Assembly: GCF_016744625.1 (NCBI RefSeq)
Contig: NZ_JADGDZ010000006.1
Span: forward strand, 1 to 64,000
Reading direction: 5' to 3'
Source of the DNA: Winogradskyella sp.
GTDB lineage: Bacteria; Bacteroidota; Bacteroidia; Flavobacteriales; Flavobacteriaceae
DNA length: 64,000 nt
Numbering within the stretch: the first letter of the stretch is position 1; each line of letters begins with the position of its first letter. A model generated the notes under the pieces. That model searched no databases. It had not been told where the DNA came from and saw nothing but the letters and a program-made list of their open reading frames with translations. A program made the translations under genes and the position numbers. Below, one piece after another: positions 1 to 64,000 of the stretch.

Positions 1-237
1 CATTACAAGAGTTTGTTAAAAACTTGTTGACAACGTTTGTAAAATAGTCTTTCATTTTTAAACACAAAAGTCAATCTTTGTTGAAGGCAAAACAAAATAG
101 ATTTTTCTGTTTTTAAAAATTAGCCACCTTTTATTCCTCTTAAGGAAAATATAACACGTTTTACGGAATTACTAATTAAAATTGGATGATTAAGTATCAT
201 TCTAGCGACTATTCTAGTCTTTAAGATTAAAAAAAAT
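1..237. other. Upstream region of nrdBA, no gene seen
   Basis: No convincing coding frame is visible on either strand. The stretch holds a short GTTGACAAC dyad at 26-34 and AT-rich sequence up to the nrdB start. I found no exact TAnnTTTG box and no recognisable NrdR box. It probably carries the nrdBA promoter and leader. Confidence 0.4.
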
Positions 238-1512
238 ATGGAGATTACCGAGATTATAAAAAGAGATTATGAAACAAGTCCGTTTGTTTTAAATAAAATT
301 TCTAATGCCATTGAAAAAGCAATGTTGTCTGTTGGAAATGGTACTAAGGAAGATGCCAATATAATCTCTGTAGATGTTTTAAAAACCTTATTAGAAAGAA
401 AAGGAAGAGATCATAAATATTTACCAACAGTAGAAGAAGTACAAGATCTTGTAGAAGAAAAATTGATGGTAAGCTCTTTTCCGGCTGTAGCAAAAGCTTA
501 TATTTTATATAGAGACGAGCAAGCAAGAAGCAGAAAAACTAACATTTTTGAAAAGCGTATAAACTTAAAACCTTACGAGTATCCTGCGCTTAATGATTAT
601 GTAGATGCTATAAGACATTCGTATTGGATCCATTCAGAATTTAATTTCACTAGCGATATTCAAGATTTTAAAACAAGATTGACTATTGTAGAGCAAAATG
701 CAATTAAAAATACAATGCTTGCTATTTCGCAAATCGAAGTTGCAGTAAAATCGTTTTGGGGTGAGATTTATAATAAAATGCCAAAACCAGAAATAGGATC
801 GGTAGGAGCAACGTTTGCAGAAAGTGAAGTGCGCCATCACGATGCTTATTCACATTTGTTAGAAATATTAGGACTTAATAATGAGTTTAAAAACTTAAAG
901 AAGAAGCCAGTAATAATGAGGCGTGTTCATTACTTAGAAACGGCTTTAAAGAATGCGAAAAGTGAAGACAACAAGGAGTATGCAGAATCTATTTTATTGT
1001 TTTCTCTCTTTATAGAGCATGTGTCTTTGTTCTCACAGTTTTTAATAATTATGGCTTTCAACAAACATAAAAACATGCTTAAAGGTGTTTCTAATGTTGT
1101 TGAAGCAACTTCAAAAGAAGAGCAAATTCACGGAGATTTCGGAATTGATATTATTAGAATTATTAAGGACGAAAACCCAACATGGTTTGATGCAGAACAT
1201 AATGAAGTTGTAAGAGAATTATGTATAGAAGCCTTTAAATCTGAAAGTACACTTGTAGATTGGATTTTTGAAGCAGGTGAATTAGAATTTCTACCAAAAG
1301 ATGTAATAAATGAGTTTATTAAAAATAGATTTAATAACTCATTAGAAAGTATTGGCATCGAAAAAGTATTTGAAATAAACGAAACATTATTAGAGCAAAC
1401 CGAATGGTTTGACGACGAAATTATAGGAACAAAACATGGAGATTTCTTTGTGAAGCGTTCTATCAACTATAGCAAAAGAACAAAAAGTATAACTAGCGAC
1501 GACCTATTTTAA
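238..1512 (+). CDS. nrdB: Class I ribonucleotide reductase beta subunit with N-terminal ATP-cone
   Basis: This is the radical-generating subunit that, with NrdA, reduces ribonucleotides to deoxyribonucleotides in the cytoplasm. Residues about 5-95 look like an ATP-cone, the allosteric domain normally found on NrdA. The ferritin-like core follows. By spacing against E. coli NrdB the metal ligands are E167, E197, H200, E260, E295 and H298, and Y204 sits where the radical tyrosine Y122 lies. The first ligand is Glu rather than Asp. ATP-cone NrdBs of this kind are known in Flavobacteriia (Leeuwenhoekiella blandensis) and belong to the dimanganese class usually called Id; that assignment here is inference. 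At 424 residues it is longer than cone-less NrdB by about the length of the cone. nrdA follows after 3 bases, so the two are co-transcribed. Confidence 0.96.
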   Translation: MEITEIIKRDYETSPFVLNKISNAIEKAMLSVGNGTKEDANIISVDVLKTLLERKGRDHKYLPTVEEVQDLVEEKLMVSSFPAVAKAYILYRDEQARSRKTNIFEKRINLKPYEYPALNDYVDAIRHSYWIHSEFNFTSDIQDFKTRLTIVEQNAIKNTMLAISQIEVAVKSFWGEIYNKMPKPEIGSVGATFAESEVRHHDAYSHLLEILGLNNEFKNLKKKPVIMRRVHYLETALKNAKSEDNKEYAESILLFSLFIEHVSLFSQFLIIMAFNKHKNMLKGVSNVVEATSKEEQIHGDFGIDIIRIIKDENPTWFDAEHNEVVRELCIEAFKSESTLVDWIFEAGELEFLPKDVINEFIKNRFNNSLESIGIEKVFEINETLLEQTEWFDDEIIGTKHGDFFVKRSINYSKRTKSITSDDLF

Positions 1513-1515
1513 ACT

Positions 1516-3312
1516 ATGAATGACCACATTAATCCCAACCTTGAACAAAAAGTAAATTTAGAAACTGCAAAAACCTCTAAGCACGACGATTTAATTAAAG
1601 CCAGAAAAGAGGCAATAAAAGAAGCTAATAAAGAACCAGAGATAAAATGGTTAACAGAAAATAGTCGCAAATTTTTAGCATCTGGTTACCTTACAGAAGA
1701 CACAACACCAGAAGAACGTATTAGAGAAATAGCCAATAATGCTGAGAAAATATTAGGCATTGATGGTTTTGCAGATAAGTTTTATGGTTATATGGCTGAA
1801 GGCTATTATTCTTTAGCATCACCTGTTTGGTCTAATTTTGGTAAAAGACGTGGCTTACCAATTAGTTGTTTTGGTTCGCATATTTCTGATGACATGGGAG
1901 ATATCCTTTATACACAGTCAGAAGTAGGAATGATGTCTAAATTAGGTGGAGGAACTTCTGGTTACTTCGGTAAACTTCGTCATAGAGGTGCACCAGTAAA
2001 AAACAACGGAGAATCATCAGGAGCTGTACATATTATGCAACTCTTCGAAAAAATGGTTGATGTTGTAAGTCAAGGTTCTGTAAGAAGAGGTCGTTTTTCT
2101 CCATATTTACCAATTGAGCACAACGATATACATGAGTTTTTAGAAATAGGAACAGAAGGAAATCCAATCCAAGAGTTAACACATGGTGTTACTGTTGGTA
2201 ACGAGTGGATGCAAGAAATGATTGATGGAGATACTGATAAAAGAGCAATTTGGGCTAAAGTTTTACAAAGAAGAGGTGAAATTGGTTATCCTTATATCTT
2301 CTTTAAAGATAACGCTAATAATACTGCTCCAGATGTATATAGAGATAAGAAACATGAGATATACGCAAGTAACTTATGTTCAGAAATCATGTTACCAACT
2401 AATGACAGATGGTCTTTTGTATGTGTATTATCTTCAATAAACTTATTGCATTACGATAAGTGGAAAGATACTGATGCTGTTGAAACAATGGTATACTTTT
2501 TAGATGCTGTTTTAGAAGAATTTATTACAAAACTAGAAGTATATAGAGATTCTGAAGATAGAGATGATAGGCAAACTTTCATGTTCATGGAAAAAGCTTA
2601 TAATTTCGCTAAAGAAAATAGAGCTTTAGGAATGGGAGCTTTAGGATGGCACTCATTATTACAATCTAAAATGGTTGGTTTTGATAGCAAAGAAGCATTT
2701 GATTTAAATAGTGAAATATTTAAAACTATTAAAACAAAATCGGTTAAGGCATCAGAAGAATTAGCAAAATTATTTGGTGAGCCAGAAGTATTAAAAGGAT
2801 ACGGAAGACGTAATGCAACATTAAATGCTGTAGCACCAACAACATCTTCTGCTTTTATCTTAGGACAAGTGTCACAAGGTATTGAACCAATTTGGTCTAA
2901 TAGTTATGTAAAGGATATTGCTAAAATAAAAACAACTATAAAGAATCCTTATTTAGTTGAATTATTAAAGGATAAAGGAATGAATACTAGTGATGTTTGG
3001 AAAAGCATCAGAGATTACGATGGTTCGGTACAACATTTAGAAGAGCTTACAGATCATGAAAAAGATGTGTTTAAAACCTATTCTGAAATAGACCAGATGA
3101 CTATTATTTATCAGGCAGCAAATAGACAAAATCACATTGACCAAGCGCAGTCGTTAAATATTATGGTACATCCAGATATGCCAGTTAAAGATATTAATAA
3201 ACTATACGTTACGGCTTGGCAACTAGGTGTTAAATCATTGTACTATCAACATAGTATGAATGCTGCACAGAAGTTTAAGCAAAAGAAGGAATGTACTAGC
3301 TGTGAAGGTTAA
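1516..3312 (+). CDS. nrdA: Ribonucleotide reductase alpha (catalytic) subunit, no ATP-cone
   Basis: This is the catalytic subunit of class I ribonucleotide reductase. C118 (ISCFG) and C303 (FVCVL) are the expected redox pair. The NLCSE motif at 286-290 holds the thiyl-radical cysteine C288 and E290. Y576-Y577 (SLYYQHS) belong to the radical-transfer path, and the C-terminal CTSC (593-596) is the swinging cysteine pair. At 598 residues it is about 150 shorter than E. coli NrdA, because the N-terminal ATP-cone is missing. The cone sits on the partner NrdB encoded 3 bases upstream, so overall activity control is probably exerted through the beta subunit. A strong terminator follows 48 bases after the stop. 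Confidence 0.97.
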   Translation: MNDHINPNLEQKVNLETAKTSKHDDLIKARKEAIKEANKEPEIKWLTENSRKFLASGYLTEDTTPEERIREIANNAEKILGIDGFADKFYGYMAEGYYSLASPVWSNFGKRRGLPISCFGSHISDDMGDILYTQSEVGMMSKLGGGTSGYFGKLRHRGAPVKNNGESSGAVHIMQLFEKMVDVVSQGSVRRGRFSPYLPIEHNDIHEFLEIGTEGNPIQELTHGVTVGNEWMQEMIDGDTDKRAIWAKVLQRRGEIGYPYIFFKDNANNTAPDVYRDKKHEIYASNLCSEIMLPTNDRWSFVCVLSSINLLHYDKWKDTDAVETMVYFLDAVLEEFITKLEVYRDSEDRDDRQTFMFMEKAYNFAKENRALGMGALGWHSLLQSKMVGFDSKEAFDLNSEIFKTIKTKSVKASEELAKLFGEPEVLKGYGRRNATLNAVAPTTSSAFILGQVSQGIEPIWSNSYVKDIAKIKTTIKNPYLVELLKDKGMNTSDVWKSIRDYDGSVQHLEELTDHEKDVFKTYSEIDQMTIIYQAANRQNHIDQAQSLNIMVHPDMPVKDINKLYVTAWQLGVKSLYYQHSMNAAQKFKQKKECTSCEG

Positions 3313-3322
3313 CTAAATTCAA

Positions 3323-3342
3323 ATTCCTGCGAAAGCAAGAAT
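3323..3342. repeat. Short hairpin with GAAA loop, resembling a dispersed flavobacterial intergenic repeat
   Basis: ATTCCTGC and GCAAGAAT flank a GAAA tetraloop and pair over 8 positions with one imperfect pair. The sequence resembles the TTCCTGCGAAAGCAGGAAT element that I recall as frequent between genes in flavobacterial genomes. This copy is degenerate in the right arm. It lies between the nrdA stop and its terminator. Confidence 0.45.
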
Positions 3343-3360
3343 CTTAAATTAAATATTAAA

Positions 3361-3391
3361 AAAAGCATCTCATTTTTTGAGATGCTTTTTT
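3361..3391. terminator. Bidirectional intrinsic terminator after nrdA
   Basis: Twelve-base arms (3361-3372 and 3378-3389) pair perfectly around a 5-base loop, with a T-run on each strand. It can end nrdBA on the plus strand and the minus-strand gene at 3455-4174. Confidence 0.9.
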
Positions 3392-3408
3392 AGTTCTAAA
3401 TGAATATG

Positions 3409-3443
3409 TTTTGTCATGCTGAATTTAGTTCAGCATGACAAAA
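3409..3443. repeat. 15-bp perfect inverted repeat containing GTCATGCTGAA
   Basis: Arms 3409-3423 and 3429-3443 are perfectly complementary around TTTAG. No T-run follows on either strand beyond the arms, so it is not a typical terminator. The GTCATGCTGAA...TTCAGCATGAC form resembles a second dispersed intergenic repeat I recall from Bacteroidota. It lies 11 bases from the 3' end of the next minus-strand gene. Confidence 0.55.
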
Positions 3444-3454
3444 CAAATAGATTT

Positions 3455-4174
3455 TTAATCGGCAACCAAAGTATCAGTGCCCAAATACTTGTCATCTTTA
3501 TTATAATACCAAGCTCTAACTTTAGGCATTTTAATGCCATTAACAACAGCTTCTTCAGAGAGTAATATATATTCACCAGTATCTGGTTTTTCTTTACCAT
3601 TGTCATTTGTTTTAAAGAACTGATAGATTTCCATAGCAAAGGTTTCAGGATTAAAATAGAAATACCAAACATCGCTACCAACAGCTTTATCATAAGTGGC
3701 TTTTAAAACCAAATAGTTTTTGCCTTTAAAGGTTTTCTTTTCGGCTTTATCACTGAGGTTTGTACCAGCATCCTTTAGTTTCATGGGTAAACCATATAAA
3801 TAAGAATAGTAGTTTTTGTAAAGCGTAGCTCTATCGCAACTCATCTTTTTTTCTTTAGCTGCAATGCTATCTAAAACCTTAGCATTATATTTTATAGTGC
3901 ATTTATCCTTTGTTAAAGTATAGACTGTAGTAATCGTATCTCTTGTGGTTGTTACGCTGAAATACTCAGCAGGTAAATTAATGGAAATAACACTAGTGCG
4001 TTTTGGTGCATTTGGTGTTGTCATAACCACAGTGAATTTATCATTAAATTGTTTCCAATTATCGTTTGCATCGTGATAGTTGATAGCATTTTCTAATAAT
4101 TGTATAGAGGTGATGTTTTGACTATAAATTGACAGACAACAGCATACTACTAAAAAGGTGAAAAATGATTTCAT
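3455..4174 (-). CDS. Secreted protein of unknown function, DUF6503-like
   Basis: A 239-residue protein with a Sec signal peptide at 1-18 (ends YSQ), so it is exported to the periplasm or outer membrane. The remainder reads as a beta-rich domain with conserved-looking motifs near the start (AINYHDANDNW) and towards the end (YFNPETFAMEIYQF, GIKMPKVRAWYYN). This pattern resembles the Bacteroidota-specific DUF6503 family, a tentative match from memory. The family's function is unknown. It has its own transcription unit: the upstream gene on the same strand ends in a terminator, and this gene shares the 3361-3391 terminator with nrdBA. Confidence 0.75.
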   Translation of the reverse strand: MKSFFTFLVVCCCLSIYSQNITSIQLLENAINYHDANDNWKQFNDKFTVVMTTPNAPKRTSVISINLPAEYFSVTTTRDTITTVYTLTKDKCTIKYNAKVLDSIAAKEKKMSCDRATLYKNYYSYLYGLPMKLKDAGTNLSDKAEKKTFKGKNYLVLKATYDKAVGSDVWYFYFNPETFAMEIYQFFKTNDNGKEKPDTGEYILLSEEAVVNGIKMPKVRAWYYNKDDKYLGTDTLVAD

Positions 4175-4207
4175 ACAAATTGATATTTTCTACAATTTAC
4201 AAAATAA

Positions 4208-4248
4208 AAAAAGCATCCAATGCCGAATTTTACGGGAGGATGCTTTTT
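4208..4248 (-). terminator. Intrinsic terminator of the OmpA-like gene
   Basis: AAAAAGCATCC (4208-4218) pairs with GGATGCTTTTT (4238-4248) across a 19-base loop, and a T-run follows on the minus strand. It lies 25 bases past the stop of the gene at 4273-5124. Confidence 0.85.
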
Positions 4249-4272
4249 ATAATGTTTAGATAGATTTGTGTT

Positions 4273-5124
4273 TTACTTTGCTTCCATTAAAGCAAAGAAC
4301 TTATCGATATTTGGCATTAATATAATGCGAGTTCTACGATTCTTAGAACGGTTTTCTCTAGAGTTGTTTTCAACTAATGGTTGGTGACTACTACGACCAG
4401 ACGCAATTAATTGAGCCGGATTTACATTATACTTATTCTGTAATTTTCTAACGACTGACGTTGCTCTTAATACACTTAAGTCCCAGTTATCTGACACTTT
4501 TTCGGTATTTATGCTTCTAGAATCTGTATGACCTTCTACCATAACATCAATACTTTCTTCAGAATTAATAACATCTGCCAACTTCTGTAATATGTTATTT
4601 GCTTTAGAACTTATTCTATAACTTCCTGAGTTAAATAACATCTTATCAGAAATAGAAATCATAACTACAGTTTCATTGATATTTACAGCAATATCTTCAT
4701 CTTCGTTTAAATCTGTCGTATTCATTGTCTTTGCAAGATTATACTGAACAGCTAAGTTCATAGAATCTTTTAATGTTTTAGCTTCAGCTAATTTTGCAGC
4801 ATCTACATTTTCTAATGTCGCAAGCATTCTACGTTTGCTTTCGTTAGAAATCACAGTTCCGTCTGCATTAACGTTTAACTTAATGTCATTTTCTATTTTT
4901 AAGCCTTCAACATCTTCGTTTAAAGAATTGATTTTAGAATTATAAACAGCTACTCTCGATTGGATTTTAGCAAACTTAGACTCTAATTCTTCTTTTGCAA
5001 CTGTAGTTTTGGTTAGTTGACTTTTAATCTCACCATTTTCTTGTTCTAAGGCTAAGTATTTCTTTTTTGAAACACAAGAGCTTAATACAATTGCTGCCAC
5101 TAAAAGGATTGAAATTTTTTTCAT
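4273..5124 (-). CDS. OmpA-family peptidoglycan-binding lipoprotein
   Basis: A 283-residue envelope lipoprotein. A signal peptide ends in the lipobox LSSC. A predicted coiled coil (about 22-80) follows. The C-terminal OmpA domain (about 155-275) shows MVEGHTDSR, the NWDLSVLRA stretch and the NRRTRI end, the segments that bind diaminopimelate of peptidoglycan. The residues after the lipid cysteine (VSKKK) are basic, unlike the acidic surface-export signal of Bacteroidota, so it probably faces the periplasm and ties the outer membrane to the wall. It is transcribed alone. Confidence 0.93.
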   Translation of the reverse strand: MKKISILLVAAIVLSSCVSKKKYLALEQENGEIKSQLTKTTVAKEELESKFAKIQSRVAVYNSKINSLNEDVEGLKIENDIKLNVNADGTVISNESKRRMLATLENVDAAKLAEAKTLKDSMNLAVQYNLAKTMNTTDLNEDEDIAVNINETVVMISISDKMLFNSGSYRISSKANNILQKLADVINSEESIDVMVEGHTDSRSINTEKVSDNWDLSVLRATSVVRKLQNKYNVNPAQLIASGRSSHQPLVENNSRENRSKNRRTRIILMPNIDKFFALMEAK

Positions 5125-5272
5125 TTTTTGGTTTTATGTTAATTAATTCAATACAGTAACATATACGACGAAGGTTTGTTTTTGGACGTTGAACTACAAA
5201 TAATATTCTGATTTTTCATCATTTTATTTTTTTTATAAGTTCTTTAGAGTAATTTAATAGCTCAAAGTATAC

Positions 5273-7015
5273 ATGCAATACGGATTTACCGAAATATTAC
5301 AACTCTTAGGAGCTTTAGGTGTCTTTCTTTTTGGAATGAAAGTTATGAGCGACGCACTTTTATTACTAGCTGGTAATAAGATGCGCTCTATTTTAGCTAA
5401 GATGACTTCTAATAGAGTCTTTGGCATTGGAACAGGATTTTTAATTACTTCAGTTATCCAATCATCATCTGCAACTACACTCATGGTGGTGAGCTTTGCA
5501 AATGCAGGGTTATTAACTTTAGTTGAGTCTATTGGTGTCATTATGGGTGCTAATATTGGTACAACAATTACAGCATGGTTAATTACGATATTAGGTTTTA
5601 AAGTAAGTATGAGCACTATTGCATTGCCTTTAGTAGGCTTTGGCTTTGGCTTTACCTTTCTTAAAAAAGAGAAACTTAAAAACTTGGGAACCTTTATAAT
5701 TGGATTTGCCTTGTTGTTTATAGGACTTCAATTTCTTAAGGAGGCAATGCCAGATATTAAGAATAATCCAGGATTACTAGAATTTTTATCGCGGTATACA
5801 GATTTGGGCTATCTGTCTATTTTATTATTCTTACTTATAGGAACCTTATTAACGGTAGTTATTCAATCTTCTAGTGCAACAATGGCATTGACCTTAATAA
5901 TGACTGCACAAGGTTGGATCCCTTTTGAATTGGCTGCAGCCATGGTATTAGGCGAAAATGTTGGGACAACGATTACAGCAAATTTGGCGGCAATTATAGG
6001 TAATTATAAGGCCAAACAAACTGCTCGAGCGCATTTAATTTTTAATTTAATGGGAGTCTTATGGATGTTGATTTTGTTTTATCCGTTCTTAAAAATGGTG
6101 AGTTGGTTGGCTGTATATCTAGGCTCAGAATCACCTTACGTTAGTGCTGCGGCTATTCCAGTAGCTATCTCTTTATTTCATACCACGTTTAATATTGCAA
6201 ATACTTTTTTATTGGTTTGGTTTGTAAGACCTATTGCAAAGTTAGTTGAACGATTAGTACCCGAAAAGGATGAGGAAGACAAAGAAATTGATGAACCTAA
6301 ATTCTTAACTAAAAGTGTTTTAAAATACCCGGAAACAGCAATTTCTGCATTAATAAAAGAGTCTAAGTATTTGTATAAAAATGCCATTTTTGAAATAGTA
6401 GCACATGCATTAAATATCCATAGAGCTGATATTAAATCGGATATTAAGGTTAAAAAAATAGTAAAGAAATCAAAAGTTTTATTTGATGCTAATGTCAGGG
6501 AATTATACGCGACTAAAGTAAAAAATATTTATGGTCAAATTATTAATTATGCGACTAAGGCACAGAGTGGTTTACCCATGACTGAAGCTCAAAATAACCA
6601 AATATCAGAATTGATAATTGCCAATAGAAAAATGGTAGAAATTATTAAGGATGTTAACGAGTTGAGTAGAAATGTAACTTTATATTTAGATTCAGAAAAT
6701 AAATATATCAGAAAAGAATATGATAAGCTGCGAAACAAAGCAGTTAAGGTATTACGTATAATTCATTTATTTAGAACGGAAAAGGAAAATAAAACCTATC
6801 ATAAGAAACTTGTGAAGCTTAAAAAAGAAGCAAAAATCAATATTCATTCTAATAATCTTCAAATAGATGAATTAATTCGGAAGGATTTAATCACTGTTGA
6901 TATGGCTTCTTCTTTATTCAATGATTTTGAGAATGCAAATGATATGATTGATAATTTAATAGATGTTGCAGATCTTCTTTATGGGAAAAAAGACCCACTT
7001 TTAGATAGTGAATAA
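5273..7015 (+). CDS. Na/Pi cotransporter family protein with PhoU-like tail
   Basis: A 580-residue inner-membrane protein. The membrane part (about 1-315) is two inverted Na_Pi_cotrans repeats, each with the QSSSAT signature (63-68 and 198-203) that lines the Na+/phosphate site in SLC34-type carriers. From about 345 to the end the protein is a charged helical domain resembling PhoU, typical of bacterial YjbB/NptA-like members. The likely role is sodium-coupled phosphate movement; the direction is not readable, since YjbB relatives export phosphate. The chromate-transporter gene follows 25 bases later. Other phosphate genes (PiT permease, phosphate porin) lie close by on the opposite strand. 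Confidence 0.93.
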   Translation: MQYGFTEILQLLGALGVFLFGMKVMSDALLLLAGNKMRSILAKMTSNRVFGIGTGFLITSVIQSSSATTLMVVSFANAGLLTLVESIGVIMGANIGTTITAWLITILGFKVSMSTIALPLVGFGFGFTFLKKEKLKNLGTFIIGFALLFIGLQFLKEAMPDIKNNPGLLEFLSRYTDLGYLSILLFLLIGTLLTVVIQSSSATMALTLIMTAQGWIPFELAAAMVLGENVGTTITANLAAIIGNYKAKQTARAHLIFNLMGVLWMLILFYPFLKMVSWLAVYLGSESPYVSAAAIPVAISLFHTTFNIANTFLLVWFVRPIAKLVERLVPEKDEEDKEIDEPKFLTKSVLKYPETAISALIKESKYLYKNAIFEIVAHALNIHRADIKSDIKVKKIVKKSKVLFDANVRELYATKVKNIYGQIINYATKAQSGLPMTEAQNNQISELIIANRKMVEIIKDVNELSRNVTLYLDSENKYIRKEYDKLRNKAVKVLRIIHLFRTEKENKTYHKKLVKLKKEAKINIHSNNLQIDELIRKDLITVDMASSLFNDFENANDMIDNLIDVADLLYGKKDPLLDSE

Positions 7016-7040
7016 TTTTGAGAAACTATTAACCATAAAA

Positions 7041-8168
7041 ATGAATCAAAAACTGCTCGAAGTAGCGCAAGTGTTTTTTAAATTAGGTTGCTTTGCATTT
7101 GGTGGTCCTGCTGCTCACATAGCAATGATGGAAGACGAAATTATTGAAAAGCGTAAGTGGATGACTAGAGATTATTTCCTTGATCTCATAGGCACTACAA
7201 ATTTAATTCCTGGGCCAAACTCAACAGAAATGACAATGCATTGTGGCTATGAAAGAGCTGGCAGAGCTGGTCTATTTGTAGCTGGTATTACTTTTATATT
7301 TCCAGCAACTATTATCACAGCAATTTTAGCATATTTGTATGTAGAATATGGACAGCTACCAGAAGTAGAACCTTTTATTTATGGTATTAAGCCAGCTGTT
7401 TTAGCCATTATTGCAGGTGCAATTTTAAAGCTAGGAAAAAAAGCCTTAAAAAGTACAGAGCTTATTATTCTAGGATTGTTAGTGTTAATTGTCAGCCTTT
7501 TGGGTGTAAATGAAGTGATAGCTTTATTAACAGCAGGTGTTTTAGGGATGCTTTATTTCTATATAAAATCTAAAGCAAAATCTAACCTTAGCTCAATTTC
7601 ACCATTTCTTTTATTCATTGGAATAAATACCACATTAGCTAAATTATCTACAATTAAAATCTTTTTAATTTTCTTAAAAGTAGGAGCTATTCTTTATGGT
7701 AGTGGTTATGTTTTGTTTGCCTATTTAGATGCAGAATTAGTAACTCGTGGGCTGTTAACTAGAGCTGAGCTTATTGATGCAATCGCCATAGGCCAGTTTA
7801 CACCAGGACCTGTATTATCAACTTCAACATTTATTGGTTATCAACTTTCTGGATTTACAGGTGCTCTAGTAGCTACAACAGGTATTTTTTTACCTTCATT
7901 TTTGTTTGTGTTAATACTTAATCCATTTATTCCGAGAATGCGTAAATCAATAGTATTACGTTATTTTTTAGATTCTGTAAATGTTGCGGCTGTTGCTATT
8001 ATGCTTGCTGTATTGCTTGTAATGGCAAAAGAGACACTTGTAGAATGGCAAAGTATTCTAATTGCCTTAGTTGCTGTATTTTTAACGTTTAACACCAAAA
8101 TAAGTACTATCTGGACGATTATTATTGGAGTCGTTTTAGGGTTCTTATTGATTGCTTTAACAACATAA
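7041..8168 (+). CDS. chrA: Chromate transporter family protein (CHR)
   Basis: A two-repeat CHR protein with the paired motifs FKLGCFAFGGPAAH and NLIPGPN in the first half and YGSGYV and QFTPGPV in the second. These are hallmarks of ChrA, which expels chromate or moves other oxyanions across the inner membrane. The length of 375 residues fits the family. The ATG at 7041 is preferred: an in-frame GTG at 7008 would add 11 residues and overlap the upstream gene, and the family normally begins just before the FFKLG segment. Its position behind a phosphate carrier suggests a shared oxyanion theme, but this is inference. A hairpin at 8171-8198 lies directly after the stop. Confidence 0.9.
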   Translation: MNQKLLEVAQVFFKLGCFAFGGPAAHIAMMEDEIIEKRKWMTRDYFLDLIGTTNLIPGPNSTEMTMHCGYERAGRAGLFVAGITFIFPATIITAILAYLYVEYGQLPEVEPFIYGIKPAVLAIIAGAILKLGKKALKSTELIILGLLVLIVSLLGVNEVIALLTAGVLGMLYFYIKSKAKSNLSSISPFLLFIGINTTLAKLSTIKIFLIFLKVGAILYGSGYVLFAYLDAELVTRGLLTRAELIDAIAIGQFTPGPVLSTSTFIGYQLSGFTGALVATTGIFLPSFLFVLILNPFIPRMRKSIVLRYFLDSVNVAAVAIMLAVLLVMAKETLVEWQSILIALVAVFLTFNTKISTIWTIIIGVVLGFLLIALTT

Positions 8169-8170
8169 AA

Positions 8171-8198
8171 AAGCCATCATTATTTCAAATGATGGCTT
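8171..8198 (-). terminator. Terminator of the PiT permease gene, convergent with chrA
   Basis: AAGCCATCATT (8171-8181) pairs perfectly with 8188-8198 around a 6-base loop. The T-run is on the minus strand, so it mainly ends the phosphate permease transcript. On the plus strand it is a hairpin without a good T-run. Confidence 0.8.
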
Positions 8199-8220
8199 AG
8201 AATTATAATATTAAATCTAT

Positions 8221-10530
8221 TTATTCTTCTTTTTTTGAAGATTCTGGTTTTTCAATAATTTCATCTACAACTGTAATTGTTGCAGGTTCTACAGTACTGT
8301 CAAAAGAATTATGATACTCTTCTAGTAAACTCATTGTCGATTTAATTAAATCTTTAGTTTCTAATAATACACTAAAATAGAGCGTCGTATTTTTAGGACT
8401 CGATTCGTCAGTTCTAGTTCGTGCAACTTGTTTCTTAATTTTCTCTTTTACAAGTTTATAAACTTCAGTTCTTTCATCTAGGATAGCACCTATTTGTTCG
8501 AAGGATTCAGATTTAAAAGCAATTCTAGTGTCTTCAAATAAAATTTCCAATTTATCATCAATCTCTTTTAGCTCTTTAATTTGACTGAACTTAAGTTTCT
8601 TATGATTGTTATTAATGTGTTTGTGACTGACTTTTGAAATATACTCTAGAGATTGTGTCATATCCTGAAGATATCCTAGAATATTAATATAGAAATCACT
8701 TGCGCCTATACTAGACTCATCTAAATTTTTAATAAAATAGAATACATTATCACGTAAGTCATCAACCTCTGAGGTTAACTTTACAACTTGTTTTTTACTC
8801 TTTTTAAGTAAAGTTAAATCTTGTCTAGCAAGTCCAACAATAGCATTTGAGTAGATTCTATTGGTTCGCTTCACTACATTAGCCATGTTATTTGCACTTT
8901 CAAGAATAACACCTTGTAAGGAGCTGCTTTCTGATTTTGTCAGACTGTCTTCGTCAACAACCTTTGAAGATTTTTTCTTATGAGAGATGTAATTTCTGTA
9001 CAATAAAAGAGCAGTTAATAGAAGTAATATTGGTATTATAACTCTAGGGTTCCAGTTAATTAAAAACACTACAATGCCTGCAGAAACAAATGCTCCTAAA
9101 GCAGTACCAAACCATCCGCCAATAACATTCAATACACCAGCAACACGATATACAGCGCTTTCCCTTCCCCAAGCTCTATCTGCTAAAGACGTACCCATGG
9201 CAACCATAAATGTAACATAAGTTGTTGATAGTGGTAACTTCATTGAGGTTGCAATTGCGATTAATACTCCTGCTACCATTAAATTAACCGAAGCACGAAT
9301 CATGTCGAATGAAGGTGCATCGATACTTTGATCTTTGGTCATTATAAAGTTTGGTTTTTCAAAACTCTTACCAACACTTTTTTGAATTGATTCAGGTATG
9401 ATAACACCAAAGTAATTTGATAATTGTGTTGTTCCTTTTACAATCGCTCTCGAAAGTCGATTAGGTTCAAATTTTTCGTGTGTATCGCCTTGACGAGATA
9501 AGCTTAATTCTGTTTCTGCAACAGTTTTTGCTTTTTTAGAAAACCATAGTGTTAATACCATTATAGATCCTGCTATAAATAATAAATAAGGCTCAGCAGG
9601 TACTTTTTTCTCTAATACCGCCATTGACATGGTAACGTCCATTCCACCAGCAACCCAAGCTTCGTATGAATGATAAGCAGCCATGGGTACACCAATAAAG
9701 TTTACTAAATCATTTCCGGAAAATGCTAATGCCAATCCAAAAGTTCCTATAGCTATTACAACAAGCAAAATGGTTTTTTTGGTTAATTTCTCAAATATGA
9801 ACGAAAACAAAGTCCAGAAAATAAAACTTCCCAGTATTATATAAATTTCATTCCCTTCTACTACACTTTTTAGCTCTTTATAATATGGTGTTCCTTTTAG
9901 ACCTTTAAGGAAAATGAAATAAGTAATAGCAGTCAATGCTACACCACCAAAAACAATCCCAAAGTTTTTTATCTTTTTCTCATAGTTAAATGTGAAAATA
10001 AGTCTAGACACCCATTGCACTAATGCACCAACAGAGAATGCAATAACCACTGACAACAAAATACCAGATATAATTTCAATTGCCTTTTCGGTATTTATAA
10101 AAGTTCCTAAATCCGAGAAAGTATGCGAGTCGGAATGGCTAATTTTTATTAACGACATTACTACTGCAGCTCCCAATAAGTTGAATACAATCGAAACAGT
10201 AGTTGATGTTGGTAATCCAAGAGTATTAAAGAAGTCTAGCAACAAAATGTCTGTAATCATAACAGCCATAAAAATTAGCATAATTTCACCAAATTCAAAT
10301 TGAGCTGGAACAAAAATACCTTTCCTTGCCACTTCCATCATTCCACTAGAGAATACAGCACCAATAAAAATTCCTAAACTAGCAACAATCATAATTGTGC
10401 GCAACGAAATAGCCTTAGAACCAATCGCAGAGTTTAAGAAATTAATAGCATCGTTGCTTACACCAACAATAATATCAGCAACAGCTAAAACCGTAATAGC
10501 AATTAACATTAATAAGTAAATATTATCCAT
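8221..10530 (-). CDS. PiT-family inorganic phosphate permease with PhoU-like C-terminal domain
   Basis: A 769-residue low-affinity phosphate transporter of the PiT/PHO4 family in the inner membrane. The two family signatures appear as GVSNDAINFLNSA (about 23-35) and FSGNDLVNFIGVP (about 269-281), each followed by a membrane block. A second set, LPLSTTYV and GGWFGTA, lies near 425-470. From about 540 to 740 the protein is soluble, helical and PhoU-like, a fusion common in Bacteroidota. The upstream gene, 79 bases away on the same strand, encodes an OprO/P-type porin. Outer- and inner-membrane phosphate uptake are therefore probably co-transcribed. Phosphate as substrate is established for the family. 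Confidence 0.95.
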   Translation of the reverse strand: MDNIYLLMLIAITVLAVADIIVGVSNDAINFLNSAIGSKAISLRTIMIVASLGIFIGAVFSSGMMEVARKGIFVPAQFEFGEIMLIFMAVMITDILLLDFFNTLGLPTSTTVSIVFNLLGAAVVMSLIKISHSDSHTFSDLGTFINTEKAIEIISGILLSVVIAFSVGALVQWVSRLIFTFNYEKKIKNFGIVFGGVALTAITYFIFLKGLKGTPYYKELKSVVEGNEIYIILGSFIFWTLFSFIFEKLTKKTILLVVIAIGTFGLALAFSGNDLVNFIGVPMAAYHSYEAWVAGGMDVTMSMAVLEKKVPAEPYLLFIAGSIMVLTLWFSKKAKTVAETELSLSRQGDTHEKFEPNRLSRAIVKGTTQLSNYFGVIIPESIQKSVGKSFEKPNFIMTKDQSIDAPSFDMIRASVNLMVAGVLIAIATSMKLPLSTTYVTFMVAMGTSLADRAWGRESAVYRVAGVLNVIGGWFGTALGAFVSAGIVVFLINWNPRVIIPILLLLTALLLYRNYISHKKKSSKVVDEDSLTKSESSSLQGVILESANNMANVVKRTNRIYSNAIVGLARQDLTLLKKSKKQVVKLTSEVDDLRDNVFYFIKNLDESSIGASDFYINILGYLQDMTQSLEYISKVSHKHINNNHKKLKFSQIKELKEIDDKLEILFEDTRIAFKSESFEQIGAILDERTEVYKLVKEKIKKQVARTRTDESSPKNTTLYFSVLLETKDLIKSTMSLLEEYHNSFDSTVEPATITVVDEIIEKPESSKKEE

Positions 10531-10609
10531 AATCTTTAATTAAAATAAGTTCGCAAATATCTTTATAGTATTTAAGTAAAATGTTACCTAATTGTTATTT
10601 CTTTATTGT

Positions 10610-11815
10610 TTAAAAATGAAAATCAAAGCCCATTCTAAATGTAATGTTATCCTCATTACCATCTAGAGTTGTATAGCTTATGTCTGACTGCACTTTTAGT
10701 TTATGACCAACAATATATCTTGAAGCCCCTAAAGTATATTGAGCTGTTGGTAATGCACCAGTCTCAGCCTCATAGTCTAGAGTAGTAAAACGTGCCGCAA
10801 TTTCATAGTTACTCTTAAATAAATAGCCAGCTTGCAAGTTTAGCGCGTTACCTGTTAAAACTATATCACCAGTTGGAGTAGTACTATCAGCTTCAGTAGC
10901 TATAACATCATCAGCAGTTCGCTTAGCATATTCTCCCATAAATGAAAATCCATTGTATTTAAACATGGCATCAGCGAAAATTGTGGTCTGGTTAGTTTCA
11001 AATATAGTACCATCCATTCTAATCATATAATCTCCAGCAAAACCTCTTTCTCTTACAGCATTTTGATTGTAGTTATAAGTAAAGCCAAGCATTAATTTTG
11101 GTTTTTCTTCACGTTTTAAATCCGATTGACTATAATCTCCTTTAGATTTAAAGGTTCCGAAAGGTAAGAACTCTAAGCGTCCTGTATATTGCAATCCGCC
11201 TTCGTTTCCTTCAGTAACATTACGACCTTCACCTTGAGAAATTGCAAATTTTTCTCGCATTAGAAATTTATCACCTAAATTAGTTTTGTGACGCAACTGA
11301 ATACCTAAATCACGATCTATATTAAAACGACTGTTTAATAACGAACGATCTACTAATTGAAGATTAGCAGAAGATACTACACGTTCCACATTACCTGGAA
11401 GTTTGGTTTGTCCTGCCCATAATTCCCAGTTTCCTGAGAAATTCCACATAAGTACTGCATCTAAAATATATCGAGGTGTATTTCTATTAAATTCATTAGC
11501 TCCAGATATATCTCTATTAGATAAACCAAGTTCTAATTTATATTTCAATTTTGGACTATAAGCAAAACCATCAAATTTTAAACGTGCTCTACGTACTATA
11601 AAGTTATGTTCTGGGCTTCCATATTGGTTGCCATCATGATTCCAAGAAGACATAGAACGTACTTGAAAACGAGGTGCAAATTTTATACTAAAAGAACTGT
11701 CTTTGGCTACAAAATTAATTAAGCCTTTACCAAATGAAGTATCACTGATTTCTTGTGAGTTAAGCGAGGTTAGAGCTATTAGGGCAATAGCAACTAAAGT
11801 AAATTTAAATTTCAT
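10610..11815 (-). CDS. Phosphate/polyphosphate-selective porin (OprO/OprP family)
   Basis: A 401-residue outer-membrane barrel. The signal peptide ends near LNSQ (about 20). The strands FIVRRARLKFDG, ELWAGQTKLPGNVERV and DRSLLNSRFNIDRDLGIQL are typical of the Porin_O_P family, whose P. aeruginosa members pass phosphate or polyphosphate. The last residue pattern (GFDFHF) is a beta-signal ending in Phe. The gene comes before the PiT permease, so it would supply phosphate to that carrier. The 378-base region upstream is unusually structured, with an inverted repeat that encloses a terminator; see the separate entries. Phosphate starvation control is likely but no known Pho box could be identified. 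Confidence 0.92.
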   Translation of the reverse strand: MKFKFTLVAIALIALTSLNSQEISDTSFGKGLINFVAKDSSFSIKFAPRFQVRSMSSWNHDGNQYGSPEHNFIVRRARLKFDGFAYSPKLKYKLELGLSNRDISGANEFNRNTPRYILDAVLMWNFSGNWELWAGQTKLPGNVERVVSSANLQLVDRSLLNSRFNIDRDLGIQLRHKTNLGDKFLMREKFAISQGEGRNVTEGNEGGLQYTGRLEFLPFGTFKSKGDYSQSDLKREEKPKLMLGFTYNYNQNAVRERGFAGDYMIRMDGTIFETNQTTIFADAMFKYNGFSFMGEYAKRTADDVIATEADSTTPTGDIVLTGNALNLQAGYLFKSNYEIAARFTTLDYEAETGALPTAQYTLGASRYIVGHKLKVQSDISYTTLDGNEDNITFRMGFDFHF

Positions 11816-11821
11816 TATAAG

Positions 11822-11959
11822 TATTAGTTTTTGTCGCTACAAATAACTTACTTATTTCAATTATGAATGTTTCCATAACGTTAAGTTTTGGCATAAAAAA
11901 ACTGCCTTGGCCAAAGGCAGTCATTAGAATTCATGATAATTAGTCGACAAAAACTAATA
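11822..11959. repeat. 15-bp inverted repeat flanking 108 bases upstream of the porin gene
   Basis: TATTAGTTTTTGTCG at 11822-11836 is the exact reverse complement of 11945-11959. The enclosed DNA contains a strong minus-strand terminator. No target-site duplication is evident outside the arms, so transposon origin is not supported. Long-range pairing in the porin leader or a pair of regulator sites are alternatives. Confidence 0.55.
11895..11921 (-). terminator. Orphan intrinsic terminator in the porin leader
   Basis: On the minus strand ACTGCCTT and AAGGCAGT pair around a 5-base loop and are followed by a run of seven T. No gene on that strand ends nearby. It sits 80 bases upstream of the porin start, so it may be an attenuator of the porin-permease operon or the end of a small RNA from 11922-12190. 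Confidence 0.7.
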
Positions 11960-11978
11960 GATTATACGAAACTAATAG
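11951..11978. repeat. Direct repeat of AAACTAATAG, 18-base period
   Basis: AAACTAATAG occurs at 11951-11960 and 11969-11978. A related copy is the inverted arm at 11822. Spacing near two helical turns fits a regulator site for the porin gene, but AT-rich chance repetition cannot be excluded. Confidence 0.35.
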
Positions 11979-12121
11979 GTCTTATAAGACGAAGTAAATA
12001 TATATACGACGTATGACTAGAGTGTAATCTTAGTATTAACTAATCATTAAGATTAGAGATTGGATTAATGAATTTAAACACTTGATTTTAAGTTGTTTAA
12101 TTAATCAATGTAAACTTAATG

Positions 12122-12163
12122 TTAAGCAATTGTTGCTTAAATATTAACTAATCTTTATCTTTG
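12122..12163 (+). promoter_or_regulatory. Promoter and overlapping dyad of the MORN-protein gene
   Basis: TTG (12133-12135), 20 bases, then TATCTTTG (12156-12163) match the Bacteroidota promoter TTG-N19/20-TAnnTTTG. A perfect dyad TTAAGCAA-TTG-TTGCTTAA (12122-12140) covers the -33 element and looks like an operator. The start codon is at 12194, which leaves a leader of about 25 bases. Confidence 0.65.
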
Positions 12164-12193
12164 AGTACTAAGTAATTTTTAAAACCCATAATT

Positions 12194-12559
12194 ATGAACA
12201 AAAAAGTGTTGCTTTTATTCGCTTTATTTATCAGTATGGTTTCTTTTGCTCAGCAAGAGAGGAAATTAGAACTTAACAAAGACACCAATTTAATTGATGT
12301 AACGTATTATCACGACAATGGAGTTGTAAGCCAAACAGGGTTTTACACTTTAGATGGTAAATTACAGGGTGAATGGTTGAGTTTTGATACTGAAGGTAAA
12401 AAGAGTATTTCGGCGAATTATGATAATGGGAAAAAAGTCGGCAAGTGGTTTTATTGGATAGATAAAACTTTAAAAGAAATAGATTATACGAATAATGCTA
12501 TTGTTAGCATTATTGAATGGCAAAAAGATGATGAGTCATCTATAGCAATTCGGAATTAA
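12194..12559 (+). CDS. Small secreted MORN-repeat (YwqK-like) protein
   Basis: A 121-residue exported protein with a signal peptide ending in SFAQ (about 1-19). The body holds MORN_2-type repeats: GFYTLDGKLQGEWLSFD and ANYDNGKKVGKWFYW. Such repeats occur in Bacteroidota proteins often labelled YwqK-family antitoxin, but no toxin partner is adjacent and the export signal argues against a cytoplasmic antitoxin role. A 3D role in envelope protein-protein contact is possible; the function is unknown. It has its own well-formed promoter with an overlapping dyad and its own terminator, so it is a single-gene, regulated unit. Confidence 0.82.
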   Translation: MNKKVLLLFALFISMVSFAQQERKLELNKDTNLIDVTYYHDNGVVSQTGFYTLDGKLQGEWLSFDTEGKKSISANYDNGKKVGKWFYWIDKTLKEIDYTNNAIVSIIEWQKDDESSIAIRN

Positions 12560-12577
12560 TAAAAACATTTTACAAAT

Positions 12578-12609
12578 AAAAAAGCATCCTATATTTAGGA
12601 TGCTTTTTT
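12578..12609. terminator. Bidirectional terminator between the MORN gene and the beta-helix lipoprotein gene
   Basis: Fourteen-base perfect arms (12578-12591 and 12596-12609) enclose a 4-base loop with T-runs both ways. It serves the two convergent genes. Confidence 0.93.
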
Positions 12610-12638
12610 GCTCATAGTGTTTTGTGAAATATTGAAAT

Positions 12639-13841
12639 TTAATTATTCCCGACTGTCCAACCTGTTCCCCAAGTTGCAAAGTCAGTACCTGCAGCATTAC
12701 CAATACCAGATAGTAAATCTGAATCTGTAAATGTTTCGCCTGTATCATTTTTTACCTGAAGTGTCACATCTGTGAAAGTTACATCTGTTACAGATAGATC
12801 TCCATTTAATACACCAGTTCCTGTTGGGTTAGAACTATCTGATCCAGCATCTCCATCTAAATCAAAACCTTCTGCAAAACCTTCAATTAATATATTTGAA
12901 AATATACCTTGAGTACCAGCTCTTAACCTTATTGCTTCATTACCAGTTTCAGAACCATTACCAATTATTGTTAAGTTAGTTACAGTAGGTTTAGACCAAA
13001 ATATTGGGCTAGAGTTATTCCCTATGTCTGTATTGTAACCATCTGCTTCGATTCCTTTATCGTGTGAAGCACCATGAATTACGTGTGCATTTGTAATTAT
13101 TCCAGAGTAACCTTCTGTCCAGTCAATAGAGTCATCTTGTGCGTTAACCACTGATACATAATCTACATTTACTGTTCCGCCGAAGAACTCAATACCATCA
13201 TCTTTGCCTTCAAATACTTGAATGTACTCTACAGTTGTACCATTTCCAACACCATAAAAAGAGAAACCGTTATTTTCTGATTGACCGTCAGCGGAACCAC
13301 CAGAATACTGAACTCTTACATATCTTAAAATCCCTGAATTGTCAGTAATATCTGTCCCACCATAAGGTAGACTTGCAATTTCAGAAGTTGCAGTAGCATT
13401 ACCTGTTACTGAGTTGATAGGCGCATCACCTAAAATAATTAACCCTCCCCAATCACCAGCCTGTGGTGCAGCAGAATCTGAAGTTAGTATGATAGGATTA
13501 CTAGCATTCCCGTTAGCTATAAGTTGTGCTCCATTAGATATTGCAATATAAACATCAGATCCAGAAGCTACAGCTTCTATAACCATACCAGCAGGTATTG
13601 TTAATGTTGTACCAGAAGTCATAATAAGTGCTCCATCTATTTTGTATGTGTTGTTAGCATCTAAGGTTAAATCTTCAATATAAGTGCCTGATAATAATAT
13701 GGCTTCAGTACTGTTATTACCACCTCCATTATTGTTGGTGACACTGTTATCGTTAATAATGATATCAGCAGTATCATCCGAAGTACATGAGTTAAATAGC
13801 ATTCCGAAAATTGCTAATCCTAATAATAAATTATTTTTCAT
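12639..13841 (-). CDS. Surface-type lipoprotein with right-handed beta-helix repeats
   Basis: A 400-residue lipoprotein. The signal peptide ends at FNSC (C19). The following TSDDT resembles the Ser-Asp-rich lipoprotein export signal of flavobacteria that sends lipoproteins to the cell surface. After a low-complexity Asn/Gly linker the protein is built from short strands with turns such as GNASNPIILTSD, GGTVNVDYVSVVNAQDDS and GNEAIRLRAGTQG, the look of a parallel beta-helix. The TonB-dependent receptor gene lies 42 bases upstream in the same direction. The pair probably forms a surface complex in which this protein captures ligand, like SusD-type partners although it is not a SusD. The ligand is unknown. 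Confidence 0.82.
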   Translation of the reverse strand: MKNNLLLGLAIFGMLFNSCTSDDTADIIINDNSVTNNNGGGNNSTEAILLSGTYIEDLTLDANNTYKIDGALIMTSGTTLTIPAGMVIEAVASGSDVYIAISNGAQLIANGNASNPIILTSDSAAPQAGDWGGLIILGDAPINSVTGNATATSEIASLPYGGTDITDNSGILRYVRVQYSGGSADGQSENNGFSFYGVGNGTTVEYIQVFEGKDDGIEFFGGTVNVDYVSVVNAQDDSIDWTEGYSGIITNAHVIHGASHDKGIEADGYNTDIGNNSSPIFWSKPTVTNLTIIGNGSETGNEAIRLRAGTQGIFSNILIEGFAEGFDLDGDAGSDSSNPTGTGVLNGDLSVTDVTFTDVTLQVKNDTGETFTDSDLLSGIGNAAGTDFATWGTGWTVGNN

Positions 13842-13883
13842 TGTTTCTAAGTTTAATTTAATTTCTAATTAATTTAATTTGTT

Positions 13884-16742
13884 TTAAAATTTATATTTGA
13901 ATTGAAGACTTACAGTAAGTCCTCGTTTATAGTTTGTTACATCTTTTCCATTGGGTGAAGTCACTAATACATCTCCAACAGATGTGCCTTCTCTTAAGTA
14001 CTGTATAGTTGGATTTAAAATATTTTTAACTCCAAGGTTTAGTTCCATTTTTTTGCTCAACTTATTTTTAAGTACAAAATCTAAAGTTGGAATACCTTTT
14101 TCAATAACATTACCTAATTGTCCTGAGCCTAACGCATCAATTCTATCTGAGAAGTATGAGAAAATTAAGTTAGCCGTTGGTTTATAGTTTCCAAAGGTTG
14201 GTGAGTAGTTTATATCTGCATTTAGAATAATTGGTGAAGCTCCTTGTAACTCTTCTTCATCTTTATTAAAACTAACGCTATAAGTACCTAAAATAGATTC
14301 ATATAAATCTTGTTTAGTGTGCATGTAAGTAAAGTTTAAACCTGCAGAAAGTTTTGTATTTTCTTTTTCGTCATCCATAAGAATATTTTTTCTTATTTCA
14401 GCTTCAAAGCCTAAAATTTCAGCTTGCTCACCTGTTCTAAAAAACCGTTGAGTACCAGTTGCATCGAAAGCGACAACCTGGTTTATAGGATCTTTTATTT
14501 GCTTGTAAAACGCGCCTAAAGAGAATATTTCAGTTTTACTAATAAACCATTCGTATTTAAAATCTATATTTAAAATTTTAGAATAGGATACATCATTTAC
14601 ATTTGTGTAGGCAATGTCGTTAGTTCGACCTAATAAATCTGGATTGCCACCTATACGTTGAGAAATGCTTTCGTAAACAAATGGCGCAACTTCTTTAAAT
14701 TCTGGTAGAGATATTGTTTGACTTGCAGAAAAGCGTAAGTTTTGATCTTCGTTTAAAGCGTATTTAATGCTTAAACTAGGTAAGTATATAGTTTCATTAG
14801 CTCCAATTGTATTGTTTCCTGCTGCACCTAAGTTAATTACATCGTAAGCTATTTCTTGATCTATTGATTCTGTTCTTATACCAGGTACAAATAACCATTT
14901 GTCTCCTATTTTTAGTTCGGCATTAATATAGCCTGCATAAATATCTAATTTACCATTATAGGTGTTTTCTGGTAAACCAGGTCTATTTGTATTGCTTAAA
15001 CCAGGAATGTTGTTGATGACTTTTATCTCATACAAACCATTGCTATTAGAACTGATATTTAAATTTTCAAGAGAAAACAAGCTATTTAAATCATTAACAT
15101 TATTAACTGGTGTGTTTGGGTTTACGATATCGTAACCATATCTAATATTGTCAAACTGTCTCTCTTTAGCTCTTCCAGCAAAACCAAAGTTTAGCTTCAA
15201 GCTTTCATTTGTATTATAAGCGAAATTTAATCTGCTATTAAGCTCTTGGTCATTGATGTTTTGAAAATAACGTTGATTATCAAATACAACATTACTGTAG
15301 AATGTAGGTGTTGTAGAAGCATCATTGTCTAAAGCAAATTGATAATTTTCTATACTAATACGCTTTCTGTCTGGCTCGTGAGCATTAACAACGTTATATC
15401 CAATTCCCCAATCAATATTATATTTACCTTCTTCAAATTTATGCCGACCAGTCAATTGATTCACATAGATAAGGTTTTGGTTAAATTGAACATTCATTTG
15501 ATAAAAACCTTGATCAGTATTTAAAATTGCATCTCTATTTCTACCTGAGCCATCTATACCAAAATAACCAACTTTGTCCGTTGCATTATTAATAAATAAT
15601 GAATTAAACTTTATTGAATTGGCGTCGTCTATTTTGTAATTAACAGAAGCCATTGCTGTAGTTTTAGTAGAATATTCAAACTCTTCTGCATCCTCAAAAG
15701 CCTTCTTCTCAACGTTTGTGTAATCTATGTTGGAGCCTCTTCTGTATTCATATCCGTTTTCAAAAGAACCAGTACCATAAAAACTCAGTCTAGATCCGTT
15801 TTCAAAATTAAATGATTTACCAAAGGCTCCTCCAAAAGAGATGTTTAAAGGTGTATTAGATTGTTGTGGATCAAATCCATGAGATAATACAACCGCGAAA
15901 GGATTGTTATCATATCTGTTATAAAATCCAAAATAACTTGTTCCTTCGCTTCTAAAAAATTTCTTATCAGCTGAATTTGAATTTACTGAAGAGCCAAAAT
16001 TAAAGTCGAAAAATCCATTGCCTTTATAATCTTTAGAAGAAATATCCACGTTACCAGCAGAAAAGTCTCCAAAAAACCGAGATGAGTATGCCTTACTTAT
16101 AGATACATTTTCAATAATATCCGAAGAGAATAAGTTTAAATCAATATTCTTTTTGTTTACATCATTAGAAGGTAATGACAAACCATTCATTGTAGTGTTT
16201 AGATAACGATCACCTAAACCTCTTACATAAACATTACTAGATCCTTCTTGTTTAGAAACGCCAGATATTTTTGCTACCGCTCCAGCTGCATCGTTAACTC
16301 CTTTACGAGATAATTCTTCTGCTCCAATACTTTGCTTAATTTCAACAGCTTTCTTTTGATCTAATAATAAAGCAGCTTCACTTTCTTTTTTTCTAGAAAC
16401 CGTTCCTAATACAACTTCGTCTAAAGTTGCTGTACTTGCTCCCATTATAACATTTAACGTTGAAACATTGCTAGATACAACATCAACTTTAATTTCTTGG
16501 GTTTCGTAACCAACAAAACTAAAGATTAATATATATGATCCAGTCTCTACATCCTCGAACTTGTATATACCATCAATATCTGAATTTGTTCCTAGAGATG
16601 TTCCTTTTATGACAACATTAGCAAAAGGAAGTGGTTCGTTATTATATTCTTTATCAGTTAGCTTTCCTTCTATTGATCCAGTGTTTTGGGCAAAAGAGAT
16701 TGTGGTGATAAATAAAGTAAGTATTAAGTGTAATCTTCTCAT
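13884..16742 (-). CDS. TonB-dependent outer-membrane receptor
   Basis: A 952-residue outer-membrane transporter. Signal peptide 1-19 (ends FAQ). A CarboxypepD_reg-like beta-sandwich spans about 22-100. The TonB-box-like TLDEVVLG (107-114) follows. The plug domain runs about 130-240 (AGAVAKISGVS, NVYVRGLGDRYLNT), then a 22-strand barrel to the terminal Phe. This domain order is typical of Bacteroidota receptors. It precedes the surface lipoprotein at 12639-13841, and the two are probably one operon. Substrate cannot be read from sequence. The nearby phosphate porin and permease hint at a phosphorus-related ligand, which is weak context only. Confidence 0.94.
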   Translation of the reverse strand: MRRLHLILTLFITTISFAQNTGSIEGKLTDKEYNNEPLPFANVVIKGTSLGTNSDIDGIYKFEDVETGSYILIFSFVGYETQEIKVDVVSSNVSTLNVIMGASTATLDEVVLGTVSRKKESEAALLLDQKKAVEIKQSIGAEELSRKGVNDAAGAVAKISGVSKQEGSSNVYVRGLGDRYLNTTMNGLSLPSNDVNKKNIDLNLFSSDIIENVSISKAYSSRFFGDFSAGNVDISSKDYKGNGFFDFNFGSSVNSNSADKKFFRSEGTSYFGFYNRYDNNPFAVVLSHGFDPQQSNTPLNISFGGAFGKSFNFENGSRLSFYGTGSFENGYEYRRGSNIDYTNVEKKAFEDAEEFEYSTKTTAMASVNYKIDDANSIKFNSLFINNATDKVGYFGIDGSGRNRDAILNTDQGFYQMNVQFNQNLIYVNQLTGRHKFEEGKYNIDWGIGYNVVNAHEPDRKRISIENYQFALDNDASTTPTFYSNVVFDNQRYFQNINDQELNSRLNFAYNTNESLKLNFGFAGRAKERQFDNIRYGYDIVNPNTPVNNVNDLNSLFSLENLNISSNSNGLYEIKVINNIPGLSNTNRPGLPENTYNGKLDIYAGYINAELKIGDKWLFVPGIRTESIDQEIAYDVINLGAAGNNTIGANETIYLPSLSIKYALNEDQNLRFSASQTISLPEFKEVAPFVYESISQRIGGNPDLLGRTNDIAYTNVNDVSYSKILNIDFKYEWFISKTEIFSLGAFYKQIKDPINQVVAFDATGTQRFFRTGEQAEILGFEAEIRKNILMDDEKENTKLSAGLNFTYMHTKQDLYESILGTYSVSFNKDEEELQGASPIILNADINYSPTFGNYKPTANLIFSYFSDRIDALGSGQLGNVIEKGIPTLDFVLKNKLSKKMELNLGVKNILNPTIQYLREGTSVGDVLVTSPNGKDVTNYKRGLTVSLQFKYKF

Positions 16743-16970
16743 CAGTTTTTAAAATAGTACTGGTGCAAAGAAACTATGATTACATTATTTGTAGGTTATT
16801 CAAAAATTAAAGATTTGTAATTAAAAGGTTAGATAACTGTTAGCTTAATATTATGTCAATTAGCATTAAGGAAACAATTACATAACATTAAGATTTCTAT
16901 TATCTAACTAAGCTTTTTATAATCAATTCTATACCAATTTATCTATCTTGCATGTTCTAAGATTTAAACT

Positions 16971-18308
16971 ATGCTTTGGGAACAATTACTCTCTTTAAAA
17001 CGTTTTGGTGATACCAATAAAAGATTAAGAAAAGAACAGGATGAAACCCGTTTAGGTTTTGAAGTCGACTATGACCGTATTATTTTTTCTTCAGAATTTA
17101 GAGGCCTTCAAGATAAAACACAGGTTGTCCCTTTATCTAAAACCGATTTTGTACATACACGTTTAACACATAGTTTAGAAGTTAGTGTTGTTGGTAGGTC
17201 TTTAGGACGAAAAGTTGGGAAATTACTCTTAGAAAAACATCCGCATTTAGAAAACATTCATGGTTACCAAATGAATGATTTTGGTGCTATAGTTGCTGCT
17301 GCTGCTTTAGCACACGATATTGGAAATCCACCTTTTGGACATTCAGGTGAAAAAGCGATTGGCGCCTATTTTAAAGATGGTGATGGTGCAAACTTTAAAT
17401 CACACTTAACAGATAATGAATATCAAGATTTATGTGATTTTGAAGGCAACGCAAACGGCTTTAAAATTCTTACTGAAAGTAGAGAAGGCAGAGAAGGTGG
17501 CTTGCGATTGAGTTATGCAACATTAGGAGCCTTTATGAAATACCCAAAAGAATCCCTTCCTAAAAAGCCAACAAACCATATAGTAGATAAAAAATATGGC
17601 TTTTTTCAAAGTGAGAAAAACATGTTCTCTGACGTTGCTTCAGAATTAGGTTTAACTAAACGAAGCAATGACTATTTAAGTTTTCAAAGACATCCTTTGG
17701 CATTCTTGGTTGAAGCTGCGGATGATATCTGTTATACTATAATTGATTTTGAAGACGGTATTAATCTTGGGCTTATTCAAGAAGAATATGCGTTAGAATA
17801 TTTAATTACTTTAGTTAAGAACATAAATAAGACGAAGTATTCCGAATTAAAAACCACAGAAGATCGCGTCAGTTATCTTCGTGCCTTGGCTATAGGAACT
17901 TTAATTGATGAAGCCGCTTCTCTTTTTATGAAACATGAAGAAGGTATTTTAGCTGGTGAATTTGAAACCGCTTTATTAGATGTTAGTAAGTATAAAGCAC
18001 AGATTAAAGATATTATTGATATTAGTGTGAATAATGTTTACCGCTCAAAAGAAGTAATTAATAAAGAAATTTCTGGTTATGGAATTTTGAATCAATTACT
18101 GAATGCGTATGGTAAAATGGCATTCAATTCTTTTGAAGGTAATATGTCTAATTACGATAACTTACTGCTCAATGCATTACCCGAAACAGTCATATTGACC
18201 AATGATTCTTTATATAAAAACGTAATGGCTGTCTGTCTATATATTTCAAAACTATCGGACACTAATGCTATGTTATTACACCAAAAGTTGAAAGGGCATA
18301 TTTTATAA
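16971..18308 (+). CDS. dgt: dGTP triphosphohydrolase-type HD phosphohydrolase
   Basis: A 445-residue HD-superfamily enzyme that removes triphosphate from dNTPs. The metal ligands appear as H67 (RLTHSLE), H115-D116 (AHDIGNPPFGH) and a later Asp in EAADDICY. The leading arginine-rich EFRGLQDKTQV and TRLTHSLEVS stretches are typical of the dGTPase family. It would lower or balance dNTP pools, complementing the ribonucleotide reductase encoded at the start of the window. It is preceded by 228 bases shared with the TonB receptor gene transcribed the other way, so its promoter lies there. The substrate range among dNTPs is not predictable. Confidence 0.94.
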   Translation: MLWEQLLSLKRFGDTNKRLRKEQDETRLGFEVDYDRIIFSSEFRGLQDKTQVVPLSKTDFVHTRLTHSLEVSVVGRSLGRKVGKLLLEKHPHLENIHGYQMNDFGAIVAAAALAHDIGNPPFGHSGEKAIGAYFKDGDGANFKSHLTDNEYQDLCDFEGNANGFKILTESREGREGGLRLSYATLGAFMKYPKESLPKKPTNHIVDKKYGFFQSEKNMFSDVASELGLTKRSNDYLSFQRHPLAFLVEAADDICYTIIDFEDGINLGLIQEEYALEYLITLVKNINKTKYSELKTTEDRVSYLRALAIGTLIDEAASLFMKHEEGILAGEFETALLDVSKYKAQIKDIIDISVNNVYRSKEVINKEISGYGILNQLLNAYGKMAFNSFEGNMSNYDNLLLNALPETVILTNDSLYKNVMAVCLYISKLSDTNAMLLHQKLKGHIL

Positions 18309-18344
18309 AAGCGCATTTCATCGAATAAGTTTGTTTTTTAACGA

Positions 18345-18352
18345 TAAATTTG
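18345..18352 (+). promoter_or_regulatory. -7 box TAAATTTG before the small membrane-protein gene
   Basis: TAAATTTG fits TAnnTTTG exactly and would start transcription about 35 bases before the ATG at 18392. No TTG lies at the right distance upstream. Confidence 0.4.
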
Positions 18353-18391
18353 TTTTATTTATCTCATAATCAGCCCTCAAAAAACCTACTT

Positions 18392-18562
18392 ATGAGAAAT
18401 AATATACTCGGAGGCCTAGTCATCTTCATGGTTGTAGTGACTTGCTTATTAATGATTGACGACATTTCGAACCCACAAGAAGAGCCTTCTATACAAGATA
18501 CAGCTCAGATAGAACAACCTGAAAATCAAACAGATTTAGCGGTTATTGAGAGTGAAGAGTAA
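18392..18562 (+). CDS. Small single-pass membrane protein
   Basis: A 56-residue protein with one membrane helix (about 5-21, ILGGLVIFMVVVTCLLMI) and an acidic, Gln/Pro-rich tail. The ATG at 18392 is chosen over an upstream in-frame TTG at 18350, because the TTG lies inside a -7 promoter box. Its last 27 bases overlap the 3' end of dxs, which is encoded on the other strand. The function is unknown. Short membrane-anchored acidic peptides of this sort are common and poorly studied in flavobacteria. Confidence 0.6.
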   Translation: MRNNILGGLVIFMVVVTCLLMIDDISNPQEEPSIQDTAQIEQPENQTDLAVIESEE

Positions 18563-20320
18563 GTTTTGAACCTTCTTTTTTATAGATAATGCATCCAATT
18601 GTTGAAGTTGCTTTAATTGGTCTGTTGTACCATGTTCTATAAATTTATCTTTAATACCTAGCGTAATTATAGTTTGCTTATAGTTATAGGTATTTGCAAA
18701 AGCTAAAATAGAAGCTCCAAAACCACCTACTATAGTTCCGTCTTCAATAGTAATTATGGCTTCATAATTCTTAAAGATTTTATGCAATAATTCTTCATCC
18801 AAAGGTTTTACAAATTGCATATCATAATGTCCTATAGCATCTTTTTGTTCTAATGATGAAATGACATTTTCTATAGTCTTAGCTGTAGTTCCTATAGAAA
18901 GTACAGCAATTCTATTTCCTTCTTTTAAACAAATCCCTTTTCCGATATCGATAGACTTAAACGGTTGTTTCCAATCTAAAATATGACCTCTTCCTCTTGG
19001 ATAGCGAATAGCAATAGGAAAATTTATACCTAATTGAACTGTGTACATGACATTTCGAAGAGCAATAGCATTTCTTGGAGCGAAAATCACCAAATTAGGA
19101 ATACAATTTAAATATGCTAAATCGAAAACTCCATGGTGTGTTGCTCCATCTTCACCAACCAAACCAGCTCTATCGAGACAGAAAATTACAGGTAAGTTTT
19201 GTAAGGCAACATCGTGTATCACTTGGTCATAAGCACGTTGTAAAAAAGTAGAATAGATATTACAAAACGGAATCATACCTTGGGTTGCCATGCCAGCAGC
19301 TAAGGTTACTGCATGTTGTTCTGCAATACCAACATCAAATGCACGATCAGGAATTTCTTCCATCATATATTTTAAAGAACTACCAGTTGGCATAGCAGGA
19401 GTTATACCAATTACTTTTTCGTTTTTTAAAGCAAGTTCTACAATAGTTTCTCCAAAAACGTCTTGATATTTAGGTGGCTGCCTTAAGGCAGATTGAGTTG
19501 GAAGCTCTCCAGTTTTGGCATCAAATTTCCCAGGTGCATGATATTTTACTTGGTCGAGTTCGGCTTGTTTTAAGCCTTTCCCTTTTGTAGTAATCACATG
19601 CAAAAATTTTGGACCCTTTACGGTTTTTAAACGATCTAATTCTGAAATCAATAATGGTAAGTCATGTCCATCAATAGGACCAGAATAATCAAAATTTAAA
19701 GCTTCAAAAATATTGTCTTGTTTCTCTGTACCTTTCTTAACGTTGGTTAAATATTGTTTTAAAGCACCAACACTCGGATCTATACCAATCGCATTATCAT
19801 TAAGTATAACCAATAAATTAGCATCTGTAACTCCTGCATGGTTTAAACCTTCAAAAGCCATTCCACTAGCAATGGAAGCATCACCAATCACAGCAATGTG
19901 GTGTTTGTTTTTACCTTTGAGTTGAGAGGCAATTGCCATTCCTAAAGCTGCCGAAATAGAGGTTGACGAATGTCCAACACCAAAAGCATCATAATCACTT
20001 TCACTGCGTTTAGGAAAACCACTAATACCATTAAGTTGTCTGTTAGTTTCAAAAATAGTCTTACGACCAGTCAGTATTTTATGACCGTAAGCTTGGTGAC
20101 CAACATCCCAAATCAATAAATCTTCTGGTGTGTTAAAAACGTAATGCAAAGCAATAGTTAATTCTACAACACCAAGACTTGCTCCTAAATGCCCTTCTTT
20201 TGTTGCAACGATATTGATGATAAAGTCACGTAATTCTTTAGCTAAAACAGGTAACTCTTCAGCTTTAAGTTGACGTAAATCTTGTGGGAGATTGATATGT
20301 TTTAGCAATGCTTTATGCAT
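18536..20320 (-). CDS. dxs: 1-deoxy-D-xylulose-5-phosphate synthase
   Basis: The first enzyme of the non-mevalonate isoprenoid pathway, joining pyruvate and glyceraldehyde 3-phosphate with thiamine diphosphate. The N-terminal TPP domain shows GHLGASLG, DVGHQAYGHKILTG and GDASIASGMAFEGLNHAG with the ND pair at LNDNAIGID. The pyrimidine-binding domain shows DVGIAEQHAVTLAAG and the drag-like DRAGLVGEDGATHHG. A transketolase C-domain completes 594 residues, slightly short for the family. A TAnnTTTG box ends four bases before the ATG, so the mRNA may be leaderless. Its product would feed the polyprenyl synthetase encoded at 32619. Confidence 0.97.
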   Translation of the reverse strand: MHKALLKHINLPQDLRQLKAEELPVLAKELRDFIINIVATKEGHLGASLGVVELTIALHYVFNTPEDLLIWDVGHQAYGHKILTGRKTIFETNRQLNGISGFPKRSESDYDAFGVGHSSTSISAALGMAIASQLKGKNKHHIAVIGDASIASGMAFEGLNHAGVTDANLLVILNDNAIGIDPSVGALKQYLTNVKKGTEKQDNIFEALNFDYSGPIDGHDLPLLISELDRLKTVKGPKFLHVITTKGKGLKQAELDQVKYHAPGKFDAKTGELPTQSALRQPPKYQDVFGETIVELALKNEKVIGITPAMPTGSSLKYMMEEIPDRAFDVGIAEQHAVTLAAGMATQGMIPFCNIYSTFLQRAYDQVIHDVALQNLPVIFCLDRAGLVGEDGATHHGVFDLAYLNCIPNLVIFAPRNAIALRNVMYTVQLGINFPIAIRYPRGRGHILDWKQPFKSIDIGKGICLKEGNRIAVLSIGTTAKTIENVISSLEQKDAIGHYDMQFVKPLDEELLHKIFKNYEAIITIEDGTIVGGFGASILAFANTYNYKQTIITLGIKDKFIEHGTTDQLKQLQQLDALSIKKKVQNLLFTLNNR

Positions 20321-20324
20321 GAGG

Positions 20325-20332
20325 CAAAGCTA
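20325..20332 (-). promoter_or_regulatory. -7 box TAGCTTTG four bases before the dxs start
   Basis: On the minus strand TAGCTTTG is followed by four bases and the dxs ATG. Since transcription normally starts about 4-7 bases after the box, the transcript would begin at or near the start codon. No -33 TTG is seen at 19-20 bases. Confidence 0.5.
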
Positions 20333-20395
20333 CGATAATTGATAATTTTAAAATAGAATAATAATAAGTATAGTTGTTTTTTTACTTTTACAACT

Positions 20396-20845
20396 ATGAT
20401 TAACTCTTTTGACGACACATACTTTATGAGAAAAGCACTTCAGGAAGCTGAAGCTGCTTATGAAAAAGGAGAAATTCCTGTAGGAGCAATTATAGTCGTT
20501 GAAGACCGAATTATTGCCAGAACTCATAATCTAACGGAATTACTTAATGATGTGACAGCTCATGCCGAAATGCAAGCCATCACATCTGTAGCGAATTTTT
20601 TAGGTGGTAAATATTTGAATAAATGTACACTTTATGTGACTTTAGAACCTTGCCAGATGTGTGCTGGAGCTTTGTATTGGAGTCAGATTTCTAAAATTGT
20701 CTATGCTGCATCAGACGAGCAACGTGGATTTAAAACTTTAGGGACTCAATTGCATCCAAAGACGAAAGTAGTAAGTGGGATTCTTGCAGAAGAAGCTTCA
20801 GAATTAATGAAACGATTCTTTATTGAAAAGCGTAATTTGAATTAA
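20396..20845 (+). CDS. tadA: tRNA-specific adenosine deaminase
   Basis: A 149-residue zinc deaminase that converts adenosine 34 to inosine in tRNA-Arg(ACG). The zinc site is H56-A-E58 (TAHAEMQAI) and P85-C86-xx-C89 (PCQMCAGAL), with E58 as proton shuttle. The N-terminal FMRKALQEAEAAYEKGEIPVGA is typical of TadA and distinguishes it from cytidine deaminases. It is transcribed divergently from dxs across 75 bases. The gene for a PrcB-like lipoprotein follows after 22 bases and may be co-transcribed. Confidence 0.94.
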   Translation: MINSFDDTYFMRKALQEAEAAYEKGEIPVGAIIVVEDRIIARTHNLTELLNDVTAHAEMQAITSVANFLGGKYLNKCTLYVTLEPCQMCAGALYWSQISKIVYAASDEQRGFKTLGTQLHPKTKVVSGILAEEASELMKRFFIEKRNLN

Positions 20846-20867
20846 ATCAATTCAGAATAATTAAGAT

Positions 20868-21368
20868 ATGATTAGAATGAAAAACCTTCTATTGTTTATT
20901 GTGCTATTTTGTGTTTTCAATTGTAAAACCAATATGGAAAATGCTAATGCTGAAAATGCAAAAAAAGAAAACAGCGAGATGAGAACTACCGAATTTAATG
21001 TCATTGCAAAAGGAAATCTTTATGGTTCTGGTAGCGAAGGTATTGTTGCTCAAAACCTCGTTATAACTAATCAAAACGATTGGGATAAATTAATTAGTCA
21101 AATGAACTCAGTAAACAAAGTTTCTGATAGTTTTAAAGAAACAAATATTGATTTCTCTAAACATACAATAATTGCTGTATTTGATGAAGTAAAAGGAAGT
21201 GGAGGTCATAGTTTAGAATTAACGATCACTACTAATTCTGAGAACACTATAGTTAATATAACTAAGATTGCACCTAATGGAGTTGCAACAAGTGTAATGA
21301 CTCAACCTTATTATATTATAAAAATTGCCAAGCGTAATTTACCAATAGAGTTTATAACAAGTTTCTAA
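20868..21368 (+). CDS. Lipoprotein with PrcB-like C-terminal domain
   Basis: A 166-residue exported protein. The hydrophobic N-terminus ends at VFNC (C19), a relaxed lipobox. The start could also be the ATG three codons in, at 20877. Residues about 60-166 resemble the PrcB C-terminal domain: an early LVITNQNDWDKLI, then TIIAVFDEVKGSGGHSLEL and the closing YYIIKIAKR. In Treponema PrcB is part of a surface protease complex, but these domains are scattered in Bacteroidota without that protease, and no protease gene is adjacent. The role here is unknown. Confidence 0.75.
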   Translation: MIRMKNLLLFIVLFCVFNCKTNMENANAENAKKENSEMRTTEFNVIAKGNLYGSGSEGIVAQNLVITNQNDWDKLISQMNSVNKVSDSFKETNIDFSKHTIIAVFDEVKGSGGHSLELTITTNSENTIVNITKIAPNGVATSVMTQPYYIIKIAKRNLPIEFITSF

Positions 21369-21380
21369 AAATTGAGACAA

Positions 21381-21409
21381 AAAAAACGCCCAACCGTAGG
21401 CTGAGCGTT
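21381..21409 (-). terminator. Intrinsic terminator of the cold-shock gene
   Basis: On the minus strand an 11-bp stem with two G-U pairs closes a TAC loop and is followed by eight T. The G-U pairs would be A-C mismatches on the other strand, so it works leftward. It lies 22 bases after the cold-shock stop. Confidence 0.88.
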
Positions 21410-21430
21410 GAAACTTTGTAAGATATATAC

Positions 21431-21622
21431 TTATAGTACCTGTACGTTTGCAGCTACTAATCCTTTTCTTCCTTCTTCTTCTTCGTACTCTACGTTGTCA
21501 CCTTCGCGTAATTCAACACCATTAAGGTTTGATACGTGTACAAAGATGTCTTTTCCTGTTTCTTCGTTGGTAATGAATCCAAATCCTTTTGAATCATTAA
21601 AAAATTTAACTGTTCCAGTCAT
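21431..21622 (-). CDS. Cold-shock domain protein (CspA family)
   Basis: A 63-residue single-stranded nucleic acid binding protein and RNA chaperone. RNP1 is KGFGFI (12-17) and RNP2 is DIFVHVS (25-31), with aromatic residues at F8-F9, F14, F16 and F27. The acidic VEYEEEEG segment is usual in Bacteroidota members. It has its own promoter box 28 bases upstream and a strong terminator. No long cold-shock-type leader is evident, since the box predicts a leader of only about 20 bases. Confidence 0.96.
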   Translation of the reverse strand: MTGTVKFFNDSKGFGFITNEETGKDIFVHVSNLNGVELREGDNVEYEEEEGRKGLVAANVQVL

Positions 21623-21649
21623 GTATGATATAAATAAAAATTAAAGTGC

Positions 21650-21657
21650 AAAGATAT
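21650..21657 (-). promoter_or_regulatory. -7 box TATCTTTG of the cold-shock gene
   Basis: TATCTTTG on the minus strand matches TAnnTTTG and predicts a leader of about 20 bases. A CAA (TTG on the minus strand) lies only 15 bases away, short of the usual 19-20. Confidence 0.5.
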
Positions 21658-21810
21658 AATATAAATTAATTCCAATGTTAATAAATTGTTTTATTTTATT
21701 TTGAAGCTCTAGGATTGAAAATCAATGTGTTAAGTGAACTCTTGTAAGGTCTTATTAACAAAGGTCTAAGTGGAAGAAGAGGTGAGATGGATTAGAACTA
21801 TGAAATTGTT

Positions 21811-22047
21811 TTAACGCTTTTGATTTTCTCGCATTTTATCAAGGTTTTCTTTAGTTAGCATATAATCTTTTACATCTTTACCTTTCCATCTGTAGTAAGA
21901 AAACAATGGAAAAACAACTAAAAACAGACCAATAACACCAAAACCAATCAATTTTTGAGAGTAATCAATATCTAAAGTTAAACCACAAATGATGCTCGAT
22001 ACTGAAGCAAGGAAGGCTATAAAGGTTATAATTTTTATGGGTTTCAT
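21811..22047 (-). CDS. Small two-helix membrane protein, partner of the CLC gene
   Basis: A 78-residue protein with two predicted membrane helices (about 4-24 and 32-51) and a basic/charged tail after YYRWKGKD. It starts 12 bases after the CLC stop codon on the same strand, so it is likely translated from the same mRNA. It might be an accessory to the channel, but nothing in the sequence shows that directly. I do not recognise the family. Confidence 0.7.
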   Translation of the reverse strand: MKPIKIITFIAFLASVSSIICGLTLDIDYSQKLIGFGVIGLFLVVFPLFSYYRWKGKDVKDYMLTKENLDKMRENQKR

Positions 22048-22059
22048 TTTTAATTTAAA

Positions 22060-23847
22060 TTATGACGTAAAATTAATCAATTGCTCCCTGTAAGCGGTTA
22101 ATAGTTTAGATTTTGATATATAACCGTGATATTTTCCGTTTTTAATAACAGGTAGATTCCATACTCCGCTCTTTTTAAATTTTTCCATAATAATATTCAT
22201 TGAATCTTTTTCATAAGTTATAATATCCTTACTTCCGTGCATTAAACTAGAAGCATCAACTTTGTCGTAAAGATCTGAATCAAACATCATATGCCTTATG
22301 TCATCCAAACGAATAACTCCTAGAAACCTATTTTCATCATCAACTACAGGGAAATGGTTTCGAGATGATTTTGCAACCGCATTTTTTAAAATATCACGAA
22401 GTTTCATTTCTGGTTTTAATGTGATAAAATTGGTTTCAATAATTTTATCAATGTTCAATACCATAAGCACGTTTTTATCTTTATCGTGCGTCATTAATTC
22501 TCCACGTTGAGCAAGTTTTAATGTGTAAATAGAATGTGAAGTGTAATATTTTGTTATTGAAAACGATATTGCAGAGACTATCATTAAAGGGACAAAAAGT
22601 TCATATCCACCAGTAATTTCAGCAATTAAAAAGATAGCAGTTAAAGGTGCGTGTAGAACGCCAGCCATTAAGCCTGTCATACCAATAAGTGTGAAATTGG
22701 ATTCTGACACTTGGAAATCTAACCCTATATTATTAATTATTTTTGCAAAAGCATTGCCTAAAGCACTTCCCATAACAAGTGTAGGAATAAAAACTCCTCC
22801 AACTCCTCCAGCACCAAACGTAGTTGTCATAGCTATAGCCTTAAAAACACCAATACCTAGAAGTAGACCTATTACAATCCATATATTTGACAAATCGAAA
22901 TTAAAAGGAGTCTTCCCAATTGCGGCTAAATGATCACCTTTAAGTAAATTATTCATAATACCATAGCCTTCACCATACAATGCCGGAATAAAATAGAGTA
23001 TTGTTCCTATAGCTAATCCACCAATTAATAGGCGTTTAGCACGATTTTTAAATTGTTTAAAAAAGTTAGTGATAGTAAAAAAGACTTTAGAGAAATACAC
23101 AGAGGCAAGTCCAGTAATAAGTGCTAAAATGACATAAAAACCAATATCGTTTATTTGAAACTTATCGGCTAATTCGAAACGAAGTAAGATATCAGTTCCA
23201 AGGAAGAAATAAGAAGTTACAACAGCAGACACTGATGCTAATAACAGAGGTATTAATGAGGTAAAAGCAATATCTAAACTAAATATCTCTACAGCAAAAA
23301 TAATAGCAGCAATAGGAGCTTTAAACATAGAAGCCATTGCGCCAGCTGCTGCACAACCAATTAAAAGCATTCTTGTTTTTTGGTTCATATGAAAAAACTG
23401 AGCAGCATTAGAGCCTAAGGCAGAACCTATACTAACTGCAGGTCCTTGTAGCCCAACAGATCCACCAAAGCCAGCGGTTAGAGGTGCTGTAATTAAACCA
23501 GCATAAATATTATATTTTGGAATAATACCACCAAGCTTTGATATAGCATAAAGTGTAGATGAAATGCCATGGCCAATATGTTTTTTTAACCAAATTTGTT
23601 TGATAAGGTAAACAAGAAATAACCCAATTATTGGAAAAATAAAGTATAATGAATTTTGGTAATTTTTAAAAAAAGATAATTCAAAAAGAAGAGGGATATA
23701 GTGAGTAAAGTTTTTAAGTAATACAGTGCCAATCCCAGCTAAAAAGCCAACTAAAATACTTAGCATAAACACAAATTGGCGTTCAGAAATATGTTTATAT
23801 CTCCAAATTAAAAATTTGCGAAATAGACTTTTAGAGTTAAGAGTCAT
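22060..23847 (-). CDS. CLC-family chloride channel with CBS pair
   Basis: A 595-residue inner-membrane protein: CLC core (about 25-440) and a cytosolic CBS pair (about 460-590). Family motifs are GSVGLQGP (130-136) and GVGGVFIPTLVMGS. In CLC antiporters the first motif reads GxEGP and its Glu is the proton gate; here the residue is Q134. The internal proton glutamate (second Glu of the E. coli FIIEE segment) aligns with I188 in FAVEIF. Loss of both suggests passive anion conduction, as in CLC channels, rather than H+ exchange. The first selectivity motif is also unusual (GHGIS). A two-helix protein gene follows 12 bases downstream. Confidence 0.92.
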   Translation of the reverse strand: MTLNSKSLFRKFLIWRYKHISERQFVFMLSILVGFLAGIGTVLLKNFTHYIPLLFELSFFKNYQNSLYFIFPIIGLFLVYLIKQIWLKKHIGHGISSTLYAISKLGGIIPKYNIYAGLITAPLTAGFGGSVGLQGPAVSIGSALGSNAAQFFHMNQKTRMLLIGCAAAGAMASMFKAPIAAIIFAVEIFSLDIAFTSLIPLLLASVSAVVTSYFFLGTDILLRFELADKFQINDIGFYVILALITGLASVYFSKVFFTITNFFKQFKNRAKRLLIGGLAIGTILYFIPALYGEGYGIMNNLLKGDHLAAIGKTPFNFDLSNIWIVIGLLLGIGVFKAIAMTTTFGAGGVGGVFIPTLVMGSALGNAFAKIINNIGLDFQVSESNFTLIGMTGLMAGVLHAPLTAIFLIAEITGGYELFVPLMIVSAISFSITKYYTSHSIYTLKLAQRGELMTHDKDKNVLMVLNIDKIIETNFITLKPEMKLRDILKNAVAKSSRNHFPVVDDENRFLGVIRLDDIRHMMFDSDLYDKVDASSLMHGSKDIITYEKDSMNIIMEKFKKSGVWNLPVIKNGKYHGYISKSKLLTAYREQLINFTS

Positions 23848-23861
23848 ATTATAAAATTAAC

Positions 23862-23894
23862 AAAAAAAATCCTGCACTAAGCAGGATTTTTTTT
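23862..23894. terminator. Bidirectional terminator overlapping the aspS stop codon
   Basis: Fourteen-base perfect arms (23862-23875 and 23881-23894) with a 5-base loop and runs of eight A and eight T. The right arm includes two bases of the aspS stop codon, so aspS ends inside its own terminator. Confidence 0.92.
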
Positions 23895-25647
23895 ATGATT
23901 TTAAATTAAGCTTTAAACTTAGTTCTTTTAGTTGCTCATCATCAATTGGAGCAGGAGCATCAATCATCACATCACGTCCCGAATTATTTTTTGGAAACGC
24001 AATAAAATCTCGTATTGTTTCTTGTCCACCTAAAATAGCAACCAATCTATCTAATCCAAAAGCTAAACCTCCATGTGGTGGTGCACCATATTCAAAAGCA
24101 TCCATTAAGAAACCGAATTGTGCTTTAGCATCTTCTTCAGAAAACCCTAAGTGTTTCAACATGATTGCTTGCGTCGCTTTATCGTGAATACGAATTGATC
24201 CTCCTCCAATTTCGTTTCCGTTTAAAACCAAATCATAAGCATTAGCTTTTACATCGCCTGGATTGGTATCTAATAATTCTAACTGTCCTGGTTTTGGAGA
24301 TGTAAATGGATGATGCATCGCATGGTAATGACCTGTTTCTTCATCTAATTCTAATAATGGGAAATCAATGACCCAAAGCGGAGCAAATACTTTAGGGTCT
24401 CTTAAGCCTAAACGTGTTGCTAATTCCATACGCAACGCACTTAATTGTGCTCTTACTTTGTTTGTCTCACCAGATAATACACAAACTAAGTCACCAGATT
24501 TTGCACCAGTAACTTCTGCCCATTTTGCTAAATCATCCTGGTCATAAAATTTATCTACTGAAGATTTATAGCTTCCATCGTCATTACAGCGTGAGTAAAT
24601 CATTCCTAAAGCACCAACTTGTGGACGCTTTACCCAATCAATTAATTTATCGATCTCTTTTCTTGTATATGTATTCCCACCAGGAACAGCGATACCAATA
24701 ACTAATTCTGCATTATTAAAAACACCAAATTCTTTATGCTGTGCAACGTCGTTAAGTTCACCGAATTCCATTCCAAATCTAATGTCTGGTTTGTCATTTC
24801 CGTATAAACACATTGCGTCATCGTAAAGCATTCTTGGGAATTTTTCAATCTCAACACCATTAACTTCTTTTAGTAAATGACGTGTTAAGCCTTCAAAAAC
24901 ATTAAGTATATCTTCTTGCTCAACAAAAGCCATTTCACAATCTATCTGTGTAAATTCTGGCTGTCTATCGGCACGTAAATCTTCATCTCTGAAACACTTT
25001 ACAATCTGAAAATATTTATCCATACCACCAACCATAAGCAATTGCTTAAAGGTTTGAGGTGATTGTGGTAAAGCATAGAATTCTCCTTCATTCATACGAG
25101 AAGGCACAACAAAATCTCTCGCACCTTCTGGTGTCGATTTTATTAAATATGGTGTTTCTACTTCTATAAAACCATCTCCAGATAAGTAATTTCTTACTTC
25201 TTGAGTTACTTTTGCTCTAAATATTAAACTCTCTTTTACAGGATTACGACGAATATCTAGATAACGATACTTCATACGTAAATCATCACCACCATCGGTT
25301 TTGTCTTCAATAGTAAAAGGAGGAACTAAAGAGGCGTTTAAAATATTTAATTCTGAAACTAAAACTTCAATATCTCCTGTCGGAATATTTGGGTTTTTAG
25401 AAGCGCGCTCAATCACAGTCCCCTTAACTTGAATCACAAATTCTCGACCAAGCTTCTGAGCCTTTTCCATTAAGTCTTTAGAAGTACGCTCTTCATCAAA
25501 ATAAAGTTGAGTAATGCCATAACGATCACGAAGATCTAGGTAAATCATAAATCCTTTATCTCTTATACCTTGTACCCAACCAGAAAGAGTGACTTCTTTA
25601 TTGTTATGAACGGCTCTTAATTCGCCACAGTTATGACTTCTATACAT
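23893..25647 (-). CDS. aspS: Aspartyl-tRNA synthetase
   Basis: A 584-residue class II synthetase of the bacterial type. The N-terminal OB anticodon-binding fold shows [20 protein letters not shown]. Motif 2 is around [18 protein letters not shown] and motif 3 is [15 protein letters not shown] near the C-terminus. A GAD insertion domain lies between. The length matches bacterial AspS. It is a single-gene unit with a TAnnTTTG box 19 bases upstream and a terminator overlapping its stop codon. Whether it also charges tRNA-Asn cannot be told directly, but a separate asnS at 55656 makes that unnecessary. Confidence 0.98.
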
Positions 25648-25665
25648 AATGAAATTTTAATCGTG

Positions 25666-25673
25666 CAAATTTA
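25666..25673 (-). promoter_or_regulatory. -7 box TAAATTTG of aspS
   Basis: TAAATTTG on the minus strand matches the Bacteroidota -7 consensus and would give a leader of about 13 bases. No -33 TTG is at the usual distance. Confidence 0.45.
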
Positions 25674-25698
25674 AGGAAGTTAAATGACTATATAAATG

Positions 25699-25726
25699 AA
25701 AAGCCTCAACAATTGTCAAGGCTTTT
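25699..25726 (-). terminator. Terminator of the RND efflux operon
   Basis: AAAAGCCT (25699-25706) pairs with AGGCTTTT (25719-25726); the inner bases extend the stem with G-U pairs on the minus strand. It lies 69 bases after the RND permease stop. Confidence 0.65.
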
Positions 25727-25794
25727 CTCGCTATTAATCAAACCTTTTGGAATAATTAAAGGCTTTTACTAGTATGATTTATAAACTATTCGTT

Positions 25795-28700
25795 TTAAAT
25801 GGTATTTTCATCTAATCGCTGATCCATGTTAAAAACTTCTTGCGTTGTTAATTCTTCGGAAGTGTTTTTCGGTCTTTTTAGCCACATTTTAAACAAAGTG
25901 ATTAAGTAGAATAAAATTGGTACAACAATCAGTGTTAAGAATGTTGCTATCAATAAGCCATAAATTACAGTCCAAGCTAAAGGCCCCCAAAAAATAACAT
26001 TATCACCTCCCATATATATGTTTGGATCAAAATTTTTAAACATACTAAAGAAATTAATATTAAAACCAATGGCTAATGGAATAAGACCTAATATTGTAGT
26101 AATTGCTGTTAGTAATACTGGTCTTAAACGTGCTTTACCAGCAGTTACAATACTTTCGAATAAGTCTTCTTTACTTAGATATTCTTTATCTCCTAAACCT
26201 AAATCGTGTTTCTTTCTATCTATAAGTAATTGGGCATAATCGAGCAGTACTACACCATTGTTTACTACAATACCAGCAAGGGAAATAATTCCCATCATCG
26301 TCATCATAATAACAAAAGGGTTTCCTGAAATCACCAATCCACCAAAAACACCTATTAAACTCAAAAGAATAGCAATCATTATGATTGTTGGTTTTGAAAT
26401 AGAGTTAAATTGGAAAATAAGGATGAAGAATATTAGCCCCAAACCAGTAAATAAAGCACCCATTAAAAATGCCATTTGCTTGTTTTGCTCTTCAATTTGG
26501 CCTGTATAATCGATCTTAATATCACTCGGTAAATCTATATAAGATTTCATTTCATTTTGTACCTGAGCTACAATCGCACCAGCATCTGTAAAACCAGGCG
26601 ATAAAGCAGAATATACAGTTACAACACGTTTAGAATCTTTATGCTTAATTGCACTAAAACCAGAATTATTAGATTGCTTCGCTAAAGTTGATATTGGAAT
26701 TTCTTTTATTTGACCGGAAGCCATATCTCTAAATGTAATTTTCTGATTGAAAATAGCACTTGTATTATATCTGTTTTCTTTATTAAAACGCACATAGATA
26801 TCATAATCTTCACCATCTTCTTTAAAAATACCAGCTTTGGCTCCAAAAATAGAGTTACGTATTTGTTGCCCAACTTGAGATGCACTAACACCTAATTCAC
26901 CAGCTTTTTCTCTGTCAACAATAACCTGCATTCCAGGCTTATCTTTATTAACATCAATTTTTAATTCATCAATTCCTGGAATGTTTTTGGTGTTAATGAA
27001 ATCGCGCATTTTTTCGGCAGTAGCAATAAGTTCACTATAATCGTTGCCTTCAATTTCAATATTAATTGGAGCTCCAGCTGGTGGGCCAGCAGCATCTTTT
27101 TCTACCGAAATTAAAACACCAGGATAAATACCAACTAATGCTTCTTGAACTTTTTGACGCAGTAACTCACTATCTTCTCCTTTTCTGTATTTATATTCAC
27201 GCATTGAGGCCGTAATCTTTCCTTTGTGTGGCATTTCGGCAGAAGAACCACCATCTGTTTGTGGATTTCCAGCACCTTCGCCGACTTGAGAGACCGTACT
27301 TTCTACTAAGAAATTGTGCTCTCCATCCATATATTCTGAACCGTTTAAGACACTATATACTTTGGTTTCAATCTCTTTTGTTATTGCGTTTGTTTTTTCA
27401 ATATCTGTTCCTTGAGGATATTCTATATAGACAATAATTTGGTTGGGTTTATTGTCTGGAAAGAATTCTATTTTTGTCCGTTGTGAGCCAACAGATGCAC
27501 CAAAAGACATGAATGAAGCAATTAATAATGCAAATGTACCAGCAACTAACCAATATGGTTTTTTACCTGATAAAGCGCCACGTAAAACACCTTCATACCA
27601 GTTTTCTAATCGAGGTAAAACTTTATTTTGAAACCCATTTGCCCATTTACGTAAAAACAATCTGTACACCCAAAGCATAATTGCTGTAAAGATCATTAAA
27701 GTTCCTAAGGCTCTATTTTCACCACCAAAAATGAAAATAAGAATGCCAATAACAGCAATTATAATTGAATTTTTAATGATTTTTTTAATCGGCATATCCT
27801 TATCTTCAGTACTCATAAAATCTGAGACTAAAACAGAATTAAAAAATATAGCTACAAATAATGAAGATCCTAAAACTGTTGCTAAAGTTATAGGGAGAAG
27901 CTTCATAAATTCGCCCATAACACCAGGCCATAAACCAAGTGGAATAAATGCTGCCACAGTAGTTGCAGTTGAAATTATAATTGGAAAAGCTATTTCACTA
28001 ATTCCTTTTTTAGCAGCATCAACACGACTCATGCCTTCTTGATCCATTAGTCGATAGACATTCTCTACCACCACAATACCATTATCTACCAGCATACCAA
28101 GCCCCATAATAAGACCAAATAAAATCATAGTGTTAAGAGTGTAGCCAAACATGTTTAAAATCATTAAAGACATAAACATAGACATTGGTATAGCAAACCC
28201 AACAAAAACAGCATTTTTAAAACCTAAAAAGAACATTAATACAGTGACTACTAAAATAACCCCAAAAATGATGTTGTTAACTAAGTCATCTACTTGCCCA
28301 ATGGTTTTAGTAGATTGATCATTAGCAACGGTTACAGTTAAATCTGAAGGAAAAACATCAGCTTTAGCTTCATCTACAATTTCATAAATTTGAGTTGCAG
28401 CTTCAACCATATTTTTTCCAGCACGTTTTTTTACATCTAGCATAACAACCCGATGACCGTATTCTCTAGCATAAGTTGTTCTGTCTTTAGATTTAAAAGA
28501 CACTTCAGCTACATCTTTTAAATAAATGGGATTATCATTCTCAGATTTAACAACAAAATTCTCTAATTCTAAAGGAGTTTCAATTTCACCTAAAACTCTA
28601 ATGGTACGTCTTTGTCCACTTGAAATAAGGTTTCCTGCTGACATTGTTGAATTTCCTCCTTTTACAGAATTAATGATATCATCAAAGCTTACTTTTGCAG

Positions 28701-29334
28701 CCATCATTTTATAAATGTCTACAGCAATTTCTACCTCTTTGTCTTGAACACCACGAATATCTACTTGTTTGATTTCTTGTAGATTTTCAATTTCATCTTG
28801 AAGATATTCTCCAAATTCTTTTAGTTTTTCTACAGTATAATCACCAGAAATATTAATATTAAGAATAGGCATTTCTTCACTCATACTCAGAGAAAAAACA
28901 TTAGGCTCTACTTTAGCTCCATTAAAGGTCGGCCAATCTTCACTTGCAGTTTGAGAATCTATTTCATCTTTTACCAATTGTCTAGCTTCTGGAATTGTCA
29001 CTCCTTCATCAAACTCAACAATCACCATGGAATAATCTTCTTGAGATGTTGAGGTAATTTCAACGACATTACTAATCGTTTTTAGTTTGTCCTCTAATGG
29101 ATCTGTAATCAGTTTCTCAATGTCTTCAGCGGTATTTCCAAAAAAACCTGAACTTATATAAATTTTGGTTTCTTTTATTTCAGGAAAGTTTTCTCGAGGC
29201 ATTTCAAAAAAGGCTGAAATACCTAATAAGAACATAACAGCCATGACCACATACATAGTGGTTTTGTTGTTTATTGCCCAAGACGATAAACCAAATTCCT
29301 TTTCAACTTTCTTTTTGTTTTTCTTTTTAGTCAT
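25795..29334 (-). CDS. RND efflux permease (AcrB/MexB superfamily)
   Basis: A 1179-residue inner-membrane proton-driven exporter. Each half has one leading helix, a large periplasmic porter domain and a block of membrane helices. The GLGMLVDNGIVVVENVYR stretch in the first half and GIVVNNGVVLLDYAQ in the second are the family's TM4/TM6 signatures. It is longer than AcrB mainly through an N-terminal Lys-rich leader, an extra helix pair near 530-560 and a C-terminal tail. It is the last gene of a tetR-tolC-mfp-rnd operon, 10 bases after the adaptor gene, so it forms a tripartite pump with those products. The substrates cannot be told from sequence. Confidence 0.96.
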   Translation of the reverse strand: MTKKKNKKKVEKEFGLSSWAINNKTTMYVVMAVMFLLGISAFFEMPRENFPEIKETKIYISSGFFGNTAEDIEKLITDPLEDKLKTISNVVEITSTSQEDYSMVIVEFDEGVTIPEARQLVKDEIDSQTASEDWPTFNGAKVEPNVFSLSMSEEMPILNINISGDYTVEKLKEFGEYLQDEIENLQEIKQVDIRGVQDKEVEIAVDIYKMMAAKVSFDDIINSVKGGNSTMSAGNLISSGQRRTIRVLGEIETPLELENFVVKSENDNPIYLKDVAEVSFKSKDRTTYAREYGHRVVMLDVKKRAGKNMVEAATQIYEIVDEAKADVFPSDLTVTVANDQSTKTIGQVDDLVNNIIFGVILVVTVLMFFLGFKNAVFVGFAIPMSMFMSLMILNMFGYTLNTMILFGLIMGLGMLVDNGIVVVENVYRLMDQEGMSRVDAAKKGISEIAFPIIISTATTVAAFIPLGLWPGVMGEFMKLLPITLATVLGSSLFVAIFFNSVLVSDFMSTEDKDMPIKKIIKNSIIIAVIGILIFIFGGENRALGTLMIFTAIMLWVYRLFLRKWANGFQNKVLPRLENWYEGVLRGALSGKKPYWLVAGTFALLIASFMSFGASVGSQRTKIEFFPDNKPNQIIVYIEYPQGTDIEKTNAITKEIETKVYSVLNGSEYMDGEHNFLVESTVSQVGEGAGNPQTDGGSSAEMPHKGKITASMREYKYRKGEDSELLRQKVQEALVGIYPGVLISVEKDAAGPPAGAPINIEIEGNDYSELIATAEKMRDFINTKNIPGIDELKIDVNKDKPGMQVIVDREKAGELGVSASQVGQQIRNSIFGAKAGIFKEDGEDYDIYVRFNKENRYNTSAIFNQKITFRDMASGQIKEIPISTLAKQSNNSGFSAIKHKDSKRVVTVYSALSPGFTDAGAIVAQVQNEMKSYIDLPSDIKIDYTGQIEEQNKQMAFLMGALFTGLGLIFFILIFQFNSISKPTIIMIAILLSLIGVFGGLVISGNPFVIMMTMMGIISLAGIVVNNGVVLLDYAQLLIDRKKHDLGLGDKEYLSKEDLFESIVTAGKARLRPVLLTAITTILGLIPLAIGFNINFFSMFKNFDPNIYMGGDNVIFWGPLAWTVIYGLLIATFLTLIVVPILFYLITLFKMWLKRPKNTSEELTTQEVFNMDQRLDENTI

Positions 29335-29344
29335 AATGGTTTGG

Positions 29345-30523
29345 TTAGATATCTAATACTTTTACAGTCTGTCCATTTTTTACACTTCTGGCACCTTCTT
29401 GAATAATTTCGGTTCCGTTTTCAATGCCTTTTAAAACTTCAATAACATCACCTTGTGTTTTGCCTGTTTCAATGATAATACGTTCTGCAATACCTTCTCC
29501 ATCTGCATTTTTAGATTTAATAATATAGATGTATTGTTCTCCATTTGCATTTTCGGAGATAATGCTTTGTGGTATTAATAGTGCTTTCTCGTTAGTGTAA
29601 TCGTTAATTTTGAGTTTAGCAGTTAGATTAGGCTTTATGCTTCTGTCTTTATTTGGCACTGCAATTTCTACTTTGAATGTTCTATTTGCTGGATTGATAA
29701 AGTCTCCTGCCTGGCGCACTTTTGCATTCATTTTTTTTCCTAAAATTGGAAACTCGACTTCTACGTCTTTGTTTTTTGTAACATTAGTAATGTAACGTTC
29801 AGGAACATTAGTTTCAATGTACATGTTGTTTAGGTTTACAATTCGCATTAATTGTGATTGACCTGAAGCAACAACACTTCCTTGCTCTGTAATAATATCG
29901 TCAATTGTCCCAGTAAAAGGTGCTCGTACTATGGTTTTTCCGATTTGTTGTTTTATTTGATTGACAGCTTGCTCTTGCCCTTCGTAAGTAGATTTAGCTT
30001 GTAAGAATTGAATCTCACTGCCTATCTTTTGATTCCAAAGACGTTCTTGACGCTCAAAAGTAGTTTTAGCTAAATTAGCTTGAATTTGAGCTTGTGCCAA
30101 TTGCTGGCTCATGCCTCCATCATCTATTTTTGCTAAAGTTTGTCCTTTAGTAACTTTCTGACCTTCTTTTACATACACATGTGATAAGATCCCAGAATAT
30201 TCAGGGAAAACAACCAAATTGTTCTTTGTACTTACATTTCCTTGAAGCTCTAAATAGTGATTAAATACATCTAGTTTCGCTGTGAACGTTGTAATTAGAG
30301 GGACTTTCTTGGTAGTGTCTAAGACAGCAATTCTTTCATCTAATTGTTTAAGTTGCTCAGCGATTTCTTGTTGCTTGGCAACAACTTCACCACGTTTTAA
30401 CCTTATCTGTTCTAAGTTATCTGTTTCAATAACGGCTTCAACAGTTTTGTTTTTATCACTACTACATGAGGTAATAAAAATGGTAATTAATAAGAATGAG
30501 AATATATGTTTCATGATTTTCAT
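29345..30523 (-). CDS. RND periplasmic adaptor (membrane fusion protein), lipoprotein
   Basis: A 392-residue adaptor linking the RND permease to the TolC channel. The signal ends in the lipobox ITSC; the ATG three codons in (30514) is an alternative start. A coiled region (about 35-70) precedes the usual order: half-lipoyl (YVKEGQKVTKGQTLAKIDD), hairpin (about 145-190), second half-lipoyl (TIVRAPFTGTIDDI) and beta-barrel with a C-terminal proximal domain. Lipid anchoring is typical for this group. The coiled N-terminal segment before the first lipoyl half is longer than usual. It lies 14 bases after tolC and 10 before the permease. Confidence 0.94.
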   Translation of the reverse strand: MKIMKHIFSFLLITIFITSCSSDKNKTVEAVIETDNLEQIRLKRGEVVAKQQEIAEQLKQLDERIAVLDTTKKVPLITTFTAKLDVFNHYLELQGNVSTKNNLVVFPEYSGILSHVYVKEGQKVTKGQTLAKIDDGGMSQQLAQAQIQANLAKTTFERQERLWNQKIGSEIQFLQAKSTYEGQEQAVNQIKQQIGKTIVRAPFTGTIDDIITEQGSVVASGQSQLMRIVNLNNMYIETNVPERYITNVTKNKDVEVEFPILGKKMNAKVRQAGDFINPANRTFKVEIAVPNKDRSIKPNLTAKLKINDYTNEKALLIPQSIISENANGEQYIYIIKSKNADGEGIAERIIIETGKTQGDVIEVLKGIENGTEIIQEGARSVKNGQTVKVLDI

Positions 30524-30537
30524 GTTTTTTTGATTGA

Positions 30538-31872
30538 TTAATTGTTTTGTATTTCGTTTAGAACAGTTTCTAATTCTGCCTTTTTATTAATAACATCTAG
30601 CATGGCTTGTAAATATTCTTGCTGAGATGTGTATAATTGGGTTTGTGCTTGTCTTAGGTCGAAACTTGAAGCTATGCCTTCAAAAAATTTAACTTGATTC
30701 TTTTGTTCTATACGTTCAGCAAGATTTAAGTTGTCTTTTTTATTTCCATAATCTTCAATAGCAAATTTATAATCACTTTTGGCAGAGGCTATTTTAAATT
30801 TTAATTGTTGCTCTACCTCTGTTAGGTCTTCAATAGATTTTTCAAGATTAATAGCAGCGCGTTGGGTTGCTGCGCTTCTCATACCAGAACTGAATATTGG
30901 AATGTTCATATTAACTCCAAACAATGAAGATCCAAACCATTTTTGATCATTATGTGTAAAAGTAAATTTGTTGCTATTACCAGAATAGGCTCCATTAATA
31001 AAAGCGTTTAATGTTGGTAGCGCTTTACTTTTTTCTAGTTTTAATAATAATTCCTTAGACGTTTTGTCATTCTCAGCAATGAGATAATCTATTGTATGTT
31101 CTACATTATCTTTTGAATCTAATAGACTTAAATTCATGTTTTGAGATGATAAATTTTCTAAATCATCTGTAAGCGTAGTTTTAGAATATATTTCTAAGCC
31201 TAAAGTGATATTTAACATTTGAAATGCTAAAGTTTTTAATCTATTTGTATTGTTTAGGTTACTTTTTACACCAGATAAAGTGATTTGTAGTTGCTCTACA
31301 CTTTCTTCCTCTTCTAAACCGTTTTCAAAAATTTTATTGGTTTCATAAAGGTTTTTTTCGAGAACCTCTATATTACGTTCTAATATTAAAATACTTTCTT
31401 TTGCTAAAAGCACATTTCCATAAGCTTCAATAACTGCTTTTCTTACTTCGAGATCTGTTTTTACTTTTGCATTTTTAGATATCTCTAAAAACACTTTTGC
31501 AGATTGTAAGCCTACTAAATAAGTTCCATCAAATAATTTTTGACTTAAAGTGGCTGTACCAGTGATAGATTGTTTTGCACCATTTGGTATTGCGTCCAAG
31601 TTTCCATCATTGTCAATATCAAAAATAATTACTTGTTGTTTTAGCCAATTGTTATAGCCTAATTCTGCATTTAATTGTGGTAAACCAGTCGCAGTAGTTT
31701 CACGTTTTTGTGCTTTTGCTGCGTCAATATCTCGTGCTGCATTTATAGCTTTCCTATTATTTTCTAATGCGTAATTTATAGCTTCTTGTAACGAGAAACT
31801 TTGAGATGTTTCTTGAGAAAAACTATAGAAGGATAAGCAAATAGTTATTATAATTATTATATTTTTTTTCAT
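30538..31872 (-). CDS. TolC-family outer-membrane efflux protein
   Basis: A 444-residue outer-membrane factor. Signal peptide about 1-19 (ends SFSQ). Two OEP repeats follow, each rich in long helices: the first opens with SLQEAINYALENNRKAINAARD and the second spans about 240-435. The final helix carries SSFDLRQAQTQLYTSQQEYLQAML, characteristic of the family. It would form the exit duct for the RND pump encoded downstream. It starts 3 bases after tetR, so translation is probably coupled. Confidence 0.95.
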   Translation of the reverse strand: MKKNIIIIITICLSFYSFSQETSQSFSLQEAINYALENNRKAINAARDIDAAKAQKRETTATGLPQLNAELGYNNWLKQQVIIFDIDNDGNLDAIPNGAKQSITGTATLSQKLFDGTYLVGLQSAKVFLEISKNAKVKTDLEVRKAVIEAYGNVLLAKESILILERNIEVLEKNLYETNKIFENGLEEEESVEQLQITLSGVKSNLNNTNRLKTLAFQMLNITLGLEIYSKTTLTDDLENLSSQNMNLSLLDSKDNVEHTIDYLIAENDKTSKELLLKLEKSKALPTLNAFINGAYSGNSNKFTFTHNDQKWFGSSLFGVNMNIPIFSSGMRSAATQRAAINLEKSIEDLTEVEQQLKFKIASAKSDYKFAIEDYGNKKDNLNLAERIEQKNQVKFFEGIASSFDLRQAQTQLYTSQQEYLQAMLDVINKKAELETVLNEIQNN

Positions 31873-31875
31873 TTT

Positions 31876-32490
31876 TTATGATTGATTTTCTTTGTATTTA
31901 AGAAGTTCTTGTTCTAATATAGAATGACCATATAATGTAGCAATAGCTCTAGTATGGTACTCTAAAACTTTAATTTCTGTTTTAACGACTTCAGATAGTT
32001 TTTTATCAAATAGGTCACTTTCATGTATTCCAAAAACGAGTATGAAATAAAATTTCATTACCATGTCTTTATCAATATTTTGCCTATAAAGTTTTTCTGC
32101 AATGCCTTTCTCTAAATTCTGTGTTACACATTCACTAAATGTGCAAACTTCTCTATCCATTAATTTGGTAAAAGTTTCTGGGTAATACTTTTTTAATTGA
32201 TACATCGGAGACGATTTGGCATTTTTAAACATGTTTTTAAATATGTTTTTTATGACAAAGTTTTCTTCAATTGCATTGTACCCTTTGGCTACAATACCAT
32301 CAATAATTGTATCAATTGCTTTTTGTACGTAGGCTACTGTCTCATCTACAAGTTGGTCTTTGTTATCAAAATATTTATAAATGGTTTTTTTTGAGATTCC
32401 CATTTCACTAGCAATATCGTCCATGGTTACACTCTTAAAACCGAATGTTAAAAACATGTCGCCTGCTTTATCTGTAATTTTTTCTTTCAT
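31876..32490 (-). CDS. TetR/AcrR-family repressor of the efflux operon
   Basis: A 204-residue regulator. The N-terminal HTH (about 5-50) reads FGFKSVTMDDIASEMGISKKTIYKYFDNKDQL, shown here as the classical TetR pattern; the ligand domain fills the rest. It is the first gene of its own operon (tolC, adaptor and permease follow), so it is expected to repress itself and the pump. A 9-bp perfect inverted repeat surrounds the -33 element of the promoter just upstream and is the obvious operator. The ligand is unknown. Confidence 0.94.
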   Translation of the reverse strand: MKEKITDKAGDMFLTFGFKSVTMDDIASEMGISKKTIYKYFDNKDQLVDETVAYVQKAIDTIIDGIVAKGYNAIEENFVIKNIFKNMFKNAKSSPMYQLKKYYPETFTKLMDREVCTFSECVTQNLEKGIAEKLYRQNIDKDMVMKFYFILVFGIHESDLFDKKLSEVVKTEIKVLEYHTRAIATLYGHSILEQELLKYKENQS

Positions 32491-32508
32491 AGGTTTCTAA
32501 ATTCTTTG

Positions 32509-32549
32509 CAAACATACTCAAGGAAACTTTAAAAACAAAAAAAGTTTCC
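32509..32549 (-). promoter_or_regulatory. Promoter and TetR-type operator of the efflux operon
   Basis: On the minus strand TTG (32538-32536), 19 bases and TATGTTTG (32516-32509) match the Bacteroidota promoter exactly. GGAAACTTT (32522-32530) and AAAGTTTCC (32541-32549) form a perfect 9-bp dyad with a 10-base spacer that contains the TTG. A bound dimer would block the -33 contact. Confidence 0.8.
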
Positions 32550-32606
32550 AAAGTTTTAATATTTTTTTAACATAGATAACATTGCCTTAAAATATGTTGA
32601 AAGCAT

Positions 32607-32614
32607 TATTTTTG
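32607..32614 (+). promoter_or_regulatory. -7 box TATTTTTG four bases before the polyprenyl synthetase start
   Basis: TATTTTTG, four T and then ATG. Transcription is predicted to begin at or next to the start codon. A TTG lies 22 bases upstream, slightly too far. Confidence 0.5.
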
Positions 32615-32618
32615 TTTT

Positions 32619-33593
32619 ATGCAAAATATTGAAGTGTATCAAAACTCTTTTATTAGTTATTTAGAAGGTTTTACGGTGGATAAAGAACCAAAGAATCTTT
32701 ACGAACCAATAAATTATATTCTAAAACTTGGTGGTAAACGTTTAAGACCTGTTTTAACATTAATGACAACAGAAGTCTTTGGGGAAAAGGCAACTGAGGC
32801 AATGAATGCTGCACTTGCGGTTGAGGTTTTTCATAATTTTTCACTAGTCCATGATGATATTATGGATGATGCTCCGTTAAGAAGAGGAAAAGAAACTGTC
32901 CATGAAAAATGGGATTTAAACACAGGAATTCTCTCTGGTGATGCGATGCTAATTTTGGCGTATCAACTGTTTGAAAACTATGATTCACAAACATTTCAGG
33001 CATTAGCAAAATTATTTAGCAAGACGGCTTTAGAAGTATGCGAAGGACAGCAATACGATATAGATTTTGAGACTCGTAATGATGTTACTATCCCAGAATA
33101 TCTACAAATGATTGAATATAAAACAGCTGTATTAGTTGGTGCTGCAATGAAAATGGGTGCTATTGTGGCAGAAGCTTCAAATGAAGATCAAAATGCGATT
33201 TATGATTTTGGTCGTTATTTGGGTATTGCTTTTCAATTGCAAGATGATTATTTAGATGCTTTTGGTAACCCAGAAACTTTTGGAAAACAAGTAGGTGGTG
33301 ATATTTTAGAAAATAAAAAGACTTATTTATATCTTAAGACATTAGAGCTTGGCTCTAAAAGTGAACAATCTAGTTTGATAGAAACTATGTCTGATACTTC
33401 AATTTTAGATGAGAATAAAGTAGATAAAGTAAAAGGTTTATTCAACAATTCTGGTGCTTCAAATGCTACTCAAAGTGCTGTAAAAGATTATACAGATAAA
33501 GCGTTTACTGTTCTAGAAGCCCTAAATATTTCTGAAGATAAAAAACAATTACTTAGACTATTTGGAGAGCAATTAATGAACAGACGTATGTAA
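32619..33593 (+). CDS. Polyprenyl diphosphate synthase
   Basis: A 324-residue trans-prenyltransferase. The first Asp-rich motif is VHDDIMDDAPLRRG (about 85-98) and the second is FQLQDDYLDAFG (about 205-216). GGKRLRPVL near residue 40 binds the diphosphate. The family makes FPP, GGPP or longer chains for quinones and cell-wall carriers; the chain length cannot be assigned safely. The dxs product supplies its precursors. A small conserved gene overlaps its stop by one base (TAATG). A -7 box directly abutting the ATG suggests a leaderless mRNA. Confidence 0.95.
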   Translation: MQNIEVYQNSFISYLEGFTVDKEPKNLYEPINYILKLGGKRLRPVLTLMTTEVFGEKATEAMNAALAVEVFHNFSLVHDDIMDDAPLRRGKETVHEKWDLNTGILSGDAMLILAYQLFENYDSQTFQALAKLFSKTALEVCEGQQYDIDFETRNDVTIPEYLQMIEYKTAVLVGAAMKMGAIVAEASNEDQNAIYDFGRYLGIAFQLQDDYLDAFGNPETFGKQVGGDILENKKTYLYLKTLELGSKSEQSSLIETMSDTSILDENKVDKVKGLFNNSGASNATQSAVKDYTDKAFTVLEALNISEDKKQLLRLFGEQLMNRRM

Positions 33594-33943
33594 TGAGTTT
33601 ACCATCTAATTTTGAAGATTTAATTACTGAAGCTACGTCATTAGATTTATATAATAAACTAATCATTCAGTTAAATAAGGATTTACTTTATGCTAATGTA
33701 GATGTAGAGTTTGATGAAGAAACATTGCCAACAAGCTTAAAGTATGTACTAAATGAAACTGTTTTTAAGCTTATTCAAAATAAATTTTCAGAATATTTAA
33801 ATCTATTATACATAGTAGATGTGTCAGAACCAAAAATTAAACAATTAGATGGTTCTGATACTCTAAAATTATCTGAAGATGTTACGTTTTTAATTCTGCA
33901 ACGCGAGTGGCAAAAGGTTTGGTATAAGGCAAAGTATTCTTAG
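33593..33943 (+). CDS. Conserved protein of unknown function
   Basis: A 116-residue, acidic, soluble protein with no signal peptide. The start codon overlaps the polyprenyl synthase stop (TAATG), so the two are translationally coupled. The sequence is mostly helical by eye (DLITEATSLDLYNKLIIQLNKD) with a few strands and ends in a Trp-containing segment, REWQKVWYKAKY. I recall similar small genes behind the prenyl synthase in related flavobacteria, but the function is unknown to me. Confidence 0.7.
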   Translation: MSLPSNFEDLITEATSLDLYNKLIIQLNKDLLYANVDVEFDEETLPTSLKYVLNETVFKLIQNKFSEYLNLLYIVDVSEPKIKQLDGSDTLKLSEDVTFLILQREWQKVWYKAKYS

Positions 33944-33947
33944 TGTT

Positions 33948-34370
33948 TTAAGTTTTAAAGTATTCAAAATAGGTTGTAACTAGACGTTTTAAATAAGATA
34001 CTTTTTTATCTACTTCTGAAGTGTTATTTGTGTCTTTTATATCAGTAATTTCTTCTAGAATTGGTACAAGTACAACATGAAGTTGGTCGTGTGCTTCACC
34101 TGTCATATTACAACTCTTAATAATATAACTGGTTTCTTTAGAAAGTGCTTCGCCTAATAGTTTTCCATCTAAAGATGTATTGTTATTTAAGATAGAATCG
34201 ATGCGTTTCATGCCAATGTGTGTTTCTTCATTGGCAATCCATTTCTCGTTATGGTTTTGTGTTAAGCCTTCAAGTTGGATTGCTGCTGGTGTTTCAGTTT
34301 TGGTTGTTTCTTTTTTACAGCCAAAAGTTAATGCTAAAGACACCAGGAGAATAAGATATTTTTTTTTCAT
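33948..34370 (-). CDS. Small lipoprotein with Cys/Met/His cluster, last gene of the nos operon
   Basis: A 140-residue lipoprotein, lipobox TFGC (C18). It is the last gene of the nos operon, 32 bases after nosY. A later segment, KSCNMTGEAHDQLH (86-98), places C87, M89, H94 and H98 close together, and H51/M54 occur earlier (ETHIGM). Such spacing suits binding of copper or another soft metal, which NosZ maturation needs. I recall related Bacteroidota proteins with a similar C-x-M-x-G-x-AHD-x-LH signature, but no assigned function. A copper-handling role is inference. It converges with the plus-strand gene 4 bases away. Confidence 0.7.
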   Translation of the reverse strand: MKKKYLILLVSLALTFGCKKETTKTETPAAIQLEGLTQNHNEKWIANEETHIGMKRIDSILNNNTSLDGKLLGEALSKETSYIIKSCNMTGEAHDQLHVVLVPILEEITDIKDTNNTSEVDKKVSYLKRLVTTYFEYFKT

Positions 34371-34402
34371 AGTTTTCTAATAATTAAATGTCAATTATTG
34401 GC

Positions 34403-35185
34403 TTAAAAATCTTTTTTCTTAGATTTAAATACTATACGAAGTACAGGTAATATAACCCAAACAGTTAGCATTACGAAAGATACAATTAAACCAAAACTAG
34501 TCCCAAAAAATTGTTTGAAAACTGCACCTGTATATCCCAATAATGCTGAAATATCTAGTTTTAAAAGAATGAGTGTACGTGATAAATCTATAGGATTTAG
34601 CATTGTGCCTATAAGTGATACTTTGTCTAATGGATAATCTTCAAACATAATTAGCGTCATTAAAAACAGACCATCGTATATTACAGCAAGAAATAACCAT
34701 AGTAAAATAGCATAACCAAAACCTTTAATTTTATTTTCGTTAGATAGTGCAATATTAAATGCTAAAGCTGTAAAGATTAAAGTTAGAAACGTACCAGTAA
34801 CTAACAATAAAGAGAAGTCCCAAATCGCACTACTTTCAAACAAACCATAAAGTACAAACGGAATACCTAAACCTAGAATTAAACTCATAGAAAGAGATAA
34901 GGCAACTCCTAAATACTGACCTAAAAAAATTGATGATCGTTTTAATGGCTGCGCTAATAATAATTCGGTAAATTCTTTGGAATTGTAATAATACATGACG
35001 CCAAAAATGGTTCCAATTAGAGGTACTAAAACAATAATTACATTCATTAATGTTATGACAGCTTTAGATAAATCATTATTTAAAAATAAGAGCACCACAC
35101 CTAATAATAAATAGAATGCAAAATAGACGTAACTCCAACGACTACGCATTAAATCGTAAAAACTATATTTTAATATTTTAAGCAT
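34403..35185 (-). CDS. nosY: ABC transporter permease for NosZ maturation
   Basis: A 260-residue membrane protein with six predicted helices, forming with NosF an ABC complex that helps NosD assemble the CuZ center. The start chosen is the ATG at 35185 (MLKILKYSFYDLMRSRW), giving an 8-base overlap with nosF; an earlier ATG at 35221 would run 44 bases into nosF and adds a basic stretch not typical of NosY. NosY homologs share the opening helix-loop and the YYYNSKEFTELLLAQPLKRS motif after helix 2. Confidence 0.9.
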   Translation of the reverse strand: MLKILKYSFYDLMRSRWSYVYFAFYLLLGVVLLFLNNDLSKAVITLMNVIIVLVPLIGTIFGVMYYYNSKEFTELLLAQPLKRSSIFLGQYLGVALSLSMSLILGLGIPFVLYGLFESSAIWDFSLLLVTGTFLTLIFTALAFNIALSNENKIKGFGYAILLWLFLAVIYDGLFLMTLIMFEDYPLDKVSLIGTMLNPIDLSRTLILLKLDISALLGYTGAVFKQFFGTSFGLIVSFVMLTVWVILPVLRIVFKSKKKDF

Positions 35186-35885
35186 GATTATCTGATAATA
35201 TAGACGCAATCGCATGTTCAAAATCGGGTTGATTGGTCTTGGTTTTTAATTTTTGAATACTGCCTTTAAAATAGATTTTACCTTCTAGAATAAATACAAT
35301 TTCATCCGAGATTTCCTCAACAAAACTCATAATGTGTGAGGTAATAAGAATGGTTTTTCCTTTGGCTTTTTCAGCTTTAATTAAATCTTTTAATCTAATG
35401 AGTGAAATAGGATCTAATCCGGTTGTGGGCTCGTCTAAAATAATTAACGGACTATCAAACATAAAGGTTAACACAAGGTTTACTTTTTGTTTAGTTCCTC
35501 CAGAAAGATTACCTAACTTTTTATCTAAAAAAGGTTCTAGTTTAAATAACTGTATAAGTCGTTCATCTTCATTGGTTGGCTTTCGTAAATCTTTAATCAT
35601 TTTGATTAATTCTTTAACACGAAGATTACTTGGAAAGTTTGCAATTTGTGGTAGGTAATCAATTTTATGTCTGTAATCGGAATTTTTTTTAATGTTTTCT
35701 CCTAGCACAGTAATGTTCCCTTTGTTAGGAATTACCATGCCTAAAACAGATTTTATTAAAGTGGTTTTGCCAGAACCATTTGGTCCTAGTACTGCAAAAA
35801 TTCCTCCATCTGTAATGGTTAAATCAACACCGCTTAACACTTGGTTCTTACCAAATTTTTTATGTAAATTTTCAATCGTTACCAT
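35178..35885 (-). CDS. nosF: ABC transporter ATPase for NosZ maturation
   Basis: A 235-residue ATP-binding subunit. Walker A is GPNGSGKTT (34-42), the signature is LSGGTKQKVNL, Walker B is PLIILDEPTTGLDP, and the H-loop is TSHIMSF. It pairs with NosY at the membrane and works with the periplasmic NosD on CuZ assembly of nitrous oxide reductase. It overlaps nosD by 7 bases and nosY by 8, so the three are translationally coupled, the usual order nosDFY. Confidence 0.95.
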   Translation of the reverse strand: MVTIENLHKKFGKNQVLSGVDLTITDGGIFAVLGPNGSGKTTLIKSVLGMVIPNKGNITVLGENIKKNSDYRHKIDYLPQIANFPSNLRVKELIKMIKDLRKPTNEDERLIQLFKLEPFLDKKLGNLSGGTKQKVNLVLTFMFDSPLIILDEPTTGLDPISLIRLKDLIKAEKAKGKTILITSHIMSFVEEISDEIVFILEGKIYFKGSIQKLKTKTNQPDFEHAIASILSDNHA

Positions 35886-37114
35886 GTTAGTTTTTTTATT
35901 TGTGGATTGTTATCCAGTAAATCATCTGGTGTAAAGACAGGTGATACTTTTTCAGAAAAATCAATAATATCAATAAACATACTACGTAATAAAATAATGG
36001 TTTCTGGCGTACGGTTTACAATGTAAGAAAATAGTTTTACAGGTCTATATGGCACATCTCCAATTCCATCCTTATCAAGGTCATAACCCGTATAACTGCT
36101 CCAATAATTATTATCAAATATATTGTCATTAACCTTACTGTTGTAGGCAATATCAAAAGAGTTGTATAAAAAGTTGTTTTCAGTAAAATTATTGGTGTAG
36201 CAAGCGCCTTTTACTTTTATAGCCCAACCATTGTTTTTAAAATTGTTGTGCTTATAATTGATACGGTTAGAGCCTTCAATATTAATACCAATTGTGTTAT
36301 CTTCAAAAGTGTTACCTACAATTTCAGCATCGTTTATTTCTTTAAGTAACATACCATATGATGCAGTTCCCCAATTTTCTTTAAAAATGTTGTTGTACAT
36401 TTTAATACGTTTTGAAAACATTACTGCAACACCAGCACCATTATTTTCAAACGTGTTATCTTGGTAAGTATCATCGTTAGAGAACATAAAATGCAATCCA
36501 TAACGCACATTTAGCGTACTTACATTGTTTTTAATTAAACAATCATCAGAAAATTCTAAATAAATACCATCACGAACGTGTTGAACAAAGTTGTGCTCAA
36601 TCTGCACATTTTTACTGTACCAAAGCTGTATGCCATTTCCAGAATTATATTCTTCTACAGCATCACCAATAATTTTATTATGAAACACTTTACCATCTCT
36701 TGATTTTTCTATATAAATACCAAAGAAAAGCTTCTCTAAAACTAAATTCTGAATGACAAAATTTTTGGATCTTCGAACTCTTATAGCTGCATAATCTTCC
36801 GTATAACTTGTGCCTACATTTATAATAAACAAACCATCAACAGTGACATTGTCGGAAGTAATGGTAATGATTTCACCTTTTAATTCGCCATCAATTACTG
36901 GATATTTTTCACCTATAATAGTTAAGGGTTTATCAACTACAATATCATATTCTTTGTAAGTTCCTTGCTTAACAATAATAGTGTCAAAATCTTTTGCTTG
37001 TAAAATACCATCTGTTAAAGTTGAAATAGGACACGTTTTACAAACCTCAATAGTTTGGGCAATGGTTGAGTTAGCCATTAAAATGGCTATTACAAAAATA
37101 AATATATGTTTCAT
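35879..37114 (-). CDS. nosD: Periplasmic NosD copper/sulfur assembly protein
   Basis: A 411-residue exported protein with a signal peptide ending in TIAQ (about 1-19). The body is a right-handed beta-helix of NosD/CASH type, with many N-rich turns (NNVSTLNVRYGLHFMFSNDD, HNNFKNNGWAIKVKGACY). It is needed to build the CuZ center of NosZ together with NosF and NosY. C-terminal YDLDKDGIGDVPYRP is a characteristic NosD segment. It overlaps nosF by 7 bases and follows nosL by 4. Confidence 0.95.
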   Translation of the reverse strand: MKHIFIFVIAILMANSTIAQTIEVCKTCPISTLTDGILQAKDFDTIIVKQGTYKEYDIVVDKPLTIIGEKYPVIDGELKGEIITITSDNVTVDGLFIINVGTSYTEDYAAIRVRRSKNFVIQNLVLEKLFFGIYIEKSRDGKVFHNKIIGDAVEEYNSGNGIQLWYSKNVQIEHNFVQHVRDGIYLEFSDDCLIKNNVSTLNVRYGLHFMFSNDDTYQDNTFENNGAGVAVMFSKRIKMYNNIFKENWGTASYGMLLKEINDAEIVGNTFEDNTIGINIEGSNRINYKHNNFKNNGWAIKVKGACYTNNFTENNFLYNSFDIAYNSKVNDNIFDNNYWSSYTGYDLDKDGIGDVPYRPVKLFSYIVNRTPETIILLRSMFIDIIDFSEKVSPVFTPDDLLDNNPQIKKLTW

Positions 37115-37118
37115 GATA

Positions 37119-37556
37119 CTAGTCTTTAAGATGTGCTAGTAACGCTTCCCAAATATATAGTTTTCCTCCTTTTTTTGCTTGAAAATTTTCAGCATCTGCT
37201 TTATTCTTAAAAGCAGAAAGAAACGCTCCCATAGGACTCGGAATATTCTCGCTTATTAAAAACGTAGCTTTTGTTGCATCAATTAAAGTTGCTGGTTCTG
37301 TGTAGTTGTTAGAAAGGTACAACTCAATTTCAGATGTGTCAAACTCATCCATAAAATTAATCATACATTCTGTAGCATCAAATTTATAAACTTTACCTTT
37401 TTTAGTGACAATTTCTGCAGCATGAACTTTATCTACAATGGTCATTTTACAGAAGTGACAACCATCACTTCCATAGTCTATTGGTTGAGGTGATACATTA
37501 CAGTTTAAAAATAACAACAGTAATGCAAGGGTTAAATAGTGTTTTAGTGTTTGCAT
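37119..37556 (-). CDS. nosL: NosL copper-binding lipoprotein
   Basis: A 145-residue lipoprotein with lipobox FLNC. The ATG at 37556 (MQTLKHYLT) is preferred over 37589, because the latter adds a hydrophilic lead before the signal peptide. The mature protein has the NosL signature GCHFCKM, a Cu(I)-binding site, and then the segments AEIVTKKGKVYKFDATECM and MGAFLSAF. NosL delivers copper to apo-NosZ in cooperation with NosDFY. It lies 4 bases before nosD. Confidence 0.93.
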   Translation of the reverse strand: MQTLKHYLTLALLLLFLNCNVSPQPIDYGSDGCHFCKMTIVDKVHAAEIVTKKGKVYKFDATECMINFMDEFDTSEIELYLSNNYTEPATLIDATKATFLISENIPSPMGAFLSAFKNKADAENFQAKKGGKLYIWEALLAHLKD

Positions 37557-37614
37557 TTTTTTAGTGTTTAGTGTTTTTTCCCATCTCAAACCCTTCCCAA
37601 AGGGAAGGATTTAA

Positions 37615-38211
37615 TTAAGAAGGGATTAATTTTTTACTTTTCTTGCCAATCCAATAGGCTACAAGTCCACCAGCAATACCTAATCCTAAGAATAATGCAC
37701 CGATTTGTGGATAAGAATGTGCTCTAAAATTAAGGATATCTCTGCTACCAAAAAGTGGTGGCTGAAAGCCCATTTGTGTTCCATCGGGATTGGTAAATTT
37801 CATAATGGCTTTTGGATCTAAATTATGACCATAATCGTGCTCCCAAAGGTAAAAATCATACATGCCTGCAGCACTTAAAACAACCATTAAAATAAACCAT
37901 CCTAAAAACCATTTATAGTTACCTTTCCAAGCAATTAATAAACCTATAAAGCTAGTGATAAGAATACCTGCTGGAAAAATCTTAAACTCAGGAATCGCAT
38001 CAGGAATGTACTGCATCCCAACATAATGATTCATTAAGTTAATGTTTTTTATATCGTGCGGATTTACATCTGCAAAGTCATTAATATGAATATACATGCC
38101 TAAAGGCGTAGGGTATTGTGGTGCTTCTAAGGTGATTTTCCACAAAGGAAATAGAAATAAACCTAAAGGTAAAATTGCAGCGATAAGCATTGTGAGGTTT
38201 GACTTTTTCAT
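37615..38211 (-). CDS. Membrane protein of the Bacteroidota nos cluster
   Basis: A 198-residue protein with about four membrane helices (about 7-24, 82-99, 104-121, 172-189). A conserved-looking periplasmic loop after helix 1 reads NLMNHYVGMQYIP, and another after helix 3 includes WEHDYGHNL. His and Met in both loops could touch copper or a redox partner. It lies between nosZ and nosL, as in other Bacteroidota clade II clusters I recall, where its function is not settled. Participation in N2O reduction is inferred from position only. Confidence 0.75.
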   Translation of the reverse strand: MKKSNLTMLIAAILPLGLFLFPLWKITLEAPQYPTPLGMYIHINDFADVNPHDIKNINLMNHYVGMQYIPDAIPEFKIFPAGILITSFIGLLIAWKGNYKWFLGWFILMVVLSAAGMYDFYLWEHDYGHNLDPKAIMKFTNPDGTQMGFQPPLFGSRDILNFRAHSYPQIGALFLGLGIAGGLVAYWIGKKSKKLIPS

Positions 38212-38280
38212 CAGAATGTAATTTAAGTATATAATTACAAGGGTTTGAGGCCTTGAAAAAAAATGAAGTGTTTTAAATAA

Positions 38281-38314
38281 TAAGGCGAGAGCGAAAAAAT
38301 CAACTCTCGCCTTA
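38281..38314 (-). terminator. Intercistronic hairpin after nosZ, weak terminator
   Basis: TAAGGCGAGAG (38281-38291) pairs perfectly with 38304-38314 over a 12-base loop. On the minus strand the hairpin is followed by TTATTATTTAAAA, not a clean T-run. It probably lowers transcription of the maturation genes relative to nosZ or protects the nosZ mRNA 3' end. Confidence 0.6.
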
Positions 38315-38364
38315 AGTTAGAGAAATAAACACTAAAACAAAATTTCTCTAATTTTTATAAACTT

Positions 38365-40335
38365 TTATTCTATGTCTTCTCCCATCGACCATTTCATTGG
38401 TGTGCTGGAGTTTGCAGCAGATACTCTTATGTAACCTTGCATTTCCTGGTGTAATGCAGAACAGAAATCTGTACAATAGAATGGCCATACACCAACTTTT
38501 GTAGGTTCCCAAATAGACGTTTTAGTCTGTCCAGGCATAATTAGTAACTCAGAAGTATTTTGACCAAGTACTGCAAATCCATGAGGTACATCAAAATCTT
38601 GCTCTAGATTTGTAACGTGGAAATATACTTTGTCTCCAACCTTAATACCTTCAATATTATCTGGTGAGAAGTGACTTCTAATCGTAGTCATATATATATG
38701 AACTTCGTTACCTTTTCTCACTACTTTAGTATCAGCATCATTGAAAGCAGCATAAGGATGCTCGTTATCTTCTAAATTATAGATTTTCTGAGAACGTTCT
38801 TTAATTAAGTCAGCTCGCATTGCTGCTGCATAGTGAGGTTCTCCATGTGTTGGAAAATCTAAAAGCAATTCCATTTTTTCACCAGAGATATCATATAATT
38901 GTGCAGAATGCTCCATTTCTGGACCAGTTGGTAAGTATCTATCTTTGGTGATTTTATTCATCGCAAACATATATTTACCTTGTGGTTTTCCAGAGTTTCC
39001 TCCAGGAATAGTTAAGTGACCAACTGAATAATAGGTAGGTTTTCTATCAATAACTTCCCAAGTACCTAATTTCCATTTTACAACTTCAGATGAAATAAAG
39101 AAGGTTGTATATGCATTTCCTTGTCCATCAAACTCTGTATGTAAAGGGCCTAATCCTGGTTGTTCAACAGAACCTGCTAAAACATCTTCGAATTTTAAAA
39201 TAGGAATTCCATACGCTTCTCCATCAAACTTTTTGTTTTCAATAGCTGCTAACATTTTTGTAAATGAATGCACCGTTAAATTAGCTGAAAGTTTACCATT
39301 ACCAACAATATATTCTCCAGAAGGATCAACGTCACAACCATGAGGTGATTTTGGAGTTGGTAAGAAATATACAGCTCCAGGTACATCTGTAGGATTAACG
39401 ACACGTACTTCTTTTTTCATTGTAGAAGTTGCAGTATGCGTATGCTCATCATATACATTATGTGCATAATCAGCTGGCATCATTTTACCTCCACCATTAT
39501 TTACGTATTCTTCAATTTTTTTCCAGTTTACTGCTGCAATAAAATCTTTATCATTTTGAGATGCGTTAACTTCTAATAATGTACTTGCTTCTTCAGTATT
39601 ATAAGTGGTGAAGAAGAACCATCCGTGAGATTTTCCTCGTCCAGGATGTGATAAATCATAGTTAAAGCCAGGCATTAATACTTGGAATTTTATATCCATA
39701 TTACCCGTTTCTGGTGCTACACTAATAAATGATAATGCACCTTGAAAATTACCTTTGTAATCTTTAATTGGCATATCTCGTTGTGGAATTGGTACAGAAA
39801 AACGAGTACCTGCAACCACATATTCTGTGTTTTCGGTTACAAATGAAGAACTGTGATTACCTGCACTATTAGGTACTTCAATAATTTCAGTTGTTTCAAA
39901 AGTTTTTAGATCAATTTTCGCAATTCTTGGTGTGTTATTCTCATTGATAAAAATGAAACGTCCATCAATTTCTCCTTTGGTTTGTGAAATGTCTGGATGG
40001 TGAGAATCTCCCCAAGGAATAAATCCATGAGAAGTATTCAACATTGGTTTTGTTTCTTCTGAGTAACCATATCCAGATGTTGCAAATTGTGAGAATACAG
40101 GGATTTCCTTAAACATTCTACCAGATGGTAAGCCGTAAACCGTTAAGTTACCACTATAACCACCAGAGATAAAGGCGTAGTGAGAGTCATGCTCTCCAGG
40201 TGCAACGTAAACTTTTTCTGCCACATTGCTAGATAAGGCACCAGATTTACCATTAGCATTACCTGAGTTATTACAACTTGTAAATGCGGCTAAAACCGTT
40301 ACAATTGCAAGTGTTGATGTTAATATTTTTTTCAT
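38365..40335 (-). CDS. nosZ: Nitrous oxide reductase, clade II
   Basis: A 656-residue copper enzyme that reduces N2O to N2 in the periplasm. The signal is Sec-type with a lipobox (TSC, C21), not the twin-arginine leader of clade I. CuZ histidines occur at DSHHPD, GNHSSS, SPHGCD, GPLHTEF, SVGHLT and PTHGEPH. The C-terminal cupredoxin domain has the CuA site: H in DVPHGF, then C621-x3-C625-x3-H629-x2-M632. The length fits clade II NosZ. It follows the fasciclin gene by 27 bases in the operon. No nitrite or nitric oxide reductase is in the window, so the cell may be a non-denitrifying N2O consumer; that is unproven. Confidence 0.98.
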   Translation of the reverse strand: MKKILTSTLAIVTVLAAFTSCNNSGNANGKSGALSSNVAEKVYVAPGEHDSHYAFISGGYSGNLTVYGLPSGRMFKEIPVFSQFATSGYGYSEETKPMLNTSHGFIPWGDSHHPDISQTKGEIDGRFIFINENNTPRIAKIDLKTFETTEIIEVPNSAGNHSSSFVTENTEYVVAGTRFSVPIPQRDMPIKDYKGNFQGALSFISVAPETGNMDIKFQVLMPGFNYDLSHPGRGKSHGWFFFTTYNTEEASTLLEVNASQNDKDFIAAVNWKKIEEYVNNGGGKMMPADYAHNVYDEHTHTATSTMKKEVRVVNPTDVPGAVYFLPTPKSPHGCDVDPSGEYIVGNGKLSANLTVHSFTKMLAAIENKKFDGEAYGIPILKFEDVLAGSVEQPGLGPLHTEFDGQGNAYTTFFISSEVVKWKLGTWEVIDRKPTYYSVGHLTIPGGNSGKPQGKYMFAMNKITKDRYLPTGPEMEHSAQLYDISGEKMELLLDFPTHGEPHYAAAMRADLIKERSQKIYNLEDNEHPYAAFNDADTKVVRKGNEVHIYMTTIRSHFSPDNIEGIKVGDKVYFHVTNLEQDFDVPHGFAVLGQNTSELLIMPGQTKTSIWEPTKVGVWPFYCTDFCSALHQEMQGYIRVSAANSSTPMKWSMGEDIE

Positions 40336-40362
40336 TATTTATAGTTTTAATTAGTGTTTATG

Positions 40363-40935
40363 TTATTCGGTAGGTGGTAATAAAACTTTATCTATGACGT
40401 GGACAATTCCATTACCAGCTTTAACACTGGCAAGTATTTTTGCTCCACCAATCATAGGTTCGCCATCAATAACTTCTACTTTTACGTAAGCATTGTTTGC
40501 TTGTCCTAATTTTTTAAACTTCTTTAAAAAGTCCTTAGAATAGTTTCCCGGAGTAACATGATACTTTAAGATATTAGCTAAAGCATTTTTGTTTTCAGGT
40601 TTCAATAAATTTTCAACAGTCCCTTCTGGCAAAGCAGCAAAGGCTTCGTTTGTTGGTGCAAAAACCATTAATGGTCCTGCATTTACTAGAGCATTTTCTA
40701 GTTGTGCAGCTTGGACTGCTGCAACTAATGTAGTGTGGTCTTTAGAGCCAATAGCGATACTTAAAACAGTTGTGCTTCCGTCGTCTTTAATAAAAGCTTG
40801 GCCAGTTCTTTCTGTTGGTTCTGCTTCAGTCTTTACTTTTGAAGATGTGGTTGATGCATCTGTGTTCGCATCCTTACAAGAGCAGAAAAAAGCTGCAACT
40901 GCAAAAACAAGAAATAAGTGTTTGATTAGTTTCAT
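40363..40935 (-). CDS. Fasciclin-domain lipoprotein of the nos cluster
   Basis: A 190-residue lipoprotein; the lipobox is FCSC. A linker rich in Thr/Ser/Glu is followed by one FAS1 domain (about 57-188) with the core signatures GPLMVFAPTNEAFAALP and the H-box-like ILKYHVTPG, ending in NGIVHVIDKVLLP. Fasciclin proteins are regular members of Bacteroidota nosZ clusters; a role in adhesion, electron transfer or protein docking has not been settled. It sits 6 bases after the cytochrome c gene. Confidence 0.92.
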   Translation of the reverse strand: MKLIKHLFLVFAVAAFFCSCKDANTDASTTSSKVKTEAEPTERTGQAFIKDDGSTTVLSIAIGSKDHTTLVAAVQAAQLENALVNAGPLMVFAPTNEAFAALPEGTVENLLKPENKNALANILKYHVTPGNYSKDFLKKFKKLGQANNAYVKVEVIDGEPMIGGAKILASVKAGNGIVHVIDKVLLPPTE

Positions 40936-40941
40936 AGTTAA

Positions 40942-41424
40942 TTATTTTAAAGTTCTAAAGTATTCTAATACTGCTCTAGCATCCTCTTCTGAAAGCCCTT
41001 GGTTTGCCATTGGAGCTCCATTGAATTCCATTAATAAATCTTTAGCTAATGGATCTTCTTTTACCATTCCTTCTGGATTTAATATCATATTCATTACCCA
41101 TTCTGGAGATCTTCTTTTTAAGATACCAGTTGGTGCAGGTCCAATAAACTTTTTATCTACCTTGTGGCAAGCGGTACACATTTTATCATATACTTCTTTA
41201 CCATGTGTCGCCATGTCTTGGTCTATTTCTGCAGCTAAGGTTATAGACTTAATTGAGCCAACTCCTTTGTTTGTGAGCTCAATACGTTTAGAAGCTGGGG
41301 TTTTTTTCTCTGTTTTTGCAGGAGTTTTTTTACCATAACCTGGCTCTTCTTTTTTATCATTTCCTCCACAACTAAGTATAGTAGCTGCTACTATTAGTGT
41401 TAAGAATTTTAGTGATTTTCTCAT
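40942..41424 (-). CDS. Lipid-anchored c-type cytochrome, likely electron donor to NosZ
   Basis: A 160-residue lipoprotein: MRKSLKFLTLIVAATILSC is the signal with lipobox LSC. The start at 41424 is chosen because the frame upstream (to 41517) covers the promoter. A Lys/Pro/Thr-rich linker leads to one cytochrome c domain with heme motif CTACH and a downstream Met ligand candidate in NGAPM. It is the first gene of the nos operon, and c-type cytochromes of clade II clusters pass electrons to NosZ. A -7 box starts transcription about 15 bases upstream and a Crp/Fnr-like dyad lies at about -41.5. Confidence 0.93.
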   Translation of the reverse strand: MRKSLKFLTLIVAATILSCGGNDKKEEPGYGKKTPAKTEKKTPASKRIELTNKGVGSIKSITLAAEIDQDMATHGKEVYDKMCTACHKVDKKFIGPAPTGILKRRSPEWVMNMILNPEGMVKEDPLAKDLLMEFNGAPMANQGLSEEDARAVLEYFRTLK

Positions 41425-41443
41425 AATTTTAGATTTATTTCGA

Positions 41444-41487
41444 CAAAAATAGGTAGGAGAAGAAAAAAAAAACATGATATAAATCAT
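41444..41487 (-). promoter_or_regulatory. nos operon promoter with Crp/Fnr-type dyad
   Basis: On the minus strand TATTTTTG (41451-41444) matches TAnnTTTG, and no TTG is at -33. Instead ATGAT-ATAA-ATCAT (41474-41487), a perfect dyad close to the FNR site TTGAT-N4-ATCAA, is centered at 41480.5. If transcription starts at about 41439, the center is at -41.5, the classical position for class II activation. Confidence 0.75.
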
Positions 41488-41728
41488 ATTTAGGACAAAA
41501 TGGTCTTTATTAATCATGAAGATATACCTATATGTCTACCTAATAGAGGTAACTTAAGACTAACCTTAGATCAGTTTCGTTTTTAGGACTTTATTTTGGT
41601 GAAGCGTGAAATATAGCAAGAGGTTCTATAGATCTTAATTAAAAGAATAATTATAGTACAAAATTATTAGACTTGTTATAAAGTGTGTGAATGCAAGTCT
41701 TTTTCCTTTTAAGAAGGCTTGGGTTGAT
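41488..41728. other. Intergenic region upstream of the nos promoter, no gene seen
   Basis: Together with the promoter this gap exceeds 300 bases. No credible coding frame is visible. A 7-bp stem at 41669-41675/41694-41700 followed by TTTT on the plus strand is a weak terminator-like hairpin with no gene upstream of it; I give it little weight. Confidence 0.35.
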
Positions 41729-42271
41729 CTAAAACCAAAAACGAACAAAAGGCATCCAGGCTTGGTTTTGAATACTTTTCTCTTCATTATATAATACATC
41801 ATATCTAATTCCAAAAGTAATATTACCACTTGTGTAACCTAGACCGAAGAATAATGCAGGATACCAATAGTCATCATCCACATTGCTTACAAATTGCTCG
41901 TCAAAATTTCTACTAACATGTAATTGTTCAAACTCTGTAGATATCTGTAGATCTTTGTATGGATTGAAAAGGCCAAGAGCACTTGCGCCAAAAACTGTAG
42001 ATTTAAAAATATCGCGTTGAGAACTGTATTGAAAGTTTAAACCAAGACCAGTAGCAACATAAGGATTAAATCTGTAGATAGCGTTAGGTGCTAAAGCTCC
42101 ACTAAAAAAGCCATCTCCAAAGTTTAAACCAATTCCACCTCCATATTGTACATTTTCCCAAAACCCATCGTTATCATTTGTGCTTTGTGAAAATGAAAAT
42201 AGTATAAAAAAACAGATTAAAACACTACTTAAAATCAATTTTTTAGGACTATTAGTAGTTAATTTTATCAT
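41729..42271 (-). CDS. Outer-membrane beta-barrel protein of unknown function
   Basis: A 180-residue exported protein. The ATG at 42271 (MIKLTTNS) opens a plausible signal peptide that ends at SFSQ (about 29). A frame extending to 42409 would overlap sucA and has no signal, so it is rejected. The mature part is a series of short strands with aromatic ends (GGIGLNFGDGFF, VATGLGLNFQY, ALFFGLGYTSG) and finishes in VRFWF, a C-terminal barrel signal. About eight strands fit. Family and ligand are unknown. It is divergent from sucA. Confidence 0.75.
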   Translation of the reverse strand: MIKLTTNSPKKLILSSVLICFFILFSFSQSTNDNDGFWENVQYGGGIGLNFGDGFFSGALAPNAIYRFNPYVATGLGLNFQYSSQRDIFKSTVFGASALGLFNPYKDLQISTEFEQLHVSRNFDEQFVSNVDDDYWYPALFFGLGYTSGNITFGIRYDVLYNEEKSIQNQAWMPFVRFWF

Positions 42272-42339
42272 CTTAATAATTCTAGTTTTTCTATTTGTTA
42301 TAAATATAATAAAACCACATCTATTTTTAGCAAAAGTTG

Positions 42340-42347
42340 TATTTTTG
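42340..42347 (+). promoter_or_regulatory. -7 box TATTTTTG of sucAB
   Basis: TATTTTTG matches TAnnTTTG and gives a leader of about 35 bases to sucA. No -33 TTG is at the standard distance. Confidence 0.4.
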
Positions 42348-42386
42348 AATAAATTTTGTTGAAACGACAACGTCTCATAAAAAGTA

Positions 42387-45143
42387 ATGGATAAATATTC
42401 CTTTCTCAACGCAGCACATACAGCATATTTTGCTGATTTATACGAACAATACCTAAAAAATCCTGATTCAGTAGAACCAAGTTGGCGAGCCTTTTTTCAA
42501 GGTTACGATTTTGGTTCGGAAAGTTATGGAATGGAAGGTGAAATTATTGAAGGTGTATCAACTCAGATACCAGAACAACTTCAAAAGGAATTTCAGGTTT
42601 TAAAACTTATTGATGGTTATAGAAATAGAGGACATTTGTTTACAAAAACAAATCCTGTTAGAGCTAGACGTAAGTATGCTCCAACTTTAGAAATTGAAAA
42701 TTTCGGGTTAAACCAAAATGATTTAGGAACTACTTTTTCTGCAGGTGAAATTCTAGGATTAAATTCTGCTACACTTCAAAATATTATAGATCACTTAGAG
42801 AGCATTTATTGTGGTTCTATTGGTGTAGAGTATATGTATATCCGAAAGCCAGAAGAAATACAATGGATTCAGAATAAGTTAAATATAAATGACAATCACA
42901 CGATTTTCACTACGGATGAAAAGAAATATATTCTTAAGAAATTAAATAAAGCTGTTTCTTTTGAATCGTTTTTGCATACAAAGTATGTAGGTCAAAAACG
43001 TTTTTCTTTAGAGGGTAACGAATCTTTAATTCCTGCTGTTGATGCCATCATAGAAAAGGCTGCAGATGAAGGTGTAAAGGAATTTGTTATGGGAATGGCT
43101 CATAGAGGTCGTCTAAGTACATTGACCAATATTTTTGGAAAATCAGCGAAGGATATTTTTAGTGAGTTCGATGGAAAAGATTATGAAGAAAAGGTATTTG
43201 ATGGAGATGTGAAATATCATTTAGGTTGGACGAGTAATCGAGAAACTTATAATAATAAAAAGATTAATCTCAATATTGCACCAAATCCATCACATTTAGA
43301 AACTGTTGGAGCTGTTGTACAAGGTATAACAAGAGCAAAGCAAGATAAAGATGAGATTATAGATGCATCTCAGGTACTTCCTATTGTTGTGCATGGCGAT
43401 GCCGCAATTGCGGGACAAGGGTTGGTTTATGAAGTTGTGCAAATGGCGCAATTAGAAGGTTATAAAACCAATGGAACCATACATATCGTTGTTAATAATC
43501 AAATAGGGTTTACGACGAATTATTTAGATGGTCGTTCTAGTACATATTGTACAGATGTGGCTAAAGTTACATTATCGCCAGTACTTCATGTAAATTCTGA
43601 TGATGTAGAAGCTGTAGTACATGCAGCACTTTTCGCTTTGCATTTTAGAATGAAGTTTAAGCGCGATGTATTTATAGATTTATTGGGTTATAGAAAATAT
43701 GGTCACAATGAAGGTGATGAGCCTAAATTTACTCAACCTGTTTTATATAAGGCGATTTCAAAACATAAAAATCCAAGAGATATTTACGCACAACGATTAC
43801 TTGATGAAGGTGTAATTAACGAAGGTTATGTAAAACACATTGAGTCAAAATATAAAGAGAAGCTAGAGGAAAACTTAGTGGATTCGCGTAAAGAGGATAA
43901 AACGGAGATAACGGCCTTTATGCAAGAAGAGTGGAAAGGTTTAACTAGAGTTGCAGAAGGTGTTATGATGGAGCAGGTGGATACAACAGTATCTAAATCT
44001 GTTCTAAAAAACATTACTAAGGTTATTTCTAATCTTCCATCTGATAAAAAGTTTATTCGCAAAATCCAAAGATTGATTGAATCTCGTCAAACCATGTTTG
44101 ATGAAGATCGTTTAGATTGGGCAATGGGAGAACATTTAGCTTATGGTTCGCTTTTATCTGAAGGCTTTGATGTTAGAATTTCAGGTCAAGATGTTGAACG
44201 TGGTACGTTTTCACATCGACATGCTGTTGTAAAGGTAGAAGATAGTGAAGAAGAAATCGTTTTACTGAAAAATATTTCTAAAGAGCAAGGCCAATTCAAT
44301 ATATATAATTCACTATTGTCAGAATATGGAGTTGTAGGTTTTGATTATGGTTATGCTATGGCAAGTCCAAATACATTAACCATTTGGGAAGCACAGTTTG
44401 GAGATTTCAGCAATGGTGCCCAAATTATGATTGACCAATATATATCTTCTGGTGAAGATAAATGGAAAACGCAAAATGGTTTGGTAATGTTATTGCCACA
44501 TGGTTATGAAGGTCAAGGTGCAGAGCATTCCTCTGGTCGTATGGAACGTTATTTACAGATGTGTGCTAAGGACAATATGTTTATTGCAGATTGTACAACA
44601 CCAGCAAATATGTTTCATTTATTGCGTAAACAAATGAAGGCAAATTTCAGAAAGCCATTAATTGTTTTTACTCCAAAGAGTTTATTACGTCATCCAAAGG
44701 TAGTATCCTCTGTAGATGAATTTGCAAATGGAAGCTTTCAAATGCTTATTGATGATGATACTGCTAAAGCAGATAAAGTAAAAACTTTAGTTTTTGTGAC
44801 TGGAAAATTTTACTATGATTTATCAGATGAGCAAGAGAAATTAGAGAGAGATGATGTTGCTATAGTTAGAGTAGAACAGTTGTTTCCTCTTCCAGCTGAA
44901 GCTATGCGAGCAACTATGAAAAAGTATAAAAATGCTGACGATATTGTTTGGGCACAAGAAGAACCAAGAAATATGGGAGCTTACAGTCATTTATTAATGC
45001 ATTTAGATGAAGCTAGACAATTTAGATCAGCGAGTAGAAGACCATATGGTGCACCAGCAGCAGGTAGTTCTGTGCGTTCTAAAAAGCGTCATAAAGAAGT
45101 TATAGATTACGTTTTTGATAAAACCAAAAACAACCAGAGATAA
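42387..45143 (+). CDS. sucA: 2-oxoglutarate dehydrogenase E1 component
   Basis: A 918-residue thiamine-diphosphate enzyme that decarboxylates 2-oxoglutarate in the TCA cycle. The N-terminal segment (FLNAAHTAYFADLYEQY) is the E2-binding lead. The TPP domain has the FVMGMAHRGRL motif, HGDAAIAGQG and the metal site in VNNQIGFTTN. The transketolase-like middle domain has GEHLAYGSLL and HGYEGQGAEHSSGRMERYL, and a C-terminal domain closes with EPRNMGAY. sucB follows after 46 bases. The E3 component is not in the window. Confidence 0.97.
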   Translation: MDKYSFLNAAHTAYFADLYEQYLKNPDSVEPSWRAFFQGYDFGSESYGMEGEIIEGVSTQIPEQLQKEFQVLKLIDGYRNRGHLFTKTNPVRARRKYAPTLEIENFGLNQNDLGTTFSAGEILGLNSATLQNIIDHLESIYCGSIGVEYMYIRKPEEIQWIQNKLNINDNHTIFTTDEKKYILKKLNKAVSFESFLHTKYVGQKRFSLEGNESLIPAVDAIIEKAADEGVKEFVMGMAHRGRLSTLTNIFGKSAKDIFSEFDGKDYEEKVFDGDVKYHLGWTSNRETYNNKKINLNIAPNPSHLETVGAVVQGITRAKQDKDEIIDASQVLPIVVHGDAAIAGQGLVYEVVQMAQLEGYKTNGTIHIVVNNQIGFTTNYLDGRSSTYCTDVAKVTLSPVLHVNSDDVEAVVHAALFALHFRMKFKRDVFIDLLGYRKYGHNEGDEPKFTQPVLYKAISKHKNPRDIYAQRLLDEGVINEGYVKHIESKYKEKLEENLVDSRKEDKTEITAFMQEEWKGLTRVAEGVMMEQVDTTVSKSVLKNITKVISNLPSDKKFIRKIQRLIESRQTMFDEDRLDWAMGEHLAYGSLLSEGFDVRISGQDVERGTFSHRHAVVKVEDSEEEIVLLKNISKEQGQFNIYNSLLSEYGVVGFDYGYAMASPNTLTIWEAQFGDFSNGAQIMIDQYISSGEDKWKTQNGLVMLLPHGYEGQGAEHSSGRMERYLQMCAKDNMFIADCTTPANMFHLLRKQMKANFRKPLIVFTPKSLLRHPKVVSSVDEFANGSFQMLIDDDTAKADKVKTLVFVTGKFYYDLSDEQEKLERDDVAIVRVEQLFPLPAEAMRATMKKYKNADDIVWAQEEPRNMGAYSHLLMHLDEARQFRSASRRPYGAPAAGSSVRSKKRHKEVIDYVFDKTKNNQR

Positions 45144-45189
45144 GAAGAATTAATACAACTCAAATTAGAGCTTAAATAAAATAAAGCCC

Positions 45190-46389
45190 ATGATTTTAGA
45201 AATGAAAGTGCCTTCACCAGGCGAATCAATTACTGAAGTAGAAATTGCAGAATGGTTAGTGCAAGATGGAGATTACGTAGAAAAAGATCAGGCCATTGCT
45301 GAGGTAGATAGTGATAAAGCAACTTTAGAATTACCAGCAGAAGCAAGTGGAATTATTACACTAAAAGCTGAAGAAGGTGATGCTGTTGAGGTTGGAGCTA
45401 TTGTATGTTTAATTGATACAAGTGCTGTAAAACCAGAAGGAGGTGAAGCTCCAGCTAAGACTGAGAAAAAAGAAGAAGCACCAAAACCAGCTGTTACAGA
45501 AACTAAAACTTATGCTACAGGAACAGCAAGTCCTGCTGCTAAAAAGATTTTAGCTGAAAAAGGAATGGATGCGAATTCTGTATCTGGTTCAGGAAAAGGT
45601 GGCAGAATTACTAAAGATGATGCGCTTAATGCAATACCATCAATGGGAACTCCGACAGGTGGAAACAGAGGAACATCCCATAGCAAAATGTCAATGTTGC
45701 GTCGTAAAGTAGCAGAACGTTTAGTAGAAGCTAAAAACACAACAGCAATGTTAACCACATTTAACGAGGTTAATATGACACCAATTTTTGACTTGCGTAA
45801 GCAGCACAAAGAAAATTTTAAAGCTAAACACGGTGTTAGTCTAGGATTTATGAGTTTCTTTTCTTTGGCAGTGGTAAGAGCATTAAAAATGTATCCTGCT
45901 GTTAACTCTATGATAGATGGTAAAGAAATGTTGTCTTACGACTTTGTAGATATTAGTATTGCAGTATCAGGACCCAAAGGATTGATGGTACCAGTAATTA
46001 GAAATGCTGAAAACTTATCATTTAGAGGAGTTGAGTCTGAAGTAAAGCGTTTAGCTATAAGAGCTCGAGATGGTAAAATTACAGTTGATGAAATGACAGG
46101 AGGAACTTTTACTATATCTAATGGAGGTGTTTTTGGAAGTATGTTATCTACACCAATAATAAACCCACCACAAAGTGGAATTTTAGGAATGCATAATATC
46201 ATTCAACGACCAATAGCTGTGGATGGTAAGGTTGAAATACATCCAATGATGTACGTAGCCTTATCTTATGATCATAGAATCATTGATGGAAAAGAATCTG
46301 TAGGATTCTTAGTTGCCGTAAAAGAAGCTTTAGAAAACCCAACAGAATTATTAATGGATAATAATGTAAAGAAAGCTTTAGAATTATAA
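45190..46389 (+). CDS. sucB: Dihydrolipoyl succinyltransferase E2 component
   Basis: A 399-residue core subunit of the 2-oxoglutarate dehydrogenase complex. One lipoyl domain (about 1-77) has the lipoylated lysine K43 in [12 protein letters not shown] Glu/Lys/Pro linker leads to the E3/E1-binding domain (about 115-150, [12 protein letters not shown] and [12 protein letters not shown]). The catalytic domain ends with DHRIIDG, whose His is catalytic. It is in an operon behind sucA and followed at 46409 by a very strong terminator that also serves the minus strand. Confidence 0.97.
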
Positions 46390-46408
46390 AACACTAAATA
46401 ATAAAACT

Positions 46409-46444
46409 AAAAAAGCGCAATTTTGTCAAAATTGCGCTTTTTTT
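46409..46444. terminator. Bidirectional terminator after sucB
   Basis: Sixteen-base perfect arms (46409-46424 and 46428-46443) with a 3-base loop and T-runs in both directions. On the minus strand it ends the micropeptide transcript at 46466-46579. Confidence 0.95.
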
Positions 46445-46465
46445 ACTCCTAACTAACAAGAGCAA

Positions 46466-46579
46466 CTAACTAAAAAAATTAACAGCTACATTCGCTGAAA
46501 TTACTATTACAGAACTTATAATTAATAAAATTATAAATACTCTATCTTTTTTTGAGGTATTGTCTTTCATTGTTTCCAT
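46466..46579 (-). CDS. Single-helix membrane micropeptide (37 codons)
   Basis: Too short for standard gene calling. On the minus strand ATG at 46579 (a second in-frame ATG at 46570) opens a frame ending in TAG at 46466. The product has a charged lead (METMKDNTSKKDR), one hydrophobic helix (VFIILLIISSVIVISANVAV) and the end NFFS. Supporting its reality: a sharp charge-then-helix pattern, a terminator on the correct strand 22 bases after the stop, and its place at the end of the same-strand series of response regulator and RNA modules. The function is unknown. Confidence 0.6.
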   Translation of the reverse strand: METMKDNTSKKDRVFIILLIISSVIVISANVAVNFFS

Positions 46580-46591
46580 ATAAAATAACTT

Positions 46592-46684
46592 TTTTAAAAA
46601 CTCTGAATTAGTAACTAATCCAGAGTTTTAAGAACTTAATCTGAGGCTTTGATTAATAGCTGATGTAAATTTCTGAATAAAATC
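46592..46684 (-). ncRNA. Candidate small RNA, module C (diverged)
   Basis: The same plan as modules A and B, but diverged: a dyad at 46696-46713, a TAGTATTG box (46696-46689), shared short blocks (TTTACAT, AGCTATTAAT, AGTTCTTA on the minus strand) and a terminator hairpin 46597-46629. The hairpin has a 15-bp stem with one A-C pair on the plus strand that becomes G-U on the minus strand, followed by TTTTT. Predicted length is about 92 nt. It ends 13 bases before the micropeptide ATG. Confidence 0.5.
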
Positions 46685-46695
46685 AACGCAATACT

Positions 46696-46713
46696 ATACG
46701 TAGAACTACGTAT
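46696..46713. promoter_or_regulatory. Dyad ATACGTAG-AA-CTACGTAT, module C
   Basis: A perfect 8-bp dyad around AA, adjoining the TAGTATTG box of module C. The same 18 bases recur at 47160-47177. On the plus strand it is followed by T6, so a terminator reading is also possible. Confidence 0.6.
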
Positions 46714-46731
46714 TTTTTGGCTTTTTTTCAT

Positions 46732-46839
46732 AAAAAAAGCCTTAAATAAATGTTCAAGGCTTAAGTAATCCCCTAAGAACTAATTAATAGCTCGTTATTA
46801 ACCCTTAATTAATAACCTTGCTAAGGTGATAAATAAAAC
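46732..46839 (-). ncRNA. Candidate small RNA, module A
   Basis: Leftward unit: an exact TAGCTTTG box (46851-46844) preceded by a dyad at 46853-46866, about 108 nt of body, then the hairpin AAGCCTTG...TAAGGCTT and seven T. Its one imperfect hairpin pair is A-C on the plus strand and G-U on the minus strand. The body includes a stem GTTATTAA/TTAATAAC over a 7-base loop with AAGGG, and the 51-base block identical to module B. No coding frame is present. Confidence 0.6.
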
Positions 46840-46852
46840 AATGCAAAGCTAT

Positions 46853-46866
46853 AGGTATAAATACCT
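46853..46866. promoter_or_regulatory. Dyad AGGTAT-AA-ATACCT, module A
   Basis: Same 6-2-6 geometry and same alignment position as the module B dyad (ACGTAG-AA-CTACGT). The two changes in one arm are mirrored in the other, so symmetry is preserved. This suggests a dimer-binding site. Confidence 0.6.
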
Positions 46867-47040
46867 GTTTTTAATTATTTTCTGTCATCATAAATCACTA
46901 AAACCGTTTATTTTTTTCGTCACTTTTTTTATTCTTAGCTATACTATATCTTTTGAAAATTGCCACAAATGGGCTTCTGTAACTTAAGAATTACCTCATG
47001 TTTACATGTTTGATTAAAAACAAGAAGAAAGGTAAGTGCA
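46867..47040. other. Spacer between RNA modules A and B
   Basis: AT-rich sequence without a credible gene. A 16-codon minus-strand frame starting at 47042 lacks any supporting feature. No TAnnTTTG box was found on the minus strand. Confidence 0.35.
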
Positions 47041-47041
47041 T

Positions 47042-47148
47042 AAAAAAGCCTTGAACAAATGTCCAAGGCTTAAATAATCCCCTAAGAACTAATTAATAGC
47101 TCGTTATTAACCCTTAATTAATAACAATGTAAAGGTCATAAATAAAAC
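47042..47148 (-). ncRNA. Candidate small RNA, module B
   Basis: Leftward unit directly after the response regulator gene. A dyad (47160-47177) and a TAGTATTG box (47160-47153, one mismatch to TAnnTTTG) precede about 107 nt. The terminator AAGCCTTG-10 bases-CAAGGCTT is followed by six T. The 51-base core is identical to module A. It could also be the 3' untranslated part of the regulator mRNA rather than a separately started RNA. Confidence 0.55.
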
Positions 47149-47159
47149 AATGCAATACT

Positions 47160-47177
47160 ATACGTAGAACTACGTAT
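47160..47177. promoter_or_regulatory. Dyad ATACGTAG-AA-CTACGTAT, module B
   Basis: Identical to the module C dyad and 2 bases from the stop codon of the response regulator gene. Binding by that NarL-type regulator is the simplest guess; it is untested. Confidence 0.6.
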
Positions 47178-47179
47178 TT

Positions 47180-47803
47180 TTAGAGATATTCCAGATTTTC
47201 TTTGGCGAATAAATACAAACTTTCTGATTTTGAGCCTAATACGAGTTTAGTTCTTATGTGACTTTTGTGTTTTTCTACTGTTCTGGCAGAAATAAATAGC
47301 TCTTTTGCTATTTCTTTGGCAGTTTTAGCTTCAGAAATGAGCTTCAAAATCTTTTTTTCTGCTTCAGTTAAAGATTCTAATTTTTCAGGTGGATTGTTAA
47401 CTTTTAGGTATGCAATTAATTCTGGACTAAAGTAAGCCTTGTCTTTTACGACCGATGCGATGCAATTCTCAATTTCTTCTAGGGCGAATTCTTTTAATAC
47501 ATAACCATAAATGTCTAAAGCTTTTGCATCATAGTATGTTTTTTCATCTTTCTCAAAAGTGATAAGTATAATTTTGGTAGGTAATTTTTCAGCTTTGCAC
47601 TTCTCAGCAATTTGTAAGCCTGTTAGAAAAGGCATTTTAATATCTAAAATGGCAATATCTGGAGTATGTGCTTTAATTAAGGTTAAAGCTTCTTTTCCAT
47701 TTTTGGCACTCGCTAAGAGATTAAACTCTTTTTCAATTAAAAAATCTTGAAGACCTTTTAAGACCAAAGGATGGTCATCTGCAATGATGATGGTTGGGCT
47801 CAT
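47180..47803 (-). CDS. NarL/FixJ-type response regulator, no adjacent kinase
   Basis: A 207-residue two-component regulator. The receiver domain (about 4-118) has D9-D10, phospho-acceptor D54 (AILDIKMP), the switch Thr in LITFEKD and Lys in YVLKEF. The C-terminal LuxR-type HTH (about 140-205) reads LTEAEKKILKLISEAKTAKEIA and FISARTVEKHKSHI. No histidine kinase gene is nearby, so it is an orphan in this window. Three tandem RNA-like modules with 6-2-6 dyads follow on the same strand, the nearest dyad 2 bases from its stop. NarL-type regulators commonly bind such dyads. Confidence 0.95.
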   Translation of the reverse strand: MSPTIIIADDHPLVLKGLQDFLIEKEFNLLASAKNGKEALTLIKAHTPDIAILDIKMPFLTGLQIAEKCKAEKLPTKIILITFEKDEKTYYDAKALDIYGYVLKEFALEEIENCIASVVKDKAYFSPELIAYLKVNNPPEKLESLTEAEKKILKLISEAKTAKEIAKELFISARTVEKHKSHIRTKLVLGSKSESLYLFAKENLEYL

Positions 47804-47856
47804 TTTACTATTAATTCAACTAAACAATTATTGTGAAGATACTAAGAATCCCTAGT

Positions 47857-48309
47857 TTATAAAATTTCTTTTAATTTTAAATACAAGTATTTTTTCTCGT
47901 AGTCTATTATGGCTTTGCCTTTCTTTAAGATATCAGCTCCGATGATGCCATCTACAGGATCTGCATTATGGTTAATTAGACCAGTATTAACATGAGAAAG
48001 ATTGAATAAAATTAAAGCTACACGGCTTTTTTTCCACCTACCAATTTTTAAGTTATTAGAATTAGAAATCTTGGTCATCATATCAGAAGCACCAGCACCA
48101 ACTGCTTTAATTTCAGAATCTTTTACTTTTAAATTAAAACGCTCTATTGCTTCAAAACCTACGCAGCTACTAGAAGCTCCTGTGTCTAAAATAAATTGTC
48201 CTTTAACACCATTAATTGAAGCTTTAATTTCAAAATGATTGGTTTTCGTAAACTTCAATTTAATTTTAGAATACCCTTTATTAGTAAGAAAGTCTTTTAA
48301 GGTTTCCAT
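47857..48309 (-). CDS. Retropepsin-like aspartyl protease
   Basis: A 150-residue protein without signal peptide. The catalytic motif is LDTGASSS (D42), as in retropepsin-like clan AA proteases, and the second conserved segment is DGIIGADILKKG (about 119-130), after which a strand completes the fold. One such domain must dimerise to be active. Bacterial homologs are poorly characterised. It lies 53 bases upstream of the response regulator on the same strand and could be co-transcribed with it. Confidence 0.87.
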   Translation of the reverse strand: METLKDFLTNKGYSKIKLKFTKTNHFEIKASINGVKGQFILDTGASSSCVGFEAIERFNLKVKDSEIKAVGAGASDMMTKISNSNNLKIGRWKKSRVALILFNLSHVNTGLINHNADPVDGIIGADILKKGKAIIDYEKKYLYLKLKEIL

Positions 48310-48365
48310 TTTTTTAATTTGTGTAAATATAAAACCAATTTTCGATTGAAATTATTCTAAACAAC

Positions 48366-48373
48366 TACTTTTG
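48366..48373 (+). promoter_or_regulatory. -7 box TACTTTTG four bases before the tatD start
   Basis: TACTTTTG, four bases (CATC) and ATG. A TTG lies 17 bases upstream, slightly short. The transcript is predicted to be leaderless. Confidence 0.55.
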
Positions 48374-48377
48374 CATC

Positions 48378-49145
48378 ATGATTATTACTGACACGCATAC
48401 CCATTTATATAGTGAAGCATTTGATGAAGACAGAATGGAAATGATTCAGAGAGCAATTGATGCCAATGTAAAACGCTTTTTTATTCCTGCGATAGATTCT
48501 ACATATACTGAATCTATGTTTCGACTTGAAAAAGATTTCCCTAATCACATTTTTTTAATGATGGGATTACATCCAACTCATGTTAAAGGGAATTTTAAAG
48601 ATGAATTAAACCATGTTGAAGAGCAACTTGCTAAAAGAAAATTTTATGCTGTTGGAGAAATAGGAATAGATTTATATTGGGATAAAACAACTTTAGATAT
48701 TCAGATTGAAGCCTTCAGATATCAAATAAATTTAGCAAAGCAATATAAACTTCCAATTGTAATACATTGTAGAGAAGCATTTGACGAGATTTTTGAAGTT
48801 TTAGAACAAGAAAGGTCTGATGATTTATTCGGAATTTTTCATTGTTTTACCGGAAATTTAGAACAAGCGAAACAAGCCATTTCCTATAATATGAAATTAG
48901 GTATTGGTGGAGTCGTTACATTTAAGAATGGTAAAATAGATCAGTTTATCAATCAAATCGATTTAAAGTATATCGTTTTAGAAACAGACTCTCCTTATTT
49001 AGCACCTAAGCCATATCGCGGAAAACGTAATGAAAGTTTATATATTAATAAGGTATTAGAAAAATTATCCGAACTTTACGGAATGAGTGAAGAGACAATC
49101 GCAAATATCACAACAGAAAATTCAAAAAACGTATTCGGAATTTAA
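48378..49145 (+). CDS. TatD-family metal-dependent hydrolase
   Basis: A 255-residue TIM-barrel nuclease/hydrolase. Metal ligands appear as H7-x-H9 (DTHTHLY), E94 region (VGEIGIDLYWD), His in IVIHCREA, His in IFHCFTG and Asp in LETDSPYLAPKPYRGK. TatD-like enzymes act as 3'-5' DNases or D-aminoacyl-tRNA deacylase-like hydrolases; the substrate is not assigned here. The asparaginase gene begins directly after its stop, so the two are an operon. Confidence 0.94.
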   Translation: MIITDTHTHLYSEAFDEDRMEMIQRAIDANVKRFFIPAIDSTYTESMFRLEKDFPNHIFLMMGLHPTHVKGNFKDELNHVEEQLAKRKFYAVGEIGIDLYWDKTTLDIQIEAFRYQINLAKQYKLPIVIHCREAFDEIFEVLEQERSDDLFGIFHCFTGNLEQAKQAISYNMKLGIGGVVTFKNGKIDQFINQIDLKYIVLETDSPYLAPKPYRGKRNESLYINKVLEKLSELYGMSEETIANITTENSKNVFGI

Positions 49146-50174
49146 ATGATGCTAAAACCTAATATCCTATTAATTTATACTGGCGGAACTATCGGAATGA
49201 TAAAAGATGCAGATACTGGTGCCCTTAGAGCATTTGATTTCGATAGTATTTTAATTCGTATTCCGGAACTGCGTTTACTAGATTGTAATATAGAAACGAT
49301 TTCGTTTGATGAACCAATAGATTCTTCTAATATGAATCCAAAATATTGGGCAGATATTGCACAAATCATAGCATCTAATTATGAAATTTTTGATGGTTTT
49401 GTAGTACTACACGGAAGTGATACAATGAGTTATTCAGCTTCTGCGCTTAGTTTTATGTTAGAAAACTTAACGAAACCAGTTATATTCACTGGCTCGCAAT
49501 TACCAATAGGTGATTTGCGTACAGATGCTAAAGAAAATTTAATTACATCTATACAAATGGCATCGTTACAGGAGAATGGTTTGCCAGTAGTAAGGGAAGT
49601 CGGCTTGTATTTTGAACATAAACTCTACAGAGGTAATCGTACTACAAAGATAAATGCAGATCATTTTGAAGCTTTCGAATCGTTAAACTATCCACATTTA
49701 GCAGAATCTGGCGTGCACCTAAAAGTGAATAAAGGATATTTATGGCGTTCAAAGCCTAAAGAAAGTTTAGTCCTACGCACAGCAATGGATACTAATGTTG
49801 GTATTTTAAAATTATTTCCAGGAATTTCAAGACCTATTATAGAAGCTGTTCTTAGAAGTCAATTGATTAAAGGTTTAATTATTGAAACCTATGGTTCTGG
49901 TAATGCTACAACCGAATCTTGGTTTATAGACGTATTAAAAGAAGCTATTGATAAAGGTATGTATATAATTAATGTCACACAATGCGCTGGTGGAAGTGTA
50001 ACTATGGGACAATATGAAACAAGTTCTCAATTAAAATCTATTGGAGTTATCTCTGGAAAAGACATAACAACAGAGGCTGCTATTACTAAATTGATGTATC
50101 TTTTAGGTGAAAATATAAAGCCTGAAAATTTTCAATCTATTTTCGAAAGATCTTTAAGAGGCGAAATGTCTTAA
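49146..50174 (+). CDS. ansA: Type I L-asparaginase
   Basis: A 342-residue cytosolic asparaginase that hydrolyses asparagine to aspartate and ammonia. The first active-site motif is IYTGGTIGM (about 10-18) with the nucleophilic Thr; the second is VVLHGSDTMSYSASALSF (about 85-102). There is no signal peptide, consistent with type I. A second ATG one codon later (49149) is possible. It starts immediately after tatD, without a gap. Confidence 0.95.
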   Translation: MMLKPNILLIYTGGTIGMIKDADTGALRAFDFDSILIRIPELRLLDCNIETISFDEPIDSSNMNPKYWADIAQIIASNYEIFDGFVVLHGSDTMSYSASALSFMLENLTKPVIFTGSQLPIGDLRTDAKENLITSIQMASLQENGLPVVREVGLYFEHKLYRGNRTTKINADHFEAFESLNYPHLAESGVHLKVNKGYLWRSKPKESLVLRTAMDTNVGILKLFPGISRPIIEAVLRSQLIKGLIIETYGSGNATTESWFIDVLKEAIDKGMYIINVTQCAGGSVTMGQYETSSQLKSIGVISGKDITTEAAITKLMYLLGENIKPENFQSIFERSLRGEMS

Positions 50175-50250
50175 AAATAACAGTATAAATTTTAGCGTTT
50201 AAAGTTTTTTTCGTTATTTGCCCTACAGTAATTTTTAAATAAAATTTTAC

Positions 50251-50338
50251 AGAGAGGTGGCCGAGTGGTCGAAGGCGCACGCCTGGAAAGTGTGTATACT
50301 CCAAAAGGGTATCGAGGGTTCGAATCCCTTCCTCTCTG
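50251..50338 (+). tRNA. tRNA-Ser (anticodon GGA)
   Basis: A class II tRNA of 88 bases. The acceptor AGAGAGG pairs with CCTCTCT. The anticodon loop CTGGAAA (anticodon GGA at 50285-50287) reads UCC/UCU. A long variable arm is present (about 50294-50312) and the T-arm has GGTTCGAATCC. CCA is not encoded. It lies between ansA and exbB. Confidence 0.97.
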
Positions 50339-50413
50339 CTGATATTTTACGCGATAGTTACATTATTTTTTTTATCTTTAACACTTTAACTAATAAAATT
50401 AAGATTCAGAACA

Positions 50414-51181
50414 ATGAAAAGATTATTTTCTATCCTTGCCATAACATGTTTAATGGCTATCGGAACTGTTAATGCTAATGCAACGACATTTGCAACAACA
50501 ACAGCAACTCTAACAACAAGTGTAACTCAAGATGCTGCTGCTGATGCAGATTTGAGTTTCCATCAAGAATTAAAAAAGCGTTTTATTGAAGGTGGTCCAG
50601 GCTTTATGGGTATTGTACTACTATGTTTAATTCTTGGATTAGCAATTGCTATAGAAAGAATTATCTTTTTAAACCTTTCAACTACAAACACTAAAAAATT
50701 AACCCAAAACGTAGAAGACGCCTTAGCCTCTGGTGGCATTGAAGCTGCTAAAGAAGTTTGTAGAAATACAAAAGGGCCTGTTGCTTCCATATTCTATCAA
50801 GGTTTGGATAGAGCAGATGAAGATATCGATGCTGCTGAAAAAGCTGTAGTTGCTTATGGTGGAGTTCAAATGGGACAGTTAGAAAAGAATGTATCTTGGA
50901 TTTCTTTATTTATCGCTTTGGCACCAATGCTTGGTTTCATGGGTACTGTAATTGGTATGATCCAAGCTTTCGATAAAATTGAAGCAGCTGGTGATATGCA
51001 ACCTTCTTTAGTAGCAGGTGGTATTAAAGTTGCACTTTTAACAACGGTATTTGGTCTTATCGTAGCGATTATACTTCAAATTTTTTATAATTATATCATT
51101 GCTAAAATTGATAGTATTGTAAATGATATGGAAGATGCATCAATTACATTGATGGATTTATTAGTAAGACACAAAAAATAA
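50414..51181 (+). CDS. exbB: MotA/TolQ/ExbB proton-channel protein
   Basis: A 255-residue inner-membrane stator subunit. After an Ala/Thr-rich signal-like lead come three membrane helices (about 68-90, 165-185 and 200-225). The conserved GLDRADEDIDAAEKAV and the helix 2-3 segment SWISLFIALAPMLGFMGTVIGMIQAF are typical of ExbB. With the two ExbD proteins encoded downstream it converts proton flow into force for TonB-dependent transport, such as the receptor at 13884. The operon is exbB, a small membrane protein, exbD, exbD. Confidence 0.94.
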   Translation: MKRLFSILAITCLMAIGTVNANATTFATTTATLTTSVTQDAAADADLSFHQELKKRFIEGGPGFMGIVLLCLILGLAIAIERIIFLNLSTTNTKKLTQNVEDALASGGIEAAKEVCRNTKGPVASIFYQGLDRADEDIDAAEKAVVAYGGVQMGQLEKNVSWISLFIALAPMLGFMGTVIGMIQAFDKIEAAGDMQPSLVAGGIKVALLTTVFGLIVAIILQIFYNYIIAKIDSIVNDMEDASITLMDLLVRHKK

Positions 51182-51196
51182 AAAGACCACGTAATT

Positions 51197-51640
51197 ATGA
51201 ATTTACACAAAATATTAAAAATAGTAGCTGCCGTAATTGGTCTTGCTGGTGTTATCTTCTTAGTCAGAATTGTGGCTGCTGGAGATGATGCTATCAAAAC
51301 TGGTGAAAAGGCAGGTCTTGTTGACCCAATGGCTTGGGTTGCATATATTATACTAGGACTAACTTTATTATTTGTGGTGGTTTTTGTTTTAAAGAATCTA
51401 TTCACAAATACAGCGGGTCTTAAGAATACACTTATTGGTGTTGGTGCTTTTGCAGCAGTATTGATAATTGCTTATGTGGTATCTGGCGGAGATGCAATGC
51501 AATATAAATTACAAGATGGTTTTGCTACAGATGAACAATCTACAATGGTAGGAGCTGGTTTAGTAGCTTTCTATATATTATTGTTTGTTGCTGCCGCAAC
51601 TATGATTTTTGCAGGAGTTAAAAAAATAATTAGTAAATAA
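51197..51640 (+). CDS. Small membrane protein within the exbB-exbD operon
   Basis: A 147-residue protein with four predicted helices (about 7-24, 47-66, 77-95, 118-140) and short hydrophilic loops. It lies between exbB and the first exbD, with gaps of 15 and 6 bases, and I recall this position as conserved in Flavobacteriaceae. A role in the proton-channel complex is inferred from context. No known family motif was recognised. Confidence 0.8.
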   Translation: MNLHKILKIVAAVIGLAGVIFLVRIVAAGDDAIKTGEKAGLVDPMAWVAYIILGLTLLFVVVFVLKNLFTNTAGLKNTLIGVGAFAAVLIIAYVVSGGDAMQYKLQDGFATDEQSTMVGAGLVAFYILLFVAAATMIFAGVKKIISK

Positions 51641-51646
51641 TATAGT

Positions 51647-52282
51647 ATGGCAAAAAGAGCAGCACCCGAAGTGAATGCAGGATCAATGGCTGACATTGCC
51701 TTCTTACTACTTATCTTTTTCTTAGTAACAACTACGATTGAGAAAGACAAAGGATTATTAAGAAGTTTACCACCTATTGATGACTCAGAGGTTGAGCCAC
51801 CAATTATTAAGCAAAAAAACTTATTTACTGTACTTATAAATCGTAATAACCAATTGCTTGTAGAAGATGAGCAAATGGAATTAAAGGATTTAAGAAAAGC
51901 AGCAATTGAGTTCTTAGATAATGGTGGAGGAACAAATCCAGCGGGCGAACGTTGTGATTATTGTAAAGGGAAACGATCAGAAAGTTCATCTGACCATCCT
52001 GACAAAGCAATTATCTCGATGAAGCATGATAGAGAGACATCGTATGAACAATACATGGATGTACAGAACGAACTTGTTGCAGCTTATAATATCTTAAGAG
52101 AAAGAGAAGCCGCAAGACTGTATCAAAAGTATTATCCAGATGCTGAGAAAGTGTTCACGGCAATGTTAGAAGAGAAAGAAAAGAATCAATTTAGTAAGGA
52201 TGAAAAACTTAATGAGCGTATTGAGACCATTAAGAAATTATTTCCTATGAAATTGTCTGAAGCTGAACCTGATAAAAATTAA
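51647..52282 (+). CDS. exbD: ExbD/TolR-family protein, long form
   Basis: A 211-residue protein with one membrane helix (about 16-30, DIAFLLLIFFLVTTT) whose Asp is the usual proton-relay residue, and a periplasmic domain. It is longer than standard ExbD (about 140) because of a Gly-rich loop with a Cys pair (C103-D-Y-C106) and a charged helical insertion (about 110-190). The two cysteines could form a disulfide. A second, shorter ExbD follows after 11 bases. Confidence 0.92.
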   Translation: MAKRAAPEVNAGSMADIAFLLLIFFLVTTTIEKDKGLLRSLPPIDDSEVEPPIIKQKNLFTVLINRNNQLLVEDEQMELKDLRKAAIEFLDNGGGTNPAGERCDYCKGKRSESSSDHPDKAIISMKHDRETSYEQYMDVQNELVAAYNILREREAARLYQKYYPDAEKVFTAMLEEKEKNQFSKDEKLNERIETIKKLFPMKLSEAEPDKN

Positions 52283-52293
52283 AAGTAGCAATT

Positions 52294-52758
52294 ATGTCAA
52301 AATTTAAAAAAGGAGGAAAAAATGAATTGCCAGCGATTTCGACGGCATCCTTACCTGATATTGTATTTATGTTACTTTTCTTTTTCATGGTAGCTACGGT
52401 AATGCGTGACAGTTCTTTAATGATTGAAAATAGGTTGCCAAGTGCAGATCAAGTAGAAAAACTTAAAAAAGATAGAACTATTTTTATCTATGCAGGTAAG
52501 CCTAGTAGTCAGTACAAGCAATTTGGTGAAGAACCTCGAATTCAATATAATGATGCATTTATTGGTATAGAGGATATTCAGCCTTCAATTTATCAAGGAA
52601 TAACTGAAATGAATGAGGAATTGCAAAGTAAAGTTGTAGTTGGTCTTAAAATTGATAAAGAAACCAATGCAGGTTTAGTGTCAGATATTAAGCAAGAATT
52701 ACGTAAAGCTAATGCATTAAAAGTAATGTATATTGCTAATACAAAAACTGAACAATAA
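52294..52758 (+). CDS. exbD: ExbD/TolR-family protein, short form
   Basis: A 154-residue ExbD with one membrane helix (about 22-38, DIVFMLLFFFMVATVM) and a periplasmic domain. It is the second ExbD in the operon. Paired ExbDs are common in Bacteroidota and suggest a hetero-oligomeric stator. A terminator follows 25 bases after the stop. Confidence 0.93.
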   Translation: MSKFKKGGKNELPAISTASLPDIVFMLLFFFMVATVMRDSSLMIENRLPSADQVEKLKKDRTIFIYAGKPSSQYKQFGEEPRIQYNDAFIGIEDIQPSIYQGITEMNEELQSKVVVGLKIDKETNAGLVSDIKQELRKANALKVMYIANTKTEQ

Positions 52759-52783
52759 GATTTAAAATCTTAATTTTATAGAC

Positions 52784-52814
52784 AAAGCGTCCTGAGGAAT
52801 CTGGACGCTTTTTT
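52784..52814 (+). terminator. Terminator of the exb operon
   Basis: AAAGCGTCC (52784-52792) pairs with GGACGCTTT (52803-52811) over 10 bases of loop, followed by TTT on the plus strand. Confidence 0.85.
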
Positions 52815-52851
52815 ATTCATAAACATCTAAAGATTTTGTAGATTTATCAAC

Positions 52852-53547
52852 ATGAAGCGATACTTTCTCCTTTTATTGGTATTTGTAAGTTGTTTAGGAT
52901 TTTCTCAAAACAATAATGCAGATAAGGAAGAACTTTATAAAAATTATAGAGAAGATCAGTTCTATGCTTCTATAACTTATAATCTTCTTAATAATAAGCC
53001 TAATAAAGTGTCTCAAAGTGGTTTTTCTTCGGGTTTTCATTTGGGTTTTATTAGAGACATGCCAATTAATAAAAGACGAAATTTTGCAATAGGATTAGGT
53101 TTAGGTATTTCTACAAATTCATATAATCAAAACCTTTCTATTTTAGAAACGAATAATGATATTACTTATAGCATAATTGACGAAAGCGAAGTCAATGTAT
53201 CTAAAAATAAATTCACAACTTATTTGGTCGAATTGCCATTTGAGATTCGATGGAGAACATCTACTGCTACAGATTATAATTTTTGGCGTATTTATACAGG
53301 CTTTAAAGTTGGCTATTTGTTATATAATTCTACTAAATTTAAAAGCGATGCAGGTAATCTAAACCTTTCTAATCTCGACGACTTTAATAAAATTCAGTAT
53401 GGTTTAACCTTAAGTGCTGGTTATGGCACTTGGAATTTTCATGTGTATTATGGATTGAATTCTATATTTGATGATAGTACTAAACTAAACAGTAAAGCCA
53501 TAGATATGAAATTCTTTAAAATAGGACTTATGTTTTATATTCTATAG
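52852..53547 (+). CDS. PorT-like outer-membrane beta-barrel protein
   Basis: A 231-residue exported barrel with signal peptide ending in GFSQ (about 1-19). Strand patterns such as SGFHLGFIRDMPINKRRNFAIG and YLVELPFEIRWRT, and the ending KFFKIGLMFYIL, resemble PorT, a barrel needed for the type IX secretion system of P. gingivalis and F. johnsoniae (SprT). The assignment is from memory of the family, so it could be a related barrel. It lies behind the exb operon but has its own transcription start after that terminator, and converges with the next gene by 6 bases. Confidence 0.78.
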   Translation: MKRYFLLLLVFVSCLGFSQNNNADKEELYKNYREDQFYASITYNLLNNKPNKVSQSGFSSGFHLGFIRDMPINKRRNFAIGLGLGISTNSYNQNLSILETNNDITYSIIDESEVNVSKNKFTTYLVELPFEIRWRTSTATDYNFWRIYTGFKVGYLLYNSTKFKSDAGNLNLSNLDDFNKIQYGLTLSAGYGTWNFHVYYGLNSIFDDSTKLNSKAIDMKFFKIGLMFYIL

Positions 53548-54150
53548 CCAGTAATTCAATAGTATCAATTGCGGAAATAATCCTGTAAAAACACCTATAA
53601 TCAGTTCTTGATTGGTGTGTGCTTTTAAATGTAAGCGAGATGTTGCAATAGCCCCAAGAATTATCATCATTAGTGCAATAGTTCCATTAATATTTATTTG
53701 ATAATGAATACCTAAGGCAATAGCAAACATAAAAAAACCAGAAGCAGCAATCATATGGATACTAGCTTTTATTTTAAATATAGCTAAGATGAAACAGGTA
53801 AGTGTAGAGCAGAGAATCCCAAGAAAGAAATAATAGAGCTCAATTATTTCATTAGATGATAGAACACGAATAAGAATTAAAACAATAATAACGCAATTGA
53901 TAAATAAAGGAATCAATCGCTCTTTGGTACTTTTTAAGTAAATAGAATCCACTTTATTTATCGTTCTCAATAAAAAGAAGAGTAAGATGGGAAGAATAAT
54001 AGTTAGAATAACAATAGAAAAAATCTTAGCCTTCATTACAGGCTCAGGAATAAAGCGAGGTGTTTTAGAAAAGTAAAATAATACGCCTAATAAAGGCATA
54101 ATCAGCGGATGAAAAACAAACGAAATGCTTTTTAAAATAAAATTTTTCAT
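53542..54150 (-). CDS. Membrane protein resembling a degenerate PAP2 phosphatase
   Basis: A 202-residue protein with about six membrane helices. Segments fall in PAP2 order but imperfectly: K73-STKER78-LIP81 resembles KxxxxxxRP, S130-I-H132 stands where PSGH is expected, and S171-R172...H178-xxx-E182 resembles SRxxxxxHxxxD with Glu for Asp. It might be an inactive or altered phosphatase of lipid or undecaprenyl phosphate. It is the last gene of an operon after rpoN, 13 bases away. Its end overlaps the PorT-like gene by 6 bases. Confidence 0.7.
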   Translation of the reverse strand: MKNFILKSISFVFHPLIMPLLGVLFYFSKTPRFIPEPVMKAKIFSIVILTIILPILLFFLLRTINKVDSIYLKSTKERLIPLFINCVIIVLILIRVLSSNEIIELYYFFLGILCSTLTCFILAIFKIKASIHMIAASGFFMFAIALGIHYQININGTIALMMIILGAIATSRLHLKAHTNQELIIGVFTGLFPQLILLNYWL

Positions 54151-54163
54151 CCAAATGAGTTCT

Positions 54164-55630
54164 TTATAGTTCCTTTCTTAAACGCGCAACAGGAATATCT
54201 AATTGTTCTCTATATTTTGCAACTGTACGCCTTGCAATAGGATAGCCTTTTTCTTTCAATAGTTTAGAAAGTGCTTCATCGGTCAAAGGTTTCTTTTTGT
54301 TTTCCTCTTCAATAACAGTTTCAAGAATTTTCTTAATCTCTCTTGTAGAAACTTCTTCACCTTGATCGTTAGTCATCGACTCAGAGAAAAATTCTTTTAT
54401 CAGTTTGGTACCATATGGAGTGTCTACATACTTACTATTGGCTACACGAGAAATAGTTGAAACATCCATTTCAATTTCGTCTGCAATATCCTTTAAAATC
54501 ATCGGACGTAAATTACGCTCATCACCAGATAAGAAGTACTCTTTCTGATAATGCATTATAGAACTCATAGTCACAAACAATGTTTGTTGACGCTGTCTAA
54601 CAGCCTCAATAAACCATTTGGCAGCATCAAGCTTCTGCTTAATAAACATTACTGCGTCCTTTTGAGCTTTAGATTTTTCTTTAGTGACCTTATAGCCCTT
54701 AAGCATATTGTTATACTCTCTAGATACATGAAGCTCTGGAGCATTTCTGCCATTTAAGGTTAATTCTAATTCTCCATCAACTATCTTAATAGCAAAGTCG
54801 GGTACAATGTGCTCAACAATTTTGTTATTACCAGCATAAGAGCCACCAGGTTTTGGATTAAGACGTTCTACTTCTTCAATAGCATCTTTAAGTTGTTCTT
54901 CGTTAATGCTGAACTTCTGCATCAACTTTTTATAATGCTTTTTAGTGAACTGTTCAAACCCCTTATCTATGATCGAGGTTGCCAATTCAACATCTGGATG
55001 CTGTTCTTTTCTATGTAATTGAATACTTAAACATTCTTGAAGATTACGCGCTCCAACACCAGCAGGATCTAATTGATGTACAATTTGTAATACCTTTTCG
55101 ACTTCTTCTTCTGTGGTATAGACATTTTGAGTAAATGCCAAGTCATCTGTAATGTCAGATAAGGATCGACGTATATAACCGCTTTCATCAACACTACCTA
55201 CTAAAAAATAAGCTATTTCTTCTTCTTGATCAGATAACCTAAAAGTGTTAAGTTGGTTGATTAAATGTTGAGTAAATGAAGTTCCTGCAGCATAAGGCAC
55301 ACTTTTATCTTCATCGTCAGCGCTATAATTATTTGCTTGTGTGCGATATTCAGGAATCTCATCATCGCTTAAGTACTCATCTATATTAATATCGTCTGCG
55401 TCAATTGATTCGTTGTCATCATAATCATCTGTGGAATTATCGAAATCATCAATATCGTCTTCAGAAGCTTCAGATTCTTTTCCCGTATCTAGTGCAGGGT
55501 TTTCTTCCAATTCTTGTTTTAAACGTTGCTCAAAAGCTTGTGTAGGCAACTGAATCAACTTCATAAGTTGAATCTGTTGAGGTGACAGCTTTTGAGAAAG
55601 CTTAAATTGTAAAAATTGTTTTAATGACAT
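54164..55630 (-). CDS. rpoN: RNA polymerase sigma-54 factor
   Basis: A 488-residue sigma-54. The N-terminal activator-interacting region is Gln/Leu-rich (KLSPQQIQLMKLIQLPTQAFEQRL). A strongly acidic linker (about 55-105) follows, then the core-binding and HTH regions. The RpoN box ARRTVAKYRE is at 466-475. It recognises -24/-12 promoters and needs AAA+ activators. None of the promoters proposed in this window is of that type. The gene lies between asnS (25 bases) and a PAP2-like gene (13 bases). Confidence 0.97.
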   Translation of the reverse strand: MSLKQFLQFKLSQKLSPQQIQLMKLIQLPTQAFEQRLKQELEENPALDTGKESEASEDDIDDFDNSTDDYDDNESIDADDINIDEYLSDDEIPEYRTQANNYSADDEDKSVPYAAGTSFTQHLINQLNTFRLSDQEEEIAYFLVGSVDESGYIRRSLSDITDDLAFTQNVYTTEEEVEKVLQIVHQLDPAGVGARNLQECLSIQLHRKEQHPDVELATSIIDKGFEQFTKKHYKKLMQKFSINEEQLKDAIEEVERLNPKPGGSYAGNNKIVEHIVPDFAIKIVDGELELTLNGRNAPELHVSREYNNMLKGYKVTKEKSKAQKDAVMFIKQKLDAAKWFIEAVRQRQQTLFVTMSSIMHYQKEYFLSGDERNLRPMILKDIADEIEMDVSTISRVANSKYVDTPYGTKLIKEFFSESMTNDQGEEVSTREIKKILETVIEEENKKKPLTDEALSKLLKEKGYPIARRTVAKYREQLDIPVARLRKEL

Positions 55631-55655
55631 AAAATCTACTTAAATATAAAAGTAA

Positions 55656-57089
55656 TTAAAACTCTGCATTTTGAGGTGTTCTTGGGTAAGGAATTACATC
55701 TCTAATATTTCCCATTCCTGTGGTGAACATTACTAAACGTTCAAAACCTAATCCAAAGCCAGAATGTACGGCTGTTCCGTATTTACGTAAATCTAAATAC
55801 CACCATAATTCTTCTTCAGGAATATCCAATGCCTTCATTTTTTCTTTAAGCACATCTAAACGCTCTTCACGTTGAGAACCTCCAACCATTTCACCTATGC
55901 CTGGAAAAAGAATGTCCATTGCTCTTACCGTTTTTCCATCTTCATTTAAACGCATGTAAAATGCTTTTATGTTTGCAGGATAATCAAATAATATGACAGG
56001 ACATTTAAAGTGTTTTTCTACTAAGAAACGCTCATGTTCAGATTGTAAATCTGCTCCCCATTCTTCGATTAAATATTTAAATTTCTTTTTCTTGTTAGGT
56101 TTACAATTCCTAAGTATGTCTATAGCTTCAGTATAACTTACGCGTTTAAAATTGTTATCTACAACAAACTTAATTTTTCCAATTAAGTTCATATCACTTC
56201 GTTGCGCTTGAGGAAGTTTCTTTTCTTCGTCAAGTAAACGTTTATCTAAAAACTCTAAATCCTCTTTGTTATTTTCAAGAATATAGCCCAAAACAGATTT
56301 CATAAAGTCTTCTGCTAAATCCATATTACCAGCTAAATCCATAAAAGCGACTTCTGGTTCAATCATCCAGAATTCAGATAAATGACGAGATGTATTAGAA
56401 TTTTCAGCCCTGAACGTTGGTCCAAAAGTATAAACTTTTCCTAAAGACATGGCATAGGTCTCCGCTTCCAACTGACCAGATACAGTAAGGTTTGTGTCTT
56501 TTCCGAAGAAATTTTTAGTATGATCTATGTTGCCGTCTTCTGTTAATGGTGGTTCTTTCTGATCTAATGTACTAACACGAAACATTTCACCAGCTCCTTC
56601 AGCATCACTTCCAGTAATGATAGGTGTATGCATATAATAAAAGCCATTCTCGTTAAAATACTTATGAACTGCAAACGATAGTGACGAACGCAAGCGCATT
56701 ACAGCACTAAACGTATTAGTTCTAGTACGTAAATGAGCATTAGCTCTTAAAAACTCGAAAGTATGTTTCTTTGGTTGAATCGGATACGTTTCAGGATCAG
56801 AATCTCCTAAAACCTCTATTGTTTTCACAGCAATTTCAACAGATTGTCCTTTACCTTGGCTTTCTACTAATTCCCCTGAAATATGAATTGCTGCACCTGT
56901 TGTAACTCGCTTTAAAAGGGCTTCATCAAAATTTTCAAAATCTACAACACACTGAATATTATTTATAGTTGAGCCATCATTTAATGAAATAAAGCGATTC
57001 GCTCTAAACGTTCGTACCCATCCTTTTACAGTAACGTCTTGTATGGTTACATCTTGCGATAGTAATTCTGCTACGGTTTTTGTTGTCAT
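55656..57089 (-). CDS. asnS: Asparaginyl-tRNA synthetase
   Basis: A 477-residue class II synthetase. The OB fold lies at about 16-100 (KGWVRTFRANRFISLNDGS). Motif 2 is FRAENSNTSRHLSEFWMIEPE and motif 3 is GFGLGFERLVMFTTG near the C-terminus, with class IIb signatures; the 85-residue insertion of AsnS is present. With AspS at 23893 it shows that the cell charges tRNA-Asn directly. It lies 19 bases after the RND transporter gene and 25 before rpoN, in one operon. Confidence 0.97.
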   Translation of the reverse strand: MTTKTVAELLSQDVTIQDVTVKGWVRTFRANRFISLNDGSTINNIQCVVDFENFDEALLKRVTTGAAIHISGELVESQGKGQSVEIAVKTIEVLGDSDPETYPIQPKKHTFEFLRANAHLRTRTNTFSAVMRLRSSLSFAVHKYFNENGFYYMHTPIITGSDAEGAGEMFRVSTLDQKEPPLTEDGNIDHTKNFFGKDTNLTVSGQLEAETYAMSLGKVYTFGPTFRAENSNTSRHLSEFWMIEPEVAFMDLAGNMDLAEDFMKSVLGYILENNKEDLEFLDKRLLDEEKKLPQAQRSDMNLIGKIKFVVDNNFKRVSYTEAIDILRNCKPNKKKKFKYLIEEWGADLQSEHERFLVEKHFKCPVILFDYPANIKAFYMRLNEDGKTVRAMDILFPGIGEMVGGSQREERLDVLKEKMKALDIPEEELWWYLDLRKYGTAVHSGFGLGFERLVMFTTGMGNIRDVIPYPRTPQNAEF

Positions 57090-57108
57090 TTTTAATTATT
57101 TTGAAATG

Positions 57109-59529
57109 CTAAGATAAATTTTCTTCTTGATTTTCTATATCATCTTCGGTTTCGTCTTCCGAAGGAATAATATTAATTGCTGGCTTTCTCAATACCTCTT
57201 TATTTGCAATGTTACGCTCTAATGATAATAACAAAGATGGTAATAAAAGTAAGTTAGATAACATGGCGAAAAGTAATGTTATGGATACTAATGCACCTAA
57301 GGCAACTGTACCACCAAAACTTGAAATTGTAAATACTGAAAAACCAAAGAATAATACTATAGAAGTATAAAACATACTGACTCCGGTTTCTCGTAATGCT
57401 GCATAAACGGATTTCCTAATTTTCCAGTGGTTAGCTTGTAATTCTTGTCTATATTTTGCTAAAAAGTGAATGGTATCATCTACAGAAATACCAAATGCAA
57501 TACTAAATACTAATATGGTCGAAGGCTTTATAGGCACACCTAAATAACCCATTAAACCAGCCGTAACTAATAATGGCAACAAATTAGGAATTAAAGACAC
57601 AATAATCATTCTGAATGAACGGAACAGATATGCCATAAATAATGAAATTAGAAAAATGGCTAAACTTAAAGAAATAACTAAGTTTCTAACTAGGTATTTT
57701 GTTCCTTTTTGAAACACTAAAGCTTTACCAGTCATGGTAACTTCATAACGTTCTTTTGGAAAAACCTTATTGATTTTATTCTGAAGGTTCTCTTGAATGC
57801 GTTCCATTTTATCCGTACCAATATCTTTCATAAAAGTGGTGATACGAGCATACTGACCTGTGCTGTCTACAAAATTATTTAGTAACTCTACATCAGATGA
57901 TGAGTTTTTCGCATAAGATAAAATAAAGCTGTTTTCTTGGCTTGTTGGTAATTGATAGTATTTAGGATTACCGTTGTAATAAGCTTGTTTACTATATTTT
58001 ACTAGACTCACTACTGAGATTGGTCGAGATAATTCGGGTATTTCTATAATGAGTTCTTCGAGCTCATTAATACGTTTTAAAGTAGCTAATTTCATTACCC
58101 CTTTTTTACGCTTGGTATCTACCATAATCTCCAATGGCATAATCCCATTGAACTCATCTTCAAAAAAACGGATATCTTTAAAAAACTGCTTGTCTTGAGG
58201 CATATCTTCGATAAGACTTCCAGAAATTTTAATCTGATTCATACCCAACATACTTGCAATAATGAGCACAAGAGCAGTTACATAAATTGTGATTTTTTTA
58301 TGCCTTACCATGCGCTCCATCCAGTCAACAAAACCACCAATCCATCGTTTGTTTAGATGTTCTAAATGACGTTGTTTTGGGTAGGGTAAAAATGTATACA
58401 TAATCGGAATGATTAGTAAACACAATATGAATATTGCTAAAATACTTAACGAAGCTACAATACCAAATTCCTTTAATAGCTTACTTTCAGTAAGAATAAA
58501 AGTTGCAAAACCAGAAGCAGTAGTTACATTAGTCATTAAAGTTGCATTACCAACTTTGGTAATAACTCGTTGTAACGATTTTACTTTATTGCCATGAGAT
58601 TTTACCTCATGTTGGTATTTATTGATTAGAAAAATACAGTTAGGAATTCCTATAACAATAATCAGAGGTGGAATTAATGCTGTAAGTACTGTAATTTCGT
58701 AGCCTAGTAAACCTAGAATTCCAAAAGTCCACATTACGCCTGTACAAACAACGATTAAGGAAATAAAAGTCGCTCTAAAAGATCTAAAAAATAAGAAGAA
58801 AATTAATGAGGTTACAAGAAGAGCAGCTCCAATAAATATAGGAATTTCATCGACAATGTTTTGTGCATTCAATGTTCTGATATATGGCATACCAGAAACA
58901 CGAACCTCTAATTTAGTTTTATTTGCAAACACGTCTATTTGAGGTTGAAGAATTTTAAGTACAAAATCTTTTCTAGCAGATGTATTTACAACATCCTTCT
59001 TAAGGTAAATTGCTGTTCTAATTGTTTTCGTTTCAGCATTAAACAAGAAGTTATCGTAAAATGGATATTGATTAAACAATTCATCTTGAAGCTTATTTAT
59101 TTCTTCAACGCTTGTGATAGAATCTTTTATAAAAGGTTCTAAATCGAATTGTTCTTTTTTGGTGTTCTTAACTAATTTCTGAAGATCCTTAATAGATATA
59201 ACTGTTTCAACCTCGTTATAATCTTTAAATGATTCGGCAAGAGTATTCCAAGCATTGAGTTGTTTAATAGAAAATATGGTTGAATCTTTTACTCCGAGAA
59301 CTATTAAATTACCCTCTTCTCCAAAAATTTCTAAGAAATCATTATAAATGATGTTAACCTCGTGCTCATCTGGTAACATATTTGCTTCAGTGTAAGTAAA
59401 GCGCATGTGTTTCCATTGCATACTAAAAAACACAGTTGCCAAAACAAGGGCAATTAAAATAAAGATTTTATTACGAAGAATAATCCTCGCAATAGCCTCC
59501 CAAAATCCCGTGGTTAAAATTTTAAACAT
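57109..59529 (-). CDS. RND/MMPL-type membrane transporter
   Basis: An 806-residue exporter of the RND superfamily, single-chain with two halves. Each half has one helix, a periplasmic loop and five more helices (first half about 20-400, second about 415-780). Motifs in TM4 are NCIFLINKYQHE and SVDDTIHFLAKYRQE. Such proteins, related to MMPL and HpnN, move lipids or hydrophobic molecules; the substrate is unknown. It opens a four-gene operon with asnS, rpoN and a PAP2-like protein. A 20-bp palindrome and a -7 box lie upstream. Confidence 0.93.
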   Translation of the reverse strand: MFKILTTGFWEAIARIILRNKIFILIALVLATVFFSMQWKHMRFTYTEANMLPDEHEVNIIYNDFLEIFGEEGNLIVLGVKDSTIFSIKQLNAWNTLAESFKDYNEVETVISIKDLQKLVKNTKKEQFDLEPFIKDSITSVEEINKLQDELFNQYPFYDNFLFNAETKTIRTAIYLKKDVVNTSARKDFVLKILQPQIDVFANKTKLEVRVSGMPYIRTLNAQNIVDEIPIFIGAALLVTSLIFFLFFRSFRATFISLIVVCTGVMWTFGILGLLGYEITVLTALIPPLIIVIGIPNCIFLINKYQHEVKSHGNKVKSLQRVITKVGNATLMTNVTTASGFATFILTESKLLKEFGIVASLSILAIFILCLLIIPIMYTFLPYPKQRHLEHLNKRWIGGFVDWMERMVRHKKITIYVTALVLIIASMLGMNQIKISGSLIEDMPQDKQFFKDIRFFEDEFNGIMPLEIMVDTKRKKGVMKLATLKRINELEELIIEIPELSRPISVVSLVKYSKQAYYNGNPKYYQLPTSQENSFILSYAKNSSSDVELLNNFVDSTGQYARITTFMKDIGTDKMERIQENLQNKINKVFPKERYEVTMTGKALVFQKGTKYLVRNLVISLSLAIFLISLFMAYLFRSFRMIIVSLIPNLLPLLVTAGLMGYLGVPIKPSTILVFSIAFGISVDDTIHFLAKYRQELQANHWKIRKSVYAALRETGVSMFYTSIVLFFGFSVFTISSFGGTVALGALVSITLLFAMLSNLLLLPSLLLSLERNIANKEVLRKPAINIIPSEDETEDDIENQEENLS

Positions 59530-59542
59530 GTCTTTTAAACAG

Positions 59543-59562
59543 CCTTAGAGCTAGCTCTAAGG
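59543..59562. repeat. 20-bp perfect palindrome before the RND transporter gene
   Basis: CCTTAGAGCTAGCTCTAAGG reads the same on both strands. It lies 14 bases before the transporter ATG, inside the leader predicted from the box at 59639. No T-run follows on either strand, so it is not a terminator. An operator or a ribosome-access hairpin is possible. Confidence 0.6.
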
Positions 59563-59638
59563 TCTTAATTGAAATAAACAAAATGGTTTGATGAAATCAT
59601 CATAATACTCAAATCTCACTTAGCGAGAAAATGAGCGG

Positions 59639-59646
59639 CAAAGGTA
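59639..59646 (-). promoter_or_regulatory. -7 box TACCTTTG of the RND-asnS-rpoN operon
   Basis: TACCTTTG on the minus strand matches TAnnTTTG. It gives a leader of about 105 bases that contains the palindrome at 59543-59562. Confidence 0.45.
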
Positions 59647-59704
59647 GAAAAAACCTAAGGATTAGCTAGTGAATTAACAGGAATATAATATAATCTAAGT
59701 TGTA

Positions 59705-60985
59705 TTATAACGAAATATTGAAGGTGAACTTAAAAGCGATATTATCTCCAATTTCTGGTAAGTGATAACTGCCATATCTGTAGGCAAAACTAAGTCCAAA
59801 ACCAAAGAGGAGTTTGTTGATTTCGAAACCAGATTCTGAGTATAATTTTTCAAGGGTATTAAATTGAATGCCTTGATGCCTATCTATACTTCGCATGGTT
59901 CCAACAGCATATCTGGAAATTAAAACGAGTTGTGGTTTAAACCATTCTGTAACTTTAAACGGACGGAAAAAATGTTTAAACTGTAAAGTCGAAAATTTAT
60001 CGCTAAAAAACTCATTAAAGTACATGGTCTCAAAACTGTTTAAGCCAGCCACGGAAAAGCGTTGTAGTATTGTTTCCTTTGTAATATTATTTGGATACGC
60101 ATGGTACAGGTGAGTTAATGGAGTCTCACCACTAGCAATACCAGCAACCAAGGTAATGTTTGTAATTGCATCATTTTTATGATTGAATTGTTGAACAGTT
60201 CTAAAATCTAATTTAGAGAAATTAAAATCACTACCTAGAACTGATTTAAAACCTTGAGTCAATTGAAGTGTGAATTTTGGGTAACCGTTTTTAGTTTCCT
60301 CTATGTTTCCCTCCTTTAAATCAAATCTGCTAAAAGGACTCCATTGTAGACTTAGTTTTGCAGTGCTTAAATCGAAGGTGTTATAATTTTTATCATCTAA
60401 AGCAAAATTGTAGGTATAGGTAGGATTTATTTTGCTTGTAGCTAACTGCGTTTCGGAAAGCAAATGGTTTGAAATTTTATGCTGTAAACCAATAGATTTC
60501 GTAATATGTCTATGAAACAAATCTATATTTAATAAGCGAGGTTCAAAAAAAGTAAAAAAGCGCTTATCCGTTAAAAAGTTTGAACTTCCTGTTTCTTGTA
60601 AATCATCAGTGTACGATAAATTAATCCATGTATTTGAAGCTTCATTAACTCTAAAGCCACCTCCAACACTGTATTTGTAACGCTTATCTTTAAAACCATA
60701 AACGAGATAACTATTTATGCGATAATGTTTAGAAAAACGATCATTTGTAATACCACCTAAGCCAGTTCTAAAACCTTCAAATTGATTGAACTTTACAAGA
60801 TATCGTAAGTCTAGATTGAAGTAATTAAAGGGTAAATAACCATTGCCTATATTTTTTATGAATTCATCTTTTTTAATGGAGTCTTGTGAAATTTTGACGG
60901 AATCTTTTTCTTTTATAGTAGGTTGCTGTGCAAAGCTATTTGTTGCAAATATTAGAAGAAAAACAACAAATAAGCGTTTTAACAT
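59705..60985 (-). CDS. Outer-membrane barrel protein, DUF5686-like
   Basis: A 426-residue exported protein with signal peptide ending in SFAQ (about 1-20). A short Lys/Asp-rich linker precedes a long run of strands ending FKFTFNISL, a barrel terminus. Segments such as NYFNLDLRYLVKFNQFEGFRTGLGG resemble the barrel half of DUF5686 proteins, which in Bacteroidota are about twice as long and carry an N-terminal CarboxypepD_reg domain. This may be a barrel-only relative. The match is tentative and the function unknown. It stands alone, 175 bases from the RND operon. Confidence 0.72.
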   Translation of the reverse strand: MLKRLFVVFLLIFATNSFAQQPTIKEKDSVKISQDSIKKDEFIKNIGNGYLPFNYFNLDLRYLVKFNQFEGFRTGLGGITNDRFSKHYRINSYLVYGFKDKRYKYSVGGGFRVNEASNTWINLSYTDDLQETGSSNFLTDKRFFTFFEPRLLNIDLFHRHITKSIGLQHKISNHLLSETQLATSKINPTYTYNFALDDKNYNTFDLSTAKLSLQWSPFSRFDLKEGNIEETKNGYPKFTLQLTQGFKSVLGSDFNFSKLDFRTVQQFNHKNDAITNITLVAGIASGETPLTHLYHAYPNNITKETILQRFSVAGLNSFETMYFNEFFSDKFSTLQFKHFFRPFKVTEWFKPQLVLISRYAVGTMRSIDRHQGIQFNTLEKLYSESGFEINKLLFGFGLSFAYRYGSYHLPEIGDNIAFKFTFNISL

Positions 60986-61183
60986 TTAGGTCAGGGAATT
61001 AAAATAATGTAGTATTCCTAAATAATTTTGAATGTCAATTAGAGTACAGTTAAAAGTCTTATACTTACAATAATTTATCATATATTTCATAAGCTACGCT
61101 TAATTACTTTCAATAAAAACATGTTTTTATTTTAGCAATACTCAATATGATAGTTTAGAAATTTTAAAGAATAAAGCTAAAGA

Positions 61184-61738
61184 TTAAACTGTCATTATCT
61201 CTTTTTCTTTAGCATCTAGAATATCATCTATACGTTTAACGTAAGAATCTGTAAGTGATTGTACGTCAATTTCAGCATTTTTCTGCAAATCTTCTGAAGC
61301 ATCAGAATTCTTTATTTCATGATTTGCTTCTTTACGCGCATTTCTAATACCGATTTTAGCGTCTTCAGTTTCCGCTTTAGCCTGTTTTGCCAAATCGCGT
61401 CGTCGTTCTTCTGTTAAAGGAGGAACATTGATAATTATTGTTTCACCATTGTTCATGGGATTAAAACCAATATTCGCAACCATAATTCCACGTTCAATTT
61501 CTTGAAGCATAGATTTTTCCCATGGTTGTACAGTTATGGTTCTACCATCAGGTGTATTTACGTTTGCGACTTGACTAAGTGGGGTTTGAGAACCATAGTA
61601 GTCGACCATTACACTACCTAACATAGCAGGACTAGCTTTACCAGCTCTAATGTTAACTAATTGTTTTTCGAGATGCTTAATTGCAGCATCCATAGCTTCT
61701 TTTGCTGTGTCTATTATAAATTTAATGTCTTCGTTCAT
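61184..61738 (-). CDS. frr: Ribosome recycling factor
   Basis: A 184-residue factor that with EF-G splits the post-termination ribosome. The signatures are HLEKQLVNIRAGKASPAML near the start, the conserved TPLSQVANVNTPDGRTITVQPWE and the C-terminal helix ERRRDLAKQAKAETEDAK. The length is standard. It follows pyrH by 46 bases, the widespread rpsB-tsf-pyrH-frr order. Confidence 0.98.
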   Translation of the reverse strand: MNEDIKFIIDTAKEAMDAAIKHLEKQLVNIRAGKASPAMLGSVMVDYYGSQTPLSQVANVNTPDGRTITVQPWEKSMLQEIERGIMVANIGFNPMNNGETIIINVPPLTEERRRDLAKQAKAETEDAKIGIRNARKEANHEIKNSDASEDLQKNAEIDVQSLTDSYVKRIDDILDAKEKEIMTV

Positions 61739-61784
61739 AGTGTTGAAATTTTAATTTATAGTTATCAAAATTTAAGCCAATAAT

Positions 61785-62492
61785 TTAAACATTCACTTCT
61801 GTTCCTATATTTTCACCAGAAACTACTTTTAGTAAGTTTCCTTTTTTATTCATATCAAAAACGATAATTGGCAGTTCGTTTTCTTGACTCAAGGTGAAAG
61901 CTGTTGTATCCATAACTTTTAGACCTTTACGTAAAACGTCCTCAAAAGAAATATTATCAAATTTAACTGCTGTGCTATCTTTTTCTGGATCTGCAGTATA
62001 GATACCATCAACACGAGTACCTTTTAGAATCACATCAGCTTCTATTTCAATAGCACGTAGCACTGCTGCAGAATCTGTGGTGAAATACGGGTTTCCTGTT
62101 CCTCCTCCAAAAATCACAACACGTCCTTTTCTAAGATGACTCATTGCTTTTCTTCTAATAAAAGGTTCGGCTACTTCATTGATTTTGATAGCTGTTTGCA
62201 GTCGCGTTTTTACATCAGCATCTTCTAGTGCATTTTGTAATGCTAAACCGTTGATAACTGTTGCTAGCATTCCCATATGGTCTCCTTGAACTCGATCCAT
62301 ACCATTCATGGCACCAGCAACACCTCTAAAAATATTTCCGCCACCAATAACTATAGCTACTTCAACACCTAAGTTAGTGATTTCTTTAATGTCCTGAGCA
62401 TATTCAGATAAACGCTCTGGATCGATACCGTATTGACGGCTTCCCATTAGGGCTTCACCAGACAATTTTAGTAGTATTCTTTTGTATTTCAT
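61785..62492 (-). CDS. pyrH: UMP kinase
   Basis: A 235-residue hexameric kinase that makes UDP from UMP. The motifs are [24 protein letters not shown] with the GG-loop, and the [19 protein letters not shown]-like segment written here as [18 protein letters not shown]. It lies between tsf (after a terminator) and frr. The gap of 215 bases to tsf suggests its own promoter. Confidence 0.98.
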
Positions 62493-62646
62493 TAGATAGT
62501 TTCTATTGCTATTTATGGTCTAACGGAATTCACCAAATGATATATTAGTTAAAAATAATATGTTGATAAGGCTCATTTCATTTTGAGTTTTGAAAGTTGA
62601 ACAAAGCTACATAATTATTAGCAGGTGTAAAAGTGAAAAAAGTGCT

Positions 62647-62682
62647 AAAAAAAAGCCTCTCAGAATTGAGAAGCTTTTTTTT
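62647..62682 (-). terminator. Terminator after tsf
   Basis: On the minus strand a stem of about 15 bp (arms around 62648-62662 and 62667-62681) with one T-G pair closes a 4-base loop and ends in eight T. The pair would be C-A on the plus strand, so the element works leftward. It splits rpsB-tsf from pyrH-frr. Confidence 0.88.
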
Positions 62683-62707
62683 AAATAATTATGTTTAAAA
62701 AATTTAG

Positions 62708-63682
62708 TTATCCTACAGTAGCTCTTTTAAAACCTGTTACAGAAACATCACCATATGATGATACGTACTGAGCAACAGTTTTCTTTTCATCTTTGATAAA
62801 CTTTTGATCTAACAAACATTGTTCTTGATCTAAAGTTGTGTTATCAGAAATAAAACGCTCCATTTTACCAGGTAAAATTCTATCCCAGATTTGTTCTGGT
62901 TTACCTTCAGCTTTTAATTCTGCTTTAGCAGCTTCTTCAGCTGTAGCTAAAACTTCAGGGGTTAATTGTGCCATAGAGATGTAACTTGGTACATTCTTTA
63001 AGGTTTTACCTAAACGACCTAATTCGATATTATCTTTTTCAATTACTGCAATACGTGCTTCAGTTTCTGAAGCAACGAAAGCAGGATCAAAATCTTTGTA
63101 AGATAATGATGACGCTCCCATAGAAGCAACTTGCATTGAAACATCTTTTACTAAAGTTTCAGCATTGTCAACTTTAGCAGATAAACCAACTAAAGCTGCA
63201 ATTTTATTAATGTGAACATACTGACCTACGTAAGGTGCATCTAACTTTTCGAATGCAGTGATGTCTAATTTTTCACCAATAACACCAGTTTGTTCTATTA
63301 GTTTTTCAGCTACAGTCATTCCACCGAAATCAGCAGCTAAAAATTCTTCTTTTGAATTAGTATTTAGTGCAATATCAGCTAATTGGTTAGCTAATGTTAT
63401 GAAGTTTTCGTTTTTTCCAACGAAATCAGTCTCACATCCTAAAACAATAGCAACTCCAGAGGTGTTGTCTGCATTTATTTTAGCGATTGCAGCACCTTCA
63501 GAAGAATCTCTATCAGCTCTTTTTTCTGCAACTTTTTGTCCTTTTTTACGTAAAACTGCAATGGCTTTATCAAAATCACCACCAGCTTCAACTAAAGCTT
63601 TTTTACAATCCATCATACCAGCACCAGTTGCTTGTCTTAGCTTGTTTACTTCTGCTGCTGTAATTTTTACAGTATTTTCCAT
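62708..63682 (-). CDS. tsf: Elongation factor Ts
   Basis: A 324-residue nucleotide exchange factor for EF-Tu. The start is the ATG at 63682 (MENTVKITAAEV); an upstream in-frame ATG at 63709 adds nine residues not typical of the family. The N-terminal UBA-like domain reads VNKLRQATGAGMMDCKKAL; the core has the TDFV motif (GCETDFVGKNENF). The C-terminal extension to about 320 residues is usual in Bacteroidota. It lies 81 bases after rpsB. Confidence 0.97.
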   Translation of the reverse strand: MENTVKITAAEVNKLRQATGAGMMDCKKALVEAGGDFDKAIAVLRKKGQKVAEKRADRDSSEGAAIAKINADNTSGVAIVLGCETDFVGKNENFITLANQLADIALNTNSKEEFLAADFGGMTVAEKLIEQTGVIGEKLDITAFEKLDAPYVGQYVHINKIAALVGLSAKVDNAETLVKDVSMQVASMGASSLSYKDFDPAFVASETEARIAVIEKDNIELGRLGKTLKNVPSYISMAQLTPEVLATAEEAAKAELKAEGKPEQIWDRILPGKMERFISDNTTLDQEQCLLDQKFIKDEKKTVAQYVSSYGDVSVTGFKRATVG

Positions 63683-63763
63683 AGTTTTTAAATTTAAAAA
63701 GTCATTCAATTAATTTTCTGAGCGAAAAGAACTAAATGACTTTTAATATTGTATAAATGTTAT

Positions 63764-64000
63764 TTATTCTTCTTCTTGAGCAGCTACAGGAGCTTTTTCA
63801 GCTTTCTTAGCAGCTGGTTTTGCTTCTTTCTTAGCTTCAGCTTTTACTTCTGGTTTAGCTTCCGCTTTAGCCTCAGTTTTTTGAGCTTTACCTTCTTTTT
63901 CTGCACGTTCGGCTTTTCTTTCGTTTAGGCCATCAGCAATTGCAGAAGTTACAATAGATAAGATTTTATCTACTGATTTTGAAGCATCATCATTTGCAGG
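63764..64000 (-). CDS. rpsB: 30S ribosomal protein S2, C-terminal part (runs off the window)
   Basis: The last 78 codons of rpsB, its 5' part beyond the window end. The visible start, PANDDASKSVDKILSIVTSA, is the conserved S2 C-terminus. It is followed by a Lys/Ala/Glu-rich tail of about 45 residues (KAEAKPEVKAEAKKEA and similar), a typical Bacteroidota extension. tsf follows 81 bases downstream on the same strand. Confidence 0.95.
   Translation of the reverse strand, partial: PANDDASKSVDKILSIVTSAIADGLNERKAERAEKEGKAQKTEAKAEAKPEVKAEAKKEAKPAAKKAEKAPVAAQEEE

Follow-up and report, generated by a model that had tools for sequence, protein, structure and literature searches.

Does the array behind the gene of a NarL-type response regulator (RR) in Winogradskyella sp. 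encode small RNAs, and if so, what reads it and what might its products do? The stretch of DNA analysed here, which we refer to as the window, comprises 64,000 nucleotides of contig NZ_JADGDZ010000006.1. An inspection made without database searches, the sequence-only reading, had proposed three tandem sRNA-like units behind the RR gene, linked them to this regulator, and pointed to a likeness with the GacA-controlled RNAs RsmX, RsmY and RsmZ.

Layout of the locus

The three units are real. They follow the RR gene on the minus strand in the order B, A, C, with unit B starting a few bases past the end of the RR gene (Table 1). Over 150 nt, units A and B agree at 87% of positions (89% over 132 nt with E 5e-45 in a DNA search), and they share an identical stretch of 51 nt. 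Unit C, described as diverged, is nonetheless related, sharing 85% of 55 nt with B in the dyad and promoter part (E 2e-11). In every unit, a palindrome and a -7-like box precede a hairpin that runs into a stretch of Ts, much as had been reported; by sequence, every unit thus has a promoter of the flavobacterial -33/-7 type and an intrinsic terminator. Some details need correction. The dyad, given as 6-2-6, is longer, namely TACGTAG-TT-CTACGTA (7-2-7) in B and C, and in A it is an altered palindrome (AGGTA-TTTA-TACCT, a change shared by the relative L034). The TAnnTTTG-like box is present in each unit, although that of unit A is weak (CACCTTAG). The absence of a coding frame holds, as stops interrupt all three frames in all three RNAs. 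Compared with shuffled sequence, folding gives z = -6.5 for A and z = -4.5 for B.

Table 1. Features of the array in the window.
Feature	Position	Strand	Remarks
NarL-type response regulator (RR) gene, 207 aa	47180..47803	-	Pfam Response_reg E 1.7e-23, GerE E 4e-14
Palindrome, unit B, TACGTAGTTCTACGTA	47161..47176	-	nearly invariant among relatives
-7 box, unit B, GACCTTTA, consensus TAnnTTTG	47130..47137	-	position by logo of 174 modules
Predicted sRNA B, 85 nt: 5' hairpin, GCTATTAATTAGTTCTTAGGGG core, terminator hairpin 47046-47071	47041..47125	-	
Palindrome, unit A, CAGGTATTTATACCTA, both halves symmetrically altered	46852..46867	-	
Predicted sRNA A, 85 nt, terminator hairpin 46737-46762	46732..46816	-	
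Palindrome, unit C, TACGTAGTTCTACGTA	46697..46712	-	
Predicted RNA C, ~69 nt, leader-like, hairpin 46592-46634 + TTTTT	46592..46660	-	
Small single-pass membrane protein ORF, 37 aa, behind unit C	46466..46579	-	

The sequence-only reading is incomplete in that it overlooked the 37-aa membrane-protein ORF behind C: unit C is also leader-like, standing ahead of a small membrane-protein gene. Among the neighbouring genes read, no kinase gene adjoins the RR gene. The array is bordered by an aspartyl-protease-like gene upstream and by a convergent odhB-like gene (45190-46389). Between the small ORF and odhB lies a perfect 17-nt inverted repeat with A/T-run flanks (46409-46443), which is probably a bidirectional terminator.

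Palindrome, promoter and predicted transcription start

The logo of the modules reads TACGTA-N4-TACGTA, then TTG (indices 16-18), N20 and TAnnTTT(A/G)C (indices 39-47), and the palindromes rank with the best-conserved parts of the DNA. Of 199 modules, 174 have exactly 51 nt from the palindrome start to a GCTATTAAT-like start; from the palindrome end to GCTATTAAT the distance is exactly 35 nt in most modules. For Flavobacterium psychrophilum, PMC9723704 places the sigma-A box TAnnTTTG at -12 to -5. Because the published box sits there, +1 is assigned to the G of GCTATTAAT, and with this assignment the logo has the Bacteroidota sigma-A box at the published position (PMC9723704). Independent support for the +1 placement comes from nine relatives that lack the sRNA, in which an ATG stands exactly 35 nt past the palindrome, at the same point as +1; eight of these ATGs begin a scored small membrane-protein ORF, and the ninth (L086) is an unscored ATG. 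The small ORF of such relatives is thus leaderless behind the same palindrome, and an ORF similar to the 37-aa ORF of the window is found at 107 of 128 loci. As far as sequence comparison can tell, the small membrane-protein ORF is an ancestral-looking target of the palindrome and promoter; the comparison suggests that the leaderless gene came first and the RNA arrived later.

The arrangement is that of a NarL-type promoter: the centre of TACGTAG-TT-CTACGTA, a predicted binding site behind a GerE-domain RR, lies 43.5 nt before the predicted +1. A palindrome centred at about -43 and abutting the -33 region would correspond to class II activation geometry. The spacing between palindrome and RNA core is fixed at 35 nt in 87 of the 91 RR-linked copies.

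The Winogradskyella genome itself (G000) holds 12 exact TACGTA-N4-TACGTA palindromes, against 0.44 expected from composition. Ten further palindromes of this genome are located at C25:14087, C27:4346, C54:1986, C56:644, C56:1420, C63:37712, C83:7402, C91:13977, C98:3115 and C123:2589 (loci L320-L324 and L327-L331). A longer promoter-like repeat, TTG...TAACTTCGCTTAACGTTTGATATAAGTCATT, is common to several of them; the genes that it precedes are an AbiU/AIPR-like one, a TIR gene of the CAP12/Pycsar type and others without family. They may be a set of defence genes under the control of this regulator or of a related one.

RNA fold, terminator and leader-type modules

An alignment of 26 RNAs contains two helices with 17 pairs. 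Paired cells amount to 96.8%, and 12 of the 17 pairs have changes on both sides. Covariation is 0.481, compared with 0.278 +/- 0.016 for shuffled alignments, and the score drops when the partner is slid. The predicted RNA pairing is backed by compensatory changes in both helices. In the model alignment, the stem of hairpin 1 varies and the UUAGGG in its loop is invariant. Hairpin 2 is the terminator, present in 169 of 170 modules with a mean of -16.4 kcal/mol (shuffled: -5.0 kcal/mol). The canonical RNA has one UUAGGGA loop; units of the Winogradskyella A/B type have an additional, inserted 5' hairpin with an AAGGG loop, and their core is found 25 nt further in. The UUAGGGG-loop hairpin of these A/B units is not the minimum-energy fold, UUAGGGG being unpaired or in a weak fold.

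T-runs are shorter in modules ahead of a small ORF than in those that stand alone (4.7 vs 5.7, p = 5e-4, with classes assigned automatically and a few stand-alone modules falling among the leaders), which fits leaky termination.

The 5' end of the RNA extends beyond this family. The pattern TTTRC-N3-GCTATTAATYA occurs in 57 of 149 genomes, with few matches in the reversed control, and at many of the inspected tag sites the palindrome is lacking and the tag heads a different transcript, such as those of genes for outer-membrane-protein-like and 204-aa proteins. Hence the tag is a wider promoter feature of the group. GCTATTAAT was rejected as an sRNA-specific seed because it also starts unrelated promoters; the UUAGGGA hairpin is the part particular to this RNA. 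A GCTATTAATYA start with a -7 box is common to palindrome-free promoters of unrelated genes at L367, L368, L372, L374, L384, L362 and others. A different RNA-like element was seen at L342, L343, L354, L371, L377, L387 and L394; it starts with GCTATTAAT(C/T)A, contains the conserved hairpin CTTGTTTCTCCC..GGCATTGAAACAAG and has no Rfam match at the gathering threshold.

Distribution in Flavobacteriaceae

Close relatives of the RR occur in 75 of 149 genomes of the family (one genome per genus); the RR of the window shares 81% identity with its counterpart in an uncultured Winogradskyella (L127). The interval between RR and odhB in these relatives contains as a rule 1 to 4 modules, and nine in one genome (G346). 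The matches listed for the palindrome with GCTATTAAT at the fixed distance include Winogradskyella, Gelidibacter, Algibacter, Olleya, Bizionia, Lacinutrix, Psychroserpens, Formosa, Hyunsoonleella, Tamlana, Mangrovimonas and others.

A covariance model and an inspection of synteny had been proposed as checks, and both bear the family out. The model (R1) matches 131 of 397 Flavobacteriaceae genomes and 89 of 237 genera at E 0.01, with matches below E 1e-6 in 94 genomes. In an order-level sample the matches are confined to the same family, the weakest being a plain terminator. The only match in the large genus g128 reads as a plain terminator and was rejected as a family copy, as were weak matches in the Winogradskyella genome outside the window, which read as plain terminators or chance; the true matches of this genome are only the three units. 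As to synteny, the RR gene lies directly upstream on the same strand in 70 of the 80 named loci checked, and in most of the other ten the sequence ends close to the match. An exception is L107, where a second-locus promoter stands ahead of a SnoaL-like lipoprotein gene. At L124, L142, L270 and L296 the RR gene is missing between the protease and odhB genes, and the palindrome and RNA module are kept. This limits the link to the RR, and another protein may therefore read the palindrome.

The same core behind other regulators

Many genomes have further copies elsewhere, with the same core and a different palindrome. Among 138 matches in 83 loci (a sample partly picked for such copies, so that its counts are not population frequencies), 94 belong to the RR described here, 21 to a PAS-LuxR regulator of 256 aa, 4 to a kinase/RR pair and 1 to another NarL-type RR; the remaining 18 are without regulator class, and several of them carry the TACGTA palindrome. 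The PAS-LuxR copies have the palindrome TACTCAA-N-TTGAGTA, the kinase/RR copies TTACGG-N4-CCGTAA-like sites, and the copy of the other NarL-type RR AATACCCAGAAATGGGTATT. An identical core, GCTATTAATTAGTTCTTAGGGAGAATT, is present in 42 of the 94 RR-linked and 16 of the 21 PAS-LuxR-linked copies. The distance of the core from the palindrome is again 35 nt in 20 of 21 PAS-LuxR-linked copies and in the copy of the other NarL-type RR, and 33-34 nt in the kinase/RR class. In the PAS-LuxR and kinase/RR classes the copy ends at the terminator, and the gene that follows is convergent or unrelated. Two regulator-sRNA units stand side by side at L273 and at L239.

For the regulator of the kinase/RR class, Pfam shows only a sub-threshold DUF5932, and the regulators are thus not all clearly of the GerE type. 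An orthologue of the PAS-LuxR regulator was not found in the Winogradskyella genome, in a search that had no positive control. The proposed link to the NarL-type RR is upheld by synteny over many genera. Other regulators, with other palindromes, are followed by this RNA core as well, so the link is not exclusive. An arrangement of one core under several regulators, with a separate palindrome for each, has the look of a portable sRNA output.

Two observations were made beside this. One genome has near-identical units of TPR-kinase, regulator and sRNA about 7 kb apart (L230, 1996-2062 and 8954-9020). At L379, a palindrome of the PAS-LuxR type with a GCTATTAATCA start lies about 230 nt ahead of a gene for dihydrolipoamide dehydrogenase, an enzyme partner of odhA/odhB, whose genes adjoin the array of the window.

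Proposed mechanism and alternatives

We consider it quite probable that the array consists of three tandem genes from a single structured sRNA family, activated by the RR, and that copies of this family elsewhere serve other sensors. The phosphorylated RR would bind its own palindrome near -43 and activate transcription as a class II activator, yielding RNAs of about 65-85 nt. Through leaky termination, unit C would in addition feed the ORF of the small membrane protein. Copies at other loci would let other sensors make the same RNA, and multiple copies, up to 9, would raise the dose or the strength of the response. As to the action of the RNA, where we are less confident, it would most likely be a trans-acting sRNA, with the hairpin loop UUAGGGA as contact site pairing with C-rich sites in mRNAs. 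Against this explanation, the -7 box and both half-sites of unit A are diverged, and the GGG-loop hairpin is not the preferred fold of A and B. Pairing of the sRNA with the RR mRNA (10 bp, HIRTK codons) was considered and found no support, the complement being present in 1 of 8 genes with readable codons.

A different mode of action would be titration, in which the loop (AGGGA in UUAGGGA) binds an RNA-binding protein and the copies soak this protein up, as Rsm RNAs do with CsrA. The invariant loop on a stem that varies with compensation, the many copies (up to nine in tandem) and the several inputs to one RNA would all suit such a role. However, Pfam searches of the Winogradskyella genome gave no match for CsrA (PF02599) or for RRM proteins, with positive controls matching; there is no candidate protein, and the canonical RNA has one GGGA loop. 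Since CsrA was not found in this genome, titration of the Csr type via CsrA is unlikely, and titration in general appears rather doubtful to us; pairing with mRNAs is held somewhat more likely. It is improbable that the modules act only in cis, as leaders or attenuators ahead of the gene for the small membrane protein, with chance duplicates and no trans-acting RNA. One module per locus indeed stands ahead of the small ORF, with the shorter T-run, but stand-alone modules have their own promoters and terminators, and in the PAS-LuxR and kinase/RR classes the core is retained and a terminator closes the copy ahead of a convergent or unrelated gene.

The conservation of the palindromes would also be expected of DNA decoys or arrays of binding sites with the RNA as a by-product. 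The compensatory base changes in both helices, and a core that persists in Winogradskyella units of the A/B type although it is shifted there by 25 nt from +1, render this reading very improbable. Copies at more than one locus per genome might likewise bring to mind a mobile repeat that spread without regulatory meaning, to which we give almost no credence: the copies mostly lie directly behind regulator genes, they carry regulator-specific palindromes at (nearly) the same spacing, and the Winogradskyella genome has only three true matches.

Returning to RR-activated, trans-acting sRNAs, a broader proposal is tentative, if plausible. The RNA may be a common post-transcriptional output of marine Flavobacteriaceae, in which several unrelated sensor-regulators have their own sRNA copies and palindromes and the RNA acts via the UUAGGGA loop, in a genome whose searches found no CsrA, Hfq or RRM proteins. 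If true, the RNA partner or the mode of action would be new.

Comparison with known systems

The sequence-only reading knew of no such system in Flavobacteriia, and this agrees with our searches. Rfam finds only tRNA elsewhere in the window, with no match for the modules at the gathering threshold and nothing relevant in a permissive scan, and only tRNA at L226 and L230, which represent the other regulator classes; a described system of this kind was not found in the open literature. The sRNA family is apparently undescribed. To our knowledge, regulatory sRNAs of Flavobacteriaceae are hardly known at all. A conserved, regulator-linked sRNA with a defined promoter, palindrome and predicted +1 offers a direct entry to a partner search, through culturable genera such as Winogradskyella, Formosa, Olleya, Algibacter and Psychroserpens. 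One core wired to different regulators by interchangeable palindromes would also be a clear example of a portable regulatory output.

The Qrr sRNAs of Vibrio depend on sigma-54/LuxO and Hfq. The likeness is that they, too, form several near-identical copies with a conserved core, that a response regulator controls them, and that one copy lies near the gene of its regulator. Here, in contrast, the promoter is of the housekeeping type, Hfq (PF17209) gave no match in the Winogradskyella genome, with positive controls matching, and the copies have different regulators.

The Gac/Rsm RNAs of Pseudomonas share with the present system a NarL-type RR, a palindrome upstream of the sRNA promoters, several sRNAs, a G-rich motif in a hairpin loop, and duplicated copies; rsmX is duplicated in P. 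brassicacearum, according to PMC7911923. Here, however, the palindrome is different, the RNA genes lie directly behind the regulator gene, the same core is under several unrelated regulators, and the canonical RNA has one conserved loop instead of several GGA motifs. Of two defining features tested, CsrA was not found in the Winogradskyella genome, and the RR scores 73 bits with the UvrY/SirA/GacA model (cut-off 280), which is not the score of a GacA orthologue. An Rsm-like action is therefore not supported, and Gac/Rsm is a work-alike.

The nearest flavobacterial sRNA with a phenotype is Rfp18, one of the Rfp sRNAs of F. psychrophilum. It is described as a structured trans-acting sRNA with at least 3 stem-loops that pairs by the third (PMC9723704), and the text consulted describes no regulator linkage. 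By this description the RNAs of the window appear to differ from Rfp18, and the likeness to the Rfp sRNAs is that of structured, trans-acting sRNAs in Flavobacteriaceae.
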